DNA of 64,000 bases from Pseudoalteromonas piscicida (GTDB lineage Bacteria > Pseudomonadota > Gammaproteobacteria > Enterobacterales > Alteromonadaceae), in NCBI RefSeq assembly GCF_000238315.3, contig NZ_CP011924.1, forward strand, positions 4,052,001 through 4,116,000, in the 5' to 3' direction. Under the pieces are notes generated by a model. It saw only the letters and a list, made by a program, of their open reading frames with translations, did no database searches and was not told the DNA's origin. Positions within the stretch are counted from its first letter, which is position 1. Every line of letters starts with the position of its first letter. The position numbers were made by a program, and so were the translations under genes. Below, one piece after another: positions 1 to 64,000 of this stretch.

Positions 1-429
1 GGCAGCGCTTGATTGGCATTTCTACTGTGTTATCGCCTGACTCACATAGAACAACTATGCTACGCAGGCTCTGCCTTGTATAAATACCAATCAAACTGCT
101 GCAAAAACAAACTTGAAAGATAAACAGGCCCTAATTACGGGTCAGCTGTTGAGTGATTTCGCGTGCTGATTCTAAAAAGCGGCGCAGTATAGAAGAAAGC
201 TAAGTAAGTAATTTTGATGTAGATCAGGTTTTTTGACATTGTGCAAGGAAGGGCAAGTGACCTTGCTGTTAAGGCTTCTGCTGGCAATTCTGCGTATTTA
301 ATCGACAAATAATTCACCAAACTTTCGTTTCTTCGCAAAGAAAGCGGCGCGAGATAGTAGGTTTTTTCTACCAAAACACGTATAATTCGCGCCCGTTAAT
401 ATTCACAATAATATTTTGGAGCAAAAAAG
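1..429. promoter_or_regulatory. Upstream region of ndk with promoter
   Basis: No convincing gene lies in these 429 bases; a 79-residue minus-strand open frame at 135-374 has no recognisable domain and is probably chance. A TATAAT hexamer at 381-386 is a good -10 box about 45 nt before the ndk start; the -35 is weak. A GGAG-type ribosome site at about 418-421 precedes the ATG at 430. Bases 1-100 are AT-rich with short inverted segments (gattggcat near 11 and ataccaatc near 86), possibly the end of a repeat or of an upstream gene's 3' region. Confidence 0.5.
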
Positions 430-861
430 ATGGCTTTAGAGCGCACTTTTTCAATCATCAAGCCTGATGCTGTAGCTAAAAACCACATCGGTGCTATCTA
501 CAACCGTTTTGAGTCTGCTGGTCTTAAAATCGTTGCATCAAAAATGGTTCACCTTTCTCAAGAGAAAGCTGAAGGTTTCTACGCAGAGCACAAAGAGCGT
601 CCTTTCTTTGGTGCACTAGTTTCTTTCATGACTTCTGGTCCAGTAATGGTTCAGGTGCTTGAAGGTGAAGACGCAGTTCGTAAAAACCGCGAAATCATGG
701 GTGCTACTAACCCTGCTGAAGCGCTAGCTGGTACACTACGTGCTGACTACGCAGACAGCATCGACGAAAACGCAGTACACGGTTCTGACGCGCCTGAGTC
801 TGCTGCTCGCGAAATCGCTTACTTCTTCGCTGAAGAAGAAATCTGCCCACGTACTCGTTAA
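430..861 (+). CDS. ndk: Nucleoside diphosphate kinase
   Basis: Ndk transfers the gamma phosphate between nucleoside triphosphates and diphosphates through a phosphohistidine, keeping the cytosolic NTP and dNTP pools balanced. The 143-residue length is that of the bacterial family. The N-terminal [12 protein letters not shown] strand is typical, and the active-site histidine is His117 in [12 protein letters not shown]. The gene is monocistronic: its own -10 box lies upstream and a strong terminator follows within 25 nt. Codon use is strongly biased, as expected for an abundant enzyme. ndk next to rlmN and pilW is common in gammaproteobacteria. Identification is secure. Confidence 0.98.
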
Positions 862-881
862 TTCGAGACTTGGTGCCAAAG

Positions 882-905
882 AAGGGCTTTCGAGCCCTTT
901 TTTTG
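882..905 (+). terminator. Intrinsic terminator of ndk
   Basis: A 7-bp stem AAGGGCT/AGCCCTT with a TTCG tetraloop is followed by a T run. It starts 20 nt after the ndk stop codon. Confidence 0.92.
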
Positions 906-1056
906 TCCCGTAGCTAAGTAAAGGGATTAGCGTGCTTTGTAAAGTAATCACACTACTTCACAAAACACGTTACATTATTTGTGATGTTTGCTGCTTTTTT
1001 GTACAATGCGTTGTTGGCAATTTAGCTGTTCTTACCGTCTTTAACCGAGGTTGTTC

Positions 1057-2193
1057 ATGACCACTATTGAGAAAAAAATTAACTTACTTGATTTAAATCG
1101 CGAGGGGATGCGCGAGTTGTTTGCATCATATGGCGAAAAGCCGTTTCGCGCGGATCAGGTGATGAAATGGATTTATCATTTTGGTATCGACAACTTTGAT
1201 GACATGAGCAATTTGAACAAAAAGTTGCGTGCGCGGTTGCAGGCTGAGTGTGAGATTAAAGCACCTGAAATTTCAGTAAAGCAGGTGGCTTCTGACGGTA
1301 CCATTAAGTACGCCCTATTGCTTGAAGGCGGCCAAGAAGTTGAAACTGTGTGGATCCCAGAAAAAGACCGAGCAACACTGTGTGTATCTTCTCAGGTTGG
1401 TTGTGCTTTGGAATGCACTTTCTGCTCAACGGCACAGCAAGGCTTTAATCGTAACTTAAAAGTGTCTGAGATCATTGGCCAGGTTTGGCGCGTGGCAACC
1501 GACATTGGTCTGCATAAAGGCGATAGCACTAAACGTCCAATTACTAACATCGTTATGATGGGGATGGGTGAGCCTCTGTTAAACCTAAATAACGTTGTAC
1601 CAGCGATGGAGCTGATGATGGACGATTGGGCGTTTGGTTTATCCAAGCGCCGCGTTACGCTAAGTACATCGGGAGTGGTACCAGCGCTTGATATCTTGAA
1701 AGAAAAGATTGATGTGGCACTGGCGATTTCGCTACATGCGCCAAACAATCCACTACGTGATGTGCTTGTACCAATCAACAAAAAGTATCCGATTGAAGAG
1801 TTCCTTGCAGCATGTCGTCGTTATATCGATGGTTCTAAAGCAAATAAAGACGTCACCATTGAGTACGTGATGCTACAAGACGTTAATGACAGTACAGATC
1901 ATGCCCATGAATTAGTCGAAGTACTCAAAGGCACGCCGTCAAAAATTAACTTAATCCCATTTAACCCGTTCCCGGGTAATGAATATGGCCGCTCTAGCAA
2001 CAGCCGCATCGATAGATTTTCTAAGGTGTTACAAGCTGCAGGACTGACGTGTATCGTTCGTCGCACCCGTGGCGATGACATTGACGCTGCATGTGGACAG
2101 CTAGTGGGTGATGTTGTGGACAGAACCAAACGTTTAGCTAAGAAAAAGCAGCGTGACGACAACGCCATTGCTGTCAATGTGAGCGCACAATAA
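1057..2193 (+). CDS. rlmN: Dual-specificity 23S rRNA/tRNA m2A methyltransferase RlmN
   Basis: RlmN is a radical-SAM enzyme that methylates C2 of A2503 in 23S rRNA and of A37 in some tRNAs. The radical-SAM cluster is bound by the three cysteines of CALECTFC (about residues 116, 120 and 123). The cysteine that carries the transferred methyl group is in DIDAACGQL near residue 346. I place the start at ATG 1057, because CCGAGG at 1045-1050 is correctly spaced for it, although the frame opens two codons earlier at a TTG. The resulting 378 residues match the family. A hairpin follows the stop codon, so the gene is probably transcribed separately from pilW. Confidence 0.97.
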
Positions 2194-2198
2194 TATTC

Positions 2199-2228
2199 AT
2201 GAGCTGGGTTTACCCAGCTCATTTCATC
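2199..2228 (+). terminator. Hairpin terminator after rlmN
   Basis: A stem ATGAGCTGGGT/CCCAGCTCAT with a short TTA-type loop lies 6 nt after the rlmN stop, followed by TTTCATCTT. The stem is strong and the T tract is imperfect. Confidence 0.75.
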
Positions 2229-2334
2229 TTGACCACAGATAAGTTCTGACTATCTGGTAAAAAATAGATGAATCTCTTAGCCTTTTGGGTAATATAGGGC
2301 ACACATAGAACCCAGTGGCATTCAAAGGTGAGTG

Positions 2335-3828
2335 ATGCAATCGCGAAATTATCGCAAAACAGGATTGGCTGCATCCATTCTCGCAGGCGCGAGTTTAGTT
2401 CTGTCAGGTTGTGTGACGGAGAGTAGTTATCGCTCCGACGGGCGTCCTGTGGCCGAACAACAAGTCAATAACACCAATGCCGCAAGAACTCGTATTGCAC
2501 TGGCACTTCAATATCTCAATTCAGGTAACACTACCTCAGCCAAATTTAATTTAGAGCGGGCATTACAACTAGCGCCAAAACTGGCCGAAGCCCATTATAC
2601 GTTGGCGTATTATTACGAGCAGGTGGGTGAGCAACAACGTGCTGATAATGCCTATCAGGCGGCTTTGGATATTGAGCCAGATAACCCCGACACGCTAAAT
2701 AACTATGGCACTTTTCTTTGCCGCGTTGGTCAGTATGACAAAGCGAGCCAATATTTTTTCAAAGCGATAGAGGTACCAAGTTATTTGCGGGTGTCGGCAA
2801 GCTATGAAAACTTGGCGCTGTGTGCGCTGAAACAAAATGAGTATTCCCTAGCCGAGGAGTATCTGCAAAGCGCGATTAAGCATAACGCTCAGCAGATGTC
2901 GTCGCAACTTGCGCTCGCGGGCCTATACTATGCTCGCAGTGATTTCTTAAGAGCAGAAAATGTACTTGATAATGTTGCCAAGCGTGGATTTATTTCACCA
3001 AGAAACTTAATGCTTGGGCATTTAGTACATATGCAAATGGGGCACTTACAGAAGGCGCAAGACATCGCCACGACTTTGGTGCAAAGCTACCCTAAATCTG
3101 TTCAAGCAGGGCTCATCTTAACGAATAATATCGCTGCAAGTGAATTTGAACGGTTGCGCAATCGCTACCGAGAAGCGCAGTTAAATAAGCTTGCCGAGGC
3201 GTCGCCTAGTCATATTGTAGCGAATCCAAAAATTAAAATTAAACGTAAGAAAACGCAACCGAATTCAACGCAATCATTCACCGTTGATTCACCCGTTGAG
3301 GCCAATAATTTTGCGCCTTCGGCAAAACCTGAAGTGGTAAAAAGTACGTCTTTAGTAAACGTTAGCTCGGACTCTGAAGCTCGGGTTGAGTTTTATCAAC
3401 CGGACCCATCGGAAGTTACATTTAGTCCTCGCTCACGTGAGCCTCAAGTGTTAGCGACTACCTCATCAAGCAGTTCAAGTGTACCGTTATTAAATCGTGA
3501 CGTTGCGCCTCCTCAGGTACCTTTTCATACTGTGATTGCAGGTGAAAACCTATTTAGTATTTCAGTCAAATACGACATTAAAATGGTTGAATTGATGGAA
3601 TATAATCAAGTGCGGGAATCTGCAAGATTGTACGCAGGTCAAAAGGTGTATCTTAACAATCCCAATGTCGTGCATGAAATTGCGGCGGGAGATACTTTGC
3701 TCAGTATTGCCGATCGATATGGTGTGTTGATCGATGAAATTATGCGATGGAATAAACTCACTCCTGATGTGGCACTGCAAGCAGGCCACGGATTATTAAT
3801 TGTAGACCCAACAAATTACGTTTTATGA
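2335..3828 (+). CDS. pilW: Type IV pilus biogenesis TPR lipoprotein PilW/PilF with C-terminal LysM repeats
   Basis: PilW (PilF in Pseudomonas) is an outer-membrane lipoprotein that helps assemble the PilQ secretin. A signal peptide ends in a lipobox LSGC (Cys about 26). TPR repeats follow over roughly residues 40-260, with the typical LNNYGTFLCRVGQYDKA motif. A low-complexity Ser/Pro linker then leads to two LysM modules, about residues 398-443 (HTVIAGENLFSISVKYDI) and 445-493 (HEIAAGDTLLSIADRYGV). The protein of 497 residues is about twice the usual size of PilW; the LysM part is the extra. LysM modules bind peptidoglycan, so it may anchor the pilotin to the wall. ATG 2335 is favoured over GTG 2332, with AAAGG upstream. 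It overlaps rodZ by 4 nt. Confidence 0.88.
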   Translation: MQSRNYRKTGLAASILAGASLVLSGCVTESSYRSDGRPVAEQQVNNTNAARTRIALALQYLNSGNTTSAKFNLERALQLAPKLAEAHYTLAYYYEQVGEQQRADNAYQAALDIEPDNPDTLNNYGTFLCRVGQYDKASQYFFKAIEVPSYLRVSASYENLALCALKQNEYSLAEEYLQSAIKHNAQQMSSQLALAGLYYARSDFLRAENVLDNVAKRGFISPRNLMLGHLVHMQMGHLQKAQDIATTLVQSYPKSVQAGLILTNNIAASEFERLRNRYREAQLNKLAEASPSHIVANPKIKIKRKKTQPNSTQSFTVDSPVEANNFAPSAKPEVVKSTSLVNVSSDSEARVEFYQPDPSEVTFSPRSREPQVLATTSSSSSSVPLLNRDVAPPQVPFHTVIAGENLFSISVKYDIKMVELMEYNQVRESARLYAGQKVYLNNPNVVHEIAAGDTLLSIADRYGVLIDEIMRWNKLTPDVALQAGHGLLIVDPTNYVL

Positions 3829-4688
3829 ACCAAACAATGAAAGAGCAGGAAGCACCTGAACAAGAGCAGCCTTCACTCGGGCAAACTTTAGCAACGGCAA
3901 GACAAAATGCCGGGATCAGCTTTGCTGAAATTGAATCGCGCTTAAAGATGACCCATGCCCAACTTACCAAGCTCGAGCAGGATGACTATCAAGACCTAGG
4001 GCCTGAAACCTTTGTGCGTGGCTATATTAAAAATTACGCCGCGTTACTGGGGCTGAATCCGACGGAAGTACTGGCTAGATATCAATCTCCAGAATTGCCA
4101 CCACAGAAAAAGCGGATGCAAAGCTTTTCTCGCCGCACTCATAAAGAAGCCCACGACAATCGCCTAATGATGGTGAGCTACATTGTGCTGGCTATCGTGC
4201 TGGGGTCGTCGGCATTTTGGTTTTGGCAGACCAGTAGCTCAGAACAAGAAGTGGTGCCCGAATCGCCGGTCACTCAGCTTGAGGCGCCAGTTGAAAATGT
4301 CACAACACCAAAGATTGATGAGTTAGCATTATCTACTGAGCAAAATAATGAGGCAGCCCCGCAAAGTGAGCCGCAAGCGAGCGAAGCGGAGGTTTCAGTG
4401 CCTGTTGAAGCGAAACCACAAGCGGCAAAACGAGACCCTGCATTGAGCACGGTAGTCATGCATTTCAACGAAGAAAGTTGGGTTGAAATGTTTGATGCAA
4501 CACAAGAACGTGTTGCATTTGGTGTTAAAAAAGCGGGATATACCATGACAGTTGAAGGTAAGGCCCCTTTTTCTGTTATACTCGGCAAGCATCAGGCCGT
4601 AGAGGTCACGCTTGACGGTAAACCAGTGTCATTGCCTGCGTTTACTAAGAACCGTCTAGCTAAATTCAATTTACCGTTAACAGAGTAG
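3825..4688 (+). CDS. rodZ: Cytoskeletal protein RodZ
   Basis: RodZ is an inner-membrane protein that links MreB to the elongation machinery and maintains rod shape. The N-terminal helix-turn-helix domain (about residues 17-85, [20 protein letters not shown]) is cytoplasmic. It is followed by a basic stretch, a single membrane helix near residues 114-135, an acidic Pro/Ala/Glu-rich linker and a periplasmic DUF4115 domain from about residue 212 ([17 protein letters not shown]). The 287 residues are normal. The start codon overlaps the pilW stop as ATGA, so the two are translationally coupled, and ispG starts 5 nt after its stop. This pilW-rodZ-ispG-hisS order is conserved in gammaproteobacteria. 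Confidence 0.96.
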
Positions 4689-4693
4689 TCAGC

Positions 4694-5812
4694 ATGTTTT
4701 CAGAACCACCTATAAAGCGTAGAAAATCAACAAGGATCTATGTCGGTAATGTGCCTATTGGTGATGGCGCACCGATAGCTGTACAGTCTATGACGAATAC
4801 CAATACTCTAGATGTTGATGCGACGGTGGCACAAATTAGAGCTATCCAAGACGCCGGAGCGGATATTGTCCGTGTTTCTGTGCCGACAATGGATGCAGCT
4901 GAAGCATTCAAAAGCATTAAAGAGCAAGTGGATATTCCACTCGTCACGGATATTCACTTCGATTATCGTATTGCATTACAAGTGGCTAAGTATGGCGCCG
5001 ACTGCTTGCGGATAAACCCTGGGAATATTGGCAGTGAAGATCGTATTCGTGCAGTGATTGACGCGGCGGGTGAGCACAACATTCCAATTCGTATTGGCGT
5101 GAATGGCGGCTCACTAGAGCGCGATTTGCAAGAAAAGTATGGTGAACCAACACCTGAGGCCTTGCTTGAGTCTGCGATGCGACATGTCGAAATTCTTCAG
5201 CGCCATAACTTTGATCAGTTTAAAGTCTCGGTAAAAGCTTCCGACGTGTTTTTGGCCGTTGGCGCTTATCGTTTATTGGCAAAAGAAATTGATCAACCTC
5301 TGCACCTTGGGATCACCGAGGCGGGTGGTTTTAGAGCCGGTTCGGTTAAATCGGCAGTTGGTCTAGGGATGTTACTTGCTGAAGGGATTGGTGATACATT
5401 ACGTGTTTCACTTGCGGCCGATCCGGTGCAAGAAATCAAAGTGGGTTTTGATATTCTAAAGTCACTGCGAATTCGTTCGCGCGGCATCAATTTTATTGCT
5501 TGCCCAAGTTGTTCACGCCAAGAGTTTGATGTAGTGAATACAATGAATCAGCTGGAAGAGCGATTAGAAGATATCGTCACACCAATTTCGGTGTCTGTGA
5601 TTGGCTGCGTGGTAAATGGTCCTGGTGAAGCACTTGTCAGTGACTTGGGCCTTGCTGGCGCAAATCGTCGCTCAGGTCTTTATATCAATGGCGAGCGCCA
5701 AAAAACACGGATTGATAATGATGATATCGTCGCTCAATTAGAGTCTCAGATCCGAGAATATGTAGAGAAAAAAGAAAGTGAAGAAAAAATCGATGTAAAA
5801 ATCATCGACTGA
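4694..5812 (+). CDS. ispG: 4-hydroxy-3-methylbut-2-en-1-yl diphosphate synthase
   Basis: IspG (GcpE) converts 2-C-methyl-D-erythritol 2,4-cyclodiphosphate to HMBPP in the MEP isoprenoid pathway. It is a TIM barrel of about 250 residues followed by an iron-sulfur domain. The [4Fe-4S] ligands are Cys270 and Cys273 (CPSCSRQEF), Cys305 and Glu312 ([10 protein letters not shown]). The length of 372 residues matches the E. coli enzyme. It lies 5 nt after rodZ in the same transcription unit. Two other MEP genes, ispD and ispF, are also in this window at 37.1-38.3 kb. Confidence 0.98.
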
Positions 5813-5990
5813 CACCTGCGTAATCGTTAAGATAAGCGAATTTTCGCGCTTTCTCACGGCGTGCTAAACTGCACGACGATAAATGGCATTAAAGAAATAA
5901 AACCAATGCGATGAGGCTGTTTGAGCGCATTTAGTCAAAGACTCAAGCAGCATTAAATCGATTGGTGACAAATTTAAGTTAGGGTTTTCA

Positions 5991-7268
5991 GTGACTAAAC
6001 AACTTCAGGCAATCCGTGGAATGAATGATTGTCTGCCAGGTGACACGCAAGTCTGGCAGAAAGTAGAATCGGTATTAAGAGAGACTGTAGCGGCATTTGG
6101 CTACCAAGAGATCCGTTTTCCAATCGTTGAGTCGACCGATCTGTTTAAACGCTCTATCGGTGAAGTGACCGATATCGTTGAAAAAGAGATGTATACCTTT
6201 GATGACCGCAATGGCGATAGCTTAACGCTACGTCCGGAAGGTACTGCTGTGTGCGTACGAGCGGGAAATCAAAATGGTTTGTTATACAACCAAGAGCAAC
6301 GCCTTTGGTACATGGGGCCGATGTTCCGCCACGAAAGACCGCAAAAAGGCCGTTACCGTCAATTCCATCAATTTGGTGTTGAAACTTTTGGTATGGCAAC
6401 ACCAGATATTGATGCTGAAGTGATCCTAATGACGGCGCGCTTATGGCAGCAATTTGGTATTCAAGACCATGTAAAGCTTGAGCTCAATTCTTTGGGGTCA
6501 AATGAAGCGCGTGCTGAATATCGCGATGCTCTGATTGCATATCTGGAGCAACACAAAGAAGCGCTTGACGAAGACAGTTTGCGCCGTATGTATAGCAACC
6601 CACTGCGCGTGTTAGATAGCAAAAACCCAGAGGTGCAAGCTGTACTTGTTGATGCACCTAAGCTTTCTGAACACTTAGATCAGGAATCACGCGAACATTT
6701 TGCTAATTTGTGTGAACGTTTAGACGCAGCTGGCGTCGAATACCAAGTTAATGAAAAACTGGTACGAGGCCTAGATTACTACAACCGCACTGTATTTGAG
6801 TGGGTGACAACAAGCTTAGGTTCTCAAGGTACAGTATGTGCTGGCGGTCGCTACGATGGCTTGGTTGAGCAGCTTGGCGGCAAAGCAACGCCAGCCGTTG
6901 GTTTTGCTATGGGTATCGAGCGTTTAGTGTTGATGCTACAAACGCTGGAATGTGTGGGTGATATTCGTCGCAATGCTGACGTATATGTAGTTGCGATGGG
7001 TGACAAAGCGGCTATTCAAGCCCCTGTGGTTGCACAGCAATTACGAGATGATATTGCTGGCCTTCGCGTGATGGTTCATTGTGGCGGTGGCAACTTCAAG
7101 AAACAATTTAAACGTGCAGATAAAAGCGATGCTGTTATTGCGCTAGTGCTAGGCGAAGATGAACTCGCTGAAGGCAAAGTGACAGTGAAGTATCTGCGTG
7201 AAGAGAAAGAACAAATCACCTTACCACTTGCAGAAGTAAAAACGCTGTTAGCAGAGCTGGTAAGCTAA
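5991..7268 (+). CDS. hisS: Histidyl-tRNA synthetase
   Basis: HisS charges tRNA-His in the cytosol. It is a class II synthetase with an N-terminal catalytic core (motif 2 region [19 protein letters not shown]), the histidine-specific motif [15 protein letters not shown] and a C-terminal anticodon-binding domain. The 425 residues are the normal length. The start is GTG at 5991, with AGGG about 8 nt upstream and the expected N-terminus [12 protein letters not shown]. The 178 nt between ispG and hisS hold no gene; I saw short GC-rich inverted segments (gcgaattttcgc near 5837) but no clear attenuator. yfgM and bamB follow with gaps of 9 nt each. Confidence 0.97.
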
Positions 7269-7277
7269 GAGGTTAGA

Positions 7278-7895
7278 ATGGAAATTTATTCAACAGAAGA
7301 ACAACAAGCAGAAGCAATAAAACGATTTTTCCGTGAAAATGGTACAACGATTGTGGTCGGTGCCGTGCTTGGTTTAGGTGGTCTGTATGGCTGGAAAGCG
7401 TATAACCAAAGCCAGATCGATAGCGCAGAAGCGGCATCGGAAGCATACACTCAGGTTGTTGAAAGTGACGATATACTAGCAAAAAGCGACGCCTTTGTTG
7501 CTGCAAATGCAGATTCTAACTACGCCGTGTTAGCGGCTTTCGTTGCTGCTAAAGAGGCAATTGACAAAGATGATCTTAAGCTAGCTGCCGAGAAGCTAAC
7601 TTGGGCGGCTGACAATGTTGCCAACGCTGAACTAAAAGCAACGGCTTTATTAAGACTTGCACGTGTACAAGCGTCTCAGTCTCAATACGAACAAGCACTT
7701 GCAACACTGGCTAAGCCTATGCCAGAAGCGTTTAAGGCACAGCTTGCTGAGATCCAAGGTGATATTTACCTTGCTCAAGGCGATAAAGATAAAGCACGTA
7801 GTGCTTATCAATCGGCATTAGAAGCGGCGGAAGGCAATAGCAACCCTATGCTGCAAATTAAACTGGATGATCTTGCACAAAAGACAACGGTTTAA
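7278..7895 (+). CDS. yfgM: YfgM, ancillary SecYEG translocon subunit
   Basis: YfgM is a single-pass inner-membrane protein with a periplasmic TPR domain. In E. coli it joins PpiD at the SecYEG translocon and helps hand over periplasmic and outer-membrane clients. Here a short cytoplasmic N-terminus (MEIYSTEEQQAEAIKRFF) precedes a membrane helix at about residues 24-41 (TIVVGAVLGLGGLYGWKA). The rest is a helical TPR-like periplasmic domain rich in Ala. The 205 residues and its position between hisS and bamB are both typical. A GAGG ribosome site precedes ATG 7278. Confidence 0.93.
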   Translation: MEIYSTEEQQAEAIKRFFRENGTTIVVGAVLGLGGLYGWKAYNQSQIDSAEAASEAYTQVVESDDILAKSDAFVAANADSNYAVLAAFVAAKEAIDKDDLKLAAEKLTWAADNVANAELKATALLRLARVQASQSQYEQALATLAKPMPEAFKAQLAEIQGDIYLAQGDKDKARSAYQSALEAAEGNSNPMLQIKLDDLAQKTTV

Positions 7896-7904
7896 GGAGT
7901 TGCC

Positions 7905-9086
7905 ATGAAGAAGTTAACGATGGCCTCATTGGCTTTATGTGTTGCAGCACTCACCGCTGGTTGTTCTTCTAGTGATGATGAAGAAGAGTTAAAACTCCCT
8001 GAGATCAACAATCAATTCGACGCCACTGTTGTTTGGCAAGAAGGGATTGGTGACGGGGTTGAGCACTACTTTTCGCGCTTATCTCCTGTAAGCTACCAGA
8101 ACACTGTTTTTGCCGCTGCCCGTGAAGGTATAGTGACAGCGTTTGATACTGAAACAGGTAAAGAAAAGTGGCGAGTTGATGTTCGTGAGAATAAGAACTT
8201 TTGGCCATGGGAAGACAATGACAGTGCGAAGCTGTCAGGTGGGATCACACAAGCTTATGGCAAACTGTATGTTGGCTCTGAGCACGGACAGGTTTTTGCG
8301 CTTGACCGTGAAACCGGCGAAATAGTTTGGCGTAAGTCGGTACCGGGTGAAGCGCTTTCTGCGCCAGCTGCAGGCGATGGTCTTCTTTACGTTAACTTAG
8401 GTTCTGGCAAGCTGGTTGCGCTACACCCTGATACAGGTGAAGAGCGCTGGCACTATGAGCAAGAAGTCCCTGCGCTGACATTACGAGGCCTAAGCTCACC
8501 GACCAGCGCGAATGGTGGCGTATTAGTTGGCGAAGAAAGTGGTAAGTTAACAGCACTTATCGCTGAAAACGGTTTTACCGCATGGAGCTCGGATGTTGCA
8601 ATTGCAAAAGGGGCCTCTGAGTTTGAACGTTTAGTTGATGTTGATACTAAACCCGTTGTAAGCGGCGCATATGTGTATTCTATCGCCTATAATGGTAAAC
8701 TAGTCGCCATTGATGTGCGCAGCGGCAATGTGGTGTGGGATCGTGAGTACAGTAGTTACCGAGACCTCACACTCGATCTTGACGTAATTTATTTGGTTGA
8801 TAGCGATGGCGTACTGTACGCACTAGACAAAAACTCAGGTATTGAACGTTGGACACAACCAGCTCTGCGCGGTTGGTATTTAACCGCTCCAACGGTTGCT
8901 GGCAACTACGTAGTGGTTGGCGATCAGGAAGGTAACTTACACTGGCTAGATAAGAGCTCTGGTGAGTTGGTATCGCGTACTGAGTTTGATAGTTCAGGTT
9001 TTTTCGTCGAACCGATTGTGGTTGATGGCAAAGTATTTGTTTACACGCGTGATGGTGAGCTTAGCGCAGTTCAAATTCCGCAGTAA
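7905..9086 (+). CDS. bamB: Outer-membrane assembly lipoprotein BamB
   Basis: BamB is the beta-propeller lipoprotein of the BAM complex, which inserts beta-barrel proteins into the outer membrane. The signal peptide ends in the lipobox LTAGC (Cys20). The mature part carries repeated PQQ-propeller blades, each with a pattern such as ALDRETGEIVWR, ALHPDTGEERW and ALDKNSGIERW. The 393 residues agree with E. coli BamB. It is the last gene of the pilW-to-bamB run; a strong terminator lies 27 nt after the stop codon. ATG 7905 is preceded by AAGGAG. Confidence 0.97.
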   Translation: MKKLTMASLALCVAALTAGCSSSDDEEELKLPEINNQFDATVVWQEGIGDGVEHYFSRLSPVSYQNTVFAAAREGIVTAFDTETGKEKWRVDVRENKNFWPWEDNDSAKLSGGITQAYGKLYVGSEHGQVFALDRETGEIVWRKSVPGEALSAPAAGDGLLYVNLGSGKLVALHPDTGEERWHYEQEVPALTLRGLSSPTSANGGVLVGEESGKLTALIAENGFTAWSSDVAIAKGASEFERLVDVDTKPVVSGAYVYSIAYNGKLVAIDVRSGNVVWDREYSSYRDLTLDLDVIYLVDSDGVLYALDKNSGIERWTQPALRGWYLTAPTVAGNYVVVGDQEGNLHWLDKSSGELVSRTEFDSSGFFVEPIVVDGKVFVYTRDGELSAVQIPQ

Positions 9087-9113
9087 CTTTCTGAATTTTT
9101 GGATATTTTATGG

Positions 9114-9140
9114 GGCTTCGCTTTTGCGAAGCCTTTTGTT
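9114..9140 (+). terminator. Intrinsic terminator after bamB
   Basis: An 8-bp stem GGCTTCGC/GCGAAGCC with a TTTT loop is followed by TTTTGTTGTTTTT. It separates bamB from der. Confidence 0.92.
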
Positions 9141-9160
9141 GTTTTTAAAAGAGGTAGTCT

Positions 9161-10630
9161 ATGCTTCCTGTGATCGCTCTGGTTGGGCGACCTAATGTGG
9201 GTAAATCCACACTGTTTAATCGTTTAACACGTACTCGTGACGCGTTAGTTGCTGACTTTCCGGGTCTGACTCGCGACCGTAAATACGGCCAAGCAAACTA
9301 TGAAGGCTACGAGTTTATTGTGGTAGACACGGGTGGTATCGATGGCTCTGAAGAAGGCATTGAAACTGAAATGGCCGAGCAGTCGCTGCTTGCAATTGAA
9401 GAAGCGGATATTGTGCTATTTTTGGTGGATGCGCGCGCAGGTATGACGGTTGCTGATCAAGCTATCGCGCAGCACCTTCGTAAACAACAGAAGAATTGCT
9501 TTGTTGTCGCCAATAAAACGGATGGCATTGATGCTGACTCCAATTGTGCTGAGTTTTATCAGCTAGCGCTCGGTGACGTTCAACAGATCGCCGCCGCGCA
9601 CGGTCGTGGTGTTACTCAATTATTAGAGTTGACGCTACAACCGATTATCGCTGAGCTTACGGCTCAAGATGAAGAGCTTGAGAATGACGATGAAGATATC
9701 GCTGAGCTTTACCTTGAAGGTGAAGAAGCCGAAGACGGCAAAACAGGTTTTGAAGACAAGCCTGTTAAACTCGCGATTATCGGTCGTCCAAATGTAGGTA
9801 AGTCAACACTAACTAACCGTATTTTAGGTGAAGACCGCGTTATCGTTTACGATATGCCGGGTACGACGCGTGACTCAATTTACATTCCGATGACGCGCAA
9901 TGATAAAGAGTACGTGTTAATCGACACCGCCGGTGTACGTAAGCGTAAGAAAGTCAGCGATGTCGTAGAGAAATTCTCGGTTATCAAAACACTACAAGCG
10001 ATTGAAGATGCCAACGTGGTATTGCTCGTTGTAGACGCGCGCGAGGGGATCTCAGATCAAGACTTGAGCCTACTTGGTTTTGCGCTAAATGCGGGTCGCT
10101 CGTTGGTTATTGCGGTAAACAAATGGGATGGTCTTGATGATTATGTCAAAGAGCGTATCAAAACTGAGCTAGACAGACGACTGGGCTTTGTTGATTTTGC
10201 TCGTCTGCACTTTATCAGCGCATTACATGGTACAGGTGTTGGTCACTTGTTTGAGTCGATTGACGAAGCTTATGAATCCGCGACTAAGCGAGTAAGTACG
10301 GCAATGTTACGTCGTATTATGGATATGGCTCAAGCGGATCACCAGCCACCACTAGTTCGTGGACGCCGTGTGAAGCTTAAGTACGCACACGCAGGTGGTT
10401 ATAACCCGCCGCGTATTGTTATCCACGGCAATATGGTGCACGAACTGCCAGATAGCTATAAGCGCTATTTGATGAACTACTATCGTAAAGCGCTTAATGT
10501 AATGGGTACGCCGATTAAGATTGAATTCCGCGAAGGGGATAACCCGTACGCTGGTCGTTCAAACAAAATGACGTTATCGCAAAAGCGTAAGCTTCGCGCA
10601 TTCGCAAAAGAAAATCGCAATAAGTCGTAA
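9161..10630 (+). CDS. der: Ribosome-assembly GTPase Der (EngA)
   Basis: Der is the double-domain GTPase needed for late 50S subunit assembly. Two Era-type G domains are present. G domain 1 has the P-loop GRPNVGKST at about residues 9-17, and G domain 2 has the same motif at about 208-216. An acidic linker ([20 protein letters not shown]) joins them. The C-terminal KH-like domain contains [20 protein letters not shown]. The 489 residues match the family. ATG 9161 follows GAGG at 9151-9154. A 13-bp hairpin after the gene may end transcription. Confidence 0.98.
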
Positions 10631-10646
10631 GGCTTTTTGCGAGAAT

Positions 10647-10684
10647 TTTAGCTCGACACCATTTGGTTAGTGTGTCGAGCTAAA
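10647..10684. terminator. 13-bp perfect hairpin after der
   Basis: TTTAGCTCGACAC at 10647-10659 pairs exactly with GTGTCGAGCTAAA at 10672-10684. No T tract follows on the plus strand, so it may terminate der weakly or act as an mRNA 3' stabiliser. Its GCTCGAC core resembles the palindrome in the repeats near 53.05 kb. Confidence 0.6.
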
Positions 10685-10831
10685 CATAAGTTCCACACCT
10701 ATCCTACCAACTTCTGTTTACACCACCGACTATATTTAACCCCTGAACGCTCTTACTTTGTTTTACCTTGCCCAACATTTGTGCTTAAGTTATAGATAGT
10801 TACATTAGGTTTTATTGATAGTGAGGCTTAG

Positions 10832-11218
10832 GTGTTTGCTAAAACGGTGATTTATGTAGAAAGTGTTGAGGAAGTGCTGGATTTTTACTATCAAGCATTT
10901 GGCTTGAGCACTTTTGATATGACCGATGAAGGGGATTATGGTGAGTTAGACACAGGAGAAGTGAAACTCGCCTTTGCCAGTCACCCATTAGCCCAATCAC
11001 AGTTTAGGCAAGACTATATTCGTTGCCATCCTAAACAGCCTGCACTTGGGTTTGAAATTACCATCAGCTGTGAAAATGTCCCTGAATGCTATGATAAGGC
11101 GGTAGCCGCTGGGGCAGAGCCATTAAGCTCACCAAACCAAAAGGGCAGAGTAACACAAGCTTATGTAAGAGCCATTGAAGGGACTTTAATTGCTTTGGTG
11201 TCAAAGCCGGGTGAATAG
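10832..11218 (+). CDS. VOC (glyoxalase/bleomycin-resistance fold) protein
   Basis: This 128-residue protein has the beta-alpha-beta-beta-beta pattern of the vicinal-oxygen-chelate superfamily (FAKTVIYVESVEEVLDFYYQ at the N-terminus, then LGFEITISCENVPECYDKAVAAGAEPL). The start is a GTG at 10832 with GAGG about 6 nt upstream. The family is diverse (glyoxalase I, dioxygenases, antibiotic-binding proteins), and I cannot assign a substrate. The gene stands alone, bounded by a hairpin on each side. Confidence 0.8.
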   Translation: MFAKTVIYVESVEEVLDFYYQAFGLSTFDMTDEGDYGELDTGEVKLAFASHPLAQSQFRQDYIRCHPKQPALGFEITISCENVPECYDKAVAAGAEPLSSPNQKGRVTQAYVRAIEGTLIALVSKPGE

Positions 11219-11219
11219 C

Positions 11220-11242
11220 GACACTCACAAGGGGTGAGTGTC
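11220..11242. terminator. Hairpin between convergent genes
   Basis: GACACTCAC at 11220-11228 pairs with GTGAGTGTC at 11234-11242, followed by ACTTTG. It starts 2 nt after the VOC gene's stop and separates it from the convergent DUF2750 gene. Confidence 0.7.
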
Positions 11243-11261
11243 ACTTTGATGCGGTGTGCTT

Positions 11262-11621
11262 TTATTCGATATCGACAAGTAGTCTAGCAAGACCAACGGG
11301 CTCGATTTCAACACAAACGTTGTCATCATTCCAGTTTAGACCAACGAGTGCATCATCTTCTTTTAGGTCGAGTACCCATTCGTCAAGAAAACTTTCAACA
11401 TCAATACTCATCGGTGAAAACTCACTCCACTCGTCGCGACATTGAGCTTGCGCTTTTTCTTCACTATCCCACAGCAATAACACATCTGTCTCGTCAAACT
11501 GGTTAGAGTCAACCACAACCATGCCACCGTCATCAGAGCTAAGTGCCCAAACGCTTTCAGTATTTTTTACTTGCTCAATAAACTCACTGACTTCTGAGCC
11601 AATTTCTTCTTCATTCATCAT
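11262..11621 (-). CDS. DUF2750 domain protein
   Basis: A small acidic protein of about 120 residues resembling the DUF2750 family, which has no established function. Visible signatures are VWALSSDDGGMVVV and LLWDSEEKAQAQCRDEW. No signal peptide or membrane helix is seen. Two adjacent ATGs (11621 and 11618) follow a GAGA ribosome site; the TTG further upstream is less likely. If the upstream GST stop codon is ignored, its natural stop lies 8 nt before this ATG, so the two were one operon. The name is from recognition of the pattern, not from a search. Confidence 0.75.
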   Translation of the reverse strand: MMNEEEIGSEVSEFIEQVKNTESVWALSSDDGGMVVVDSNQFDETDVLLLWDSEEKAQAQCRDEWSEFSPMSIDVESFLDEWVLDLKEDDALVGLNWNDDNVCVEIEPVGLARLLVDIE

Positions 11622-11629
11622 AGGTGTTC

Positions 11630-12208
11630 TCAATTTCGTGGATCAGTTTGCTGGGCGATTGCTTGGCTTTGCCAACGGCCATGAAATGCCATTAGGTTGG
11701 TGTAATCGCTCAGGTCGACGAGCTCTCTAAATAGAACCTAATCAATAAGGCAGTATAAACTGATTTGGAGATAATCACAGTGTAAAAACTCTTCTGTCAC
11801 ACACTCTTCATTGAGATAGTGCAGGGTATGACCAATTCGTTCCCGCTGTAGATTAAAAAATAGTTTATCTTGTTCAATATCGAAACCAGAGCGCTTACTA
11901 AGTAACAGTTCTACCAAAGAATCATTACAGGCATTAATAAGGATCAGCCAATTTTCTTGATCCCAACTGGGAAATGGAAGTTGATGTTTTTCACGGAGAT
12001 AGCGAACAATCAGATTGGAATCACAAATAAGTTGTGCATCGTCAATTAAAAATGGGATCTTACGGGCAGGATTATGGCGAATAAGTTCGTCATGGCCTGC
12101 TTCGGAAAATATATCTATATGCTGGTAGCTCATTGGGAGCTGTTTAGCCGCGGCCCACATTCTAATTCGACGGGCGTATGGACTGGTGTTCGAACCGATA
12201 AGTTTCAT
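11630..12208 (-). pseudogene. Glutathione S-transferase family protein, interrupted by in-frame TAG
   Basis: The first 156 codons encode a thioredoxin-fold GST N-domain (KLIGSNTSPYARRIRMWAAA, RKIPFLIDDAQLICDSNLIV) and most of the helical C-domain, ending at LQISLYCLID. The next codon is TAG at 11738-11740. Reading on in the same frame gives 35 more sensible residues (VLFRELVDLSDYTNLMAFH and on to QQTDPRN) before TGA at 11630-11632. Related GSTs, as I remember them, carry a Trp just after the LID segment, so a TGG-to-TAG change (G to A) is the simplest explanation. The restored length of about 192 residues is normal; the truncated product lacks the last C-domain helices. A base-calling error is possible. 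Confidence 0.8.
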
Positions 12209-12282
12209 GCCATCATTCCTTCAACTAAGTATCTTTTCGCTCATTTAGTAAATGTAGCGAGTTGGTATTAAGGAATGATGGC
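12209..12282 (-). promoter_or_regulatory. Inverted repeat covering the GST ribosome site
   Basis: GCCATCATTCCTT at 12209-12221 is exactly complementary to AAGGAATGATGGC at 12270-12282, with 48 nt between them. On the minus strand the downstream arm ends immediately before the GST ATG and contains its AAGGA ribosome site, so the two arms could pair in the mRNA and hide it. Confidence 0.55.
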
Positions 12283-12308
12283 GAAGTGATTAACTTTTCG
12301 CAAGCGAA

Positions 12309-12590
12309 TTAATCGCTACGACTGGTTACCTCAAGCAAGTGAAAACCAAACTGCGTTTGCACTGGCCCTTGTACTTGATTGATTGGGGCTGAAAAAACCA
12401 CTTTATCGAATTCAGGCACCATCATGCCTGGTCCGAACTCACCTAGCGCACCACCATCTTGGCCCGACGGGCAATTGGAGTACTGCTTTGCGATTTCTGC
12501 GAAATCTTCCCCTGCTGCAATGCGTTCTTTGAGCTCCATGCATTGCGCTTCACTATCTACTAGGATGTGTCTTGCACTAGCGATTGCCAT
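12309..12590 (-). CDS. ppiC: Parvulin-type peptidyl-prolyl isomerase PpiC
   Basis: PpiC is a small stand-alone parvulin that catalyses cis-trans isomerisation of prolyl bonds. The 93 residues are one rotamase domain with its signature segments ASARHILV, YSNCPSGQDGGALGEFG and FGFHLLEV. No signal peptide is seen, as in the E. coli protein, which is cytosolic. ATG 12590 is preceded on the minus strand by CGGAGAAATT, a good ribosome site. Confidence 0.96.
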   Translation of the reverse strand: MAIASARHILVDSEAQCMELKERIAAGEDFAEIAKQYSNCPSGQDGGALGEFGPGMMVPEFDKVVFSAPINQVQGPVQTQFGFHLLEVTSRSD

Positions 12591-12654
12591 AATTTCTCCG
12601 ATGATTATTTATTATTCATACTTTATTCTAATCTAGGTACGTTAAAAAATCAGC

Positions 12655-13206
12655 TTATCTAGGCAAGAGTTTTTCAATTTCGCTAGTAAGCTCGTCAGAC
12701 ATAGGTTTTGTGCGACTGTTAAAACGCTTAATTGTCTTCCGATCAGCTGACACTAAGTATTTGTAAAAATTCCAATTTGGAGAACTTGTTACTTCATTCA
12801 AATGTTGGAAAATGGGGTTGGCATCCGAGCCTCTAACTTCCGATGTCGCAAACATATTGAAGGTTACACCGTAGTTGATAAAGCATACTTTTGCAGTTTC
12901 CTTTTCGTCGTCTTCTTCTTGAAAAAAGTCATCAGAGGGAAAACCAAGAACAACAAGACCTTTATCTTGATATTTTTGATGTAGTTGCTCAAGCCCTTCA
13001 AACTGTCCGGTAAATCCACAGTTGCTGGCTGTATTTACGATGAGAAGCGGTTTGTCTTTAAATTCACATAGATTAAGTGAGTCATCAGAACGCAGTTTTC
13101 GCAGCTCAACATTGGTAAAATCATCACAGCTGGATGTCTTTGCATACGTGTTACTCGAGATTAGGAAACCAAGCGCTAAGCTCAGAATCGAAAGACTTTT
13201 TATCAT
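12655..13206 (-). CDS. Periplasmic glutathione peroxidase family protein
   Basis: Glutathione peroxidases reduce peroxides at a catalytic Cys or Sec; bacterial ones often use thioredoxin. The catalytic Cys is in NTASNCGFTGQF and the Trp/Asn of the tetrad in SPNWNFYKYL. The segment that carries the catalytic Gln in canonical enzymes reads GFPSDDFFQEEDD, so the Gln is shifted or missing, as in some bacterial subgroups. The frame extends upstream to 13323, but I choose ATG 13206, which has AAGGAAAG before it and starts a typical signal peptide (MIKSLSILSLALGFLISSNT). This gives 183 residues and an exported product. It is divergent from the GNAT gene. Confidence 0.87.
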   Translation of the reverse strand: MIKSLSILSLALGFLISSNTYAKTSSCDDFTNVELRKLRSDDSLNLCEFKDKPLLIVNTASNCGFTGQFEGLEQLHQKYQDKGLVVLGFPSDDFFQEEDDEKETAKVCFINYGVTFNMFATSEVRGSDANPIFQHLNEVTSSPNWNFYKYLVSADRKTIKRFNSRTKPMSDELTSEIEKLLPR

Positions 13207-13273
13207 CAGTGCTTTCCTTTTATTTATGTTATCTCTTATGATACGAAAATATTCGCTACCTTGATCAGCTTTC

Positions 13274-13762
13274 ATGAATATTAGACTCGCTAAACCGCAT
13301 GACCTTTGCGCCATTGTTGCCATTTACAACGAAACGATACCGAGCCGCCAAGTCACAGCGGATACGGAGCCCGTAAGCGTAGCACAAAAGCAAAGCTGGT
13401 TCGCCGCACATACGCAAAATCGCCCAATTTATGTGGTAGAGCAGGCGGATGAGGTAGTTGCATGGATAAGCTTTAGCAGCTTTTATGGACGTCCTGCCTA
13501 CGATGGTACGGCTGAGGTGAGTATCTATCTTGCAAAAGCGGCACAAGGCCAAGGGTTAGGTAGTAAACTCATGGATTTTGCAGAGCAGCAAGCGCCGACC
13601 CTGTTTATTACAACGTTACTTGGCTTTATTTTTTCTCATAATCTCCCCAGTATCCGCTTGTTTGAAAAGCACGGTTATAAAAAGTGGGGAGAATTACCCA
13701 ATGTCGCGGTTATGGATGGTAATCGCTATAGCTTGACGATTTTGGGCAAGTCTCTCGCATAG
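13274..13762 (+). CDS. GNAT family N-acetyltransferase (Pat/MnaT-like)
   Basis: This 162-residue protein has the GNAT fold with the acetyl-CoA pyrophosphate-binding loop AAQGQGLGSKLM and the C-terminal motif NLPSIRLFEKHGYKKWGEL. The N-terminus (IRLAKPHDLCAIVAIYNETI) resembles the phosphinothricin/methionine-sulfone acetyltransferase branch. The natural substrate cannot be told from sequence. It starts 67 nt from the divergent glutathione peroxidase gene; no clear terminator follows before the kinase gene. Confidence 0.88.
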   Translation: MNIRLAKPHDLCAIVAIYNETIPSRQVTADTEPVSVAQKQSWFAAHTQNRPIYVVEQADEVVAWISFSSFYGRPAYDGTAEVSIYLAKAAQGQGLGSKLMDFAEQQAPTLFITTLLGFIFSHNLPSIRLFEKHGYKKWGELPNVAVMDGNRYSLTILGKSLA

Positions 13763-13911
13763 CTTTATACGCCGTTAGCCTTTGCGGTTTGAATTTTTTC
13801 GCTATGTGAATTTAGGTGTGGCGTCAAACATATCAAAATAGTGCTATTTTTTAGCGTCTTGTAATTCTTCTACTAAACTGGATCTCAGAATTATCGGTAA
13901 AGGATCTGGTT

Positions 13912-15879
13912 ATGACGAATCGAGTGCTGATTATTGACAGCAGCAGTGTGCAAGCGATGCGAGTAAAGGTATTATTTGAGTTACTCGGTGGTGAGGTAGA
14001 GCATGTGCATTACCGGAGTCTGGAAGCAAATCTCGATTTTGATAAGTTTGATGTTGTTGTTATTGCTCATGGGGTGCCCGCCAGTAAGCTCCAAGCGTTA
14101 TATCAACTGAGGAATCATGATAAGTTAGTGTTGCTGGCACCTAAACCCGATAATGCCGAGCACTTAAAATCTTTCAGTGAAATCAACCGGGCCTTGCCAA
14201 ATGGCATTGTGATCTATCCTTTCTTTGCCAATAAAGATATTACTGGCTTACTTGAGCGCCTACTGGAAATTGGTTCTACTAATACCTTAGTGCTGCCCAA
14301 AGTGTTGCTGGTTGACCATCATACGCCTCGCCTAGAGACCTTAGCTAACGGTCTACGCGGAGCACAGCTTGCGGTGACGACCGCGACGACGCTTGATGAA
14401 GCGATGCAAGTTGCCGAGCGACACCCTGTTGATCTCCTTATTTGTGACTTTAATCTAGAAAAAGACACAGGCTTAGATGTGTTTAATAAAGTTCGTCAAG
14501 TGCATCACAATTGCCGCTGCTTATTGATGACTTCTCGGGTTAATCAAGTGGATATGTTAGAAGCCGTGCGTCAAGGGGTTGAGGACATTCTGATTAAACC
14601 GTTTGATGAGAGCGATTTATTACAAAGCCTACATAAATTATGGCAAACAGAGCTCTTAAGACGCCATAACCAAGAGTTGGTTGAGCGCCTACAGGATACG
14701 GTCGATGCCTTAATTGAACGCGATAGTCTGTTGCGTGTGATTTATAAACATACCCCGGATCCTATTATGCTGTTCAACCGTCAAGGCCATATTATTGAAG
14801 CAAATGACGCGTGTTGCGAATTGTTTGAGCTGACGGAAGAAGAGCTACAGCCACTCTCTATTTTTGAGCTATTTGATGAAATATCCGTGTCGCAATTACG
14901 CGATTTGATGAAGCATGTTGGTATGTTAAAGCATTTTAACTGTGAGCTGAGTCTGCCAAAAGCGGGTGAACGCAGTATTCCTTTGATGGGAACGTTTAAC
15001 GAAATCGATCATCACGGTGATATGGCATTTGCGGTCATTTTTAAAAATGTCTCAAAGCTTAAAGAGCAGCAAGAAGTACTAGAAGAAACCAAAGAGTTGC
15101 TAGAGTTTGAAGTGCAAGCTCGAACGGCACAGTTACAAAAAGCCAAAGAGGCAGCGGAAGCGGCCAACCTCTCGAAATCTGAATTTTTAGCCAATATGTC
15201 CCATGAGTTGCGTACACCAATGCACTCTATATTAAGTTTTGCACGTTTCGGTTTAGATAAGCTAACGGCTCCTGAAGTGCCGGCGGACAAGCTCAAAAAG
15301 TATTTATCTCGTATCGAAACCAGTGGTGAGCGTCTATTGGTATTGCTTAACAATCTGCTTGATTTATCAAAGTTAGACGCAGGTCGGTTTCCATTTAACC
15401 CAAGCTTTCACAACCTCGTTAATGTGATCCAAAGCGGTATTGAAGATGTATCAGGCACTGCGCTTGAGAAAAAGATAAAAATCCGTTTCGAAAAGCCCGC
15501 TCAAGGCGTGATGACCTTTTGCGATCCGGAGCAAATGAATCAAGTGATCAGAAACTTATTGGGTAATGCGCTCAAGTTTAGCCCGGAGGGTAGTGAGGTG
15601 AGTGTACTGTTAAGCTGTAAAGATCAAGATATTCATATCAAGATTGCCGATCAAGGGGTTGGTATTCCGGATGACGAATTGGAACAGATCTTTGCCAAGT
15701 TTGTGCAAAGCAGTAAAACAGACAGTGGTGCTGGCGGCACGGGTTTAGGTCTTGCTATTTGTAAGGAATTTATTTTACTGCATAAAGGGCAGATTTACGC
15801 CGAGAATAATCCTGAGGGCGGAGCATGTATCAATGTGAGCCTGCCGTTAACAGAGCACCTTGAAAGTAACGCGGTGTAA
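13912..15879 (+). CDS. Hybrid sensor histidine kinase (REC-like, REC, PAS, HisKA, HATPase)
   Basis: A soluble 655-residue kinase with no membrane helix. Domain order: a receiver-like domain (1-120) whose usual phospho-Asp position reads VVVIAHGVP, so it is probably not phosphorylated; a full receiver (129-245) with Asp179 (LLICDFNLEKDTGLD) and Lys229; a PAS domain (about 275-385); a coiled coil (385-420); HisKA with His431 (FLANMSHELRTPMHSI); and HATPase_c with N, G1 (DQGVGIPDDE) and G2 (GAGGTGLGLAI) boxes. Receivers placed before the kinase core suggest control by an upstream phosphodonor. The response-regulator gene 157 nt downstream is the likely partner. The signal is unknown. Confidence 0.93.
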   Translation: MTNRVLIIDSSSVQAMRVKVLFELLGGEVEHVHYRSLEANLDFDKFDVVVIAHGVPASKLQALYQLRNHDKLVLLAPKPDNAEHLKSFSEINRALPNGIVIYPFFANKDITGLLERLLEIGSTNTLVLPKVLLVDHHTPRLETLANGLRGAQLAVTTATTLDEAMQVAERHPVDLLICDFNLEKDTGLDVFNKVRQVHHNCRCLLMTSRVNQVDMLEAVRQGVEDILIKPFDESDLLQSLHKLWQTELLRRHNQELVERLQDTVDALIERDSLLRVIYKHTPDPIMLFNRQGHIIEANDACCELFELTEEELQPLSIFELFDEISVSQLRDLMKHVGMLKHFNCELSLPKAGERSIPLMGTFNEIDHHGDMAFAVIFKNVSKLKEQQEVLEETKELLEFEVQARTAQLQKAKEAAEAANLSKSEFLANMSHELRTPMHSILSFARFGLDKLTAPEVPADKLKKYLSRIETSGERLLVLLNNLLDLSKLDAGRFPFNPSFHNLVNVIQSGIEDVSGTALEKKIKIRFEKPAQGVMTFCDPEQMNQVIRNLLGNALKFSPEGSEVSVLLSCKDQDIHIKIADQGVGIPDDELEQIFAKFVQSSKTDSGAGGTGLGLAICKEFILLHKGQIYAENNPEGGACINVSLPLTEHLESNAV

Positions 15880-16036
15880 TTGTGGTAATTGGAAAGGCGT
15901 TGAGTAAGCGTCTATAAATAATGATAGAGCTTGTACTAATACAATCTGATTGGGAGCTGTTGAAGCACTGGTCTTAAGTTACCGTATTTTCCCCACAGTG
16001 CCTTTCCCATTGTGAATCGACGAAGGATATTCATTT

Positions 16037-17170
16037 ATGGCTTTACGTAGAATCTTAGCAGTTGACGACGAACCATTTAATCTAGAAATCATTGAAGAGA
16101 TTCTAGAAGACTTAGACTTTGAGTTAAAAACCGTTGAAAGCGGTCATGAATGTCTAGCTGTAGTCGAAGACTTTGACCCTCAAGTTATTTTACTTGATGT
16201 AAGCATGCCAAAAATGAGCGGTTATGAGGTATGTAAGGCGATTAAAGCCAATCCAAACACACAGCATATTATCGTTATGTTTGTGTCGGCAAGGGGCTCT
16301 GTTGAAGAGCGCATGGAAGGCTACTCAATGGGAGCTGAAGATTATATTGTTAAGCCATTTGGCCAAGGTGAACTAAAAGCCAAGCTCACGCACTTGAATC
16401 AAATGCTACTAGAAAAAGATATTCTGGCTCAGCAAATTGAAGATGCAACCTCCACAGCATTTAGCGCCATGGCTAATAGCAGTGAAATGGGGCAAATCGT
16501 TACCTACATCGAGCAAATCGGTGAAATAGAAACAATCCCACGACTGGCGGAAGCTTTATGTCAATGTCTAAAGGGACTGGGACTTAATTGTAATGTTGAG
16601 GTTCGGCTTGAGGGACAAAAGCATCACTTTGCAACTACGGGAATTTGCTCACCTATCGTCATTGAATTATTTGAGATCTTACACACCAAAGGGCGATTAC
16701 ATGAATTTACTAACCGCATATTGGTTAACTATCCATTTTTGAGTATTTTAATCCTCAATATGCCGGGAGACGATCCTGATAAACACGGTAGATTGCGGGA
16801 TCATATTTGCTTTATTGCCAGTGTAACGGAGCAACAGTTAATTGCTATTTCCACTAAACGCAAGCTGGTACAGCAACACGAAGATTTGGAAGAAGCGATA
16901 AAGATGGTGCAAGGTAAATTTAATAGCATGGTGTCGCTGCTTGATAGAAATCGTCAAGAAAACGAAAAAGTGTTCCGTTCATTACAAGAGTTATTTGAAG
17001 AGCGCATTCCGACAATGGGTCTAGACGAAGATCAGGAGATGTTTATCTATCAAAACGTCGATAAAGCGATTCAAAGCTCAGTCGCACGGGAAGAAAGTGT
17101 GCGAGAAGTGAAAACTGCTTTCCATGATATTGAAGAAGACTTAAAACTACTCTCGCGACGCTCAGAATAG
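16037..17170 (+). CDS. Response regulator with REC domain and long C-terminal region
   Basis: The N-terminal receiver (residues 1-120) has the acidic pair Asp10/Asp11, the phosphorylation site Asp54 (ILLDVSMPKMSG) and Lys106 (YIVKPFG). The remaining 250 residues are not a DNA-binding domain that I recognise; the last 100 are strongly helical and charged (QQHEDLEEAIKMVQGKF, then EKVFRSLQELFEERIP), suggesting a coiled coil for partner binding. It probably receives phosphate from the hybrid kinase encoded just upstream. The output is unknown. ATG 16037 follows GAAGGA. Confidence 0.88.
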   Translation: MALRRILAVDDEPFNLEIIEEILEDLDFELKTVESGHECLAVVEDFDPQVILLDVSMPKMSGYEVCKAIKANPNTQHIIVMFVSARGSVEERMEGYSMGAEDYIVKPFGQGELKAKLTHLNQMLLEKDILAQQIEDATSTAFSAMANSSEMGQIVTYIEQIGEIETIPRLAEALCQCLKGLGLNCNVEVRLEGQKHHFATTGICSPIVIELFEILHTKGRLHEFTNRILVNYPFLSILILNMPGDDPDKHGRLRDHICFIASVTEQQLIAISTKRKLVQQHEDLEEAIKMVQGKFNSMVSLLDRNRQENEKVFRSLQELFEERIPTMGLDEDQEMFIYQNVDKAIQSSVAREESVREVKTAFHDIEEDLKLLSRRSE

Positions 17171-17192
17171 CAACCCTACTTTCCAATACCGC

Positions 17193-17300
17193 CGTAGGTC
17201 GCGCTTTAGCGCGACTTCTTTAGCTTTTATAGCGCAGCTTTTTTATCGTGATTCTCTCAACTTATTTGACCGTAGGTCGTGCTTTAGCGCGACTTCTTTA
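17193..17300. repeat. Two copies of a 30-bp GTAG-headed hairpin repeat
   Basis: CGTAGGTCGCGCTTTAGCGC and the following 10 bases occur at 17193-17222 and again at 17271-17300 with one change. The core GTCGCGC-TTTA-GCGCGAC is a perfect hairpin in the first copy, preceded by GTAG. This is the layout of REP elements. They sit between the convergent response-regulator and queG genes and may also terminate transcription. Confidence 0.8.
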
Positions 17301-17314
17301 TCGCGACAAATCCG

Positions 17315-18448
17315 CTAAGCGTCTCGTGGCAAGCCCTTTTCAATAATGCGGATCAGCCTTGCTTTCTTGCGTTCATGTTGGTCTGACTTTTGTCTTTGTT
17401 GCTCCAACGCCCAGTCGATATGCTCGATAACAAGGGGAGTTGCACTCTGACGCTTATCTTCCAGTGCTATAACGATAGCTTCATCGTATTGTGCATTGCC
17501 AAGGCCAACGGCTAAGTTTCGCAGCCAACGTTCATGTCCAATCCGGCGAATGGGGCTACCTTCGGTATTTTTCAAAAATGTTGCTTCATCCCAAGCAAAT
17601 AAGCTCAATAATTGCTGATCTTTAAGTTGAGTTCGCGGCAAAAAGTCGGCTTCTTCCGTTATTTGACCATAGCGATTCCATGGGCAGACTAACTGGCAAT
17701 CATCACAACCGTATATCCGATTCCCCATTTTTGCCCTAAATTCCTCTGGGATAGCGCCTTGAAGCTCTATAGTGAGATAAGAAATACAGCGTCTCGCATC
17801 GACGACATAAGGTTCTACGATGGCGCCGGTGGGGCATAAAGTTAGGCAGGCGGTACAACGGCCGCAACCTTCTTCTTGGTTTGGTTTATCAATGGGAAGA
17901 GGAATATCAACAAACAGCTCACCCAAGAAAAACCAAGAACCCGCCTGCTTATTAATCACTAGACTGTTTTTTCCACGCCAGCCAAGTCCTGCTTTTTCTG
18001 CAATTTGTCGCTCTAGTACAGGGGCTGAATCGACAAAAGGACGAAACCCTAACGTGCCGACTTCTTGCTCAATCTTTTGTCCGAGCTGCTTTAGCTTGTT
18101 GCGCATTACTTTATGATAGTCTCGACCTAATGCATAACGAGAGATGTAGGCGGTGGTTTTGTTACCAAGCGCTCTGGCAAAGCTGGCATCGGGTGGCAGG
18201 TAGTTCATTTTCACCGAAATAATGCGCTGAGTGCCAGGAACCAGCTCAGCGGGGCGGGCACGCTTCATTCCATGCGCCGCCATATACGCCATTTCACCAT
18301 GATAGCCTGCGTCTAACCAGCGCTGAAGTTGCGCTTCATGCTCGCGTAAATCAATGTCGGTTATACCGACTTCTGCAAAGCCAAGTTCTTGGCCCCATTG
18401 CTTAATTTGTGCTGCAAGTTCACTATAATTGATATTATCGGTCGTCAC
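17315..18448 (-). CDS. queG: Epoxyqueuosine reductase QueG
   Basis: QueG reduces epoxyqueuosine to queuosine in the wobble position of GUN tRNAs, using cobalamin and two [4Fe-4S] clusters. The two clusters are visible: CGRCTACLTLCPTGA, and CDDCQLVCPW. The N-terminal half contains the catalytic region SYLPPDA-like YLPPDASFARAL and YISRYALGRDYHKVMRNKL. The 377 residues match the family. The only sensible start is GTG 18448, which has a poor ribosome site and lies 11 nt from the divergent nnr start, so the two promoters must overlap the opposing coding regions. Confidence 0.96.
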   Translation of the reverse strand: MTTDNINYSELAAQIKQWGQELGFAEVGITDIDLREHEAQLQRWLDAGYHGEMAYMAAHGMKRARPAELVPGTQRIISVKMNYLPPDASFARALGNKTTAYISRYALGRDYHKVMRNKLKQLGQKIEQEVGTLGFRPFVDSAPVLERQIAEKAGLGWRGKNSLVINKQAGSWFFLGELFVDIPLPIDKPNQEEGCGRCTACLTLCPTGAIVEPYVVDARRCISYLTIELQGAIPEEFRAKMGNRIYGCDDCQLVCPWNRYGQITEEADFLPRTQLKDQQLLSLFAWDEATFLKNTEGSPIRRIGHERWLRNLAVGLGNAQYDEAIVIALEDKRQSATPLVIEHIDWALEQQRQKSDQHERKKARLIRIIEKGLPRDA

Positions 18449-18459
18449 GGGAAGAAATA

Positions 18460-19944
18460 ATGGCTAATGAATACACGGACAATTTACCACAATTTGCTTA
18501 TTCAGCCCAACAAGTGCAGCAATATGAAGCAAAAGCCGCTAAGTTATCAGGCACTGATCTAAGTACCTTAATGCAACGAGCTGGGACCGCTGCATTTCGC
18601 TTTATTGAAAACAGCCAGCCCAAATCCAGCCATGTCTTAATTATCACAGGTAAAGGCAATAATGCAGGAGACGGTTTTGTCGTCGCTCAATTATGTCAGC
18701 AGGCTGGGTTTTCCGTCACCGTGTTTGCGTTATTTGCACCCGAAAGCTTAACGGGCGATGCGCAGCAGGCATTTTCTCAATACCAAGGTGCATTGGTTTT
18801 TTCTTTAAACGATGCAGAGTTAAGTCAGTTTTCGGTTGTGGTTGATGGTGTGTTCGGCACCGGTTTTAGAGGTGAGTTGCCTGAGCATGTTTGCCTTTGT
18901 TTTGACAGAATAAATAAACTGCCGGTTACTAGGTTGGCACTTGATGTACCGAGCGGTATAAATGCCACAACAGGAGAAGTTGCATCTAGTGCATTTTTAG
19001 CTACCGAAACCATTACCTTTATCGCATTAAAACAGGGCTTACTTAGCGGCTCAGCTAAGCGTTTTGTAGGAACGTTATTGTTAGCCGACTTGGATGTTGG
19101 TGAAGCATTCAAAACTCTAGTAACGCCAACATCTAATTACTTAAATCATCAAACGTTCATGGCAGCAAGGCCACTGCGAGCACTAGATAGCTATAAAAAT
19201 GCACATGGTCATGTGTTACTTATTGGCGGTAATCGTGGTATGGCTGGGGCAATTCGATTGGCAGCAGAAGCCGCTCTGCGAGCAGGGGCAGGCCTTGTAT
19301 CGGTAGCGACTCATCCTGATAATATCGCGAGCGTCTTACAGGGGCGCTTTGAATTAATGGTGCACGGTGTTGAGAGTGCGAATGAGTTATCGTCACTGAT
19401 GAAAAAAGCCAGTGTGATAGTGCTTGGTCCCGGTCTTGGTCAAGACGCTTGGGCCAAAGCACTTTTCAACTGTGCGATGGTAACTGAATTGCCGATGGTT
19501 GTAGATGCTGATGGACTCAATTGTTTAGCGTATGCTCCGAGACGAAAATCAAACTGGGTGTTAACGCCTCACCTTGGTGAAGCAAGACGATTATTAAGTC
19601 ACTTAGAGGCATCGCTAAATGAAAATGACCGCTTCGCGGTGGCTAAAAAAATTAGCCATGAATATGGCGCCGTTACGGTACTAAAAGGGCCGGGCAGTTT
19701 GATATCTGAAGGTGAGCGGATAAATATTAATCGTTCAGGCTGTGCTGGAATGGCGAGTGCTGGGATGGGCGATGTTTTATCTGGTATCATAGGCGGTTTA
19801 ATTGCCCAAGGGGTGGAAGCATTTGCTGCAACAAACCTAGCCGTGTATATTCATGGTTTAGCTGTCGAGCAGGCCGCCCAAGATGGCGAAAAAGGTATGT
19901 TGGCCGGGGATTTATTCGAACATATTCGAGGTATTTTAGGGTGA
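18460..19944 (+). CDS. nnr: Bifunctional NAD(P)H-hydrate epimerase / ADP-dependent dehydratase
   Basis: Nnr repairs damaged NADH and NADPH hydrates. The N-terminal YjeF_N epimerase domain (about residues 1-220) has GKGNNAGDGFVVAQ and the phosphate-binding VFGTGFRGEL. The C-terminal ribokinase-like dehydratase domain has HGHVLLIGGNRGMAGAIRLA and the end motif ASAGMGDVLSGIIGGL. The length of 494 residues agrees with E. coli YjeF/Nnr. It is the first gene of the nnr-tsaE-amiB-mutL-miaA-hfq-hflX run and overlaps tsaE by 4 nt (GTGA). Confidence 0.97.
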   Translation: MANEYTDNLPQFAYSAQQVQQYEAKAAKLSGTDLSTLMQRAGTAAFRFIENSQPKSSHVLIITGKGNNAGDGFVVAQLCQQAGFSVTVFALFAPESLTGDAQQAFSQYQGALVFSLNDAELSQFSVVVDGVFGTGFRGELPEHVCLCFDRINKLPVTRLALDVPSGINATTGEVASSAFLATETITFIALKQGLLSGSAKRFVGTLLLADLDVGEAFKTLVTPTSNYLNHQTFMAARPLRALDSYKNAHGHVLLIGGNRGMAGAIRLAAEAALRAGAGLVSVATHPDNIASVLQGRFELMVHGVESANELSSLMKKASVIVLGPGLGQDAWAKALFNCAMVTELPMVVDADGLNCLAYAPRRKSNWVLTPHLGEARRLLSHLEASLNENDRFAVAKKISHEYGAVTVLKGPGSLISEGERININRSGCAGMASAGMGDVLSGIIGGLIAQGVEAFAATNLAVYIHGLAVEQAAQDGEKGMLAGDLFEHIRGILG

Positions 19945-20414
19945 CGACAGGTCATATGAAATTCGATTTGGCTGATGAGCCAGCAACAGTTGCCATGGGT
20001 AATAAAATTGCCAATGTTATTCGTCAAGGTGCGGTACTTTTTTTACACGGTGATTTAGGCGCAGGTAAAACCACGCTCACTCGCGGTATTGTGCAAAGCC
20101 TTGGTCATTCAGGTAAGGTAAAAAGTCCAACTTATACCTTAGTTGAACCTTATGAACTGGATGATGTCTCAATATATCATTTTGATTTATATCGATTAGG
20201 TTCGCCTGAAGAGCTCGAATACATGGGGATCCGGGATTACTTTGAAAGTAATGCTATCTGTGTTGTTGAGTGGCCTGAAAAAGGTGAAGGCTTTATTCCA
20301 AACCCAGATATAGACGTCACAATGCAGTATGCTGGTGATGGCCGTCAAATTACACTTGAGGCCAAGTCTAGCCGCGGCGAGGCACTATTAAAACAATTAC
20401 AAGATTATGCGTAA
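19941..20414 (+). CDS. tsaE: tRNA threonylcarbamoyladenosine biosynthesis ATPase TsaE
   Basis: TsaE is the ATPase that drives turnover of the TsaB-TsaD complex making t6A37 in ANN-decoding tRNAs. The P-loop is GDLGAGKTTLTRGI, followed by the family motif VKSPTYTLVEPYE and YHFDLYRL. Its 157 residues are typical. The start is probably GTG 19941 overlapping the nnr stop, although ATG 19956 is also possible. Its end overlaps the amiB start by 8 nt, implying translational coupling. Confidence 0.96.
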   Translation: MTTGHMKFDLADEPATVAMGNKIANVIRQGAVLFLHGDLGAGKTTLTRGIVQSLGHSGKVKSPTYTLVEPYELDDVSIYHFDLYRLGSPEELEYMGIRDYFESNAICVVEWPEKGEGFIPNPDIDVTMQYAGDGRQITLEAKSSRGEALLKQLQDYA

Positions 20415-21750
20415 TCAGCCGACTATCAGTTATATTTTCATTTTTATCTGCATGCTCTTAACGAGCATGCACAGCATTGCCCAAAACGCCATCGAAAGTG
20501 TGCGTGTTTGGCCCTCTCCAGAAAGCACTCGTATTGTTTTTGATATGAGCGATAAGCCGGATTACAGCTATTTTGTGCTGAAAAATCCGCTGCGCTTAGT
20601 GATCGACCTTGAAAACACTAAGCAACAAAAAGACTTTCCGAGTATTCCTGACGAACATCGCGTTGTAAAGAAAGTGCGTCACAGCAAGCCGAAGAATAGC
20701 AATTCTGCACGGATTGTTGTGGAGCTAAGTCGCAGCGCTACGCCAAAAATCTTTGCGTTAGCACCAACCGGTCCGTATAAAAACCGACTAGTCGTTGATT
20801 TGTATGGTAAGCAGATGAGCGCTTATGACGATACAAAAACTGCCACGCCACGAAAAACACTGGCGCAAGACAGAGATATTGTCATCGCCATCGATGCGGG
20901 TCATGGCGGTGAAGATCCGGGTTCCATTGGACCTTCAGGTACTTATGAAAAGCTCGTAACCATTCAAATTGCGAAGCGTTTAGCACGCTTAGTCGATAGC
21001 CAGCCGGGGATGAGCGCAAAGCTTATTCGTACTGGCGATTATTACCTTAAGTTGAATACGAGAACCGCAAGAGCGCGCGAAAGAAAAGCGGATTTCTTTG
21101 TGTCTATTCACGCAGACGCCTTCACCAGCCCTCAACCACGCGGTGCGTCGGTCTGGGTGTTATCACTGCGCAGAGCAAATTCTGAAATAGGTAAGTGGCT
21201 AGAAGACAAAGAAAAACACTCACAGTTATTAGGTGGGGCTGCCGATTTAATTAAAGATACGGCCAACGAAAAATATTTAGCCAAAGCGCTACTTGATATG
21301 TCGATGGAACATTCGATGAAAACTGGGTTTCAGGTCGCAGAAGAAGTCGTCAAAGAGCTGAAAAAAGTGGCAAAAATGCACAAAAGCAGGCCGCAAGCTG
21401 CAAACTTTGGGGTACTAAAATCACCAGATATACCTTCTATTCTGGTGGAAACTGGCTTTATTTCAAACCCTCAAGAAGAAAAACTATTAATGTCTCCGCA
21501 TTACCAAGAGCGTTTAGCTCGGGCTATTTTTAGTTCGATAAAAGGCTATTATGAAAAAAATCCACCGGATAACTCGCTATTTGCGCGTATGCAATCCAAT
21601 AAGCCGGTAACGCATAAAGTAAAAAGTGGCGAGTCATTGAGTGTGCTGGCTAGCCGTTATGGCATTACGGTCAGTGAATTGAAAAAAGCAAATAACCTGA
21701 AAAACAATACCTTGTTTATTGGGCAAGTCTTAACTATTCCAAAAGCGTAA
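20407..21750 (+). CDS. amiB: N-acetylmuramoyl-L-alanine amidase (AmiB-type) with LysM
   Basis: A periplasmic zinc amidase that splits septal peptidoglycan. After a signal peptide (residues 1-25, IFIFICMLLTSMHSIAQ) comes an AMIN domain (about 27-130) for septal targeting. The Amidase_3 domain (about 158-380) has the zinc motifs AIDAGHGGEDPGSIGP and FVSIHADAF and the catalytic Glu in ILVETGFISNPQEE. A C-terminal LysM domain (about 402-446) binds peptidoglycan. The 447 residues and the position before mutL match E. coli amiB. NlpD, an amidase activator, is encoded at 40.9 kb. Stop TAA abuts the mutL ATG. Confidence 0.96.
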   Translation: MRNQPTISYIFIFICMLLTSMHSIAQNAIESVRVWPSPESTRIVFDMSDKPDYSYFVLKNPLRLVIDLENTKQQKDFPSIPDEHRVVKKVRHSKPKNSNSARIVVELSRSATPKIFALAPTGPYKNRLVVDLYGKQMSAYDDTKTATPRKTLAQDRDIVIAIDAGHGGEDPGSIGPSGTYEKLVTIQIAKRLARLVDSQPGMSAKLIRTGDYYLKLNTRTARARERKADFFVSIHADAFTSPQPRGASVWVLSLRRANSEIGKWLEDKEKHSQLLGGAADLIKDTANEKYLAKALLDMSMEHSMKTGFQVAEEVVKELKKVAKMHKSRPQAANFGVLKSPDIPSILVETGFISNPQEEKLLMSPHYQERLARAIFSSIKGYYEKNPPDNSLFARMQSNKPVTHKVKSGESLSVLASRYGITVSELKKANNLKNNTLFIGQVLTIPKA

Positions 21751-23551
21751 ATGATGACGATAGAAATACTTCCAGCTCGGTTAGCCAACCAAATCGCAGC
21801 CGGTGAGGTGGTGGAGCGGCCAGCGTCCGTTGTGAAAGAGCTGGTGGAAAACAGTATTGATGCTGGTGCGACGCGCATTCAAATAGATATTGAGCGTGGA
21901 GGACACAAGCTTATTCGGATCCGTGATAATGGTATTGGCATTGTTAAAGATGAGCTGATGTTGGCGCTTTCTCGCCACGCGACAAGTAAACTGAAAAGCT
22001 TGGATGATCTGGAGTGTATTGCTTCGCTTGGCTTTCGAGGTGAGGCGCTGGCATCCATCAGTTCAGTATCGCGACTGACTCTGAGCTCTAAACCTCAAGC
22101 GCAAGAAACTGCTTGGCAGGCTTTCGCCGAAGGGCGAGATATGGCTGTGCAGGTTCAACCTACCGCGCACCCAGACGGTACCACCATTGAAGTCAAAGAT
22201 CTGTTTTTCAACACGCCTGCGCGCAGGAAATTTCTACGTACTGAAAAAACTGAGTTTAGCCATATCGATGAGCTGGTTAAGCGTATTGCATTGAGTCGTT
22301 TTGATGTTGCCATCACGCTCACTCATAACCAAAAGGTGGTTCGCCAATATCGCCCTCGCACTATTGAAAAAGGGGTTGAGCGAGTTGCGCAAGTTTGTGG
22401 TAAAGCATTCTTACAGCAAGCAAGCTTTATCGACTCAGGGCATGAGGGACTGAGGTTATTCGGTTGGGTGTTACCTGCAGGGGTCAACAACGGCACACAA
22501 TATACCTACGTGAATGGTCGTATGATGCGAGATAAGCTCATCTTGCATGCTATTCGCCAAGCATTTGATGAATCAATCGGGCATGAAGAGCTTCCCGGTT
22601 TTGTCATATATCTTGAGTTAGATCCGAGACAAGTTGACGTTAATGTCCATCCCGCGAAACACGAAGTTCGCTTCCATCAAGCGCGCTTGGTTCACGACTT
22701 TATCGTACAAGCAATAAAGCAGGTCGCGACGGAGCAAATTGATTTACCTTGTGCAAGCGAGACCGAGACTCAAGCACCTGATATCGCATCGCCATTATTT
22801 ACGCCCCAAGAACAGGTAGATGAAACCTATCATCAAAGTTACCGTTCAACCTTACAGCCCGAAACGCAACCACAGGCCTATTCGGCTCCAAGTACCTTCG
22901 GCGAACGCACTGAGGCTTCAAGAGTAGCCTTAGGTGGCGGTCGAAGTAATTATGGCGGTGCAACACTTCGATCAAATTGAAGAAGCTGCATTACCGTCAA
23001 GTGAAGCAAGTAGTGTCCCGATATCAGCCAGTAAATCTAGCTGGATGTTGTTGCCGCAAGGCAAAGTCATGCTTGAGCAAGACAATCAGTTGTTGTTTGG
23101 TGATTGTAGGCTGGGGCTGTTGCCATATTGGCAAATGCAAATTGAGCAAGATGGCACACTGCAAGGCAAAGCGCTGTTGTTACCCGTGCGCATCAAGTTA
23201 GATAAAGCGGCGCTGGAAGCATTGCAGCAGCGTGAAACTTGGTTGGCAATTTTAGGGTTTGCGATTGAAGTTTTTGATGGCCATATTTTAGTTAAAAAGT
23301 TGCCAGTGTCGCTCTATAGCATAGATGTTGGTGAAATTTCTAAGCAGATGATGGAACCAAGCTCAGATGCTGAACTCCAAGATTGGTTACAGTGGCTAGA
23401 AGTCTCAACACCCAGTAGCTATTTCGATAGCCAGCATTTTGATTTAGTTAAAGAAAAATTACTTTCAAAAGCCTCATGTTTGGCTCGTATTCATAAAAGT
23501 GCGGTTACAATTGATGCCCAGAAGTTGGTCAGTTTTTTAAGTTCGCAGTAA
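21751..23551 (+). pseudogene. mutL: DNA mismatch repair protein MutL, frameshifted in the linker
   Basis: MutL couples MutS mismatch recognition to MutH and UvrD. The first frame (21751-22980) gives 409 residues holding the complete GHKL ATPase domain: [35 protein letters not shown] and [14 protein letters not shown]. It stops at 22978-22980. The dimerisation domain continues in the next frame to 23551 (from [10 protein letters not shown] to TIDAQKLVSFLSSQ). One extra base, or two missing, must lie between 22934 and 22977, in the poorly conserved linker with the repeated GGCGGT. Rejoined, the protein has about 600 residues, normal for the family. The downstream part could restart at GTG 22934 or ATG 22955, giving two fragments. 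Sequencing error cannot be excluded. Confidence 0.88.
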
Positions 23552-23630
23552 TTCGTGCCTAAGTAGGTATTAATTACCATGTACTATCAGCTATAATACG
23601 AGATTAGTGCAGTTTATTAGTAGGTTAGAT

Positions 23631-24548
23631 GTGAACAAGTTACCTGTCATTACCCTAATGGGACCGACAGCAGCGGGCAAAACCGCATTGGCCATAGAGT
23701 TATGCCAAGCGTTAAATACCGAAATCATCAGTGTAGACTCGGCGTTAGTGTACAAAGGGATGGATATCGGTACGGCAAAGCCGAGCGCACAAGAGCAAGC
23801 ACAGGCACCGCATCACCTAATTGATATTATTGACCCTGCACAAAGCTATTCGGTTGCTGAGTTTCGTGCTGATGCTATTAAACTAATTGATGATTTTCAT
23901 CAGCGTGGCAAGGTGCCAATTTTAGTCGGTGGCACGATGATGTACTTTAAAGGCTTGATTGAAGGCCTGTCGCCATTACCAGAGGCTGATGCTGAAATCA
24001 GAGCGGTATTGGAGCGCGAAGCCGAACAAAAGGGTTGGCCTGCGCTGCATCAACAGTTAAAAGAGATTGACTCAGAAGCCGCGGCTAAAATCAGCGAAAA
24101 CGATTCGCAACGCATCAACCGCGCTTTGGAAGTTTATCGCATTAGTGGTAAAACGATGACTCAATTGCAGCAAAGCAAACAGGATGCATTGCCATATCAG
24201 TTTCATCAATTTGCGATTGCGCCAAATGACCGAAAAGTCTTACATGAGCGTATAGAGAAAAGATTTAAAATAATGTTGGATGAAGGCTTTAAAAATGAAG
24301 TTTTGGCCTTATATCAACGTAAAGATTTACACCCTGATTTGCCTTCTATTCGCTGTGTCGGATATCGGCAAATGTGGGAGTATTTAGCTGGCGAGTGCGA
24401 TTATAACGAAATGGTTTTCAAAGGCGTCGCAGCGACCAGACAACTGGCGAAGCGGCAATTAACTTGGCTGAGGGGGTGGCAAGATGTGACTTGGCTTGAC
24501 ACCGATAGTCAAGAAAACTTGCAACGTGTTCTAACTTCGCTAAGCTAA
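23631..24548 (+). CDS. miaA: tRNA dimethylallyltransferase MiaA
   Basis: MiaA adds dimethylallyl to N6 of A37 in tRNAs reading UNN codons. It has the P-loop [11 protein letters not shown], the [16 protein letters not shown] segment and [12 protein letters not shown]. The frame opens at GTG 23607, but GTG 23631 has AGG six bases upstream and gives the expected short N-terminus ([17 protein letters not shown]), 305 residues. A TATAAT at 23592-23597 in the 79-nt gap after mutL suggests a local promoter, as known for miaA-hfq in E. coli. hfq follows after 76 nt. Confidence 0.96.
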
Positions 24549-24624
24549 TAGTAGTTGTTAAATCAGCGTGTTCTGATTAAATCAACGACCTGACATAATA
24601 ACACCTAAAACGAAGGATAAGAAA

Positions 24625-24888
24625 ATGGCAAAAGGCCAATCTTTACAAGACCCATTTTTGAATGTCTTGCGTCGTGAGCGCATTCCTGTCTCAATTTTTT
24701 TAGTGAATGGCATTAAATTACAGGGCAAGATCCAGTCATTTGACCAATTTGTGATTTTGCTTGAAAACACAGTAAACCAAATGGTTTACAAACACGCCAT
24801 CTCCACTGTGGTTCCAGCTCGTGCGGTTAACTTCCAAAATGCAACCGGAAGTGAAGCGGGCGACCAAGGTGAAGAAGGTAATTATTAA
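24625..24888 (+). CDS. hfq: RNA chaperone Hfq
   Basis: Hfq is the hexameric Sm-like protein that pairs small RNAs with mRNAs. The Sm1 motif ([20 protein letters not shown]) and Sm2 motif ([13 protein letters not shown]) are intact, as is the N-terminal [19 protein letters not shown]. The 87 residues end in a short acidic tail (GEEGNY), similar to the C-terminal tips of other gammaproteobacteria. ATG 24625 is preceded by AAGGA. It lies in the conserved miaA-hfq-hflX-hflK-hflC order. Confidence 0.98.
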
Positions 24889-24912
24889 TTCTTATTAGTA
24901 GGAGCTTAATGC

Positions 24913-26202
24913 TTGTTTGACCGTTATGAAGCCGGCGAACAGGCAGTCTTGGTTCATATAGAATTTCCTCACGAAGGAGATCGCGAAGATCTACGTGAAT
25001 TGGAAATGCTAGTTTCTTCTGCTGGTGTTAGTAGTGTGGCGGTTGTGCAAGGCAGCCGTCAAGCACCACATGCAAAGTTGTTTGTCGGAACGGGTAAAGC
25101 TGAAGAAATTGCCGAGATTGTCAACATCCACAACGCAGATGTCATCATATTTAACCACCAACTCAGTCCCTCACAAGAGCGCAATTTAGAACGCGTTTGT
25201 AAGTGCCGAGTGTTAGATAGGACAACGCTGATCTTAGATATTTTTGCGCAAAGAGCCCGTACCCACGAAGGTAAATTGCAGGTTGAGCTTGCTCAGCTAA
25301 GGCATATCTCTACGCGCTTAATTCGAGGATGGACGCACTTAGAAAGGCAAAAAGGGGGGATCGGCTTACGTGGTCCTGGTGAAACCCAATTAGAAACCGA
25401 TAGACGGTTACTAAGAGAGCGAATTAAGAGTATTCGTAAACGATTAGACAAGGTAGCCGTTGTGCGTGAGTAAGGGCGTCGAGCGCGTAGTCGTAACGAG
25501 ATCCCAACTGTTTCTCTGGTAGGCTACACCAATGCGGGTAAATCGACGCTGTTTAACAAAATTACGGATGCGGATGTATATGCTGCGGACCAATTGTTCG
25601 CAACGCTTGATCCTACGCTAAGAAAAATAGAAATCGATGATGTTGGCCCCGTTATCTTAGCAGATACAGTAGGTTTTATTCGTCATTTACCTCATGACTT
25701 GGTAGCAGCATTTAAGGCGACTTTAACAGAGACTCGTGAGGCAGATTTACAGCTTCATGTCATCGATGTTGCAGATCCGAGAAGAAAAGAAAACATAGAA
25801 CAGGTACAATTGGTTCTAGAGGAAATTGAAGCCAATGACATTCCTCAACTTTTAGTCTACAACAAAATTGATCTAATGGACGAAGTTGCGCCTAGAATAG
25901 ATAGGGACGATGAAGGAAAACCGATCAGAGTGTGGTTAAGTGCCCACTCTGGAGAAGGGATTTCGTTGTTATTCGACGCCGTTAAAGAGTTGTTGGCAAA
26001 AACCGTTTTCACAGCTGAGCTTGCTGTCCCTCCTGCGCTTGGGCGTTTACGAGGTGCGCTATTTGAGCTTAATGCCGTGGATGAAAAAGGCTACGACGAG
26101 CAAGGCAACTGGCTTGTTTCGGTAAGAATGCCAAAAATCGAATGGGAAAAGCTCAATAAGGAATTCGGGCGAAATCTCAATGATTTGGTCGTTGGTAGTT
26201 AA
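24913..26202 (+). pseudogene. hflX: Ribosome-splitting GTPase HflX, interrupted by in-frame TAA
   Basis: HflX splits stalled ribosomes under heat stress. The frame from TTG 24913 (GGAG 8 nt upstream) gives the N-terminal domain ([40 protein letters not shown]) and stops at TAA 25471-25473, codon 187. The same frame continues without a shift: GRRARSRNEIPTVSLVGYTN, P-loop GYTNAGKST, ADTVGFIRHLPHDLV, to 26202. E. coli HflX reads REQGR at the break, so this is CAA to TAA (C to T). Restored length is 429 residues, normal. The next ATG in frame (25594) lies after the P-loop, so a restart would not give an active GTPase. Sequencing error is possible but a transition is an unusual one. Confidence 0.9.
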
Positions 26203-26213
26203 AAATCGTCAAT

Positions 26214-26252
26214 TTCGAGCGTATTTTTATATGAGAGTCGCTCGAATTTTGT
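26214..26252 (+). terminator. Hairpin after hflX
   Basis: TTCGAGCG at 26214-26221 pairs with CGCTCGAA at 26239-26246 and is followed by TTTTGTT. It may partly separate hflX from hflK. Confidence 0.6.
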
Positions 26253-26294
26253 TAGATTTAACCTAATTCATTTAAATAACAATGGAGTATAGCT

Positions 26295-27470
26295 ATGGCC
26301 TGGAACGAACCGGGTAATAATGGCAATGATAACGATCCGTGGAAAAACCGCGGGGGGCGGGATCAAGGCCCACCTGATCTAGATGAAGTATTCCGTAAAT
26401 TTGGTAATAAATTCGGCGGTATTTTCGGCGGTAAGCCGGGGAAAGGTGGTAATGGCGGATTAGGCGGTGCTGGTTTCGTCTTTATACTTATTATCGCAGC
26501 CATCGTATGGGCACTAAGTGGTATTTACACTGTAAAAGAAGCTGAGCGCGGTATCGTGTTGCAATTTGGTAAGTTTGACCGTATTGCTGAGCCAGGTCTG
26601 CGTTGGAAAGCCACGTTCATCGAACGTGTTATTCCTGTAGATATTGAAGCGGTACGTTCATTGTCGGCGTCTGGCTTTATGCTTACGGAAGACGAAAACG
26701 TAGTAAGCGTTGAGTTTGAAGTGCAATATCGTGTTGTTGATCCAACGCTTTATCGTTTCAGTGTGACCGATGCTGACCACAGCTTACAACAAGCGCTAGA
26801 CAGTGCTCTGCGTTACGTTGTGGGTCATTCTCGCATGGATCAAGTGTTAACTACGGGTCGTGAAGTGGTTCGTCAGCGCACTTGGGAAGAGCTAAACAGT
26901 ATTATCGAACCATATAACCTTGGATTGATTGTTACTGACGTTAACTTTAAAGATTCTCGTCCGCCTGCAGAAGTAAAAGACGCATTTGATGATGCAATTG
27001 CTGCACAAGAAGACGAAGAGCGTTTCATTCGTGAAGCAGAAGCTTATGCGAAAGAAATTGAACCGCGTGCGCGTGGTCAAGTAACTCGTATGACGCAAGA
27101 AGCAGAAGCTTATCGCGAACGTATTATCCTTGAATCTCGAGGTGAAGTGGAGCGCTTTGAAAAGTTACTGCCAGAATACCAAGCGGCGAAAGAAGTAACG
27201 CGTAAACGCTTATATATTGATGCGATGGAGCAAGTTTTAGGTCGAAGCTCAAAGGTATTGGTTGATGTTGAAGGTGGTAATAACATGTTGTATCTACCGC
27301 TTGATAAGATTATGCAATCACATAACAATGCTTCGTCACCAGTTCGTTTACCAAATCAAAGTGAAATAGAGCAACTTCGTCAAAGGATTGAAGGTAACCA
27401 GCAGCAAAATAGTTCTGTCAATTCAGGCGGTGATAGATTTAACCGCGACAGATTTGGTAACGGGAGATAA
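26295..27470 (+). CDS. hflK: FtsH protease regulator HflK
   Basis: HflK and HflC form the SPFH-family cage around FtsH in the inner membrane and control its proteolysis. The N-terminus is Gly/Asn-rich (MAWNEPGNNGNDNDPW, then repeated GG), followed by one membrane helix (about residues 61-78, VFILIIAAIVWALSGIY). The SPFH domain (about 80-250) begins with VKEAERGIVLQFGKFDRI. A helical flotillin-like region and a Gln/Asn-rich tail end the 391 residues. ATG 26295 follows TGGAG. hflC starts 5 nt downstream. Confidence 0.97.
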   Translation: MAWNEPGNNGNDNDPWKNRGGRDQGPPDLDEVFRKFGNKFGGIFGGKPGKGGNGGLGGAGFVFILIIAAIVWALSGIYTVKEAERGIVLQFGKFDRIAEPGLRWKATFIERVIPVDIEAVRSLSASGFMLTEDENVVSVEFEVQYRVVDPTLYRFSVTDADHSLQQALDSALRYVVGHSRMDQVLTTGREVVRQRTWEELNSIIEPYNLGLIVTDVNFKDSRPPAEVKDAFDDAIAAQEDEERFIREAEAYAKEIEPRARGQVTRMTQEAEAYRERIILESRGEVERFEKLLPEYQAAKEVTRKRLYIDAMEQVLGRSSKVLVDVEGGNNMLYLPLDKIMQSHNNASSPVRLPNQSEIEQLRQRIEGNQQQNSSVNSGGDRFNRDRFGNGR

Positions 27471-27475
27471 TCAAT

Positions 27476-28354
27476 ATGAAGAATTTTAGTCTACTTCTAT
27501 TAGTCACTGCCGTGATCATGTCGTTCTCTGGTATCTTTGTAGTAAACGAAGGTCAAAGAGCAATTGTACTGCTATTTAGCAAGGTACAAAAAGACGCGAA
27601 TGGCGATGCTCTGGTGTATGAACCTGGCCTTCACCTGAAAGTGCCTTTCTTTAGCCAAGTACGTAAATTAGATGCACGGATCCAAACACTTGATGGTCAA
27701 CCTGATCGCTTTGTAACGAGCGAGAAGAAAGACTTGATCGTGGATTCTTACGTTAAGTGGCGCGTGAATGATTTTAGTGCTTATTACCTACGTGCGCGTG
27801 GTGATAAACAGTATGCTGAAACGCTACTTAAGCAAAAGGTGAACAACGGTCTAAGAACAAACTTCGGTTCGCGTACTATTAAAGAAATAGTATCTGGTGA
27901 ACGTAGCGAGCTAATGGAAGAAGCGTTAGTTCAAGCGTCTGAAAGTGCAACTGAGCTTGGGATTGAAGTACTTGATGTCCGTGTTAAGCAAATTAACCTA
28001 CCTAACGAAGTAAGTAACTCAATCTACCAGCGTATGCGTGCGGAGCGTCAAGCTGTGGCGAAAGAGCACCGTTCTGAGGGTCAAGAGAAGGCGGAGACCA
28101 TCCGTGCTAATGTTGATCGTCGAGTGACAGTAATGCTTGCAGATGCTGAGCGTAATGCTCGCGCGGTTCGCGGTCAAGGTGATGCAACGGCGGCAAACAT
28201 TTACGCTAAAGCATATAATAAAGACCCTGAGTTTTTCGGGTTTGTTCGTTCGCTTGAAGCATATAAAAATACCTTTAAAGATAAGAATGACGTTATGGTG
28301 TTATCACCGGATAGCAAGTTCTTTGATTATATGAAGGATGCAAAAGCACAATAA
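27476..28354 (+). CDS. hflC: FtsH protease regulator HflC
   Basis: Partner of HflK in the membrane complex that restrains FtsH. It has an N-terminal membrane anchor (FSLLLLVTAVIMSFSGIFVV) and an SPFH domain opening with NEGQRAIVLLFSKV. Its helical C-terminal half contains QRMRAERQAVAKEHRSEGQE, and it ends with VLSPDSKFFDYMKD, as in relatives. The length of 292 residues is normal. It is the last gene of the cluster; an intrinsic terminator follows 25 nt after the stop, and then a repeat array. Confidence 0.97.
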   Translation: MKNFSLLLLVTAVIMSFSGIFVVNEGQRAIVLLFSKVQKDANGDALVYEPGLHLKVPFFSQVRKLDARIQTLDGQPDRFVTSEKKDLIVDSYVKWRVNDFSAYYLRARGDKQYAETLLKQKVNNGLRTNFGSRTIKEIVSGERSELMEEALVQASESATELGIEVLDVRVKQINLPNEVSNSIYQRMRAERQAVAKEHRSEGQEKAETIRANVDRRVTVMLADAERNARAVRGQGDATAANIYAKAYNKDPEFFGFVRSLEAYKNTFKDKNDVMVLSPDSKFFDYMKDAKAQ

Positions 28355-28378
28355 GATGATGCTTTTGAGATAATTGTA

Positions 28379-28406
28379 AAACCCCGCCAGCCAGCGGGGT
28401 TTTTTA
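28379..28406 (+). terminator. Intrinsic terminator of hflKC
   Basis: A stem ACCCCGC/GCGGGGT with a six-base CAGCCA loop is followed by TTTTTATT. Confidence 0.95.
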
Positions 28407-28447
28407 TTGGCGCGATATGGTCACAACGTTAGACGATGAAATCCCAC

Positions 28448-28925
28448 GAGTAGCCGCGATCTTTTATGCCGAAAAACACACCATAGCTGCGACGTTATGT
28501 CGCGAAAAAGCACACCGTAGCAGCGACTTTATGTCGCGAAAAAGCACACCGTAGCAGCGACTTTATGTCGCGAAGAAGCACACCGTAGCAGCGACTTTAA
28601 GTCGCGAAGAAGCACACCGTAGCAGCGACTTTAAGTCGCGAAAAAGCACATCGTAGCAGCGGACTTTATGTCGCGAAAAAACATACCGTAGCAGCGACTT
28701 TATGTCGCCAAGAAACACATCGTAGCAGCGACTTTATGTCGCGAAAAAGCACACCGTAGCAGCGACTTTAAGTCGCCAAGAAACACATCGTAGCAGCGGA
28801 CTTTATGTCGCGAAAAAGCACACCGTAGCAGCGACTTTATGTCGCGAAGAAGCACACCGTAGCAGCGACTTTAAGTCGCCAAGAAACACATCGTAGCAGC
28901 GGACTTTATGTCGCGAAAAAGCAAA
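28448..28925. repeat. 34-bp tandem hairpin array (about 12 units)
   Basis: Twelve units start with GTAGCAGCG at 28517, 28551, 28585, 28619, 28653, 28688, 28722, 28756, 28790, 28825, 28859 and 28893; degenerate units precede them from about 28448. Each unit carries the palindrome GCGAC-TTTAT-GTCGC after the GTAG head, then a spacer GCGAAAAAGCACACC or close variants (AAGAAACACATC). Three units have one extra G (GCGGAC) and are 35 bp. Units vary (TTTATG/TTTAAG), and the order of variants suggests duplications of several units at once. It lies between the convergent hflC and porin genes. Confidence 0.92.
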
Positions 28926-28937
28926 TCGTGACCAACA

Positions 28938-28961
28938 ATAAAAAAGCGGCCAATAGGCCGC
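28938..28961 (-). terminator. Intrinsic terminator of the porin gene
   Basis: GCGGCC at 28946-28951 pairs with GGCCGC at 28956-28961 around an AATA loop; on the minus strand a run of six T follows. Confidence 0.9.
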
Positions 28962-29005
28962 AGTTAGGAAGTGAATTGGTACTAGCCTATTAAAATAACA
29001 AAACC

Positions 29006-30166
29006 TTAAAACACGTACTTCACTGAAAGTTGTAGTCTGTCTAAATCACCTTCAAAGCCACTTTCTGTTTCCCGAGTACCCATCTTATATTCAGCACCAA
29101 AGGTAAGTTTTTTCACAGGAGAATAAAGTAGGTTTGCGCTGTAACTCATACTTGATTTTGTCGGATCGCCAGTCACCGCCAGCAAATCGCTTTCGTTATC
29201 AGCATTAAAGAAAGAGTATAAGAATGTTGAGCGGAACTGTTCATTCCAGCTATGTTGATAAGCGATAAAGCCCGACGTCGAGTCAATTGCATGTAACGAG
29301 TTACCGTCGTATACCGCGCCATTAGCAACGTTTAGGCCTACGTAACGACCAAGCCCTTGACCTTGGGTCAGCATAAATTTCAAGTTATTGTCACCAAAAT
29401 TAACACGACCAGATGCACTTATCCCAAATGAGCTTTCAGACTCATCAGCTCCACCGACTTTATAGGTAATTTGGCGCGCAAGTGCCGCTACCGCAATATG
29501 ACCCCAATCAGCATTGTGTGTGTAACGTGCAGTGAAATCAGGCATGCTAGCGTCATCAGTGACGACACGGCCACTATCTGCAGTGGTAACTGTGCTTTCT
29601 GGGTTTTCAATAGAGAAAGACCAGTTTCCCGTGGTGTATTTAGCCATGGCTTGGCGTACGAAAACGGTGCCTTCAGCTGGGCCGACGAAGTCTAAAGTCT
29701 CTGGTAGCGCACTAACATTTTGGAAGTTTGACCAAGCTTGACCGAACAAGAAGCCCTTGTAGCTCACAAAGGCTTGGCGAATACGAGGTGAGTAGGAGTT
29801 ACTAACACGCTCATTTCCTCCAGATGTAGAAATAAAGTCTAGCTCGATTTTAGTTTTGATACTGCTGCCATCATCGAGCTTAGTATCGGTCCCGAAGCTA
29901 AAGCGAGATTGGCGAGCGTGCATATCAAATACTGCGTCGCTATCTGAGTTAACCCCGACCGGGGTCGTACCAGGAACGTAAAAGTCTCGGCCGATATTTT
30001 GCGCCCCCAGCGCGCCGTCAGAAAAATCACTCCAAATGGCATCAAGCTTGATATAACCACCATAGTTAACTTTAGTATCGCCAATCTCAGCCGCAGTGGC
30101 AGGGAGAGTGCAGAGACTACTGATAGCAACTGCGAGCAGTTTTTTATTAATGTTATTCGTTGTCAT
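29006..30166 (-). CDS. DcaP-like outer-membrane porin
   Basis: An outer-membrane beta-barrel of 386 residues. A signal peptide (NKKLLAVAISSLCTLPATAA) is followed by KVNYGGYIKLDAIWSDFSDG, the start pattern of DcaP-family trimeric porins. Alternating strands fill the rest, and the chain ends in Phe (LQLSVKYVF), the BAM recognition signal. DcaP of Acinetobacter takes up dicarboxylates; the substrate here is unknown. ATG 30166 has AGGAACT before it; the frame extends 16 codons upstream without a ribosome site. It is divergent from acs, which could point to coordinated control of carbon uptake. Confidence 0.87.
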   Translation of the reverse strand: MTTNNINKKLLAVAISSLCTLPATAAEIGDTKVNYGGYIKLDAIWSDFSDGALGAQNIGRDFYVPGTTPVGVNSDSDAVFDMHARQSRFSFGTDTKLDDGSSIKTKIELDFISTSGGNERVSNSYSPRIRQAFVSYKGFLFGQAWSNFQNVSALPETLDFVGPAEGTVFVRQAMAKYTTGNWSFSIENPESTVTTADSGRVVTDDASMPDFTARYTHNADWGHIAVAALARQITYKVGGADESESSFGISASGRVNFGDNNLKFMLTQGQGLGRYVGLNVANGAVYDGNSLHAIDSTSGFIAYQHSWNEQFRSTFLYSFFNADNESDLLAVTGDPTKSSMSYSANLLYSPVKKLTFGAEYKMGTRETESGFEGDLDRLQLSVKYVF

Positions 30167-30485
30167 AATCCAGTTCCTCAATAGCTGTGCTTTGCAGTTG
30201 GCAGCAGCTGACATTCATTTTAATCATCACTAACTGTTGTTTAAGGTTGGTTTTTACTCAATTACCTATTGGTCTATTAGACTAAGGTGGCATACGGTAA
30301 ATGAGTGGAGGATAAGGCGAACATAACGTTTGTATCAAATTAGGTACGATTGGTAAGTTGTATGAAACTTTTACGTTTGCAGGTGTTCTACAACTAAGGT
30401 CTAATACTTAAACACCCAAGGCTGGGTGATCCTTAGGAAAAGCGTGTCTAGCAGACCTAGACCTCTAAATATAATGGAGATGACT
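30167..30485. promoter_or_regulatory. Divergent control region between porin and acs
   Basis: About 320 bases with no gene. The region is AT-rich. A short perfect inverted repeat GTCTA-T-TAGAC lies at 30272-30282. I could not find a convincing CRP half-site pair or a strong sigma-70 promoter by eye. Confidence 0.45.
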
Positions 30486-32426
30486 ATGTCACAGAGCATT
30501 TATCCAGTTCCTGAAAAAATCAAGAACGCAGCATTAATCAACGACGAGCAATATCAAGAACTATATCAAAAGTCGGTTGATGACCCCGCAGAGTTTTGGA
30601 AAGAGCACGGTCAACGTTTAGATTGGTTCAAACCTTATAGTAAAGTTAAAAATACCTCATTCGACAAAGGCCATATCAATATTAAATGGTATGAAGACGG
30701 CGTATTAAATGCCTCTTATAACTGTATCGATAGACACCTCGAAAAGCGCGCCGATAAAATCGCATTGATTTGGGAAGGCGATAACCCAGAACAAACAGAA
30801 AATATTACCTACCAACAACTACACGATGAAGTCGCAAAGCTTGCCAATGGCCTTAAGAGTCTAGGAGTTGCAAAGGGTGACCGCGTCGCTATCTACATGC
30901 CGATGACTCCACAGGCGATTTATGCCATGCAGGCCTGTGCAAGAATTGGTGCTATCCATTCCGTTGTGTTTGGGGGCTTTTCACCTTCAGCGATTGCAGA
31001 CCGTATCAAAGATTCTGGCGCCAAAGTTGTCATCACCTCAGATGAAGGTCGTCGCGGTGGTAATTGTGTGCCGCTTAAGGCAAATGTCGATGAAGCGGTA
31101 GCGCAAGCTGGCGTCACCACTATCGAGCATGTGATTGTACATCAATTAACAGGTGGCGATGTTGAATGGAATGCTCACGATGTATGGTGGCATGAATTAG
31201 TTGCTGATAAACCTGCCGAATGTGAACCTGAAATGATGAATGCGGAAGATCCGCTCTTTATTCTTTATACCTCGGGCTCTACCGGTCAGCCGAAAGGGGT
31301 AGTGCATACTACGGGTGGATACCTAGTGTATGCATCAATGACCCATGAGTATGTATTCGACCTTCAAGAAGATGATATTTACTGGTGTAGCGCGGATGTG
31401 GGCTGGATCACGGGTCACAGTTATATTGCTTATGGTCCACTAGTAAATGGTTGTACTCAAGTTGTATTCGAAGGCGTGCCGACTTATCCAACGTCTGGTC
31501 GCATGGGTGAAATCGTTGATAAACATGGTGTTACTATTCTCTATACTGCACCTACCGCGATCCGTGCGTTGATGGCGAAGGGTGATGAGCCGACAGCAAG
31601 TTCTAAGCGTGACAGTTTACGTATTTTGGGTTCGGTCGGTGAGCCAATTAATCCAGAGGCTTGGTCTTGGTATTATGAGCAAATTGGTAATAGTGATTGT
31701 CCTATCGTAGATACTTGGTGGCAAACCGAAACGGGCGGCATCATGATCACGCCACTACCTGGCGCTACTGCACTTAAGCCGGGTTCTGCGACCCGTCCAT
31801 TCTTTGGTATTGCTCCTGCACTATTTGACGCGGAAGGTAATACGCTGACAGGCGCGACCGAAGGTAATTTGGTGATTTTGGATAGCTGGCCTTCACAAGC
31901 CCGTACGGTTTATGGCGACCATGAGCGCTTTGAACAAACGTACTTCTCCGTTTATCCTGGCGTTTATTTTACGGGCGATGGTTGTCGCCGTGATGAAGAC
32001 GGTTACTACTGGATCACAGGTCGTGTGGATGATGTACTTAACGTTTCAGGTCACCGCCTCGGTACTGCTGAAATTGAAAGTGCGCTAGTCGCTCACGAAG
32101 CGGTTGCTGAAGCGGCTGTGGTAGGCTATCCACACGACATTAAAGGCCAAGGGATCTATGTCTATATCACGCCAAATGAAGGGGTAACGGTATCTGACGA
32201 GTTAACTAAAGAGGTGAGAAATTGGGTGCGTAAAGAGCTAAGCCCAATTGCAACCCCTGACATGATCCAATGGTCTCCAGGTTTACCTAAAACCCGCTCT
32301 GGTAAAATCATGCGCCGTATTTTGCGTAAGATTGCAGCCAACGAGTATCAACAGTTAGGTGATACTTCTACACTTGCCGATCCAAGTGTGGTTGATGAAT
32401 TAATCGAGAATAGATTGAATCGTTAA
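30486..32426 (+). CDS. acs: Acetyl-CoA synthetase
   Basis: Acs activates acetate to acetyl-CoA through acetyl-AMP and serves acetate scavenging. It belongs to the ANL superfamily: P-loop-like [18 protein letters not shown], the core [11 protein letters not shown], the hinge [20 protein letters not shown], and the C-terminal catalytic Lys in [10 protein letters not shown], which is acetylated by Pat in other bacteria. ATG 30486 is preceded by GGAG and gives the normal length of 646 residues; the frame extends 20 codons upstream. A strong terminator follows before the adjacent response-regulator gene. Confidence 0.97.
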
Positions 32427-32467
32427 CTGAATAACTTGAATTGCGACCTAATATAAACATACTATAA

Positions 32468-32501
32468 CGGCTGTTATCTTTACGATAACAGCCGATTTTT
32501 T
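32468..32501 (+). terminator. Intrinsic terminator of acs
   Basis: CGGCTGTTATC at 32468-32478 pairs with GATAACAGCCG at 32484-32494 and is followed by ATTTTTTA. It ends just before the ribosome site of the next gene. Confidence 0.93.
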
Positions 32502-32512
32502 AGGAGCATAGC

Positions 32513-33166
32513 ATGTATCAGTTTTTAATCGCGGATGATCATCCTCTATTTCGAGAGGCGCTTAAGGGGGCTCTAAAAGCGCAGTTTGAAGGACTAGAGG
32601 TATTCGAATCTGAAAACTTTGACACTACGCTCTCGGTCTTACAACAACAAGAAGAACTAGACCTACTCCTGCTCGATTTACATATGCCGGGCAATGGTGA
32701 TTTATATGGACTAATTCGGATCCGTGAGGATCACCCAAGTCTTCCAGTTGTTGTGGTTTCGGGAAGCGAAGACCTCTCTATCATTTCTAAAGTGATGGGA
32801 TACGGCGCGATGGGTTTTATCCCAAAAGCGGCGTCAGTAGAACAAATTACCGAAGCCATAGAGCAAGTGCTCGAAGGTGACACGTGGTTGCCTGAAGGCA
32901 TGAAAGACAAAGTGGCTGAACTCGAAGGGGAAGACAAAGAGCTTGCCCAACAAGTGGCCTCGCTCACGCCACAGCAATATAAAGTGCTGCAATATTTACA
33001 CGAAGGCTTGCTGAATAAGCAAATTGCCTATGAGCTAAATATTTCAGAGGCAACGGTGAAAGCACATATCACCGCTATCTTCAGAAAGTTGGGTGTCTAT
33101 AACCGTACTCAAGCCGTATTGATTGCTTCAAAACTACAACTAGAACCTATCGAAGCGAATGACTAA
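32513..33166 (+). CDS. LuxR/NarL-family response regulator (possibly CrbR-like)
   Basis: A 217-residue regulator with an N-terminal receiver (acidic pair Asp8/Asp9, phospho-Asp55 in LLLLDLHMPG) and a C-terminal LuxR-type helix-turn-helix (LTPQQYKVLQYLHEGLLNKQ, then ISEATVKAHITAIFRKLGV). It starts 12 nt after the acs terminator. In Vibrio and Pseudomonas a regulator of this type, CrbR, activates acs together with the kinase CrbS. Adjacency to acs makes that role plausible here, but it is an inference, and no CrbS-like transporter-kinase is in the window. ATG 32513 follows TAGGAG. Confidence 0.88.
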   Translation: MYQFLIADDHPLFREALKGALKAQFEGLEVFESENFDTTLSVLQQQEELDLLLLDLHMPGNGDLYGLIRIREDHPSLPVVVVSGSEDLSIISKVMGYGAMGFIPKAASVEQITEAIEQVLEGDTWLPEGMKDKVAELEGEDKELAQQVASLTPQQYKVLQYLHEGLLNKQIAYELNISEATVKAHITAIFRKLGVYNRTQAVLIASKLQLEPIEAND

Positions 33167-33177
33167 TTTCGCATCAT

Positions 33178-33205
33178 TGCTTGCAAGGTGCTTACCTTGC
33201 AAGCA
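33178..33205. terminator. 12-bp hairpin between convergent genes
   Basis: TGCTTGCAAGGT pairs exactly with ACCTTGCAAGCA around a GCTT loop. It lies between the response-regulator and VWA genes; no T tract, so efficiency is uncertain. Confidence 0.6.
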
Positions 33206-33213
33206 GCACTGCT

Positions 33214-34398
33214 TTAGCTCAATTCTTTAAACGCCTGACTTAGACCCTCTATTGTTAGCGGATACATTCTGTTTTGCATCAATTGATTTATTAGCTCTAT
33301 TGAATGGTAATAAGACCAATAGCTTTGCGGCTGAGGATTAAGCCAAGCCACCTTACTGAAGTGATTGGTTAAACGATTCAGCCAAGTGGCGCCTGCTTCT
33401 TGATTCCAATGCTCTACGCTACCGCCGGGATAGGTGATTTCATAGGGGCCCATTGTCGCGTCACCAACAAATATTAGCCGATAGTCTGAGCCGTAACGGT
33501 TAATTAGCTGATAAGTATCAAGTAATTCGCTGTCACGACGGTCATTATCGTGCCAAACATGTTCGTACACACAATTATGAAAGTAAAAAAACTCAAGGTG
33601 CTTAAATTCACTGTGTGCGGCACTGAATAGTTGCTCACAAAGCTGGATATGGTCATCCATAGAGCCACCAATATCAAACAGCATCAATACCTTCACAGAG
33701 TTATGTCGCTCAGGAGCCATTTTCACATCCAACATGCCGCCTTGTCTTGCGGTTGCGCGAATAGTTTCATTAAGGTCGAGCTGATCACTTGCTCCGCTGC
33801 GCGCAAATTTACGCAATTGCTTGAGTGCAAGCTTAATATTGCGGCTGCTGATGTCGGTATTACTGTCGAGATTACGATACTGCCGCTTATCCCATACTTT
33901 TACGGCTTTCCGGTGGCGATTTCCATCTTGGCCAATGCGGATCCCTTCAGGATTATAGCCGTAAGCGCCAAAGGGGGAGGTGCCCCCTGTACCAACCCAT
34001 TTATTGCCGCCTGCGTGACGTTTTTGTTGCTCAGCCAAGCGTGCTTTTAACGTTTCAAGGAGCTTATCGAGTCCACCCATGGCGTTCAGTTTGGCTTTTT
34101 CTTCTTCAGACAGTGATTTCTCAAACTCTTTACGCAACCAATCCTCTGGCAATTGCTGCTGTTGAAGTTGTGAGAAGAGGTCTATTGACTCTATTCCCTC
34201 AAAGTAATCAGCAAACGCACGGTCGAATTTATCAAACAAGGTCTCATCTTTCACGAAGATGGTTTTTGCCAAAAAGTAAAAGCCGTCTAGATCGGCAAAG
34301 CAAACTTCTTTATCCAGCGCCTCTAAACAGTCTAGTAATTCGCGCAGGCTCGCTTTGATACCGTAACGTCTAAGGGTGAGTACAAAATCGATGAGCAT
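33214..34398 (-). CDS. VWA (CoxE-like) domain protein
   Basis: A 394-residue cytosolic protein. The N-terminal helical part (MLIDFVLTLRRYGIKASLRE) and the C-terminal von Willebrand A domain, with the metal-site motif MLFDIGGSMDDHIQL (a variant of DxSxS) and LIFVGDATMGPYE, match the CoxE-like proteins that pair with MoxR ATPases. It lies 2 nt after the MoxR gene on the same strand. Such pairs act as chaperones that insert cofactors or remodel a target complex; the target is unknown. A Gly-rich segment (HAGGNKWVGTGGTSPFG) lies mid-protein. Confidence 0.86.
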   Translation of the reverse strand: MLIDFVLTLRRYGIKASLRELLDCLEALDKEVCFADLDGFYFLAKTIFVKDETLFDKFDRAFADYFEGIESIDLFSQLQQQQLPEDWLRKEFEKSLSEEEKAKLNAMGGLDKLLETLKARLAEQQKRHAGGNKWVGTGGTSPFGAYGYNPEGIRIGQDGNRHRKAVKVWDKRQYRNLDSNTDISSRNIKLALKQLRKFARSGASDQLDLNETIRATARQGGMLDVKMAPERHNSVKVLMLFDIGGSMDDHIQLCEQLFSAAHSEFKHLEFFYFHNCVYEHVWHDNDRRDSELLDTYQLINRYGSDYRLIFVGDATMGPYEITYPGGSVEHWNQEAGATWLNRLTNHFSKVAWLNPQPQSYWSYYHSIELINQLMQNRMYPLTIEGLSQAFKELS

Positions 34399-34400
34399 GA

Positions 34401-35234
34401 TCAGCGGCGGCTCATAAAGGCGAGCTTCTCAACCAAAGAAACATCTTGCTCGTTTTTAAGTAGCGCACCAAATAACGGCATTAGGCCACCTTGGTTAGAT
34501 TTGTCATGCAACGCGTCAGGGGAAATATCTTCAGCTAATAGTAGTTTTAACCAGTCGAGTAGCTCACTCGTACTTGGCTTTTTCTTTAGGTTTGGTGTGT
34601 CGCGTAATTGGAAAAAGCTTTCGAGTGCTCGTTGTACTAAATTTGCTTTAATATGTGGAAAATGCACGTCTACAATTTGCTGCATCTCTTCTTTGCTCGG
34701 AAAGTCGATGTAGTGGAAAAAGCAGCGGCGTAAAAAGGCATCTGGTAGCTCTTTTTCATTGTTTGAAGTGATAATAACGATGGGGCGCACCTTTGCCTTT
34801 ACTTGCTCGTTAGTTTCGTAGACATGAAACTCCATTTTATCGAGTTCTAACAGTAGATCATTGGGAAACTCAATATCGGCTTTGTCGATTTCATCAATCA
34901 GCAGAACGGGGCGCTTTGTGGCGGTAAATGCCTGCCACAGCTTACCTTTGATGATGTAATTGCCAACGTCATTAACGCGAGGATCGCCAAGTTGACTATC
35001 GCGTAAACGCGAGACCGCATCGTATTCGTACAGGCCTTGCTGGGCTTTGGTTGTTGACTTTATATGCCATTGGATTAGTTCGGTATCTAAACTTTTTGCC
35101 AGTTCTTCGGCAAGTAAGGTCTTGCCTGTACCTGGCTCACCTTTAATGAGGAGGGGTTTTTCTAAAACGATGGCCGCATTCACGGCCTGTTGTAGAGCTG
35201 AGGTAGCAATATATTGATCAGTACCTTTAAACAT
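34401..35234 (-). CDS. MoxR family AAA+ ATPase
   Basis: A 277-residue AAA+ protein: Walker A GEPGTGKTLLAEELA, Walker B VLLIDEIDKADIEF, sensor 1 region IVIITSNNEKELPDAFLRRC with the arginine finger, and a C-terminal lid. MoxR ATPases work with a VWA partner, here the next gene, starting 2 nt after this one's stop. It is the first gene of the pair. The DUF1653 gene upstream on the same strand ends 46 nt away, so it may belong to the same transcript. The substrate is unknown. Confidence 0.92.
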   Translation of the reverse strand: MFKGTDQYIATSALQQAVNAAIVLEKPLLIKGEPGTGKTLLAEELAKSLDTELIQWHIKSTTKAQQGLYEYDAVSRLRDSQLGDPRVNDVGNYIIKGKLWQAFTATKRPVLLIDEIDKADIEFPNDLLLELDKMEFHVYETNEQVKAKVRPIVIITSNNEKELPDAFLRRCFFHYIDFPSKEEMQQIVDVHFPHIKANLVQRALESFFQLRDTPNLKKKPSTSELLDWLKLLLAEDISPDALHDKSNQGGLMPLFGALLKNEQDVSLVEKLAFMSRR

Positions 35235-35280
35235 AATTCAACTTCTTGTGGTCAGATGAGATAGGCTCATCTTGCCACAA

Positions 35281-35517
35281 TCAGCTTTTCGCTGCCAACC
35301 CTGCTTCGGTTTCGATTAAGGTGAAGCGAGGCACCGCTTCGCCTTCGACCATAACGTCTTCTAAAAACATTTCAAGTGGTCGAACCCAAAAACTCATATC
35401 TCCATATAGGGTTTGATAAACCACTTGCTTCTCTTGTGTTTCACTGTGCGTTGCCAAAGCATGCACACGATAAAGTTTTCCTTTGTAGTGGCGGTAAATT
35501 CCAGGTGTGATATCCAC
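35281..35517 (-). CDS. DUF1653 protein
   Basis: A small protein with the DUF1653 signature (DITPGIYRHYKGKLYRVHALATHSE, split by family convention, and YQTLYGDMSFWVRPLEMF). Its function is not established. The open frame reaches 35580, but homologues begin at the TPGIYRHYKG segment; GTG 35517 has GGAG about 9 nt upstream and gives 78 residues, so I prefer it. The longer form would overlap the likely -10 box (TATAAT at 35566-35571) of the divergent gene. Confidence 0.82.
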   Translation of the reverse strand: MDITPGIYRHYKGKLYRVHALATHSETQEKQVVYQTLYGDMSFWVRPLEMFLEDVMVEGEAVPRFTLIETEAGLAAKS

Positions 35518-35601
35518 TAATTCAAGCTCCAAAAAATAAAAGCCGTACGTGACGGACTGAAATGTTATAATCCGTGCCATTAAGACTGAAGGTGTTTAAA
35601 A

Positions 35602-36072
35602 ATGAATTATATTGCGCTGGACGATTATAAGAAAGCTTGGGTTTTCAAACATAAAGATCTTCCAATCGAAGAATCCGACCTGGCATTGATAAAACCAATG
35701 TCAGCGGCGCGCGCTGCGGTGCTTTGGAGCACTATGGTAAGCAACGAAAAAGATCACCCTGATTTCTTTGATAAAACAGATTGGGTTGGTAAAGCGGACT
35801 CATGGCAAGAAACCCTCAATTGGGAGCAGCCGTGGGAAGCAGGAGAAGCATTTCCTGAAACGATCGAGCAATTTCTTGATTGGCAAGCCAATACCACCGT
35901 GTATTTTTGTCTCTCTCGAGATGATGTGATCGAGACCTGCTTTGACGTGTTTAAGCGATGTTGGCAGAACTTTATGTTTTTGACTGACGGTAGTTTCTTA
36001 ATAGGAAAAAAACGCAGTTCGGTAGTACAATTTATGGCTGAGGGGCAAGCAAAACTAGGAACCAAGCCGTAA
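35602..36072 (+). CDS. DUF2947 family protein
   Basis: A soluble protein of 156 residues with many Trp residues, opening with MNYIALDDYKKAWVFKHKDL and containing FCLSRDDVIETCFDVFKRCW. I recognise the pattern as DUF2947, found in Vibrio and Alteromonadales; function unknown. A TATAAT at 35566-35571 is a plausible -10 box. No signal peptide or membrane segment is seen. Confidence 0.72.
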   Translation: MNYIALDDYKKAWVFKHKDLPIEESDLALIKPMSAARAAVLWSTMVSNEKDHPDFFDKTDWVGKADSWQETLNWEQPWEAGEAFPETIEQFLDWQANTTVYFCLSRDDVIETCFDVFKRCWQNFMFLTDGSFLIGKKRSSVVQFMAEGQAKLGTKP

Positions 36073-36171
36073 GCAAGTACAACAGAGCAGTTTGCTTTGA
36101 TTTGAAACATGGCTAGTGTATAAAGGATGTACACCAGTCTACAAAAGTAGATTGCATTGACAGGAGGCGTT

Positions 36172-36801
36172 TTGGAGCAACAGCAAAATACAATCTGGTA
36201 TGACGAAGCATCTCGCCTTGTATTTGCCGAGCTTGTAAACGTATTTTATGCCAGAGAGTTGCCGAAACTTGCTGAACTCTCCGATCATACTCGCCTTCAG
36301 CGTTTGTTAAACAGCCTACCGTATTATGTTGAGCGCGCGGCCACACATATTATTCATGGTGACGTCCCGCTTGAGCTAGATAGTTTCAATGGATGTTGGT
36401 TAGCAAAGCAAAAATCACAGCCTAAATGTGATGACGCTGCCAACGCAGCATTTTTTACCACTAAGGTGAAAGTGGGGCTGGTGGTTCCTGTGCTATATGC
36501 AGACTCGACGGGGACAACCGTGAGGCTCGACAGTGTCGACCAAGTGAATGAGGCTGACAAATTGCACTGCAACCAATTTGGCTGGTTTAGTGTTAATGGC
36601 AATAGCTTACAAGCAAGCGACGAAGCGCGTGTACAATTGCTAAAACCAACAAAAGTGTTAATGACAGCGGCTTGTTGTGGCCATACTTGGTATTTTGGCA
36701 AAGCGGTAGTACCGAGAAGGCTGACGCTAAGAGAAATGTTACTTGCCAGTTCAATTAATTGGCCACAAGTACAAAAAACAAAAACGAGTCAACTATCCTA
36801 A
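36172..36801 (+). CDS. Uncharacterised protein upstream of ftsB
   Basis: An unrecognised 209-residue protein, probably soluble, with no signal peptide or membrane helix. It contains CCGHTWYFGKAVVPRRLTLR near the C-terminus and several scattered Cys residues (WLAKQKSQPKCDDAANAAFF). AGGAGG at 36162-36167 is a strong ribosome site, but it lies only 4 nt before TTG 36172; the alternative TTG 36157 would include the site within the gene. It ends 32 nt before ftsB, so it may be co-transcribed with it. Confidence 0.65.
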   Translation: MEQQQNTIWYDEASRLVFAELVNVFYARELPKLAELSDHTRLQRLLNSLPYYVERAATHIIHGDVPLELDSFNGCWLAKQKSQPKCDDAANAAFFTTKVKVGLVVPVLYADSTGTTVRLDSVDQVNEADKLHCNQFGWFSVNGNSLQASDEARVQLLKPTKVLMTAACCGHTWYFGKAVVPRRLTLREMLLASSINWPQVQKTKTSQLS

Positions 36802-36833
36802 TCGACTCAAAAAACAGAAGTTTGGATTAAGCA

Positions 36834-37127
36834 ATGCGATTTTTTCAGTTAGCGCTGTTGGTTTTAGCGCTATTTATTCAGTACAGACTTTGGTTCGGCC
36901 ACAACGGCGTGGAGGACTACACTCGGATAAAATCCGTGGTTAAATCGCACCAAGAAACCAATGCCAATCTCAGTAAACGAAATAAATTATTAAAAGCGGA
37001 TATCGACGATTTAAAACTCGGCCTTGAAGGGGTTGAGGAGCGTGCTCGTCATGAGCTCGGCATGATTAAGCCTGGCGAAACTTTTATCCGTGTATTACCG
37101 AAAGTACCTCATGAAAAGAAACGATAA
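36834..37127 (+). CDS. ftsB: Cell division protein FtsB
   Basis: FtsB is a short bitopic protein of the FtsQLB divisome complex. It has an N-terminal membrane helix (residues 3-21, FFQLALLVLALFIQYRLWF) followed by a periplasmic coiled coil (NANLSKRNKLLKADIDDLK) and the conserved end LGMIKPGETFIRV. The 97 residues are normal. It overlaps ispD by 17 nt, the arrangement seen in E. coli. Confidence 0.96.
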   Translation: MRFFQLALLVLALFIQYRLWFGHNGVEDYTRIKSVVKSHQETNANLSKRNKLLKADIDDLKLGLEGVEERARHELGMIKPGETFIRVLPKVPHEKKR

Positions 37128-37809
37128 ACTTGCAGTCGTCATCCCCGCAGCTGGGGTTGGCAGTCGTATACAGGCGCAGATGCCTAAACAATATATTCCA
37201 CTATTAGGCAAACCGATTTTAGTACACACACTGGAAAAACTAGCCGGGCTTGAGTGCGTCAGTCAATTTATGGTCGCCGTTTCCAAAGAAGATGGATATT
37301 TTTCATCGGCGTTACTGCCTGATAGCCGTTTTAGCCACTGCGAAGGTGGACAAGAACGTGCCGACTCTGTTTTATTGGCGCTAAAAGCATTGGCACCAAG
37401 TCGCCCTGACTGGGTGTTAGTTCATGATGCAGCTCGACCTTTAGTAGCGCTGGATGATATTCATCAGCTGATTTCACAATGTATAAATCAACAGCAAGGT
37501 GGCATACTGGCTGCCAAGGTTAAAGATACCATCAAACGCGGTGCGGAGTTGGTACAGGAGACCGTACCTAGAGCGTCGTTATGGCAGGCTTTTACGCCTC
37601 AAATGTTTAGGTATGAAGAGTTATTGGCGGCATTGGAGCTTGGGCTTTCTCAAGGTGCACATATCACAGATGAAGCATCTGCGATGGAATTACAAAATCG
37701 GCCAGTCCAACTCATTGCCGCGCGTACGGATAACATTAAGATCACGACGCCGGAGGATTTACCTCTGGCGGAGTTTATAATTCAACAACAAGGTAAACAG
37801 CATGATTAG
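37111..37809 (+). CDS. ispD: 2-C-methyl-D-erythritol 4-phosphate cytidylyltransferase
   Basis: IspD forms CDP-ME in the MEP isoprenoid pathway. The nucleotide-binding motif [17 protein letters not shown] is at the N-terminus, with VHDAARPL and the C-terminal [14 protein letters not shown] 37111 gives 232 residues; the frame opens seven codons earlier inside ftsB. It overlaps ispF by 8 nt, which fits the known coupling of the two activities (fused in some bacteria). Confidence 0.97.
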
Positions 37810-38278
37810 AATTGGCCACGGATTTGATGTTCATAAATTTGGTGGAGCTGGCCCATTGACAATTTGTGGGGAAAAAATCCCTTACGAACAGGGCTTTATT
37901 GCTCACTCCGATGGTGATGTGGCAATTCATGCATTGTGTGATGCCTTGTTGGGGGCACTTGCGCTGGGAGATATTGGTAAGCACTTTCCTGATACTGCGA
38001 GTGAATTTGAAAATATCGACAGCCGCATTTTATTACGCCGCGTGATGGAACAAGTGAAAGCGCTTGGCTATCAAATAGGCAATATCGACGTCACAATTGT
38101 CGCACAAGCACCAAAAATGCGACCACATATTGATGCGATGCGCGGTAATATCGCAAACGACTGTGAAGCGCAGCTAGGCGAAGTTAATGTTAAAGCAACC
38201 ACCACCGAAAAACTGGGTTTTGAAGGGCGTAAAGAAGGGATCTCAAGTCATGCTGTGGTGCTATTGGTAAAAGCATGA
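37802..38278 (+). CDS. ispF: 2-C-methyl-D-erythritol 2,4-cyclodiphosphate synthase
   Basis: IspF cyclises CDP-ME 2-phosphate, the step that makes the substrate of IspG. The metal ligands are in [11 protein letters not shown] and [18 protein letters not shown], and the CDP-binding end is [15 protein letters not shown]. The 158 residues are normal. It overlaps both ispD (8 nt) and truD (4 nt, ATGA), so the four genes from ftsB to truD form a tightly coupled operon. Confidence 0.97.
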
Positions 38279-39312
38279 AGACACTCAACTATCTTTATGG
38301 CAAACCGTTATCTGACGGCGATTATAAGTCACAACCAGAAGACTTTAGAGTCGAAGAAATTTTAGATATTCCTTTTACTGGCGAAGGTGAGCATGTTTGC
38401 TTGCAGATCATTAAAAAGGGAGAAAACACTGCATTTGTCGCTAAAAAGCTTGCAGAGTTTGCCCAAATTTCACCGCGAGATGTCAGCTATGCAGGAATTA
38501 AAGACAGACACGGCGTATGTACGCAGTGGTTTAGCGTGCCGGTGCCAATTAAAAAGTCGGTAGACTTTAGTGCATTAAATAGTGACTCTATTTTTGTGGT
38601 GCAACAAATAAGGCACAATCGAAAGCTAAAAACAGGTTGTCATAAGGGCAATCGCTTTGCCATTACCCTCAGAAACGTGACTGCTCCACTTGATATTCTG
38701 TCGCGTATTAATGCCGTACGCCAAGGGGTTCCTAATTATTTTGGAGAGCAACGTTTTGGTCATGATGGCCACAACTTAGCCATGGCAGATAGGTTATTTG
38801 ACGGCGAAAAGATCCGCGATAAAAAACTCAGAGGGTTGGTACTTTCAGCCGCTCGCTCTCATCTGTTCAACGAAGTCGTTAGTCGCCGCGTGGCAGAGCA
38901 TGGTTTGGCAACGACTTGGCACCGTGAAATCTTTTTACTGAGCGGTAGTAACGCCTTTTTTGACTCAGAGATTGATTGCGAACTCATCGAGCGGTTACTG
39001 AATGGCGATATTTTGCTTTCGGCGCCATTGGTTGGCAAGGGTGAAAAGGGCTTATTGCCGCAAGAGCGTGAATGGTTGGCACCTTTTGCTAAATGGCACG
39101 AAGGATTGGCAGAATTTGGGATGAAAAATGAGCGTAGAGCGCTCAGATTAATACCCGAAGCGCTTAAGGTGAGTATGGCTGACGACAGTACGCTAACCCT
39201 TGAATTCAGTTTACCGAAAGGAACTTTTGCCACGGCGCTGCTCAGAGAGCTTGTTAATCATAAAGATGCCAGTAAAAAGTTTAATAAACATGAAGAGTCG
39301 ATACAGCAGTGA
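38275..39312 (+). CDS. truD: tRNA pseudouridine(13) synthase TruD
   Basis: TruD makes pseudouridine 13 in tRNA-Glu. The catalytic Asp is in [18 protein letters not shown]; other family segments are [18 protein letters not shown] and [17 protein letters not shown]. The 345 residues are typical. Its start overlaps the ispF stop as ATGA, and surE begins 35 nt downstream, with AGAGGTG before it. Confidence 0.96.
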
Positions 39313-39347
39313 GATACTCATTGTCTAACAAGAAAAAGAGGTGAAAT

Positions 39348-40088
39348 ATGAAGATCCTATTGAGTAATGACGATGGTGTTCACGCCAAGGGCATTGCTAT
39401 CTTGTATCAAGCGTTATCACAAATCGCGGATGTAACTGTCATTGGTCCAGATAGAAACTGTAGCGGTGCGAGTAACTCGTTAACCTTATTAAACCCGCTC
39501 AGAGCAACTACGCTAGATAATGGTTTTATCTCTGTGAATGGCACGCCAACCGACTGTGTTCACCTTGGAGTGAACAAACTGATGGATGAATTGCCGGATT
39601 TAGTCGTTGCAGGGATCAACAATGGCGCTAACCTTGGCGATGATACGCTGTACTCAGGTACTGTTGCGGCGGCCACTGAAGGTCGACATGTGGGCTTACC
39701 TGCGATTGCCGTTTCTCTTTGCTCTAAAAATGAAGCCCATTATGAAACTGCAGCACATGTCACGGTAGAGATCATTAAAAAGCTTGCAAACCATCCGCTA
39801 CCAAAAGACCAAATCATTAATATCAACGTCCCTGATATTCCATTAAGTGACTTAAAAGGGATTAAAGTCACTCGACTAGGCTCACGTCATAAAGCGGATA
39901 CCATGACCGAACAAATCGACCCATGGGGCCGAAGTGTGTACTGGTATGGCACCTTAGGTCATGAAAGTGACGCTGGTGAGGGCACGGATTTTCACGCTGT
40001 AAACAACGGTTATGCCGCTATCACACCGCTCAAGGTGGATATGACGGCTTACGAGAGCTTAGATGCTGTGGCGAGCTGGTTATCTTAA
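39348..40088 (+). CDS. surE: 5'/3'-nucleotidase SurE
   Basis: SurE is a metal-dependent nucleotidase with exopolyphosphatase activity, linked to stationary-phase survival. The N-terminal [13 protein letters not shown] holds the metal-binding Asp pair. [12 protein letters not shown] and [18 protein letters not shown] follow. The 246 residues are typical. pcm starts 9 nt after its stop, as in other gammaproteobacteria. Confidence 0.97.
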
Positions 40089-40097
40089 GAGGCGTAT

Positions 40098-40736
40098 GTG
40101 CTGAGTAATTATCAGGGCAGTGCCAACGCGCTAGTGGAACTGCTAAGAAAGCAAGGCGTAGAGGATGAAGTGGTACTCAATGCCATCGCTAACACGCCTA
40201 GACATATGTTTGTCGATGAAGTGCTTAAACATAAGTCATATGAAAATACAGCTCTTCCTATCGGACAAGGACAAACGATATCGCAACCTTTTATCGTTGC
40301 AAAAATGACCGAAGTATTAAAACAAGTGGGTGTTAAAGGGCGTATTTTGGAAGTGGGTACGGGCTCTGGTTATCAGACCGCCGTACTCGCGCAAGTGTTT
40401 GAACAGGTCTTTAGCATTGAACGGATCAAGTCACTGCAGTGGCAAGCGCGCAGAAGGCTGCATTTGCTGGATTTATATAATGTGACGATGAAACATGGAG
40501 ACGGTTGGAAAGGCTGGGCTTCAAAAGCGCCTTTTGCAGGGATCATTGTTACTGCTGCGGCACAATCTGTTCCAGATGAGTTGTTGGCGCAACTAGAAGA
40601 TGGCGGTGCTATGGTCATTCCCATTGGAGTTGAAGCACAAACACTCACCTTGTTTGTTAAAGAAGGTGAGCAGTTTATTCGTCACGCCCTCGCACCTGTA
40701 CGCTTTGTACCTTTAGTCGCTGGCGAAGTCGGTTAA
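40098..40736 (+). CDS. pcm: Protein-L-isoaspartate O-methyltransferase
   Basis: Pcm repairs isoaspartyl residues in aged proteins using SAM. The SAM-binding motif is ILEVGTGSGYQTAVLAQ, and the family motifs HMFVDEVLKHKSYENTALPI and GGAMVIPIG are present. It has 212 residues. The start is GTG 40098 with GAGG 6-7 nt upstream. surE-pcm-nlpD-rpoS is conserved. The yqaA-type membrane gene found between pcm and nlpD in some relatives is absent. Confidence 0.96.
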   Translation: MLSNYQGSANALVELLRKQGVEDEVVLNAIANTPRHMFVDEVLKHKSYENTALPIGQGQTISQPFIVAKMTEVLKQVGVKGRILEVGTGSGYQTAVLAQVFEQVFSIERIKSLQWQARRRLHLLDLYNVTMKHGDGWKGWASKAPFAGIIVTAAAQSVPDELLAQLEDGGAMVIPIGVEAQTLTLFVKEGEQFIRHALAPVRFVPLVAGEVG

Positions 40737-40860
40737 TTTTGTAGCTTAAAAAACAACTCCATAAAATATAACTATTTTTTCCAGTTAAATGTGAAAACCA
40801 AGCAAAATTAAGTTAGATTGATATGATAGTCGTTGATAGTAGCACTGGAAAATATAAGTA

Positions 40861-41682
40861 ATGCACAAGTCTCAGGTCATCATATCGATTTATTTAAGCG
40901 GCCTGCTTGTTGCCTGCTCATCGAATCATACGCCTGCGCCTGTAACAACTTTATACTCTGGTAAGACCACTTCATCACATAAAATTAATATTAACGGAAG
41001 CAGTTACAAAGTAAAAAAAGGCGATACTTTATTTGCAATTGCATTTAGCGCGAACAAAGATGTAAGAACGCTCGCGAAAATCAATAAAATTAAGCCTCCG
41101 TACACGATCTACCCCAATCAGATCATTCGTCTAGAGTATCCCAAAAATAAAAACAAAAAGAACACAAAATACACGAAAGTAAACCACAAGTCTCAGTCTT
41201 TAAAACAAAAAAGTAACAAAAGCCCCAAAAAAGAGCTTGATAAGCCAAATCAACGAGAGTATGTTCAAAGACAAGCCACACAAAAATCTAGTAGTACCAA
41301 GGCTTTGTATAATAATAAGGTACTATGGAAATGGCCTGCTGAAGGCAAGGTGACTCGTCACTTCTCTGTTAAAGAGAATGGTTATAAGGGATTGGAGATC
41401 TCTAATAAACCGGGTACTTCAGTTAAGGCTGCTGCTGGCGGTGTAGTTGTATATGCAGGGAGTGCGTTGCGTGGGTATGGTAATTTAATCATTCTGAAAC
41501 ATACGGATGATTATCTAAGTGCGTATGCCCACAACGCTAAGTTACTCGTCAGAGAACAGCAAAAAGTTAAAGTTGGGGAAAAAATTGCCGAAATGGGTAG
41601 TACAGATGCTTCTAAGACGGCGCTTAGGTTTGAGATCCGTTTTAAAGGTCAAGCTGTAAACCCGGCAAAATATTTGCCATAA
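40861..41682 (+). CDS. nlpD: Murein hydrolase activator NlpD
   Basis: NlpD is an outer-membrane lipoprotein that activates the amidase AmiC during cell separation. The signal peptide ends with LLVACSS (lipobox Cys19). A LysM domain (about residues 50-95, YKVKKGDTLFAIAFSANK) is followed by a Lys-rich linker and a LytM/M23 domain from about residue 155. The M23 metal ligands are missing (KGLEISNKPGTSVKAAAGGV), so it is an activator and not an enzyme. A promoter for rpoS usually lies within this gene. The ribosome site is weak (GGAAA 11 nt before ATG). Confidence 0.95.
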   Translation: MHKSQVIISIYLSGLLVACSSNHTPAPVTTLYSGKTTSSHKININGSSYKVKKGDTLFAIAFSANKDVRTLAKINKIKPPYTIYPNQIIRLEYPKNKNKKNTKYTKVNHKSQSLKQKSNKSPKKELDKPNQREYVQRQATQKSSSTKALYNNKVLWKWPAEGKVTRHFSVKENGYKGLEISNKPGTSVKAAAGGVVVYAGSALRGYGNLIILKHTDDYLSAYAHNAKLLVREQQKVKVGEKIAEMGSTDASKTALRFEIRFKGQAVNPAKYLP

Positions 41683-41745
41683 AGTAATGCGAGTACTTCG
41701 ATTGGTTCGAGTACCCTTACTTTTATTCGCTTGGGGAGAATACTT

Positions 41746-42726
41746 ATGGCTCACACTGCAAAATTACCTACAAAATCTACTCCAGAGTTAGACAAGTTCG
41801 AAGATGATAATATTGACGAACCGAAAGACGAATTACTTGAAGACCTCGAAGACGACGAAGAAGTTTTTGCCAAAGAAGAAGTGGTTAAAAACTTAGATGC
41901 TACTCAACTCTATTTAGGTGAAATTGGATTTTCCCCACTGCTCAGTGCAGAAGAAGAAGTTTACTTTGCGCGTAAAGCGTTAAAGGGGTGCGAAGCCTCA
42001 CGTAAACGGATGATAGAGAGTAACTTGAGATTAGTGGTTAAAATCGCTCGTCGTTATAACAACCGTGGTTTGGCATTACTTGACCTCATTGAAGAAGGTA
42101 ACTTAGGCCTGATCCGAGCGGTAGAAAAGTTTGATCCGGAACGTGGATTTAGGTTTTCTACTTATGCAACTTGGTGGATCCGTCAAACCATCGAACGTGC
42201 GATCATGAACCAAACTCGTACCATTCGTTTGCCTATTCATGTTGTCAAAGAGCTCAATGTTTACCTACGTACAGCACGTGAATTGACGCAAAAGCTGGAT
42301 CATGAACCTACCGCAGAAGAAATCGCTGAATGTCTCGACAAACCCGTCGAAGAAGTCAGTAAAATGCTGCGTCTAAACGAAAGGATCACTTCGGTTGATA
42401 CGCCTATCGGTGGTGAAAATGACAAAGCACTGCTCGATATTATCGCGGATGAAAAGGGCGGTGGTCCGGAAACCGAAGTGCAGAGCAACGATATTAACAA
42501 ACACATTGTTGATTGGCTTGGAGAGTTAAATCCAAAACAGCGAGAAGTGCTCGCGAGACGCTTTGGTTTGCTTGATTATGAGCCCTCTACGCTTGAGGAT
42601 GTTGGCCGCGAAATCGGGCTAACGAGAGAGCGGGTAAGACAAATTCAAGTTGAGGCGTTGAGACGCTTAAAAGACATTTTACAACACGAAGGGTTAAGTA
42701 CAGATAGCCTGTTCGAACAACAGTAA
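41746..42726 (+). CDS. rpoS: RNA polymerase sigma factor RpoS
   Basis: RpoS directs transcription in stationary phase and general stress. The 326 residues show region 1.2 ([19 protein letters not shown]), region 2 ([40 protein letters not shown]), region 3 and region 4 ([20 protein letters not shown]). ATG 41746, preceded by GGGGAG, is the true start; the frame opens five codons earlier. Its acidic N-terminus ([14 protein letters not shown]) is typical of marine relatives. It lies 63 nt after nlpD and is convergent with valS. Confidence 0.98.
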
Positions 42727-42743
42727 AACTTTAATCAGCTAAT

Positions 42744-42770
42744 AAAAAAGCCGCAATATGCGGCTTTTTT
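42744..42770. terminator. Bidirectional terminator between rpoS and valS
   Basis: AAAAAAGCCGCA pairs with TGCGGCTTTTTT around ATA. The T run on both strands serves rpoS and, on the other strand, valS. Confidence 0.95.
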
Positions 42771-42793
42771 AGTTCTTGAAATGGTATAAAACC

Positions 42794-42833
42794 AGCAAAG
42801 ATAGAAAGCGATTACAAGCTTTCTATCTTTGCT
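42794..42833 (-). terminator. 16-bp hairpin with the valS stop codon in its loop
   Basis: AGCAAAGATAGAAAGC at 42794-42809 is exactly complementary to GCTTTCTATCTTTGCT at 42818-42833. The 8-base loop contains the valS stop codon (42812-42814). On the minus strand GGTTTTAT follows; on the plus strand TTTTTG. Confidence 0.75.
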
Positions 42834-45661
42834 TTTTGTTCAAGTAGCTTAGTTTTTGCATCGCTAAACTCAGCTAATTTTGCTTTCTCTTTAGCAAGTA
42901 CTGCTTCAGGTGCGTTACTTACAAACTTTTCGTTTGCGAGTTTCTTTTCAACTTGCTCAAGACCTTTTTCTGCTTTTTCAAGCTGCTTAGCAATACGCGC
43001 AAGTTCTGCTTCTACATCAATCAAACCTGCCATTGGGATCATGATCTCAAGGTCACCGATAAACGCAGTCGCACAAGCTGGTGCTTCGTCTTTGCTTGCA
43101 AGTAAGTCTACCGTTTCCAGTTTTGCCAGAGCGCTTAAGAAAGCTTGGTTTTCTTCTAGACGACGTTTGTCATCTTCGCTTGCTCCGGTAAGTAACACGT
43201 TTAGCGGTTTGCTTGGACTGATGTCCATTTCACCACGAATGTTACGGATAGCAATAATAAACTGCTTCACCCACTCAAGATCAGCCATCGCTTGCGCATC
43301 AACTTTGCTTTCGTCGAATACTGGGAACGCTTCAAGCATAATTGTCTTCGCTTCGACACCTGCAATTGGTGCTACACGTTGCCAAATTGTCTCTGTGATA
43401 TAAGGCATTAGTGGGTGCATCAAACGAAGTAAGCCTTCCAATACAGTGATAAGCGTATGGCGTGTACCACGCTGCTGCGCTTCATTACCTTTAAATAGAA
43501 TTGGCTTAGTTAGCTCTAGATACCAATCGCAGAATTGGTTCCATGTGAACTCATAAATGGTGTTTGCCGCAAGGTCAAAACGATAGTTATCCAAGTGCTC
43601 AGAGAACACCTTAACCGTATTTTGGAATTGACCTAAAATCCAACGATCTGCAAGAGAATACACTTTTTCGTTATCGTTGAAGCCACAGTCTTGTTCTTCT
43701 GTGTTCATCAATACATAACGGCTAGCATTCCAAAGCTTGTTACAGAAGTTACGGTACCCTTCAAGACGGTTCATATCCCAGTTGATATCACGTCCTGTTG
43801 ACGCCATTGCTGCAAGAGTGAAACGCAATGCGTCAGTACCGTGTGCTTCAATACCATCGACAAATGTTTTGCGCGTATTCTTTTCGATTTTTGCCGCAAG
43901 CTGTGGTTGCATCATATTGCCAGTACGTATCGTCACTAGACTCTCAAGATCGATACCATCAATCATGTCTAGTGGATCTAACACGTTACCTTTTGACTTA
44001 GACATCTTATCGCCATTTTCATCGCGAATAAGGCCAGTCACATAAACGGTCTTAAATGGAACTTGAGGTTTACCATCTTCATCTTTGATGAAATGCATGG
44101 TCATCATGATCATGCGAGCTACCCAGAAGAAGATAATGTCGAAACCAGTAACCAATGTATCTGACGGGTGGAATACCTTTAGATCTTCCGTGTTTTCAGG
44201 CCAACCTAACGTTGAGAAAGTCCACAGTGCAGAAGAGAACCAAGTGTCTAGTACGTCTTCATCTTGTGTCAGCGTCACATTTGCATCAAGGTTATGGTTT
44301 TGACGAACTTCTGCTTCGTCACGACCAACATATACATTACCTTCGCTGTCATACCATGCTGGGATCCTGTGGCCCCACCAAAGCTGACGGGATATACACC
44401 AGTCTTGAACATCACGCATCCAAGAGAAGTACATGTTCTCGTATTGCTTAGGTACAAATTGAATATCACCATCTTCTACCGCTTTTACTGCAGGCTCTGC
44501 AAGAGGAGTAACGCGAACATACCACTGATCGGTAAGTAGTGGCTCGATAACTACGCCAGAGCGGTCGCCATAAGGAACGGTTAGACTGTGATCGTCGATT
44601 TTCTCAAGTAGACCAAGCTGCTCAAATTCGTCAACGATTTGCTTACGCGCATCGAAACGGTCAAGGCCGTGGAAACGCTCTGGAATTGGTGCATCCATCG
44701 CTTCAAGTGGCTTACCATCAAAAGTAAAGCACTCACCCGTATTTAGAACAGCCGCGTCTTTGTTAAATACGTTGATCATTGGCAGCTCATGGCGCTTACC
44801 AACTTCATTATCGTTAAAGTCGTGTGCTGGCGTGATTTTTACGCAGCCCGTGCCTTTTTCCATATCCGCATGTTCATCGGCAACGATAGGAATGCGACGG
44901 TTGACGATAGGAAGTAGAATTTCTTTACCAATTAAGTCTTGATAACGTTCATCATCCGGGTTTACTGCAACACCTGTATCACCAAGCATGGTTTCTGGAC
45001 GAGTGGTTGCTACGATAATGTAGTCTTTACCATCTTTAGTGGTTACGCCATCCGCAAGTGGATAACGTAAATTCCACATATGACCCTGCTTGTCTTTATT
45101 CTCAACTTCTAAATCAGAAATTGCAGTGTGTAATTTAGGATCCCAGTTAACTAGACGCTTACCACGGTAGATTAAGTCATCTTGATATAGGCGAACGAAT
45201 ACTTCTTTTACAGCTTCAGACAGGCCGTCATCCATCGTAAAACGTTCTCTATCCCAATCTACAGATGCACCTAAACGGCGTAACTGTTTGGTGATTGTGC
45301 CACCTGATTGCTCTTTCCATTCCCAGATTTTATTGATGAATTCGTCACGGCCTAAATCATGGCGTGATTTACCTTCTTCGGCTGCAAGCTTACGCTCAAC
45401 AACCATCTGAGTGGCGATACCTGCGTGGTCAGTACCCACTTGCCATAGCGTGTTTTTGCCTTTCATACGCTGATAGCGGATCAAAGTGTCCATGATAGTG
45501 TCTTGGAACGCGTGGCCCATGTGTAGACTACCTGTGACATTCGGCGGTGGGATCATAATCGAGTATGCGTCACCATTGCCTGATGGCTTAAAGTAGCCAT
45601 TTGACTCCCAGTCTTGATACAAAGACTGTTCAATATCTTGTGGATTGTAGGTTTTATCCAT
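42812..45661 (-). CDS. valS: Valyl-tRNA synthetase
   Basis: ValS charges tRNA-Val. It is a class I synthetase of 949 residues with HMGH ([17 protein letters not shown]) and KMSKS ([18 protein letters not shown]) motifs. The editing domain and anticodon domain follow, and the C-terminal ValS coiled coil ([20 protein letters not shown]) ends the protein. In the cluster pepA-holC-valS it is the last gene; here holC is duplicated just upstream. ATG 45661 lies 20 nt after the stop of the nearer holC copy. Confidence 0.98.
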
Positions 45662-45681
45662 TACACAGAACCCTAAAAATG

Positions 45682-46128
45682 CTATTTCTCAATGTCTTCA
45701 GTGGAAATTGTTGCGCCAAGTGCACGAAGTTGCTTAAAGCGTTCTCGTGCGGCTTGCTTAGCGCTGGCTTCAACAGGCACAAAATCTATCACCTGTTCAA
45801 AGCGACGAATAAAGTCAGGGACGACCCGAGCCAGATTAATGAGCACGGGGCGACGAGCAGCAGGAGGCATTGTGCCAATTTCCACCGGTGCGCCGCCTTT
45901 GGGGCCTTCGCCTTGTAAGTTGTGGGGCACAAACCTGTCTGCGTCAAAGCACCAAAGGTGCTCATCGAATAAATGAGCATCGTCAGTATTATCGACGTTA
46001 ACAAAGATACGGTGTCCAGCTTGATACAAGCTCGCCGCAGTTTGTGCTGCCAGATCAAAATGAGCCGGAACGCTAATCCCCGGCTCATCGTTTTGTTTTA
46101 ACACGTAAAAGCGCGCTTTGATAGTCAT
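45682..46128 (-). CDS. holC: DNA polymerase III chi subunit, copy nearest valS
   Basis: HolC (chi) links the clamp loader to single-strand binding protein during replication. The 148-residue product has the family pattern [20 protein letters not shown], the [18 protein letters not shown] segment and the Pro-rich [20 protein letters not shown]. Its stop codon (45682-45684) lies just outside the duplicated 784-bp unit, so this copy keeps the native C-terminus (STEDIEK). No strong ribosome site is seen before ATG 46128. It is 20 nt from valS. Confidence 0.95.
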
Positions 46129-47252
46129 GATAATAATACCAATTGCGAGGAGTACTGAGGTTTGCCACAGGCTCCACAGCTGCTCAATATCTGTAATCTT
46201 GTTTACCGTGATAGCGTAGACGAAGAAAATCAGTATGCGCGGCTTAGTTTAAAACTAATTATAGCGCCACTTAAATGCACATAAATAAGCCTGTATTCTG
46301 CCATATAAAGGCAATACCATCAATCAAGAAGCAAGAGAAGAAGAATAAAATATGGCAAGTGGTGGGAAGTGCTTGCAGAGGTGGTTTAACTGCTCTGTAG
46401 TCTTAATTTGGCACGGGATATAGTCGCCGGGTAAACCCGCGGCTCCCGCTGCTACGGTTTGGTTTAACTTTCTCAATGTCTTCAGTGGAAATTGTTGCGC
46501 CAAGTGCACGAAGTTGCTTAAAGCGTTCTCGTGCGGCTTGCTTAGCGCTGGCTTCAACAGGCACAAAATCTATCACCTGTTCAAAGCGACGAATAAAGTC
46601 AGGGACGACCCGAGCCAGATTAATGAGCACGGGGCGACGAGCAGCAGGAGGCATTGTGCCAATTTCCACCGGTGCGCCGCCTTTGGGGCCTTCGCCTTGT
46701 AAGTTGTGGGGCACAAACCTGTCTGCGTCAAAGCACCAAAGGTGCTCATCGAATAAATGAGCATCGTCAGTATTATCGACGTTAACAAAGATACGGTGTC
46801 CAGCTTGATACAAGCTCGCCGCAGTTTGTGCTGCCAGATCAAAATGAGCCGGAACGCTAATCCCCGGCTCATCGTTTTGTTTTAACACGTAAAAGCGCGC
46901 TTTGATAGTCATGATAATAATACCAATTGCGAGGAGTACTGAGGTTTGCCACAGGCTCCACAGCTGCTCAATATCTGTAATCTTGTTTACCGTGATAGCG
47001 TAGACGAAGAAAATCAGTATGCGCGGCTTAGTTTAAAACTAATTATAGCGCCACTTAAATGCACATAAATAAGCCTGTATTCTGCCATATAAAGGCAATA
47101 CCATCAATCAAGAAGCAAGAGAAGAAGAATAAAATATGGCAAGTGGTGGGAAGTGCTTGCAGAGGTGGTTTAACTGCTCTGTAGTCTTAATTTGGCACGG
47201 GATATAGTCGCCGGGTAAACCCGCGGCTCCCGCTGCTACGGTTTGGTTTAAC
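45685..47252. repeat. Perfect 784-bp tandem duplication containing holC
   Basis: Bases 45685-46468 are repeated in direct orientation as 46469-47252; I found no difference between the copies. Each unit contains all of holC except its stop codon, 340 bp of upstream sequence, and one degenerate unit of the neighbouring 58-bp array (GGGTAAACCCGCGGCTCCCG, CTGCTACGG). The junction (GGTTTAAC|TTTCTC) shows no microhomology with the outer borders. The identity means a very recent event or an assembly artefact. Confidence 0.93.
46403..46912 (-). CDS. holC: DNA polymerase III chi subunit, second copy with extended C-terminus
   Basis: Identical to the other holC copy through residue 148 (STEDIEK), but the stop codon was left outside the duplicated unit. 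Translation runs on through the junction for 21 residues (VKPNRSSGSRGFTRRLYPV, then PN) derived from repeat DNA, ending at 46403. The extension is not part of the family. Chi binds SSB through its other face, so the product may still fold, but this is inference. This copy comes first in transcription from pepA, with the intact copy 274 nt further on. Confidence 0.85.
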   Translation of the reverse strand: MTIKARFYVLKQNDEPGISVPAHFDLAAQTAASLYQAGHRIFVNVDNTDDAHLFDEHLWCFDADRFVPHNLQGEGPKGGAPVEIGTMPPAARRPVLINLARVVPDFIRRFEQVIDFVPVEASAKQAARERFKQLRALGATISTEDIEKVKPNRSSGSRGFTRRLYPVPN

Positions 47253-48092
47253 CTTGTGCAACTGCGACTTTATGTCGTGGAGTAAATCTGCTGCTACGGT
47301 TTGGGTTAATCTTGTGCAACTGCGACTTTATGTCGTGGAGTAAATCTGCTGCTACGGTTTGGGTTAATCTTGTGCAACTGCGACTTTATGTCGTGGAGTA
47401 AATCTGCTGCTACGGTTTGGGTTAATCTTGTGCAACTGCGACTTTATGTCGTGGAGTAAATCTGCTGCTACGGTTTGGGTTAATCTTGTGCAACTGCGAC
47501 TTTATGTCGTGGAGTAAATCTGCTGCTACGGTTTGGGTTAATCTTGTGCAACTGCGACTTTATGTCGTGGAGTAAATCTGCTGCTACGGTTTGGGTTAAT
47601 CTTGTGCAACTGCGACTTTATGTCGTGGAGTAAATCTGCTGCTACGGTTTGGGTTAATCTTGTGCAACTGCGACTTTATGTCGTGGAGTAAATCTGCTGC
47701 TACGGTTTGGGTTAATCTTGTGCAACTGCGACTTTATGTCGTGGAGTAAATCTGCTGCTACGGTTTGGGTTAATCTTGTGCAACTGCGACTTTATGTCGT
47801 GGAGTAAATCTGCTGCTACGGTTTGGGTTAATCTTGTGCAACTGCGACTTTATGTCGTGGAGTAAATCTGCTGCTACGGTTTGGGTTAACCTTGTGTAGC
47901 TGCGACTTTATGTCGTGGGGTAAATCCGCTGCTACGGTTTGGGTTAACCTTTTGCAGCTGCGACTTTAGGTCGCGGGGTAAACCCGCTGCTACGGTTTGG
48001 GTTAACCTTGTGTAGCTGCGACTTTATGTCGCGGGGTAAGTCTGCTGCTACGGTTTGGATTAACCTTGTGTAGCAGCGACTTTATGTCGCGA
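47225..48092. repeat. 58-bp tandem hairpin array (about 14-15 units)
   Basis: Units starting TAAATCTGCTGCTACGG occur every 58 bp from 47283 to 47863 (ten consecutive identical units), followed by three diverged units at 47921, 47979 and 48037 and preceded by a diverged one near 47225. Each has a TGCGACTTTATGTCG hairpin core and GCTGCTACGG, which is the reverse complement of the CCGTAGCAGC head of the 34-bp array. The last unit ends in GTAGCAGCGACTTTATGTCG. Identical middle and diverged edges point to recent internal amplification. The array lies between pepA and holC, which run in the same direction, so it is likely transcribed. No coding potential (58 is not a multiple of 3). Confidence 0.93.
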
Positions 48093-48123
48093 CTTATGCT
48101 TGTTAAGTGTCGCGACTAGACTA

Positions 48124-49635
48124 TTAGTCTTGCTGTGCGTCCGTGATATTGGCGCGGTTAAGTAAATATTGCATCAGCATAGGCACAGGACGACCTGTAG
48201 CGCCTTTGTTCTTGCCGCTGCGCCATGCAGTACCTGCGATGTCTAAATGCGCCCAGTTGTACTTTTTCGTAAATTTAGACAAGAAACACGCGGCTGTAAT
48301 CGTGCCAGCTGCGCGACCACCTAAGTTCGTAAAGTCAGCAAACGGGCTTTCAAGTTGTTCTTGATAATCATCCCAAAGCGGCAGTTGCCAAGCTCTGTCT
48401 CCACTTTGCTCTGACGCTTTTAGCAAATCATGGGCAAGCGGGTTATGGTTAGATAAAAGACCTGTCGCATGGCTACCAAGCGCAACAATACATGCCCCTG
48501 TTAATGTCGCAACATCGACAACGGTTTCCGGCTCGAATGCTTCAACGTAAGTTAGCGCATCGCACAGTACTAAGCGGCCTTCGGCATCCGTATTGAGTAC
48601 CTCAACGGTTTGACCGGACATGGTGGTTAAAATATCGCCCGGACGGTAAGCATCGCCCCCTGGCATATTTTCGCAGCCAGCTAATACACCAATCACATTA
48701 AGTGGCAGTTGCATTTGCACAACGGCTCGCATTAAGCCAAGTACGCCCGCGGCTCCGCCCATGTCGTATTTCATTTCATCCATCGCTTCGCCAGGCTTGA
48801 TAGAAATACCACCCGAGTCAAATGTTAATCCTTTACCCACGAATACGATTGGTGCTTGGCCTTCGTCACCACCGTTATAGTGGATAACCGACATCACTGA
48901 TTCGTTGCGACTACCACGGCCAACTGCTAGGTATGAGTGCATACCCAGCTCTTCCATCTCTTGTTCACCAACAAGGTTAACGGTAACGTTATCAAAGTCT
49001 TCAGCCAACTGTTGTGCTTGCTCGCCCAAATAACGAGGGTTACAGATATTTGGTGGCATATTCGCAACGTCTTTACACAACTTACTACCAGCGGCGATAG
49101 CAAGACCGTGCTCAATCGCGCTTTCACCGATTGTTAATTCACGGCGCGTTGGTACGTTAAAGACGATTTTACGTAGCGGGCGTCTAGCCTCACTCTTTTT
49201 GCTTTTTAGTTGATTAAAGGTATACAGGCAATCTTGCGTGGTTTCGACCGCTTGGCGAACTTTCCAGTAGGTATCACGACCTTTAACATGCTGCTCAGTC
49301 AGAAAACATACCGCTTCCATTGAGCCCGTTTCATTTAACGTATTGATGGTCTTAGAGATAATTTGTTTGTATTGTTTATCGTCGAGCTCTCTTTCCTTAC
49401 CACAACCCACTAACAAAACGCGTTCGCTGAGTACATTTGGTACATGATGAAGAAGTAGAACTTGTCCTGGTTTGCCTTCAAGATCACCACGTCTGAGTAA
49501 ATTTGAGATATAGCCTTCGCTTATTTTATCCAGCTGTTCACCAATTGGTGAGAGACGGCGTGGCTCGTATACACCAACAACAATACATGCGCTACGCTGT
49601 TTCTCTGGACTACCACTTTTAACGCTGAATTCCAT
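48124..49635 (-). CDS. pepA: Leucyl aminopeptidase PepA
   Basis: PepA is a hexameric M17 zinc/manganese aminopeptidase; in E. coli it also binds DNA at Xer sites and carAB. The catalytic C-domain has [30 protein letters not shown], and the signature [14 protein letters not shown]. The N-domain is normal and the total is 503 residues. It is the first gene of pepA-holC-valS and is divergent from lptF, the arrangement seen in E. coli. Array DNA begins 32 nt after its stop. Confidence 0.97.
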
Positions 49636-49743
49636 TGCGACTCCTGAGTCTTTGTCATGTCATTTTGAACTTTTTATGCCAACACACTTTCCTACATTAA
49701 AGTCATGAATATGCTTTAACCTTAGGTAGGATATTCCGGCGCA

Positions 49744-49772
49744 TTGACATATAATAAAGTGACTAAAATAAT
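49744..49772 (+). promoter_or_regulatory. Probable sigma-70 promoter of lptF
   Basis: A consensus TTGACA at 49744-49749 is followed 17 nt later by AATAAT at 49767-49772, about 60 nt before the lptF start. The TATAAT directly after the -35 is not correctly spaced. Confidence 0.55.
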
Positions 49773-49831
49773 CAGTTTACTCAATTTTTCCCACTATTCC
49801 AGTGAAACAAGACGTTTTATAGGGACGAACA

Positions 49832-50944
49832 TTGCTTATTTTCCGCTATTTAACGGGTGAAGTGCTAAAATCTCAGGTTGCGGTTTTTCTCACCTTAATG
49901 ACAATATTTTTGTCACAAAAGTTTGTACTCATTCTGAGCTCAGCGTCTGAAGGAGGTATACCGGGTAAGTTAGTACTTGCTATGCTTGCGCTAAAGCTGC
50001 CACAGTTAGCCGGTTATATTTTACCGCTTAGTCTCTTTCTTGGGATCATTTTAGCCTATAGTCGCATTTACGCCGACAGTGAAATGACGGTACTGCGCGC
50101 TTGCGGGGTCAGTGAGTGGTATGTCGTTAGGGTGACTTTAGTCTCTAGTGTATTTTTTGCATTACTCGCCGCTTGTGTGAGTATGTATATTGCACCTTGG
50201 GCGAGTGAAAAAGAGTATCAATTAAGAGAGCAAGCCGATGCGGAATCGGGACTTTCTACTCTCAGAGCTGGTAGATTTCAGCAAACGGGCAATGAAAAAG
50301 CGGTGGTATTTGTTCACGGTATTAGCGAACAAGGCCGCGAATTAGACAAAGTGTTTGTCGCGCAATTGCCTGAGAAGGACTCAAATCAAGCCGCTCGTTT
50401 AGTGTATGCGCAAAAAGGAGAAGTGATTGAGCTTGATAGTGGTGAGCAGCAATTACTCCTTCATGAAGGTAAGCGTTACGAGACTGATGGCTTCAGCCAA
50501 GCACTTAATCGTACTGAATTTGGTACTTACCAAGTGCAAATTAAAGAACAAGAAATTGAACACCAGCGCCGTAAATTAGAGGCTATTCCAAGCTTACAGT
50601 TACTTGAAATGGATACGCCTGAAGCAAAAGCGCAATTTCAGTTGCGATTATCGGTGCCTATTTCCATTTTGTTACTCACTCTATTGGCTGTGCCACTAAG
50701 TGTGGTTAACCCAAGACAAGGCAAGTTTGCTAAGCTCGTGCCAGCAATTACGCTATATTTGGGTTATTTCATTCTACTCAACGCAGGCAAGTTTCTGTTA
50801 GCTGAAGAAAAAGTGCCAGCCTCAGTCGGTCTCTGGTGGATCCACTTAAGTGTGCTCTTTATTGGCGTTTACTTAATCGCGAAAGGAAGACCTTTTGGTG
50901 TATGGGTTCGCTCGGTATTTATGAAACGGGAGACGACGGCATGA
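49832..50944 (+). CDS. lptF: LPS export ABC transporter permease LptF
   Basis: LptF and LptG form the membrane core of LptB2FG, which extracts lipopolysaccharide from the inner membrane. The 370 residues show the YjgP/YjgQ layout: membrane helices near residues 15-35, 50-75 and 98-122, a periplasmic beta-jellyroll domain, and three C-terminal helices (VPISILLLTLLAVPLSVVNP). The start is TTG 49832 (AGGG about 8 nt upstream), giving LIFRYLTGEVLKSQ as expected. It overlaps lptG by 4 nt. Confidence 0.96.
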   Translation: MLIFRYLTGEVLKSQVAVFLTLMTIFLSQKFVLILSSASEGGIPGKLVLAMLALKLPQLAGYILPLSLFLGIILAYSRIYADSEMTVLRACGVSEWYVVRVTLVSSVFFALLAACVSMYIAPWASEKEYQLREQADAESGLSTLRAGRFQQTGNEKAVVFVHGISEQGRELDKVFVAQLPEKDSNQAARLVYAQKGEVIELDSGEQQLLLHEGKRYETDGFSQALNRTEFGTYQVQIKEQEIEHQRRKLEAIPSLQLLEMDTPEAKAQFQLRLSVPISILLLTLLAVPLSVVNPRQGKFAKLVPAITLYLGYFILLNAGKFLLAEEKVPASVGLWWIHLSVLFIGVYLIAKGRPFGVWVRSVFMKRETTA

Positions 50945-52008
50945 TGAAGACGCTTGATTGGTATTTAGGGCGTAGCATCTTACAAACCACAGGTTTCGCG
51001 CTATTAGTTTTTGTGGGGATCAATACGCTTATAAAGTTTATTGAGCAACTGCGCTCGGTTGGTCGTGGCAGCTATGATTTACTCGGTGCCATGCTCTATA
51101 CCATTTACAGCATGCCAAGCGATATCGTCGTATTTTTCCCTATGGCTGCGCTGATTGGTGGCCTGATTGGGCTTGGTGCACTTGCTTCAAGCAGTGAACT
51201 AATTGTTATGCAAGCGGCTGGGTGGTCGCGTTTTCAAATTATTATGTCGGTGATGAAAACGGCAGTGCTGCTTGCGCTACTGATGATGGCGCTTGGGGAG
51301 TGGGGGGCACCAAAAGCGGAGCAAACCGCAAAACGGTTAAAAAACGAAGCAATTTATGGCGGTGAAGTTTACAGCGCTCAGCGTGGTGTGTGGGCGAAAG
51401 ACGGCGGCAATTTTATTAACATAGGTAATGTTGAAAAAAACGGTAAGCTTAAAGATATCGCAATTTATTATTTCGATGACTCACTAACACTGGCAAAAAT
51501 CGTACGCGCTCAGTCGGCGCAAAGCATATCTAACGGCTGGCAATTGCAAGACGTGGAAGAAGTACATATCGATCAACAACAAATTACAACGCATTATTCA
51601 AAATCAATGCTCTACGAGTCTGAATTAAGTGAAGACAGGTTAGGTGTTGTATCGATAGAGCCAGATGCTTTGTCTTTCACAGGATTATGGTCATTTCTCG
51701 CTTATCTAAAGCAAAATGAGCAAGATTCAAGTAGCTATGAACTCGCGCTGTGGCGTAAGGTGATGCAGCCGCTGACGATTGGGGTAATGCTGCTGGTGGC
51801 TTTGTCATTTATCTTCGGGCCACTGAGAACGGTGAGCATGGGCGCGCGGATTATTATGGGCGTGGTAACAGGCTTAGCTTTCCATCTGAGTAATGAAATT
51901 TTCGGCCCTATCGTGATGGTATATCAAGTTCCACCGGTGGTTGGCGCGTTAATGCCAAGCTTGTTATTTATTGGATTGGCTATCCATCTGCTGAAGAAAC
52001 AAAATTAA
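50941..52008 (+). CDS. lptG: LPS export ABC transporter permease LptG
   Basis: Partner of LptF in the LPS exporter. The 355 residues begin MMKTLDWYLGRSILQTTGFA and have the same six-helix plus jellyroll plan (FFPMAALIGGLIGLGALASS; C-terminal VMLLVALSFIFGPLRTVSMG). The start overlaps the lptF stop as ATGA; a second ATG at 50944 is possible. The frame extends upstream into lptF but without a reason to use it. A bidirectional hairpin follows. Confidence 0.96.
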   Translation: MMKTLDWYLGRSILQTTGFALLVFVGINTLIKFIEQLRSVGRGSYDLLGAMLYTIYSMPSDIVVFFPMAALIGGLIGLGALASSSELIVMQAAGWSRFQIIMSVMKTAVLLALLMMALGEWGAPKAEQTAKRLKNEAIYGGEVYSAQRGVWAKDGGNFINIGNVEKNGKLKDIAIYYFDDSLTLAKIVRAQSAQSISNGWQLQDVEEVHIDQQQITTHYSKSMLYESELSEDRLGVVSIEPDALSFTGLWSFLAYLKQNEQDSSSYELALWRKVMQPLTIGVMLLVALSFIFGPLRTVSMGARIIMGVVTGLAFHLSNEIFGPIVMVYQVPPVVGALMPSLLFIGLAIHLLKKQN

Positions 52009-52023
52009 CGTTTTGAATTAAGT

Positions 52024-52059
52024 AAAAATATAGGTCTCATTATGAGGCCTATATTTTTT
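52024..52059. terminator. Bidirectional terminator between lptG and the RDD gene
   Basis: AAAAATATAGG and CCTATATTTTT form the outer stem, with CTCAT/ATGAG inside. A T run follows on both strands. Confidence 0.9.
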
Positions 52060-52101
52060 ATGGACATGGCTAATGGAATAGGCTGCTATTTGAAGCTTAG
52101 A

Positions 52102-52599
52102 TTAGTCTAAGCTGTTATACACCTTTTTATTTTCCTCTTTGCTCAGTACCACTACCTCAGTACCACACAGCATATCCTGGAGCGATCTTTTCTTTTTAAA
52201 GTCTAACAACACTACCAGATTACCCAGTCCAAGTAGCGCGCATAGGCTACGAGCGATTGCTTTTGGCCAAGTTAACAGTGCTCCGTCGGGGGTTTGCACT
52301 TTTAGGCGCCATGCGCGCATACCGATAGTTTGACCGCTCTTAGTCCAAAAATAGGCAAAAAACAGCACCGAAACCAACACCAATAACGTGGCTCTAAGTG
52401 TATATAAGATAGGATCCGCTTGGATCAGCGCCGATACGTCTTCATGATTGCCAAGTGCGAGCATGTTAAATGAAATTAAGGCATTGATGGTTAGTAAAAA
52501 TAACACGGTAGTCAGCATTGCGAACGCGACGACCACTAAGTTGTCGTATATAAGTGAAGCCAAGCGACGGCTGAAATTCGCTGGAGCAAAATGTGACAT
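52102..52599 (-). CDS. RDD family membrane protein
   Basis: A 165-residue inner-membrane protein with the RDD pattern: Arg-rich start (FSRRLASLIYDNLVVVAFAM), a second helix (ATLLVLVSVLFFAYFWTKSG) and the conserved QTIGMRAWRLKVQTPDG. Some RDD proteins are Na+/H+ antiporters, but most are uncharacterised. ATG 52599 is preceded by TGAGAG; the frame extends 14 codons upstream with no ribosome site. It stands alone, between lptG (convergent) and the tRNA locus. Confidence 0.88.
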   Translation of the reverse strand: MSHFAPANFSRRLASLIYDNLVVVAFAMLTTVLFLLTINALISFNMLALGNHEDVSALIQADPILYTLRATLLVLVSVLFFAYFWTKSGQTIGMRAWRLKVQTPDGALLTWPKAIARSLCALLGLGNLVVLLDFKKKRSLQDMLCGTEVVVLSKEENKKVYNSLD

Positions 52600-52794
52600 A
52601 ACAACTCTCATAATTACAAGGTTGCGGAGTATTTTACACATAAACCGATAAAACGTTTACTGAATTACGTTAACTAATGGATTAGTAACATCTTGTCGTT
52701 ACCGTTTTAGCAGGAATAAAGTTGACTTTAGGGTAATATTTAACTGCTTGTGCACAAATAACAGGCAGTTAACGCCTTATTGCAAAAAAATTAC

Positions 52795-52822
52795 TTGCCG
52801 TTCTTAATCGCCTTTGTATAAT
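52795..52822 (+). promoter_or_regulatory. Sigma-70 promoter of tRNA-Leu
   Basis: TTGCCG at 52795-52800 and a perfect TATAAT at 52817-52822, 16 nt apart and preceded by TG. Transcription would start near 52829, giving a leader of about 88 nt before the tRNA. The remaining 52600-52794 region holds no gene. Confidence 0.78.
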
Positions 52823-52916
52823 GCAAAGCATAGAGACGAAGGCAAATAAAAAAAGCCTGAGCTCAAAGTGGTTTTTCTTTATTTTCTCTTGTTTTAGAAG
52901 ATGAAAGAAAAATTAT

Positions 52917-53001
52917 GCCAGTGTGATGGAATTGGTAGACATGACGGATTCAAAATCCGTTGCCTTCGGGCGTGGCGGTTCAAGTCCGCCCACTGGTACC
53001 A
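52917..53001 (+). tRNA. tRNA-Leu (CAA)
   Basis: An 85-nt class II tRNA. The acceptor stem GCCAGTG pairs with CACTGGT (one G-U pair), followed by ACCA with encoded CCA. The anticodon loop TTCAAAA gives anticodon CAA, reading UUG. The variable arm GTTGCCTTCGGGCGT is a long hairpin as expected for Leu, and the T arm is GGCGG-TTCAAGT-CCGCC. Its own promoter lies upstream and a terminator 10 nt downstream. This is the only tRNA gene I found in the window. Confidence 0.97.
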
Positions 53002-53010
53002 CTTTTTATA

Positions 53011-53038
53011 ACCCTTGCTTTCTAGCAAGGGTTTTTTT
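53011..53038 (+). terminator. Intrinsic terminator of tRNA-Leu
   Basis: ACCCTTGCT (53011-53019) pairs with AGCAAGGGT (53024-53032) around TTCT, followed by seven T. Confidence 0.93.
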
Positions 53039-54100
53039 ATGCCTGAATTGTAGGTCGAGATTTATCTCGACGAATTGGACGCCACGCGGGTGGCGCTAAT
53101 ACAGGTTAAGAGTCCGCCCACTGGTACCACTTTTTATAACCCTAACCGATTGGTTGGGGTTTTTTATGCCTCAAATTTATGCTTTGAAATTATGGTATTG
53201 GACTTGGGCGCCACGCGGGTGGCGCTAATACAGGTTAAGAGTCCGCCCACTGGTACCACTTTTTATAACCCTAACCGATTGGTTGGGGTTTTTTATGCCT
53301 CAAATTTATGCTATGAAATTATGGAATTGGACTTCGGCGCCACGCGGGTGGCGCTAATACAGGTTAAGAGTCCGCCCACTGGTACCACTTTTTATAACCC
53401 TAACCGATTGGTTGGGGTTTTTTATGCCTCAAATTTATGCTATGAAATTATGGAATTGGACTTCGGCGCCACGCGGGTGGCGCTAATACAGGTTAAGAGT
53501 CCGCCCACTGGTACCACTTTTTATAACCCTAACCGATTGGTTGGGGTTTTTTATGCCTCAAATTTATGCTATGAAATTATGGAATTGGACTTCGGCGCCA
53601 CGCGGGTGGCGCTAATACAGGTTAAGAGTCCGCCCACTGGTACCACTTTTTATAACCCTAACCGATTGGTTGGGGTTTTTTATGCCTCAAATTTATGCTA
53701 TGAAATTATGGTATTGGACTTGGGCGCCACGCGGGTGGCGCTAATACAAGTTAAGAGTCCGCTCACTGGTACCACTTTTTATAACCCTTGCTTTTTAGCA
53801 AGGTTCTTTATGCCTGAATTGTAGGTCGAGATTTATCTCGACGAATTGGGCGCCACGCGGGTGGCGCTAATATAGGTTAAGAGTCCGCCCACTGGTACCA
53901 CTTTTTATAACCCTTGCTTTTTAGCAGGGGTTTTTTATGCCTCAAATTTATGCTATGAAATTATGGTATTGGACTTGGGCGCCACGCGGGTGGCGCTAAT
54001 ACAAGTTAAGAGTCCGCTCACTGGTACCACTTTTTATAACCCTTGCTTTTTAGCAAGGTTCTTTATGCCTGAATTGTAGGTCGAGATTTATCTCGACTTA
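53039..54100 (+). repeat. Tandem array of tRNA-Leu 3' ends, terminators and palindromes
   Basis: Eight downstream copies of the tRNA 3' end plus following DNA (AGTCCGCCCACTGGTACCAC then TTTTTATAACCC) start at 53111, 53240, 53369, 53498, 53627, 53756, 53882 and 54011. The period is 129 bp (once 126). Most units also contain a terminator hairpin and the palindrome GGCGCCACGCGGGTGGCGC. Two types exist: one with the original CCTTGCT terminator and GTAGGTCGAGATTTATCTCG (53050, 53821, 54076), and one with a CCTAACCGATTGGTTGGGG terminator. A 249-codon frame at 53075-53824 exists only because 129 is a multiple of 3. No copy contains a full tRNA. Confidence 0.92.
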
Positions 54101-54312
54101 TTGGGTTTATCTCGACAAATTGCTTTAAGCGTCACATAACAGGTGCTATTTGCCGTTACAAATCAAGCTACCTCCACGGTTCAACCCATTATTCTAAACT
54201 GACAGTTACTTTCTCACAAAACTGGCAGTTTTCGGTAAATTGCCTATGCTTTTGTAATTAAATTGGTTTATTGTAGATTTAAGCAACTAAATTTTACTAG
54301 GCAAGCGAGGCG
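54101..54312. other. Intergenic region before the GGDEF gene
   Basis: About 210 AT-rich bases. The first 25 bases still carry a partial repeat (TTTATCTCGAC at about 54106). No RNA gene or clear operator was seen; the ribosome site AGGCGAGGCG precedes ATG 54313. Confidence 0.5.
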
Positions 54313-55704
54313 ATGAAGGTAACTGTAGAAAAGCAAACCATAGTGCTGTTATCGTTATTTACCATCGTGTTCTGGAGTTTGACGTTCTACGCGGTAAATC
54401 TTATTTCTCATTCCATTGTAGTTCAGGAGATCAGTGAAAGGACCGAGATAGTGAGGTCTAACGTATCGCTTGTTCGCGCAAAAATTGAAAATGCCATCTT
54501 TATGGATACCTATTTGGCTGAGAGCTTGGCTACTTTTGTTACAATCGATCCTGATTTTGCTATTGAGCATTGGTCGCATGTCGTATCAAAAGCGGTTGAA
54601 AAGTCGACGCTAATTCGTCATGTTGGTCTTGCTCCGAATAATATCATTAGTCATGTCTATCCTGTTGAAGAGAATCGAGCAGCTATCGGTTTCGATTTTC
54701 GTACTAACCCTGAACAATTTCGCACCGTTGAAATTGCCAGAACCTCTCAAAAGGTGTTTATCGCCGGTCCACTACAGCTAGTGCAAGGCGGTGAAGCCTT
54801 GATTGCGAGGTTTCCTGTGTTTTCAGATTATCCGAGGAATGAAAGCTACTGGGGCGCAATTAGTGTAGTTTTAGATTATCAAAAGCTGCTTGAATATAGT
54901 GGCATTAACGATTTGGACAGCGCCGTTTTAGCTATTCGAGGTCGAGATGGATTAGGTGAACAGGGGGATGTCTTTTATGGCTCTGCTACCTTGTTTGAAA
55001 CACCAGATCTAGTCATCCCAATCAATTTACCATCTGGTGAATGGCAGCTTGTGGCTGATTATCAAATAGACGAGAGCACTTATGCAAAAGCAAGACAGCA
55101 AGCACAGATTTTGGTTACTGCTGTTGCTTCAATATTATTTCTCTCGTTATTAGTACTCTATCGAGCGTATCACTTAGCACATACAGCCTCGCTGCAAGAC
55201 GACTTAACTAAGTTGCCTAACCGTCGCTATGCGATTAGGCAACTCAATACGTTACTTGGTCGTTCAGAGCAACCGTCATTTGTGCTGCTTAACCTCGATC
55301 TAAATAATTTTAAACAAGTAAACGATAAGTTTGGTCATGAAGTGGGAGATAAGCTGTTGCTTCATGTCTCGTCAATTTTGATGAACTCAGTGCGTGTGTA
55401 CGATTTTATCGCACGCTTAGGTGGGGATGAGTTTGTTATTATTTTACACAGAGTGTCAGAAGACGCTTTGGTTAACTCAATTATAAAAAATATTAAGGAG
55501 CAGGTTGAAAAGCAACCGCTGCAAGTTGATAGGCACACTATTCAAACGACGGTAAGCGTTGGCTATGCTTTCCCTACAGCAAACCAAGATAGTGTCTCAG
55601 AACTCATGGCTCGCGCCGACCACAACATGTATTACGATAAAAATCTGTCGCAACGACAGCAAAACAAAAGTGAGGTTTTGGAAACAAATCAGGAAACCCA
55701 CTAG
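54313..55704 (+). CDS. Membrane diguanylate cyclase with CHASE-like sensor domain
   Basis: A 463-residue inner-membrane protein that should make cyclic di-GMP. A membrane helix (about residues 9-30), a periplasmic domain of about 230 residues resembling CHASE (NPEQFRTVEIARTSQKVFIA, LVQGGEALIARFPVF), a second helix (about 267-284) and a GGDEF domain follow. The active-site GGDEF is at residues 370-374 and the inhibitory RxxD site (Arg361-Asp364) sits five residues before it, so product inhibition is expected. The histidine kinase gene starts 45 nt downstream on the same strand and is probably co-transcribed. Confidence 0.93.
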   Translation: MKVTVEKQTIVLLSLFTIVFWSLTFYAVNLISHSIVVQEISERTEIVRSNVSLVRAKIENAIFMDTYLAESLATFVTIDPDFAIEHWSHVVSKAVEKSTLIRHVGLAPNNIISHVYPVEENRAAIGFDFRTNPEQFRTVEIARTSQKVFIAGPLQLVQGGEALIARFPVFSDYPRNESYWGAISVVLDYQKLLEYSGINDLDSAVLAIRGRDGLGEQGDVFYGSATLFETPDLVIPINLPSGEWQLVADYQIDESTYAKARQQAQILVTAVASILFLSLLVLYRAYHLAHTASLQDDLTKLPNRRYAIRQLNTLLGRSEQPSFVLLNLDLNNFKQVNDKFGHEVGDKLLLHVSSILMNSVRVYDFIARLGGDEFVIILHRVSEDALVNSIIKNIKEQVEKQPLQVDRHTIQTTVSVGYAFPTANQDSVSELMARADHNMYYDKNLSQRQQNKSEVLETNQETH

Positions 55705-55748
55705 AACTATACTAAGCTTACAGAGTATCAATTAAGTGAGAATGTGCC

Positions 55749-57551
55749 GTGCAGCTAAAGCAGTCAGTTCTATTTTTCAAAATTGCCGCGTTGACTTCTG
55801 CGATTGTGATCATTTTCGTCAGCTGGTTTTTGTATTACGAAGTGAGTCGTAGTGCCCGCCTTACCGCACAACTTACTCAATTGCAAACCGCTCTACAACG
55901 AACCATGGATCAAGAAGAGCATATTCTTATTCGAGCACAAAAAGATGATGTTTCTGCCATCCCACAATTAAAGTACAGCTATCAGGATAGCTTTAGTAAC
56001 TTACTTAATTCTATGGCCAATGAAGAGGCCTTGCTGCCGTTGCTATTACAACTCGATGAACTGTCAAAAGCCTACTTTGGTAAACTAGATGAACTTATCC
56101 GCTTACATGAGCAGCTCGGCTATGACGAAAATGCAGGCATTTATGGTGAGTTCAGACGTAGCGCTCATGCTTTACAGGATCGAATTTCTGGTAAGGCTAT
56201 GCCTCAGTTGGAAATTGCCATATTGGAATTAAGGCGTCGAGAAAAAGACTTTTTGTTAAGAGCTGACTTAAGTTATTTGCAGCAGCATGAACAACTCGTC
56301 ATGCATGCTGAGCAACTAATCAAAGACAATGCGCTCAGTGAAGAGATAAGCAATTTGCTTAAACGTTATGAAGCGGGTTTTGCAAGCTATGTTGCTATTT
56401 TGCGAAAGCTAGGTTTGCACGATGGTGAAGGCGTACGTGCGGAGCTATTCACCGAGAAGCAAAAATTACGAAGCCAGTTTGAGCTAGTATCAATCCGTAC
56501 CCAAGCCGTTACGCAAGAACGTAAAGAAAGTATCATTTTATATGGCCTCATTTTAATTGTACTGATGAATATTGCTGTGCTTATCTTACTGAATTATCAA
56601 AATAGCAAAGTCACACGGCATATACTGGCTATCAATAAAGTACTCGTAAAAGTTGCTAAGCTTGAAGACTTTAGTTTAAGGGTGAATATTGACGGTAACG
56701 ATGAGATTGCACAAATTGCTCATCAACTCGATGACCTATTAGCATTTATTGAAACCTTGCTTGCGCGCCTAAGCGCAGCGCAGCAACGCTTAATCGAAGA
56801 AGCCAAAATGGCGAGTTTAGGAAATATGGTGAGTGGCTTTGCCCATGAGCTTAATACGCCGCTTGGTGTTGCTATTACCAGCCAATCGCATTTAAAAGAG
56901 CAAGTCGCGACACTAAAATCGCAACTTGAACTTGGTAAGTTACAGCGGCAAACCTTGACGACACTAATTACTGAGGCAGAAGCCGCGCTATATTTATTAG
57001 AAAATAACCTCCACCGCACAGCCTCGCTGGTAGATGATTTTAAGCTTGTGGCAGTGAATCGAGAGTTTGAAGAAAAGAGCACGTTCAACCTTAAGCATTT
57101 AGTTAAAAATGTCTTTGATTGCTACCAATCAGAATTAAACCAAGAAGACTATGCCATTGAACTCGAAATCCCCGAAAACCTAACTTTGATCAGCTACCCG
57201 TCGGTGTTTAGCCAAGTTGTTGGGTACAGTATTAACAACTGCATCAAGCACGCCAAGATTGACGGGCAAAAGCTGAATATTGTGGTATCTACCGTATTAA
57301 TTAATGATTATATCCATTTTTATTTTAAAGATGACGGCGCGGGAATAGATAAAGAGCTATTGCCCGCTATCTTTGAGCCTTTCGTTACTTCGAAGCGTTT
57401 TTCGGGAGGTACAGGGCTTGGCTTGAGTATTGTATATAACTTAGTAACACAGAAGTTGAAGGGCGAAATCAAAATGCAAAGCCCTGCGCATGGCGGTGCC
57501 TGCTTGCATATTATTTTAACCGGAACAGAGTTTAATTTTACAGAAGAGTAA
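55749..57551 (+). CDS. Membrane-bound sensor histidine kinase
   Basis: A 600-residue kinase. Helix 1 (about residues 8-30) and helix 2 (about 262-282, LYGLILIVLMNIAVLILLNY) flank a helical periplasmic sensor. A HAMP domain (about 285-340) follows. The phosphorylated His is about residue 366, in a variant H-box GFAHELNTPLGVAITS typical of the HAMP-linked RsbR/DctB-like group. HATPase_c has DDGAGIDKELLPAIFEPF and GGTGLGLSIV. GTG 55749 is the likely start. With no adjacent regulator gene, its target may be remote; the preceding diguanylate cyclase suggests a shared signal. Confidence 0.9.
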   Translation: MQLKQSVLFFKIAALTSAIVIIFVSWFLYYEVSRSARLTAQLTQLQTALQRTMDQEEHILIRAQKDDVSAIPQLKYSYQDSFSNLLNSMANEEALLPLLLQLDELSKAYFGKLDELIRLHEQLGYDENAGIYGEFRRSAHALQDRISGKAMPQLEIAILELRRREKDFLLRADLSYLQQHEQLVMHAEQLIKDNALSEEISNLLKRYEAGFASYVAILRKLGLHDGEGVRAELFTEKQKLRSQFELVSIRTQAVTQERKESIILYGLILIVLMNIAVLILLNYQNSKVTRHILAINKVLVKVAKLEDFSLRVNIDGNDEIAQIAHQLDDLLAFIETLLARLSAAQQRLIEEAKMASLGNMVSGFAHELNTPLGVAITSQSHLKEQVATLKSQLELGKLQRQTLTTLITEAEAALYLLENNLHRTASLVDDFKLVAVNREFEEKSTFNLKHLVKNVFDCYQSELNQEDYAIELEIPENLTLISYPSVFSQVVGYSINNCIKHAKIDGQKLNIVVSTVLINDYIHFYFKDDGAGIDKELLPAIFEPFVTSKRFSGGTGLGLSIVYNLVTQKLKGEIKMQSPAHGGACLHIILTGTEFNFTEE

Positions 57552-57888
57552 GTAACCTGAGCTTTGGATAATTAACGCCTTTCTAGCAGCCAGTTTTTGT
57601 GCTAACTGCGTTGAATTCACTTCCAATAGCTAGCTATTGGTGAATAAATTCGCCTTGCCTACAGGATGTAGGTACCAGGGCGGTAGCAGGACGCGAGAGC
57701 GGGGTTATCCCCAAAACTCTCTGGCTAGATAAGGAAATAATTTAATGTGAATTTAAAAGCAATTAGTTAGCTCATTCCTTATCCAAACCTCAGGTTAAGA
57801 GAATTTGTATAACTTGATACAAAATCAAGGTAAAGGCAGTGAAGACTTTAGTGCGATTTTTAAGCTTTATTCAGAGAAATAGGACACT
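57552..57888. other. 337-base intergenic region with a perfect palindrome
   Basis: No gene seen. An 18-bp perfect palindrome CCAATAGCTAGCTATTGG lies at 57623-57640. A GC-richer block follows (about 57655-57720) with AGGGCGGTAGCAGG and GCGAGAGCGGGG; it looks like an interspersed repeat, but only one copy is in this window. An AGGAC-type ribosome site precedes ATG 57889. Confidence 0.5.
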
Positions 57889-58650
57889 ATGGATATTAAC
57901 AATAAAACAGTTGTGATCACTGGTGGTGCGCAAGGCTTGGGTCTTGCCATGGCGACTGAAATGGCAAAGCATGGGGCAAAACTTGCCCTGATAGATATGC
58001 AAGAAGACGTTTTAGCAGAAGCGAAGCACGAACTTGCTCAATTCGGTACACAAGTTAACACGTATGTCGCTAATGTTAGTCAAGAATCAGACGTCGAAAA
58101 TGTGTTTAATACCATCGTAAATGACTTCGGCGATATTTCGGTATTAATTAATAATGCGGGTATTTTGCGTGACGGTTTGCTACTTAAAGCAAAAGACGGG
58201 CAAGTCATCGATAAAATGTCGCTTTCGCAATTTCAATCCGTTATTGATGTCAATCTTACAGGTGTTTTCCTGTGCGGCCGTGAAGCCGCCGTCAAAATGG
58301 TAGAAGCGGGTAACGGTGGCGTGATCATTAATATGTCTAGCGTTGCGCGCGCTGGTAATATGGGACAAACCAATTATTCAGCGGCAAAGTCTGGTGTCGT
58401 TGCGATGACTACCAGTTGGGCTAAAGAATTAGGTCGTTTTGGTATTCGCGTGGGCGCAATTGCACCAGGTGTGATCCGTACAAAAATGACCGATGCAATG
58501 AAGCCTGAAGCCAAAGAGCGCCTAGTGAAAATGAAGCCGGTTGGGCGTTTGGGTGAAGCGCAAGAAATTGCTCATACAGCAAAATATATCATTGAAAATG
58601 ATTTCTTTACGGGACGTGTCGTTGAGATTGACGGCGGCATTCGCTTGTAA
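57889..58650 (+). CDS. SDR family oxidoreductase (FabG-like)
   Basis: A 253-residue short-chain dehydrogenase/reductase. The cofactor motif is TGGAQGLGLAMA, with NNAG (INNAGILRDG) and the catalytic Ser-Tyr-Lys set (INMSSVARAGNMG, YSAAKSG). The C-terminus VEIDGGIRL is typical. It resembles 3-oxoacyl-ACP/CoA reductases, but the substrate is not evident, and it is not located in a fatty-acid cluster. A strong terminator follows. Confidence 0.9.
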   Translation: MDINNKTVVITGGAQGLGLAMATEMAKHGAKLALIDMQEDVLAEAKHELAQFGTQVNTYVANVSQESDVENVFNTIVNDFGDISVLINNAGILRDGLLLKAKDGQVIDKMSLSQFQSVIDVNLTGVFLCGREAAVKMVEAGNGGVIINMSSVARAGNMGQTNYSAAKSGVVAMTTSWAKELGRFGIRVGAIAPGVIRTKMTDAMKPEAKERLVKMKPVGRLGEAQEIAHTAKYIIENDFFTGRVVEIDGGIRL

Positions 58651-58706
58651 TGAAAAAATAGGCTTGGTTTTACAACGTGTAGTCCAAGTTCCTACTTGAG
58701 TGTGTG

Positions 58707-58735
58707 AAGCGGCAATGCAAATTGCCGCTTTTTTA
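58707..58735 (+). terminator. Intrinsic terminator after the SDR gene
   Basis: A 10-bp stem AAGCGGCAAT/ATTGCCGCTT with a GCAA tetraloop is followed by TTTTATTT. Confidence 0.95.
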
Positions 58736-58768
58736 TTTAAAAGACACTAAATGCTTGAGGAGAAGTGC

Positions 58769-59158
58769 TTGAAGTTATCTGGGATACATCACGTCGCTGT
58801 TATTTGTTCTGACTACCAAAGATCAAAAGTGTTCTATACCGAAGTACTTGGGTTGCATGTACTCCGTGAGAACTATCGAAAAGATAGAGCGTCCTATAAA
58901 TTAGATCTTGCGCTGCCTGATGGGAGCCAGATTGAGTTGTTTTCGTTTCCAAATCCTCCAAAACGACCATCACATCCAGAGGCGCAAGGACTGAGACATT
59001 TAGCATTTAGCGTATCAGATATTGATGCTTATATTGCACACCTTGTGCAGAATCAAGTTGCTGTAGAGCCTGTTCGAATAGATGAATATACAGGCAAACG
59101 CTTTACCTTTTTCAGCGATCCTGATGGTTTGCCGCTGGAGCTTTATGAGCAATGTTAA
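58769..59158 (+). CDS. VOC family protein, YaeR/GloA2-like
   Basis: A 129-residue glyoxalase-fold protein very similar in pattern to E. coli YaeR: GIHHVAVICSDYQRSKVFY, LRHLAFSVSDIDAY and KRFTFFSDPDGLPLELYEQC. The function of YaeR is not settled; it may be a metal-dependent lyase. I prefer TTG 58769 as start, because GAGGAG at 58757-58762 lies correctly before it; the in-frame ATG 58751 has no ribosome site and would put this GAGGAG inside the gene. The IS element begins 20-odd nt after the stop. Confidence 0.88.
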   Translation: MKLSGIHHVAVICSDYQRSKVFYTEVLGLHVLRENYRKDRASYKLDLALPDGSQIELFSFPNPPKRPSHPEAQGLRHLAFSVSDIDAYIAHLVQNQVAVEPVRIDEYTGKRFTFFSDPDGLPLELYEQC

Positions 59159-59251
59159 GATGATAACTAACCTGATGTAATGGTCTCCTCCCACACTCGG
59201 CATCGGTTTGCCATGATTGAATTGCAAACAATCGAAATGGGAGAAGACCAA

Positions 59252-60262
59252 ATGCAGATTACAACAATCAGTATCGACATCGCAAAAAATATTTTTCATT
59301 TTATTGGATGTAACCTATCCAATAAGATTGTAGTAAAGAAAGCTATTAAACGTCGTCAACTACTGACTTATTTGGCACAAATGCCAAATTGTAAATTAGT
59401 CATGGAAGCGTGTGGAACCTCTAATTATTGGGGTCGTGAAATTAGCCAATTAGGTTTTCAAGTTGAGCTCATACCACCACAACACGTGAAGCCATTTTTG
59501 ACGGGGAATAAAAATGATTACAACGATGCGTATGCAATTTTAATTGCATCACAGCAGGCACATATTCGCTCAGTTCCAGTGAAAACATTAGAGCAGCAAG
59601 ATAGTCAAACAATCCATAAAGTGAGAGAGCTTGCAATTGGTCAACGAACAGCACTGAGTAATCAAATTCGAGGTTTGCTACTTGAGTACGGCATTGCCAT
59701 TACTAAAGGTATCGAAAATGTTCGCAAAGAAGTGGCTGCTTTGTTAGGTGAGGAGCGAGTATTGACCGCGAGCTTTAAACAAGTGCTTAGCCAACTCTAT
59801 AAACTCCTACAAGTGCTTGATGAAAGTATTGAAACGTACAATCAACAGATAAAAGAGCAAGTTAAAAACAATGAGATATGCGTCAATTTACAGAGTATTC
59901 CGGGCATAGGGCCAATAGTTGCAAGTAGTTACTTTAACGAAGTGGGGAATGGTAGTGGTTATACAAAAGGGCGAGATGTTTCAGCCTCATTAGGTCTCGT
60001 GCCCAAGCAACGTAGTACGGGTGGAAAATCAGTTTTGCTCGGGATAAGTAAGCGTGGTAATCGATATTTGAGATGTTTACTTATTCAAGGGGCGAAATCG
60101 GTTGTATCGAGAGCAAAGTATAAAACAGACCAACTGAGTCTTTGGATAAATCGACTTGTACAAACGCGAGGGCATAATAAAGCCTGTGTCGCTTATGCCA
60201 ATAAAATGGCTAGAGTGGCCTGGGCAATTACAGTATCAAAAGAGGCATATCAAGCAAGATAA
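59252..60262 (+). CDS. IS110/IS1111 family DEDD transposase
   Basis: A 336-residue recombinase. The N-terminal RuvC-like DEDD domain has ITTISIDIAKN (Asp), LVMEACGTSNYW (Glu) and NKNDYNDAYAI (Asp, Asp). The C-terminal Transposase_20 domain has LQSIPGIGPIVASSYFNEVG and the serine-bearing KGRDVSASLGLVPKQ, then GISKRGNRYLRCLLIQGA. ATG 59252 follows GGGAG; the frame opens at 59180 inside the left repeat. The gene looks complete. In this family an RNA from the element guides the recombinase to target and donor. Confidence 0.93.
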   Translation: MQITTISIDIAKNIFHFIGCNLSNKIVVKKAIKRRQLLTYLAQMPNCKLVMEACGTSNYWGREISQLGFQVELIPPQHVKPFLTGNKNDYNDAYAILIASQQAHIRSVPVKTLEQQDSQTIHKVRELAIGQRTALSNQIRGLLLEYGIAITKGIENVRKEVAALLGEERVLTASFKQVLSQLYKLLQVLDESIETYNQQIKEQVKNNEICVNLQSIPGIGPIVASSYFNEVGNGSGYTKGRDVSASLGLVPKQRSTGGKSVLLGISKRGNRYLRCLLIQGAKSVVSRAKYKTDQLSLWINRLVQTRGHNKACVAYANKMARVAWAITVSKEAYQAR

Positions 60263-60490
60263 GTAGATTTCTTTCACCGAATTGCGAAAGTGACTGAAGT
60301 AGATGACATAACAGGTCAAACCGGCATATTGAAAACCTGTCGAGCTCAGGGGTAGCTAAATACCGATAACCTGATTAGGGCAATATGCGCGATTTACATC
60401 TAGGTCAGAGTTTCAAATAAAACTCATTAACAGACCGTATATATGACAGCAATCCTGTCCCTGTTATTTACTAAAGAAACCTTGCAATAA
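60263..60490 (+). ncRNA. Candidate bridge (seek) RNA of the IS1111 element
   Basis: About 228 non-coding bases lie between the transposase stop and the right inverted repeat. In IS1111-group elements the guide RNA is encoded at this end, whereas IS110-group elements have it upstream of the transposase; here the upstream non-coding part is only about 60 nt. Short inverted segments are visible (AACAGGTCAAACCGG near 60309 and TTGAAAACCTGT near 60331). Boundaries and loops are not defined. Bases 60504-60598 beyond it hold no gene. Confidence 0.5.
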
Positions 60491-60598
60491 GGGAGGAGAC
60501 CATATATGAGCGCGGAATAACAACTCGCTCTCTAGTGGCCGTTATTTCTTATACCGATTTGCTTATCTGAATACAGCTTATGTAAGGTAAATAAAGTA

Positions 60599-60630
60599 AA
60601 AAGCCAGCATGCATGATCATGCTGGCTTTT
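60599..60630. terminator. Bidirectional terminator before the DUF885 gene end
   Basis: AAAAGCCAGCATG pairs with CATGCTGGCTTTT (13 bp) around CATGAT. On the minus strand a T-rich run follows, which suits the DUF885 gene. Confidence 0.92.
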
Positions 60631-60653
60631 ATTCGATTCATTGGCAGTAGGTA

Positions 60654-62486
60654 TTAGCCTTTTTTACTTGCTACCCATTCATCAACAAATGATTCAAGCA
60701 CGTTTAGTGGAACAGGGCCATTTTTCAGTACGACGTCGTGGAACTCACGAATATCAAACTTATCGCCTAGTTCTTTCTTAGCGGCTTCACGAAGTTCTAG
60801 GATCTTCAACATCCCCACTTTGTACGCAGTGGCTTGTGAAGGCATAACAACATGGCGCTCTACCATCTTCACAGCGTCTGACTTAGCATTTGGTGTGTTG
60901 TTTACGTAGTAATCAATACCTTCTTGACGTGTCCACTTCATTGCGTGGATCCCCGTATCTACCACTAAGCGGCACGCACGCCATAATTCCATCGCTAAGC
61001 GACCAAAATCTGAATAAGGGTCTTCGTATAAACCCATTTCTTTTGGTACAAGCTCAGAATATAAACCCCAACCTTCGATGTATGCAGTGTAGCCACCAAA
61101 CTTACGGAATTTAGGCATATCTTCTAGCTCTTGAGCAATCGCGATCTGCATATGGTGACCCGGAATACCTTCGTGATAAGCCAAGGCTTCCATTTGGTAA
61201 GTAGGCATCGCTTCCATGTCGTAAAGGTTTGCATAGTAAACACCAGGACGTGAGCCATCAGGCGCGGGTTGCTGGTAGAACGCTTTACCTGCAGATTTTT
61301 CGCGGAATGCCTCTACGCGTTTTACTATCATGTCCGCTTTTGGCTTAACGATAAACAGCTCATCCAAGCGTGACTTCATATTATCGATCATCGCTTTGGC
61401 TTCGGCTAAATATTGTGCCTTACCGGCTTCTGTATTTGGAAGGTAAAATTGCTTGTCGGTTTTCATGAACTCCATAAAGGCTTTTAAATCGCCTTTGAAG
61501 CCCACTTTCTCTTTAATTGCTCGCATTTCGTCATGAATACGCGCCACTTCAGATAAACCGATTTCGTGAATTTCTTCAGCGCTTAATGCTGTGGTTGTCG
61601 TACGTGCTAGGGCGTTATTATAAAACTTTTCGCCGTTAGGGAACTTCCATGCACCATCACGATTGTCTGCTTTTTTCTCAAGTTTATGTAGGTAGCCAAT
61701 CAACTTGTTATAAGCAGGTTTTACTGCTGTTGTTAGCGCGTCTGTTGTTTCTTTAACCAGCGCTGATTTCTCGTTTTCACTGATTTCAAGTGTTGCTACT
61801 TTGCGTTTGAAGTCAGCCAATAATGTTGAGTCGTCACCAGCTACAAATGGCGCACCTTTGATAATATTTTCACTTGATTCAATGACGTGAGGGAAAACGA
61901 ATTTTGGTGCAATAATACCTTTATCTACACGCGCTTTTAAGTCAACGATGAGCTGATCAAATACAGCCGGTACACCGTTTAAACGAGAGATATATGCTTT
62001 GGCATCTTTCACATCGGTAATTTGATGCTGGTTGATTAAAAATGCAGGCACCATTGAGTGTGTACCATACATCTGATTGACCGGATAAGAATGATAACGC
62101 CATTTAAAATCTGCAATGGTGTTTTCAAGACCTTGCTTGAATAAGTCGTAGCTCACTTGCGTATTGGCATCTAGTTTATTTCGATCAATTGCATTAAGTG
62201 CAGCTAAGTCTTGTTTCGTCAGTTCAAGATCTTCAAGTTGGCGCGCTTCGCTGCCGTCATCCCACTTGTCGTAGTCTTGTTTGATACCCATATAAGTTTG
62301 GTAAACTGGGCTACGCATTACGCCACGGGTAAACGACGCTTCAAAAAGTGCGTTTGCCTTTTCTACTTCACTTTTTACGACTTGTTGTTCAGCTTTTGGT
62401 GCAGGTGCTGGAGAGTGTGTGGTTTGTTGACAGCCAGCAAAAAGCGCGACGCTTACCGCTGCTGCTAAAATGGTTAATTTACGCAT
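60654..62486 (-). CDS. DUF885 family lipoprotein, putative metallopeptidase
   Basis: A 610-residue exported lipoprotein. The signal peptide ends in LFAGCQQ (lipobox Cys19 of the chosen start), followed by a Pro/Ala linker. The family's zinc-binding-like motif YHEGIPGHHMQIAIAQEL is clear, and IEGWGLYSELVPKEMG follows. DUF885 proteins are thought to be peptidases; the substrate is unknown. I choose ATG 62486, preceded by AAAAGGG, over the longer frame starting at 62573. It lies 80 nt from hemW on the same strand. Confidence 0.87.
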   Translation of the reverse strand: MRKLTILAAAVSVALFAGCQQTTHSPAPAPKAEQQVVKSEVEKANALFEASFTRGVMRSPVYQTYMGIKQDYDKWDDGSEARQLEDLELTKQDLAALNAIDRNKLDANTQVSYDLFKQGLENTIADFKWRYHSYPVNQMYGTHSMVPAFLINQHQITDVKDAKAYISRLNGVPAVFDQLIVDLKARVDKGIIAPKFVFPHVIESSENIIKGAPFVAGDDSTLLADFKRKVATLEISENEKSALVKETTDALTTAVKPAYNKLIGYLHKLEKKADNRDGAWKFPNGEKFYNNALARTTTTALSAEEIHEIGLSEVARIHDEMRAIKEKVGFKGDLKAFMEFMKTDKQFYLPNTEAGKAQYLAEAKAMIDNMKSRLDELFIVKPKADMIVKRVEAFREKSAGKAFYQQPAPDGSRPGVYYANLYDMEAMPTYQMEALAYHEGIPGHHMQIAIAQELEDMPKFRKFGGYTAYIEGWGLYSELVPKEMGLYEDPYSDFGRLAMELWRACRLVVDTGIHAMKWTRQEGIDYYVNNTPNAKSDAVKMVERHVVMPSQATAYKVGMLKILELREAAKKELGDKFDIREFHDVVLKNGPVPLNVLESFVDEWVASKKG

Positions 62487-62565
62487 TTTATACCCTTTTA
62501 TTATATGTTGCCGAATGGCGGTTTTCATGCGGGTTGCAGTGAATATCACCCGCATAATTTCTATA

Positions 62566-63702
62566 TTAAACAAATAACTCTAGCAGATCGTTGAGGTATC
62601 GGTGGCCTTTATTTGTAACTAGCCATGAATCGTTGGTTTCCTCAATCAAACCCTTATCTACGGCCTCAGCAATTTGCGTTGCAATAGCGCTAAGTTCAAG
62701 ACCAGTGTAGTCAATAAACTGTTGTTTTGATGCGGCAGTTTTTAAACGGAACACATTCATAAAAAACTCAAATGGTCTGTCGTCGCTTGCAACATGCCAC
62801 TGCTCATACAAATAGGGTTTACTCAGATCCATATAGCCGCGAGGGTGTTTTATCTTTACGGTTCTTAAGATCTGTTGCTGCTCAGGCAAAGTGATTTTGC
62901 CATGTGCACCACAGCCGATCCCGAGATAATCGCCAAATTGCCAATAATTCAAGTTATGTCGACATTGAAATCCCGCTTTGGCATAGCCTGAGATCTCATA
63001 TTGCTGGTAGCCGTGCTCTGCAAGTAGTGCTTGACCTTGTTCTTGGGTGTCCCACAGTGTTTCATCCTCAGGTAAAACCGGAGGCTTAGAGGCAAACTGC
63101 GTATTTGGCTCAATGGTTAATTGATACCAAGAAAGGTGTGGCGGTGCCATCGCAATGGCTTTTTCTAAATCACCTAAGGCATCGCTAACAGATTGATTGG
63201 GAAGGCCATGCATCAAATCAAGATTAAAGCTGTTTAACCCAGCTTGGTGGGCTTCTTGAGCGGCGTTTAGCGCTTCTTGCTCGCCATGAATGCGACCAAG
63301 TTGAGTAAGCTTTTCCTGTTGTAAGCTTTGCACACCTATCGAAATACGATTGATGCCAGCCGCAACATAATGTTTAAAACGATCTGTCTCAACTGTGCCT
63401 GGATTTGCTTCTAAAGTGACTTCAATGTCATCCTCAAAACCAATTAGCGCCTCAATTTCACTGAGTAAATAGCGGTACGCTTCACCTGAAAGCAGGCTAG
63501 GGGTGCCACCGCCAATAAAGATACTACTGAGTTTACGGCCCTGAACATAGTGAAGATCGGCTTTGATATCGTGGAGCAAATGTTGAATATATTCCGTTTC
63601 AGGAATATCGCCCTTTTTACCATGGCTGTTGAAATCACAGTAAGGACACTTTTGCACGCACCAAGGTACGTGCACATAAAGACTTAATGGAGGTAGTTTC
63701 AC
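62566..63702 (-). CDS. hemW: Radical-SAM heme chaperone HemW
   Basis: HemW delivers heme to respiratory enzymes; it was long annotated as an oxygen-independent coproporphyrinogen oxidase, which it is not. The radical-SAM cluster motif is CVQKCPYCDFNSH, with SIFIGGGTPSLL and ANPGTVETDRF downstream and a winged C-terminal HemN_C domain. The 378 residues are typical. The GTG start at 63702 overlaps the rdgB stop (GTGA), the conserved rdgB-hemW order. Confidence 0.95.
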   Translation of the reverse strand: MKLPPLSLYVHVPWCVQKCPYCDFNSHGKKGDIPETEYIQHLLHDIKADLHYVQGRKLSSIFIGGGTPSLLSGEAYRYLLSEIEALIGFEDDIEVTLEANPGTVETDRFKHYVAAGINRISIGVQSLQQEKLTQLGRIHGEQEALNAAQEAHQAGLNSFNLDLMHGLPNQSVSDALGDLEKAIAMAPPHLSWYQLTIEPNTQFASKPPVLPEDETLWDTQEQGQALLAEHGYQQYEISGYAKAGFQCRHNLNYWQFGDYLGIGCGAHGKITLPEQQQILRTVKIKHPRGYMDLSKPYLYEQWHVASDDRPFEFFMNVFRLKTAASKQQFIDYTGLELSAIATQIAEAVDKGLIEETNDSWLVTNKGHRYLNDLLELFV

Positions 63703-64000
63703 GCGAGGCCTTGAAAGTGACTGACGAGTTGTTTAAGTGCCTGTCCTCTATGGCTGATTGCGTTTTTTTCTTCCTTGGTTAGCTCTGCTGATGTGCAGTC
63801 TAAACCTTGTACCTTAAAGATTGGGTCGTAACCAAACCCTTCTCGGCCTTGTTGTGTTGTGGTGATTTCACCTTCCCAACTGGCCTGACAAATAATCGGC
63901 GTTGGGTCGTCAGCGTGGCGCATATAAACTAAAACACACCAAAAACGGGCGCTGCGCTCAGTTTGTTCACCAAGCGATGCGAGTAAGTGATCAATATTTT
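63699..64000 (-). CDS. rdgB: dITP/XTP pyrophosphatase RdgB (3' part)
   Basis: RdgB hydrolyses dITP, XTP and related nucleotides to keep them out of DNA. Only the C-terminal 100 codons are in the window; the frame stays open to the right edge. Visible motifs are DDPTPIICQASWEGEI, REGFGYDPIFKV and LTKEEKNAISHRGQAL. The stop overlaps the hemW start by 4 nt. The N-terminal part lies outside. Confidence 0.93.
   Translation of the reverse strand, partial: NIDHLLASLGEQTERSARFWCVLVYMRHADDPTPIICQASWEGEITTTQQGREGFGYDPIFKVQGLDCTSAELTKEEKNAISHRGQALKQLVSHFQGLA

Follow-up and report, generated by a model that had tools for sequence, protein, structure and literature searches.

The window, by which we mean the whole stretch of 64,000 nt analysed from Pseudoalteromonas piscicida, contains exactly one tRNA gene, that for tRNA-Leu(CAA) (ARAGORN), and behind this gene lies a tandem array that occupies 53002-54029. 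A first-pass annotation had described eight tandem copies of the tRNA's 3' end at this place, and that is indeed what is there: between 52901 and 54200 there are nine occurrences of the 19-mer AGTCCGCYCACTGGTACCA, one of them in tRNA-Leu(CAA) and eight downstream, and Tandem Repeats Finder reports a period of 129 with 7.5 copies and a score of 1600. The units are listed in Table 1, in which the last position of each is the CCA end of its tRNA copy.

Table 1. The tRNA-Leu(CAA) gene and the units behind it, in window coordinates
Feature	Position	Strand	Evidence
Promoter-like site TTGCCG-16-TATAAT, upstream of the tRNA gene	52795-52822	+	consensus scan
tRNA-Leu(CAA) gene, T-arm GGCGG-TTCAAGT-CCGCC, CCA encoded	52917-53001	+	ARAGORN; Rfam tRNA
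Terminator-like stem of the tRNA, 10 pairs then T run; opens unit 1	53010-53033	+	terminator scan
Unit 1, 128 bp, REP-like variant; GTAGGTCGAGATTTATCTCGAC at 53050-53071	53002-53129	+	
Unit 2, 129 bp	53130-53258	+	sequence reading, identity comparison, terminator scan, CM match
Unit 2: terminator-like stem	53138-53161	+	
Unit 2: inverted T-arm GGACTTGGGCGCCAC, after a linker; then a short loop	53200-53214	+	
Unit 2: T-stem 5' strand GTGGCG	53219-53224	+	
Unit 2: T-loop replacement CTAATACAGGTTAAG	53225-53239	+	
Unit 2: direct tRNA 3' end	53240-53258	+	
Unit 3, 129 bp, identical to units 4 and 5	53259-53387	+	
Unit 4, 129 bp	53388-53516	+	
Unit 5, 129 bp	53517-53645	+	
Unit 6, 129 bp, tail AGTCCGCTCACTGG	53646-53774	+	
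Unit 7, 126 bp, REP-like variant, palindrome 53821-53842	53775-53900	+	
Unit 8, 129 bp, tail AGTCCGCTCACTGG	53901-54029	+	
Terminator-like stem behind the last copy; then a further REP-like palindrome, 54076-54097	54041-54058	+	

The repeat had been thought to run from the T arm through CCA to the terminator. It does continue into the trailer; its tRNA part, of about 19 nt, begins at about base 58 of the T-loop. The exact run shared with tRNA-Leu(CAA) is 33 bp in five copies, 39 bp in one and 7 bp in two. Every unit closes with AGTCCGCCCACTGGTACCA or with its CT variant, and the two short runs are those of the variant. A terminator-like stem then follows, as it does behind all nine tRNA ends, that of the tRNA itself included; the stems behind copies 6 and 8 are shorter (7 pairs, with a TTCTTT tail). 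Scanned on both strands, 52700-54320 yields 16 terminator-like sites versus 2.5 +/- 1.9 in shuffles. Promoter-like sites in the same interval are no commoner than in shuffles (3 and 3.2), and the consensus scan finds only one on the plus strand, the site upstream of the tRNA gene, and none inside the array.

Six of the eight units also carry an inverted T-arm (GGACTTGGGCGCCAC or GGACTTCGGCGCCAC), and this faces a direct T-arm copy whose T-loop is replaced by about 15 bases. The earlier description had given most units a palindrome; it overlooked the inverted T-arm, and a REP-like palindrome (GTAGGTCGAGATTTATCTCGAC) is present in units 1 and 7, where it occupies the site expected for the outer half of that arm. 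Read along the hairpin of unit 2, the first piece approximates the reverse complement of the tRNA's own T-arm, GTGGCGGTTCAAGTCC, and the last pieces are the direct T-arm with its loop replaced. Read in this way, the unit is an inverted T-arm duplication, the second arm of which has been opened at about base 58.

Units 3, 4 and 5 are the same, base for base, and identity within units 2-6 is 96.9-100%. Units 1 and 7 are 95.3% identical to each other and 76.5-78.1% identical to units 2-6, from which they diverge because their linker and outer inverted arm are taken up by a GTAG-type palindrome. Unit 8, 93.8% identical to unit 6, falls in between. The identity of units 3-5 and the likeness of 1 to 7 fit unequal exchange, judging by the repeats themselves. 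Misassembly is unlikely, since units 1 and 7 differ from units 2-6, the host assembly comprises just two contigs (one of 4.25 Mb, and the rest), and 44 other assemblies have units too. Two other tandem arrays occur in the window: about 14 copies of a 34-bp REP-like unit, GTAGCAGCGACTTTATGTCGCG..., at 28450-28923, and 14.8 copies of a 58-bp unit (97% match) at 47232-48089. The latter adjoins a minus-strand ORF of 503 aa, 48124-49635, which we take to be pepA.

Several other identities were considered for the array and set aside. An ORF of 249 aa, 53075-53824, passes through several units because 129 is a multiple of three; among ten genomes checked, unit spacings are all multiples of three only in G000 and G008. 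Its Pfam matches are to four unrelated families, two of them above the whole-protein cut-off by virtue of summed repeats, and no single stretch passes alone. We take it to be a chance open frame. No Rfam family besides tRNA reaches its gathering score in 52500-54600, STnc370 and MicX falling far below theirs. Nor is a phage origin indicated: a distant blastn search of 50,697 phage records returned 20, all on the tRNA part alone (bases 1-85), with a best coverage of 7%.

Units of this kind are not peculiar to this strain. Absence from all close relatives had been set beforehand as the result that would speak for a neutral, strain-specific expansion; instead, of 108 Pseudoalteromonas genomes searched with a covariance model, R1, 45 contain units, and the other 63 show none at the threshold used. 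R1 was built from an alignment, A1, of 64 distinct hairpins from 33 genomes, identical hairpins being counted once. Eight of 72 distinct hairpins were omitted from A1 as irregular (G000_107, G000_878, G098_366, G098_491, G075_629, G071_876, G100_195 and G113_775); the collection skipped six loci (L065, L068, L074, L118, L119, L141) and the far matches of L108 and L112; and A1 is without the units of G007, G011, G053, G058, G062, G081, G086, G090 and G108, so that the discordant G053 stands outside the tracking counts given below. Genomes with units have from one to eight copies. By coordinate comparison, 41 of the 45 have a unit no more than 2 kb downstream of tRNA-Leu(CAA); among the other four, the units of G086 are set off from it by an island, at a distance of 7.2 kb, and those of G011, G062 and G081 are on other contigs. 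In the genome of the window, all eight R1 matches besides the tRNA itself fall in the array.

In wider samples, searched under stricter filters, R1 finds units in 2 of 295 genomes of an order sample (the present one and G397), in 2 of 152 genomes of the family to which G397 belongs (G397 and G479), and, among the 369 genomes of a class sample, in the present one only. In G397 and G479, members of another family, the gene that precedes the units is tRNA-Leu(UAA), part of a Gly-Cys-Leu tRNA cluster, and their T-stem is that of this tRNA.

The inverted T-arm can also be sought directly. Among 98 tRNA-Leu(CAA) loci with at least 150 bp of downstream sequence, an inverted T-arm scoring at least 8 occurs within 220 bp in 38 of the 42 with R1 units and in 5 of the 56 without; the same test applied 1.3 kb away as a control gives such scores in 5 of 96. 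Three of the five high-scoring loci without R1 units look relic-like by eye (G059, G117 and G020, the last retaining only a truncated unit start), that of G120 has a different tRNA-end repeat, and that of G013 is chance-like. Additional relics were recognized by reading in G116 and G070. The repeat of G120 (L141) is a longer one of tRNA-Leu(CAA), from the variable arm on, and has no T-loop replacement. A second tRNA-tail duplication within the genus occurs in G016 (L159), where tRNA-Phe is followed by a partial copy of its end and a terminator. In some units the tRNA tail is lost after CTGG and the sequence runs into a repeat, GTGAGAGTGAACCGAAACGAAGTTTCGCAG...: L131 (G007), L126 (G111), L127 (G092), L145 (G068) and L208 (G005). 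In G007, this repeat is in tandem with the hairpin.

Do the units follow the tRNA behind which they lie? Most species have G-C as pair 50:64 of the tRNA's T-stem and others have C-G, and base 57 of the T-loop is A or G; all four combinations are present among the A1 rows. The inverted T-loop position of the unit agrees with its own tRNA in 63 of the 64 rows, the inverted T-stem position in 58, and the two direct T-stem positions in 60 and 59. At the outermost inverted position, agreement falls to just 22 of 64. A third state of 50:64, A-U, occurs in G062, and the hairpins there, GTGAC/GTCAC, match it; the direct tail reads CCGTCC in three of the four units read, and in the last CCGCCC, the G-C state.

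In a pepA tree of 30 genomes, several forks of which are unresolved, all unit-bearing genomes with a C-G tRNA fall in one fully supported clade of 11, alongside G-C species; one group within this clade has A57 among G57 species. C-G occurs outside the clade as well, in G119, which has no units. Judged by the tRNA states and the tree, the independent tRNA changes that underlie the tracking would be few, about four. The exceptions are informative, though not many: the relics of G116, which lacks the tRNA tail, and G053, whose tail is altered, keep the older state, GGCGG, and the tRNA of each is now GCCGG. G070 is a mixed relic. The argument from relics thus comes to two clear cases and one mixed, because three units that have lost the tRNA tail or have it altered (G111_215, G092_97 and G022_218) still match their tRNA.

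Could all of this have arisen neutrally and by accident, from a single duplication that slippage multiplied without any process directed by the tRNA, the match merely reflecting the shared ancestry of a linked block of tRNA and array? Patchy distribution, variable copy number and decaying relics are what such an accident would leave. The T-loop replacement is recognizably similar across clades, however, and for this reason the units look homologous, not made afresh; old as they look, the T-arm pieces they carry agree with tRNA states that vary from one part of the genus to another. The same layout, moreover, recurs behind tRNAs for four amino acids, as described below. The tracking data have already weakened the neutral reading, and we consider it very unlikely.

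Signs of recombination are found in relatives, too. In G103, a 5.7-kb island is followed by the 3' half of the tRNA fused to the right arm of a unit, and this chimera, as far as its sequence can tell, directly records an exchange of the tRNA with a unit. The first-pass suggestion that the array could simply be a recombination product therefore holds in part: besides the identical units 3-5 there is this chimera, and units mostly match their tRNA. A comparable case may be the Salmonella rtT locus, listed as a 175-bp VNTR (PMC2658671).

Islands also lie at several of these tRNA genes. Motifs resembling TGTGACGATTTTTTG occur near both ends of the tRNA-Leu(CAA) islands in L206 (G086) and L204 (G103), singly in L209, L210 and L158, and not at all in L211, L212 and L118. 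The G086 island encodes a PtuA-like ATPase and an HNH protein (Septu-like), and the G103 island an OLD-like ATPase.

An element of a different sort might be suspected: a minimal site-specific one inserted repeatedly in tandem, for which the T-loop is the attachment site and a tyrosine recombinase acts in trans, the T-loop-to-CCA repeat being the core that restores the tRNA at each insertion. In RtT units as in those of Pseudoalteromonas, the direct copy does start near base 58 of the T-loop, which is where many P4-type integrases cross over, and in E. coli the sequence behind the last copy differs from the start of the unit, as expected of a junction between element and host. Yet the longer partial tRNA copies near tRNA-Leu(CAA) in relatives, at least some of which are at island ends, begin at base 30-33, in the anticodon loop, not the T-loop. 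In the two islands read (G086 and G103), no integrase was recognized, four ORFs having been given a family search. The exact repeat here continues past CCA into the trailer; units 1 and 7 resemble each other, as do units 6 and 8, in a way that looks like unequal exchange instead. Altogether, we think such an element improbable.

The best-known neighbor of the array is rtT, behind tyrT in E. coli. The first-pass annotation saw the likeness, and it goes deeper than was supposed: both kinds of unit contain, inverted, the T-arm of the tRNA to which they belong. In E. coli K-12, the unit runs GGGGAAGGATGAGAAGCTTCGA ... AAGGTTCGAC ... GAGTAATCCTTCCCCCACCACCA, that is, an inverted tRNA-Tyr T-arm, a direct T-arm whose T-loop is interrupted by an insert, and the tail; and RttR, annotated as 171 nt, terminates exactly at the CCA of the tRNA-Tyr copy. 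The Rfam RtT model (RF00391) matches 50 of 274 class genomes at E<=0.001, and 18 of the 274 above its cut-off; it has no match at E<=5 in 52500-54600, and none at E<=0.001 in the genome of the window under strict filters. Thirty RtT loci were fetched. At 20 of them the 3' end of a tRNA (Tyr, Ser or Gln) is repeated downstream of its gene, and by that rule the other 10 show nothing of the kind.

Shuffling shows how far the inverted arm generalizes. We examined 31 cases with 100 shuffles each: those 20 of the 30 RtT loci, E. coli tyrV, 8 of the 45 unit-bearing Pseudoalteromonas genomes, G397 and G479. The inverted T-arm of the tRNA concerned beats all 100 shuffles in 25 of the 31, including E. 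coli tyrV, 16 of the 20 RtT loci and 6 of the 8 Pseudoalteromonas, and in 18 of the 31 it is better than the T-arm of every other tRNA. Among the RtT loci that fall below, L239 has no inverted arm (37 of 100 shuffles are as good) and L238, L250 and L251 have 1 to 3 per 100; G111 has 1. For unit 2 of the window, 5 of 100 shuffles are as good, so the signal is weak in this genome alone. By their sequences, then, E. coli tyrT/rtT and 16 of the 30 fetched RtT loci show the full layout, tail plus inverted T-arm.

Like the rtT units of tyrT and tyrV and those of Rfam RtT, the units described here lie behind a tRNA (in tandem, in E. coli), end in its 3' end with CCA, resume the direct copy in the T-loop, and contain the inverted T-arm of the same tRNA. 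Even the junctions GAGTAATCC (RtT) and GAGTTAAAGTCC (G005) look alike. The tRNA differs, however, being Leu here and Tyr, Ser or Gln there; the unit of about 129 bp appears on reading to have neither the multi-hairpin core of RtT nor its CCCGNAGGG motif; and each unit here has a terminator-like stem, whereas the E. coli trailer, as read, is without a T-run terminator and some other RtT loci have one. Judged by layout, the array is an RtT variant in reduced form, and judged by the model it is outside Rfam RtT. It had been called an independent instance; the layout turns out to be common to RtT-model loci behind tRNA-Tyr, -Ser and -Gln in other gammaproteobacteria, and the leucine unit may have come from RtT by descent or reached its layout by convergence.

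Resemblances to other systems are more limited. REP and BIME elements are likewise palindromic intergenic repeats, and a palindrome of the GTAG type interrupts units 1 and 7; the unit here differs in that it includes tRNA sequence, belongs to a single tRNA gene, and is undispersed in its own genome. According to PMC2965389, rtT-like elements that lie upstream of enterobacterial genes are to be counted among the BIMEs. Islands and prophages that target tRNA genes also create direct repeats of tRNA 3' ends, but the units are free of genes and their copies start in the T-loop, in contrast to the anticodon-loop starts of the longer copies in relatives. The 3'ETS-leuZ sponge of E. coli, too, is a tRNA-Leu trailer; to our knowledge, it has no repeat array. 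Neither an inverted T-arm in rtT nor tRNA-tail arrays in Pseudoalteromonas are described in the open-licence literature that we found, outside which the original rtT papers lie.

Selection might, alternatively, act on the RNA of these units. Read-through transcripts would be cleaved at every CCA to give RNAs that resemble tRNA, about 129 nt long, in which the inverted T-arm pairs with the T-arm, and these would serve as sponges for tRNA processing or adjust it, or behave as RttR does in the stringent response. An effect of rtT on that response is reported for E. coli (PMC4986893, PMC2965389), and Northern signals for RtT-family RNAs of Actinobacillus (PMC4986893). The end of RttR exactly at CCA agrees with this reading; so does the conservation, at least 90% in A1, of the two C bases of CCA, and so does the folding of a unit-length stretch, 53132-53260, which is more stable than that of shuffles (z -2.2, 4 of 200 as good).

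Against this, a terminator-like stem stands before every unit, and no plus-strand promoter-like site lies within the array. A conserved structural RNA was expected to reveal itself by strong covariation, which is absent, and RNAalifold finds no consensus structure, 0 pairs, over the 64 units. Of 19 double-sided changes, 17 fall at two pairs, 11:63 and 24:39, both of which match a single pair of the tRNA T-stem, 50:64. In clade B, inner-stem pair 23:40 is mismatched in all 19 rows, 17 of them C-C, and stays uncorrected. Thirteen of the 72 distinct hairpins have no CCA end, and presence is patchy, more than half of the genus genomes having no unit at the threshold used. The proposal of the first-pass annotation that array RNA titrates tRNA-processing or tRNA-binding proteins is disfavoured on account of the stems and the empty consensus, and selection for RNA more broadly strikes us as unlikely.

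What has to be explained is the layout, the distribution, and the fact that units mostly match their own tRNA. The account toward which we lean, with modest confidence, is that the array is a reduced tRNA-tail repeat of the RtT type that works mainly at the level of DNA and is maintained mainly by recombination with its tRNA gene. The typical unit would be a T-arm quasi-palindrome: inverted T-arm, short loop, direct T-arm with a T-loop replacement of about 15 bases, CCA tail, trailer and terminator. Unequal crossing-over between tRNA gene and units, by way of the homology of tail and trailer, would change the number of copies, and exchange across the same shared tail and trailer would rewrite the direct arm to match the tRNA gene. 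Such tRNA changes might then reach the inverted copy by template switching from one arm of the hairpin to the other; we assume switching because 17-21 nt is short for exchange of the RecA type. Throughout, the tRNA would be kept intact, since each unit gives it back its 3' end and brings a terminator with it. Any read-through RNA could still be cut into unit-length, CCA-ended RNAs like E. coli RttR, by analogy, and would probably be a by-product. The uncorrected mismatches of clade B make the hairpin-correction step the weakest part of this DNA-level account, and the similarity of the T-loop replacement across clades would also fit selection.

If this is on the right track, a bolder generalization comes into view, which we offer tentatively and regard as doubtful. 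RtT-type units might form one widespread class of gammaproteobacterial tRNA-borne repeat, each a quasi-palindrome lodged in a copied T-loop that rewrites its inverted arm from the host tRNA (Tyr, Ser, Gln, Leu-CAA or Leu-UAA), and that, as a selfish element tailoring itself, spreads from one tRNA gene to another or coevolves with these genes. E. coli rtT would be its best-known member.

Until now, rtT behind E. coli tyrT has looked like the curiosity of one tRNA. A common layout behind tRNA-Tyr, -Ser, -Gln and two kinds of tRNA-Leu makes of it a class with a testable rule, and it is this general rule, of a tail together with the host tRNA's T-arm in inverted form, that seems to us the part worth following. 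The leucine series, with its 45 genomes, provides natural experiments on how repeats are rewritten: three states of the T-stem, two of the T-loop, relics with and without tails, and one chimera. It offers, as well, a simple alternative to accounts of RtT that rely on a function of the RNA.
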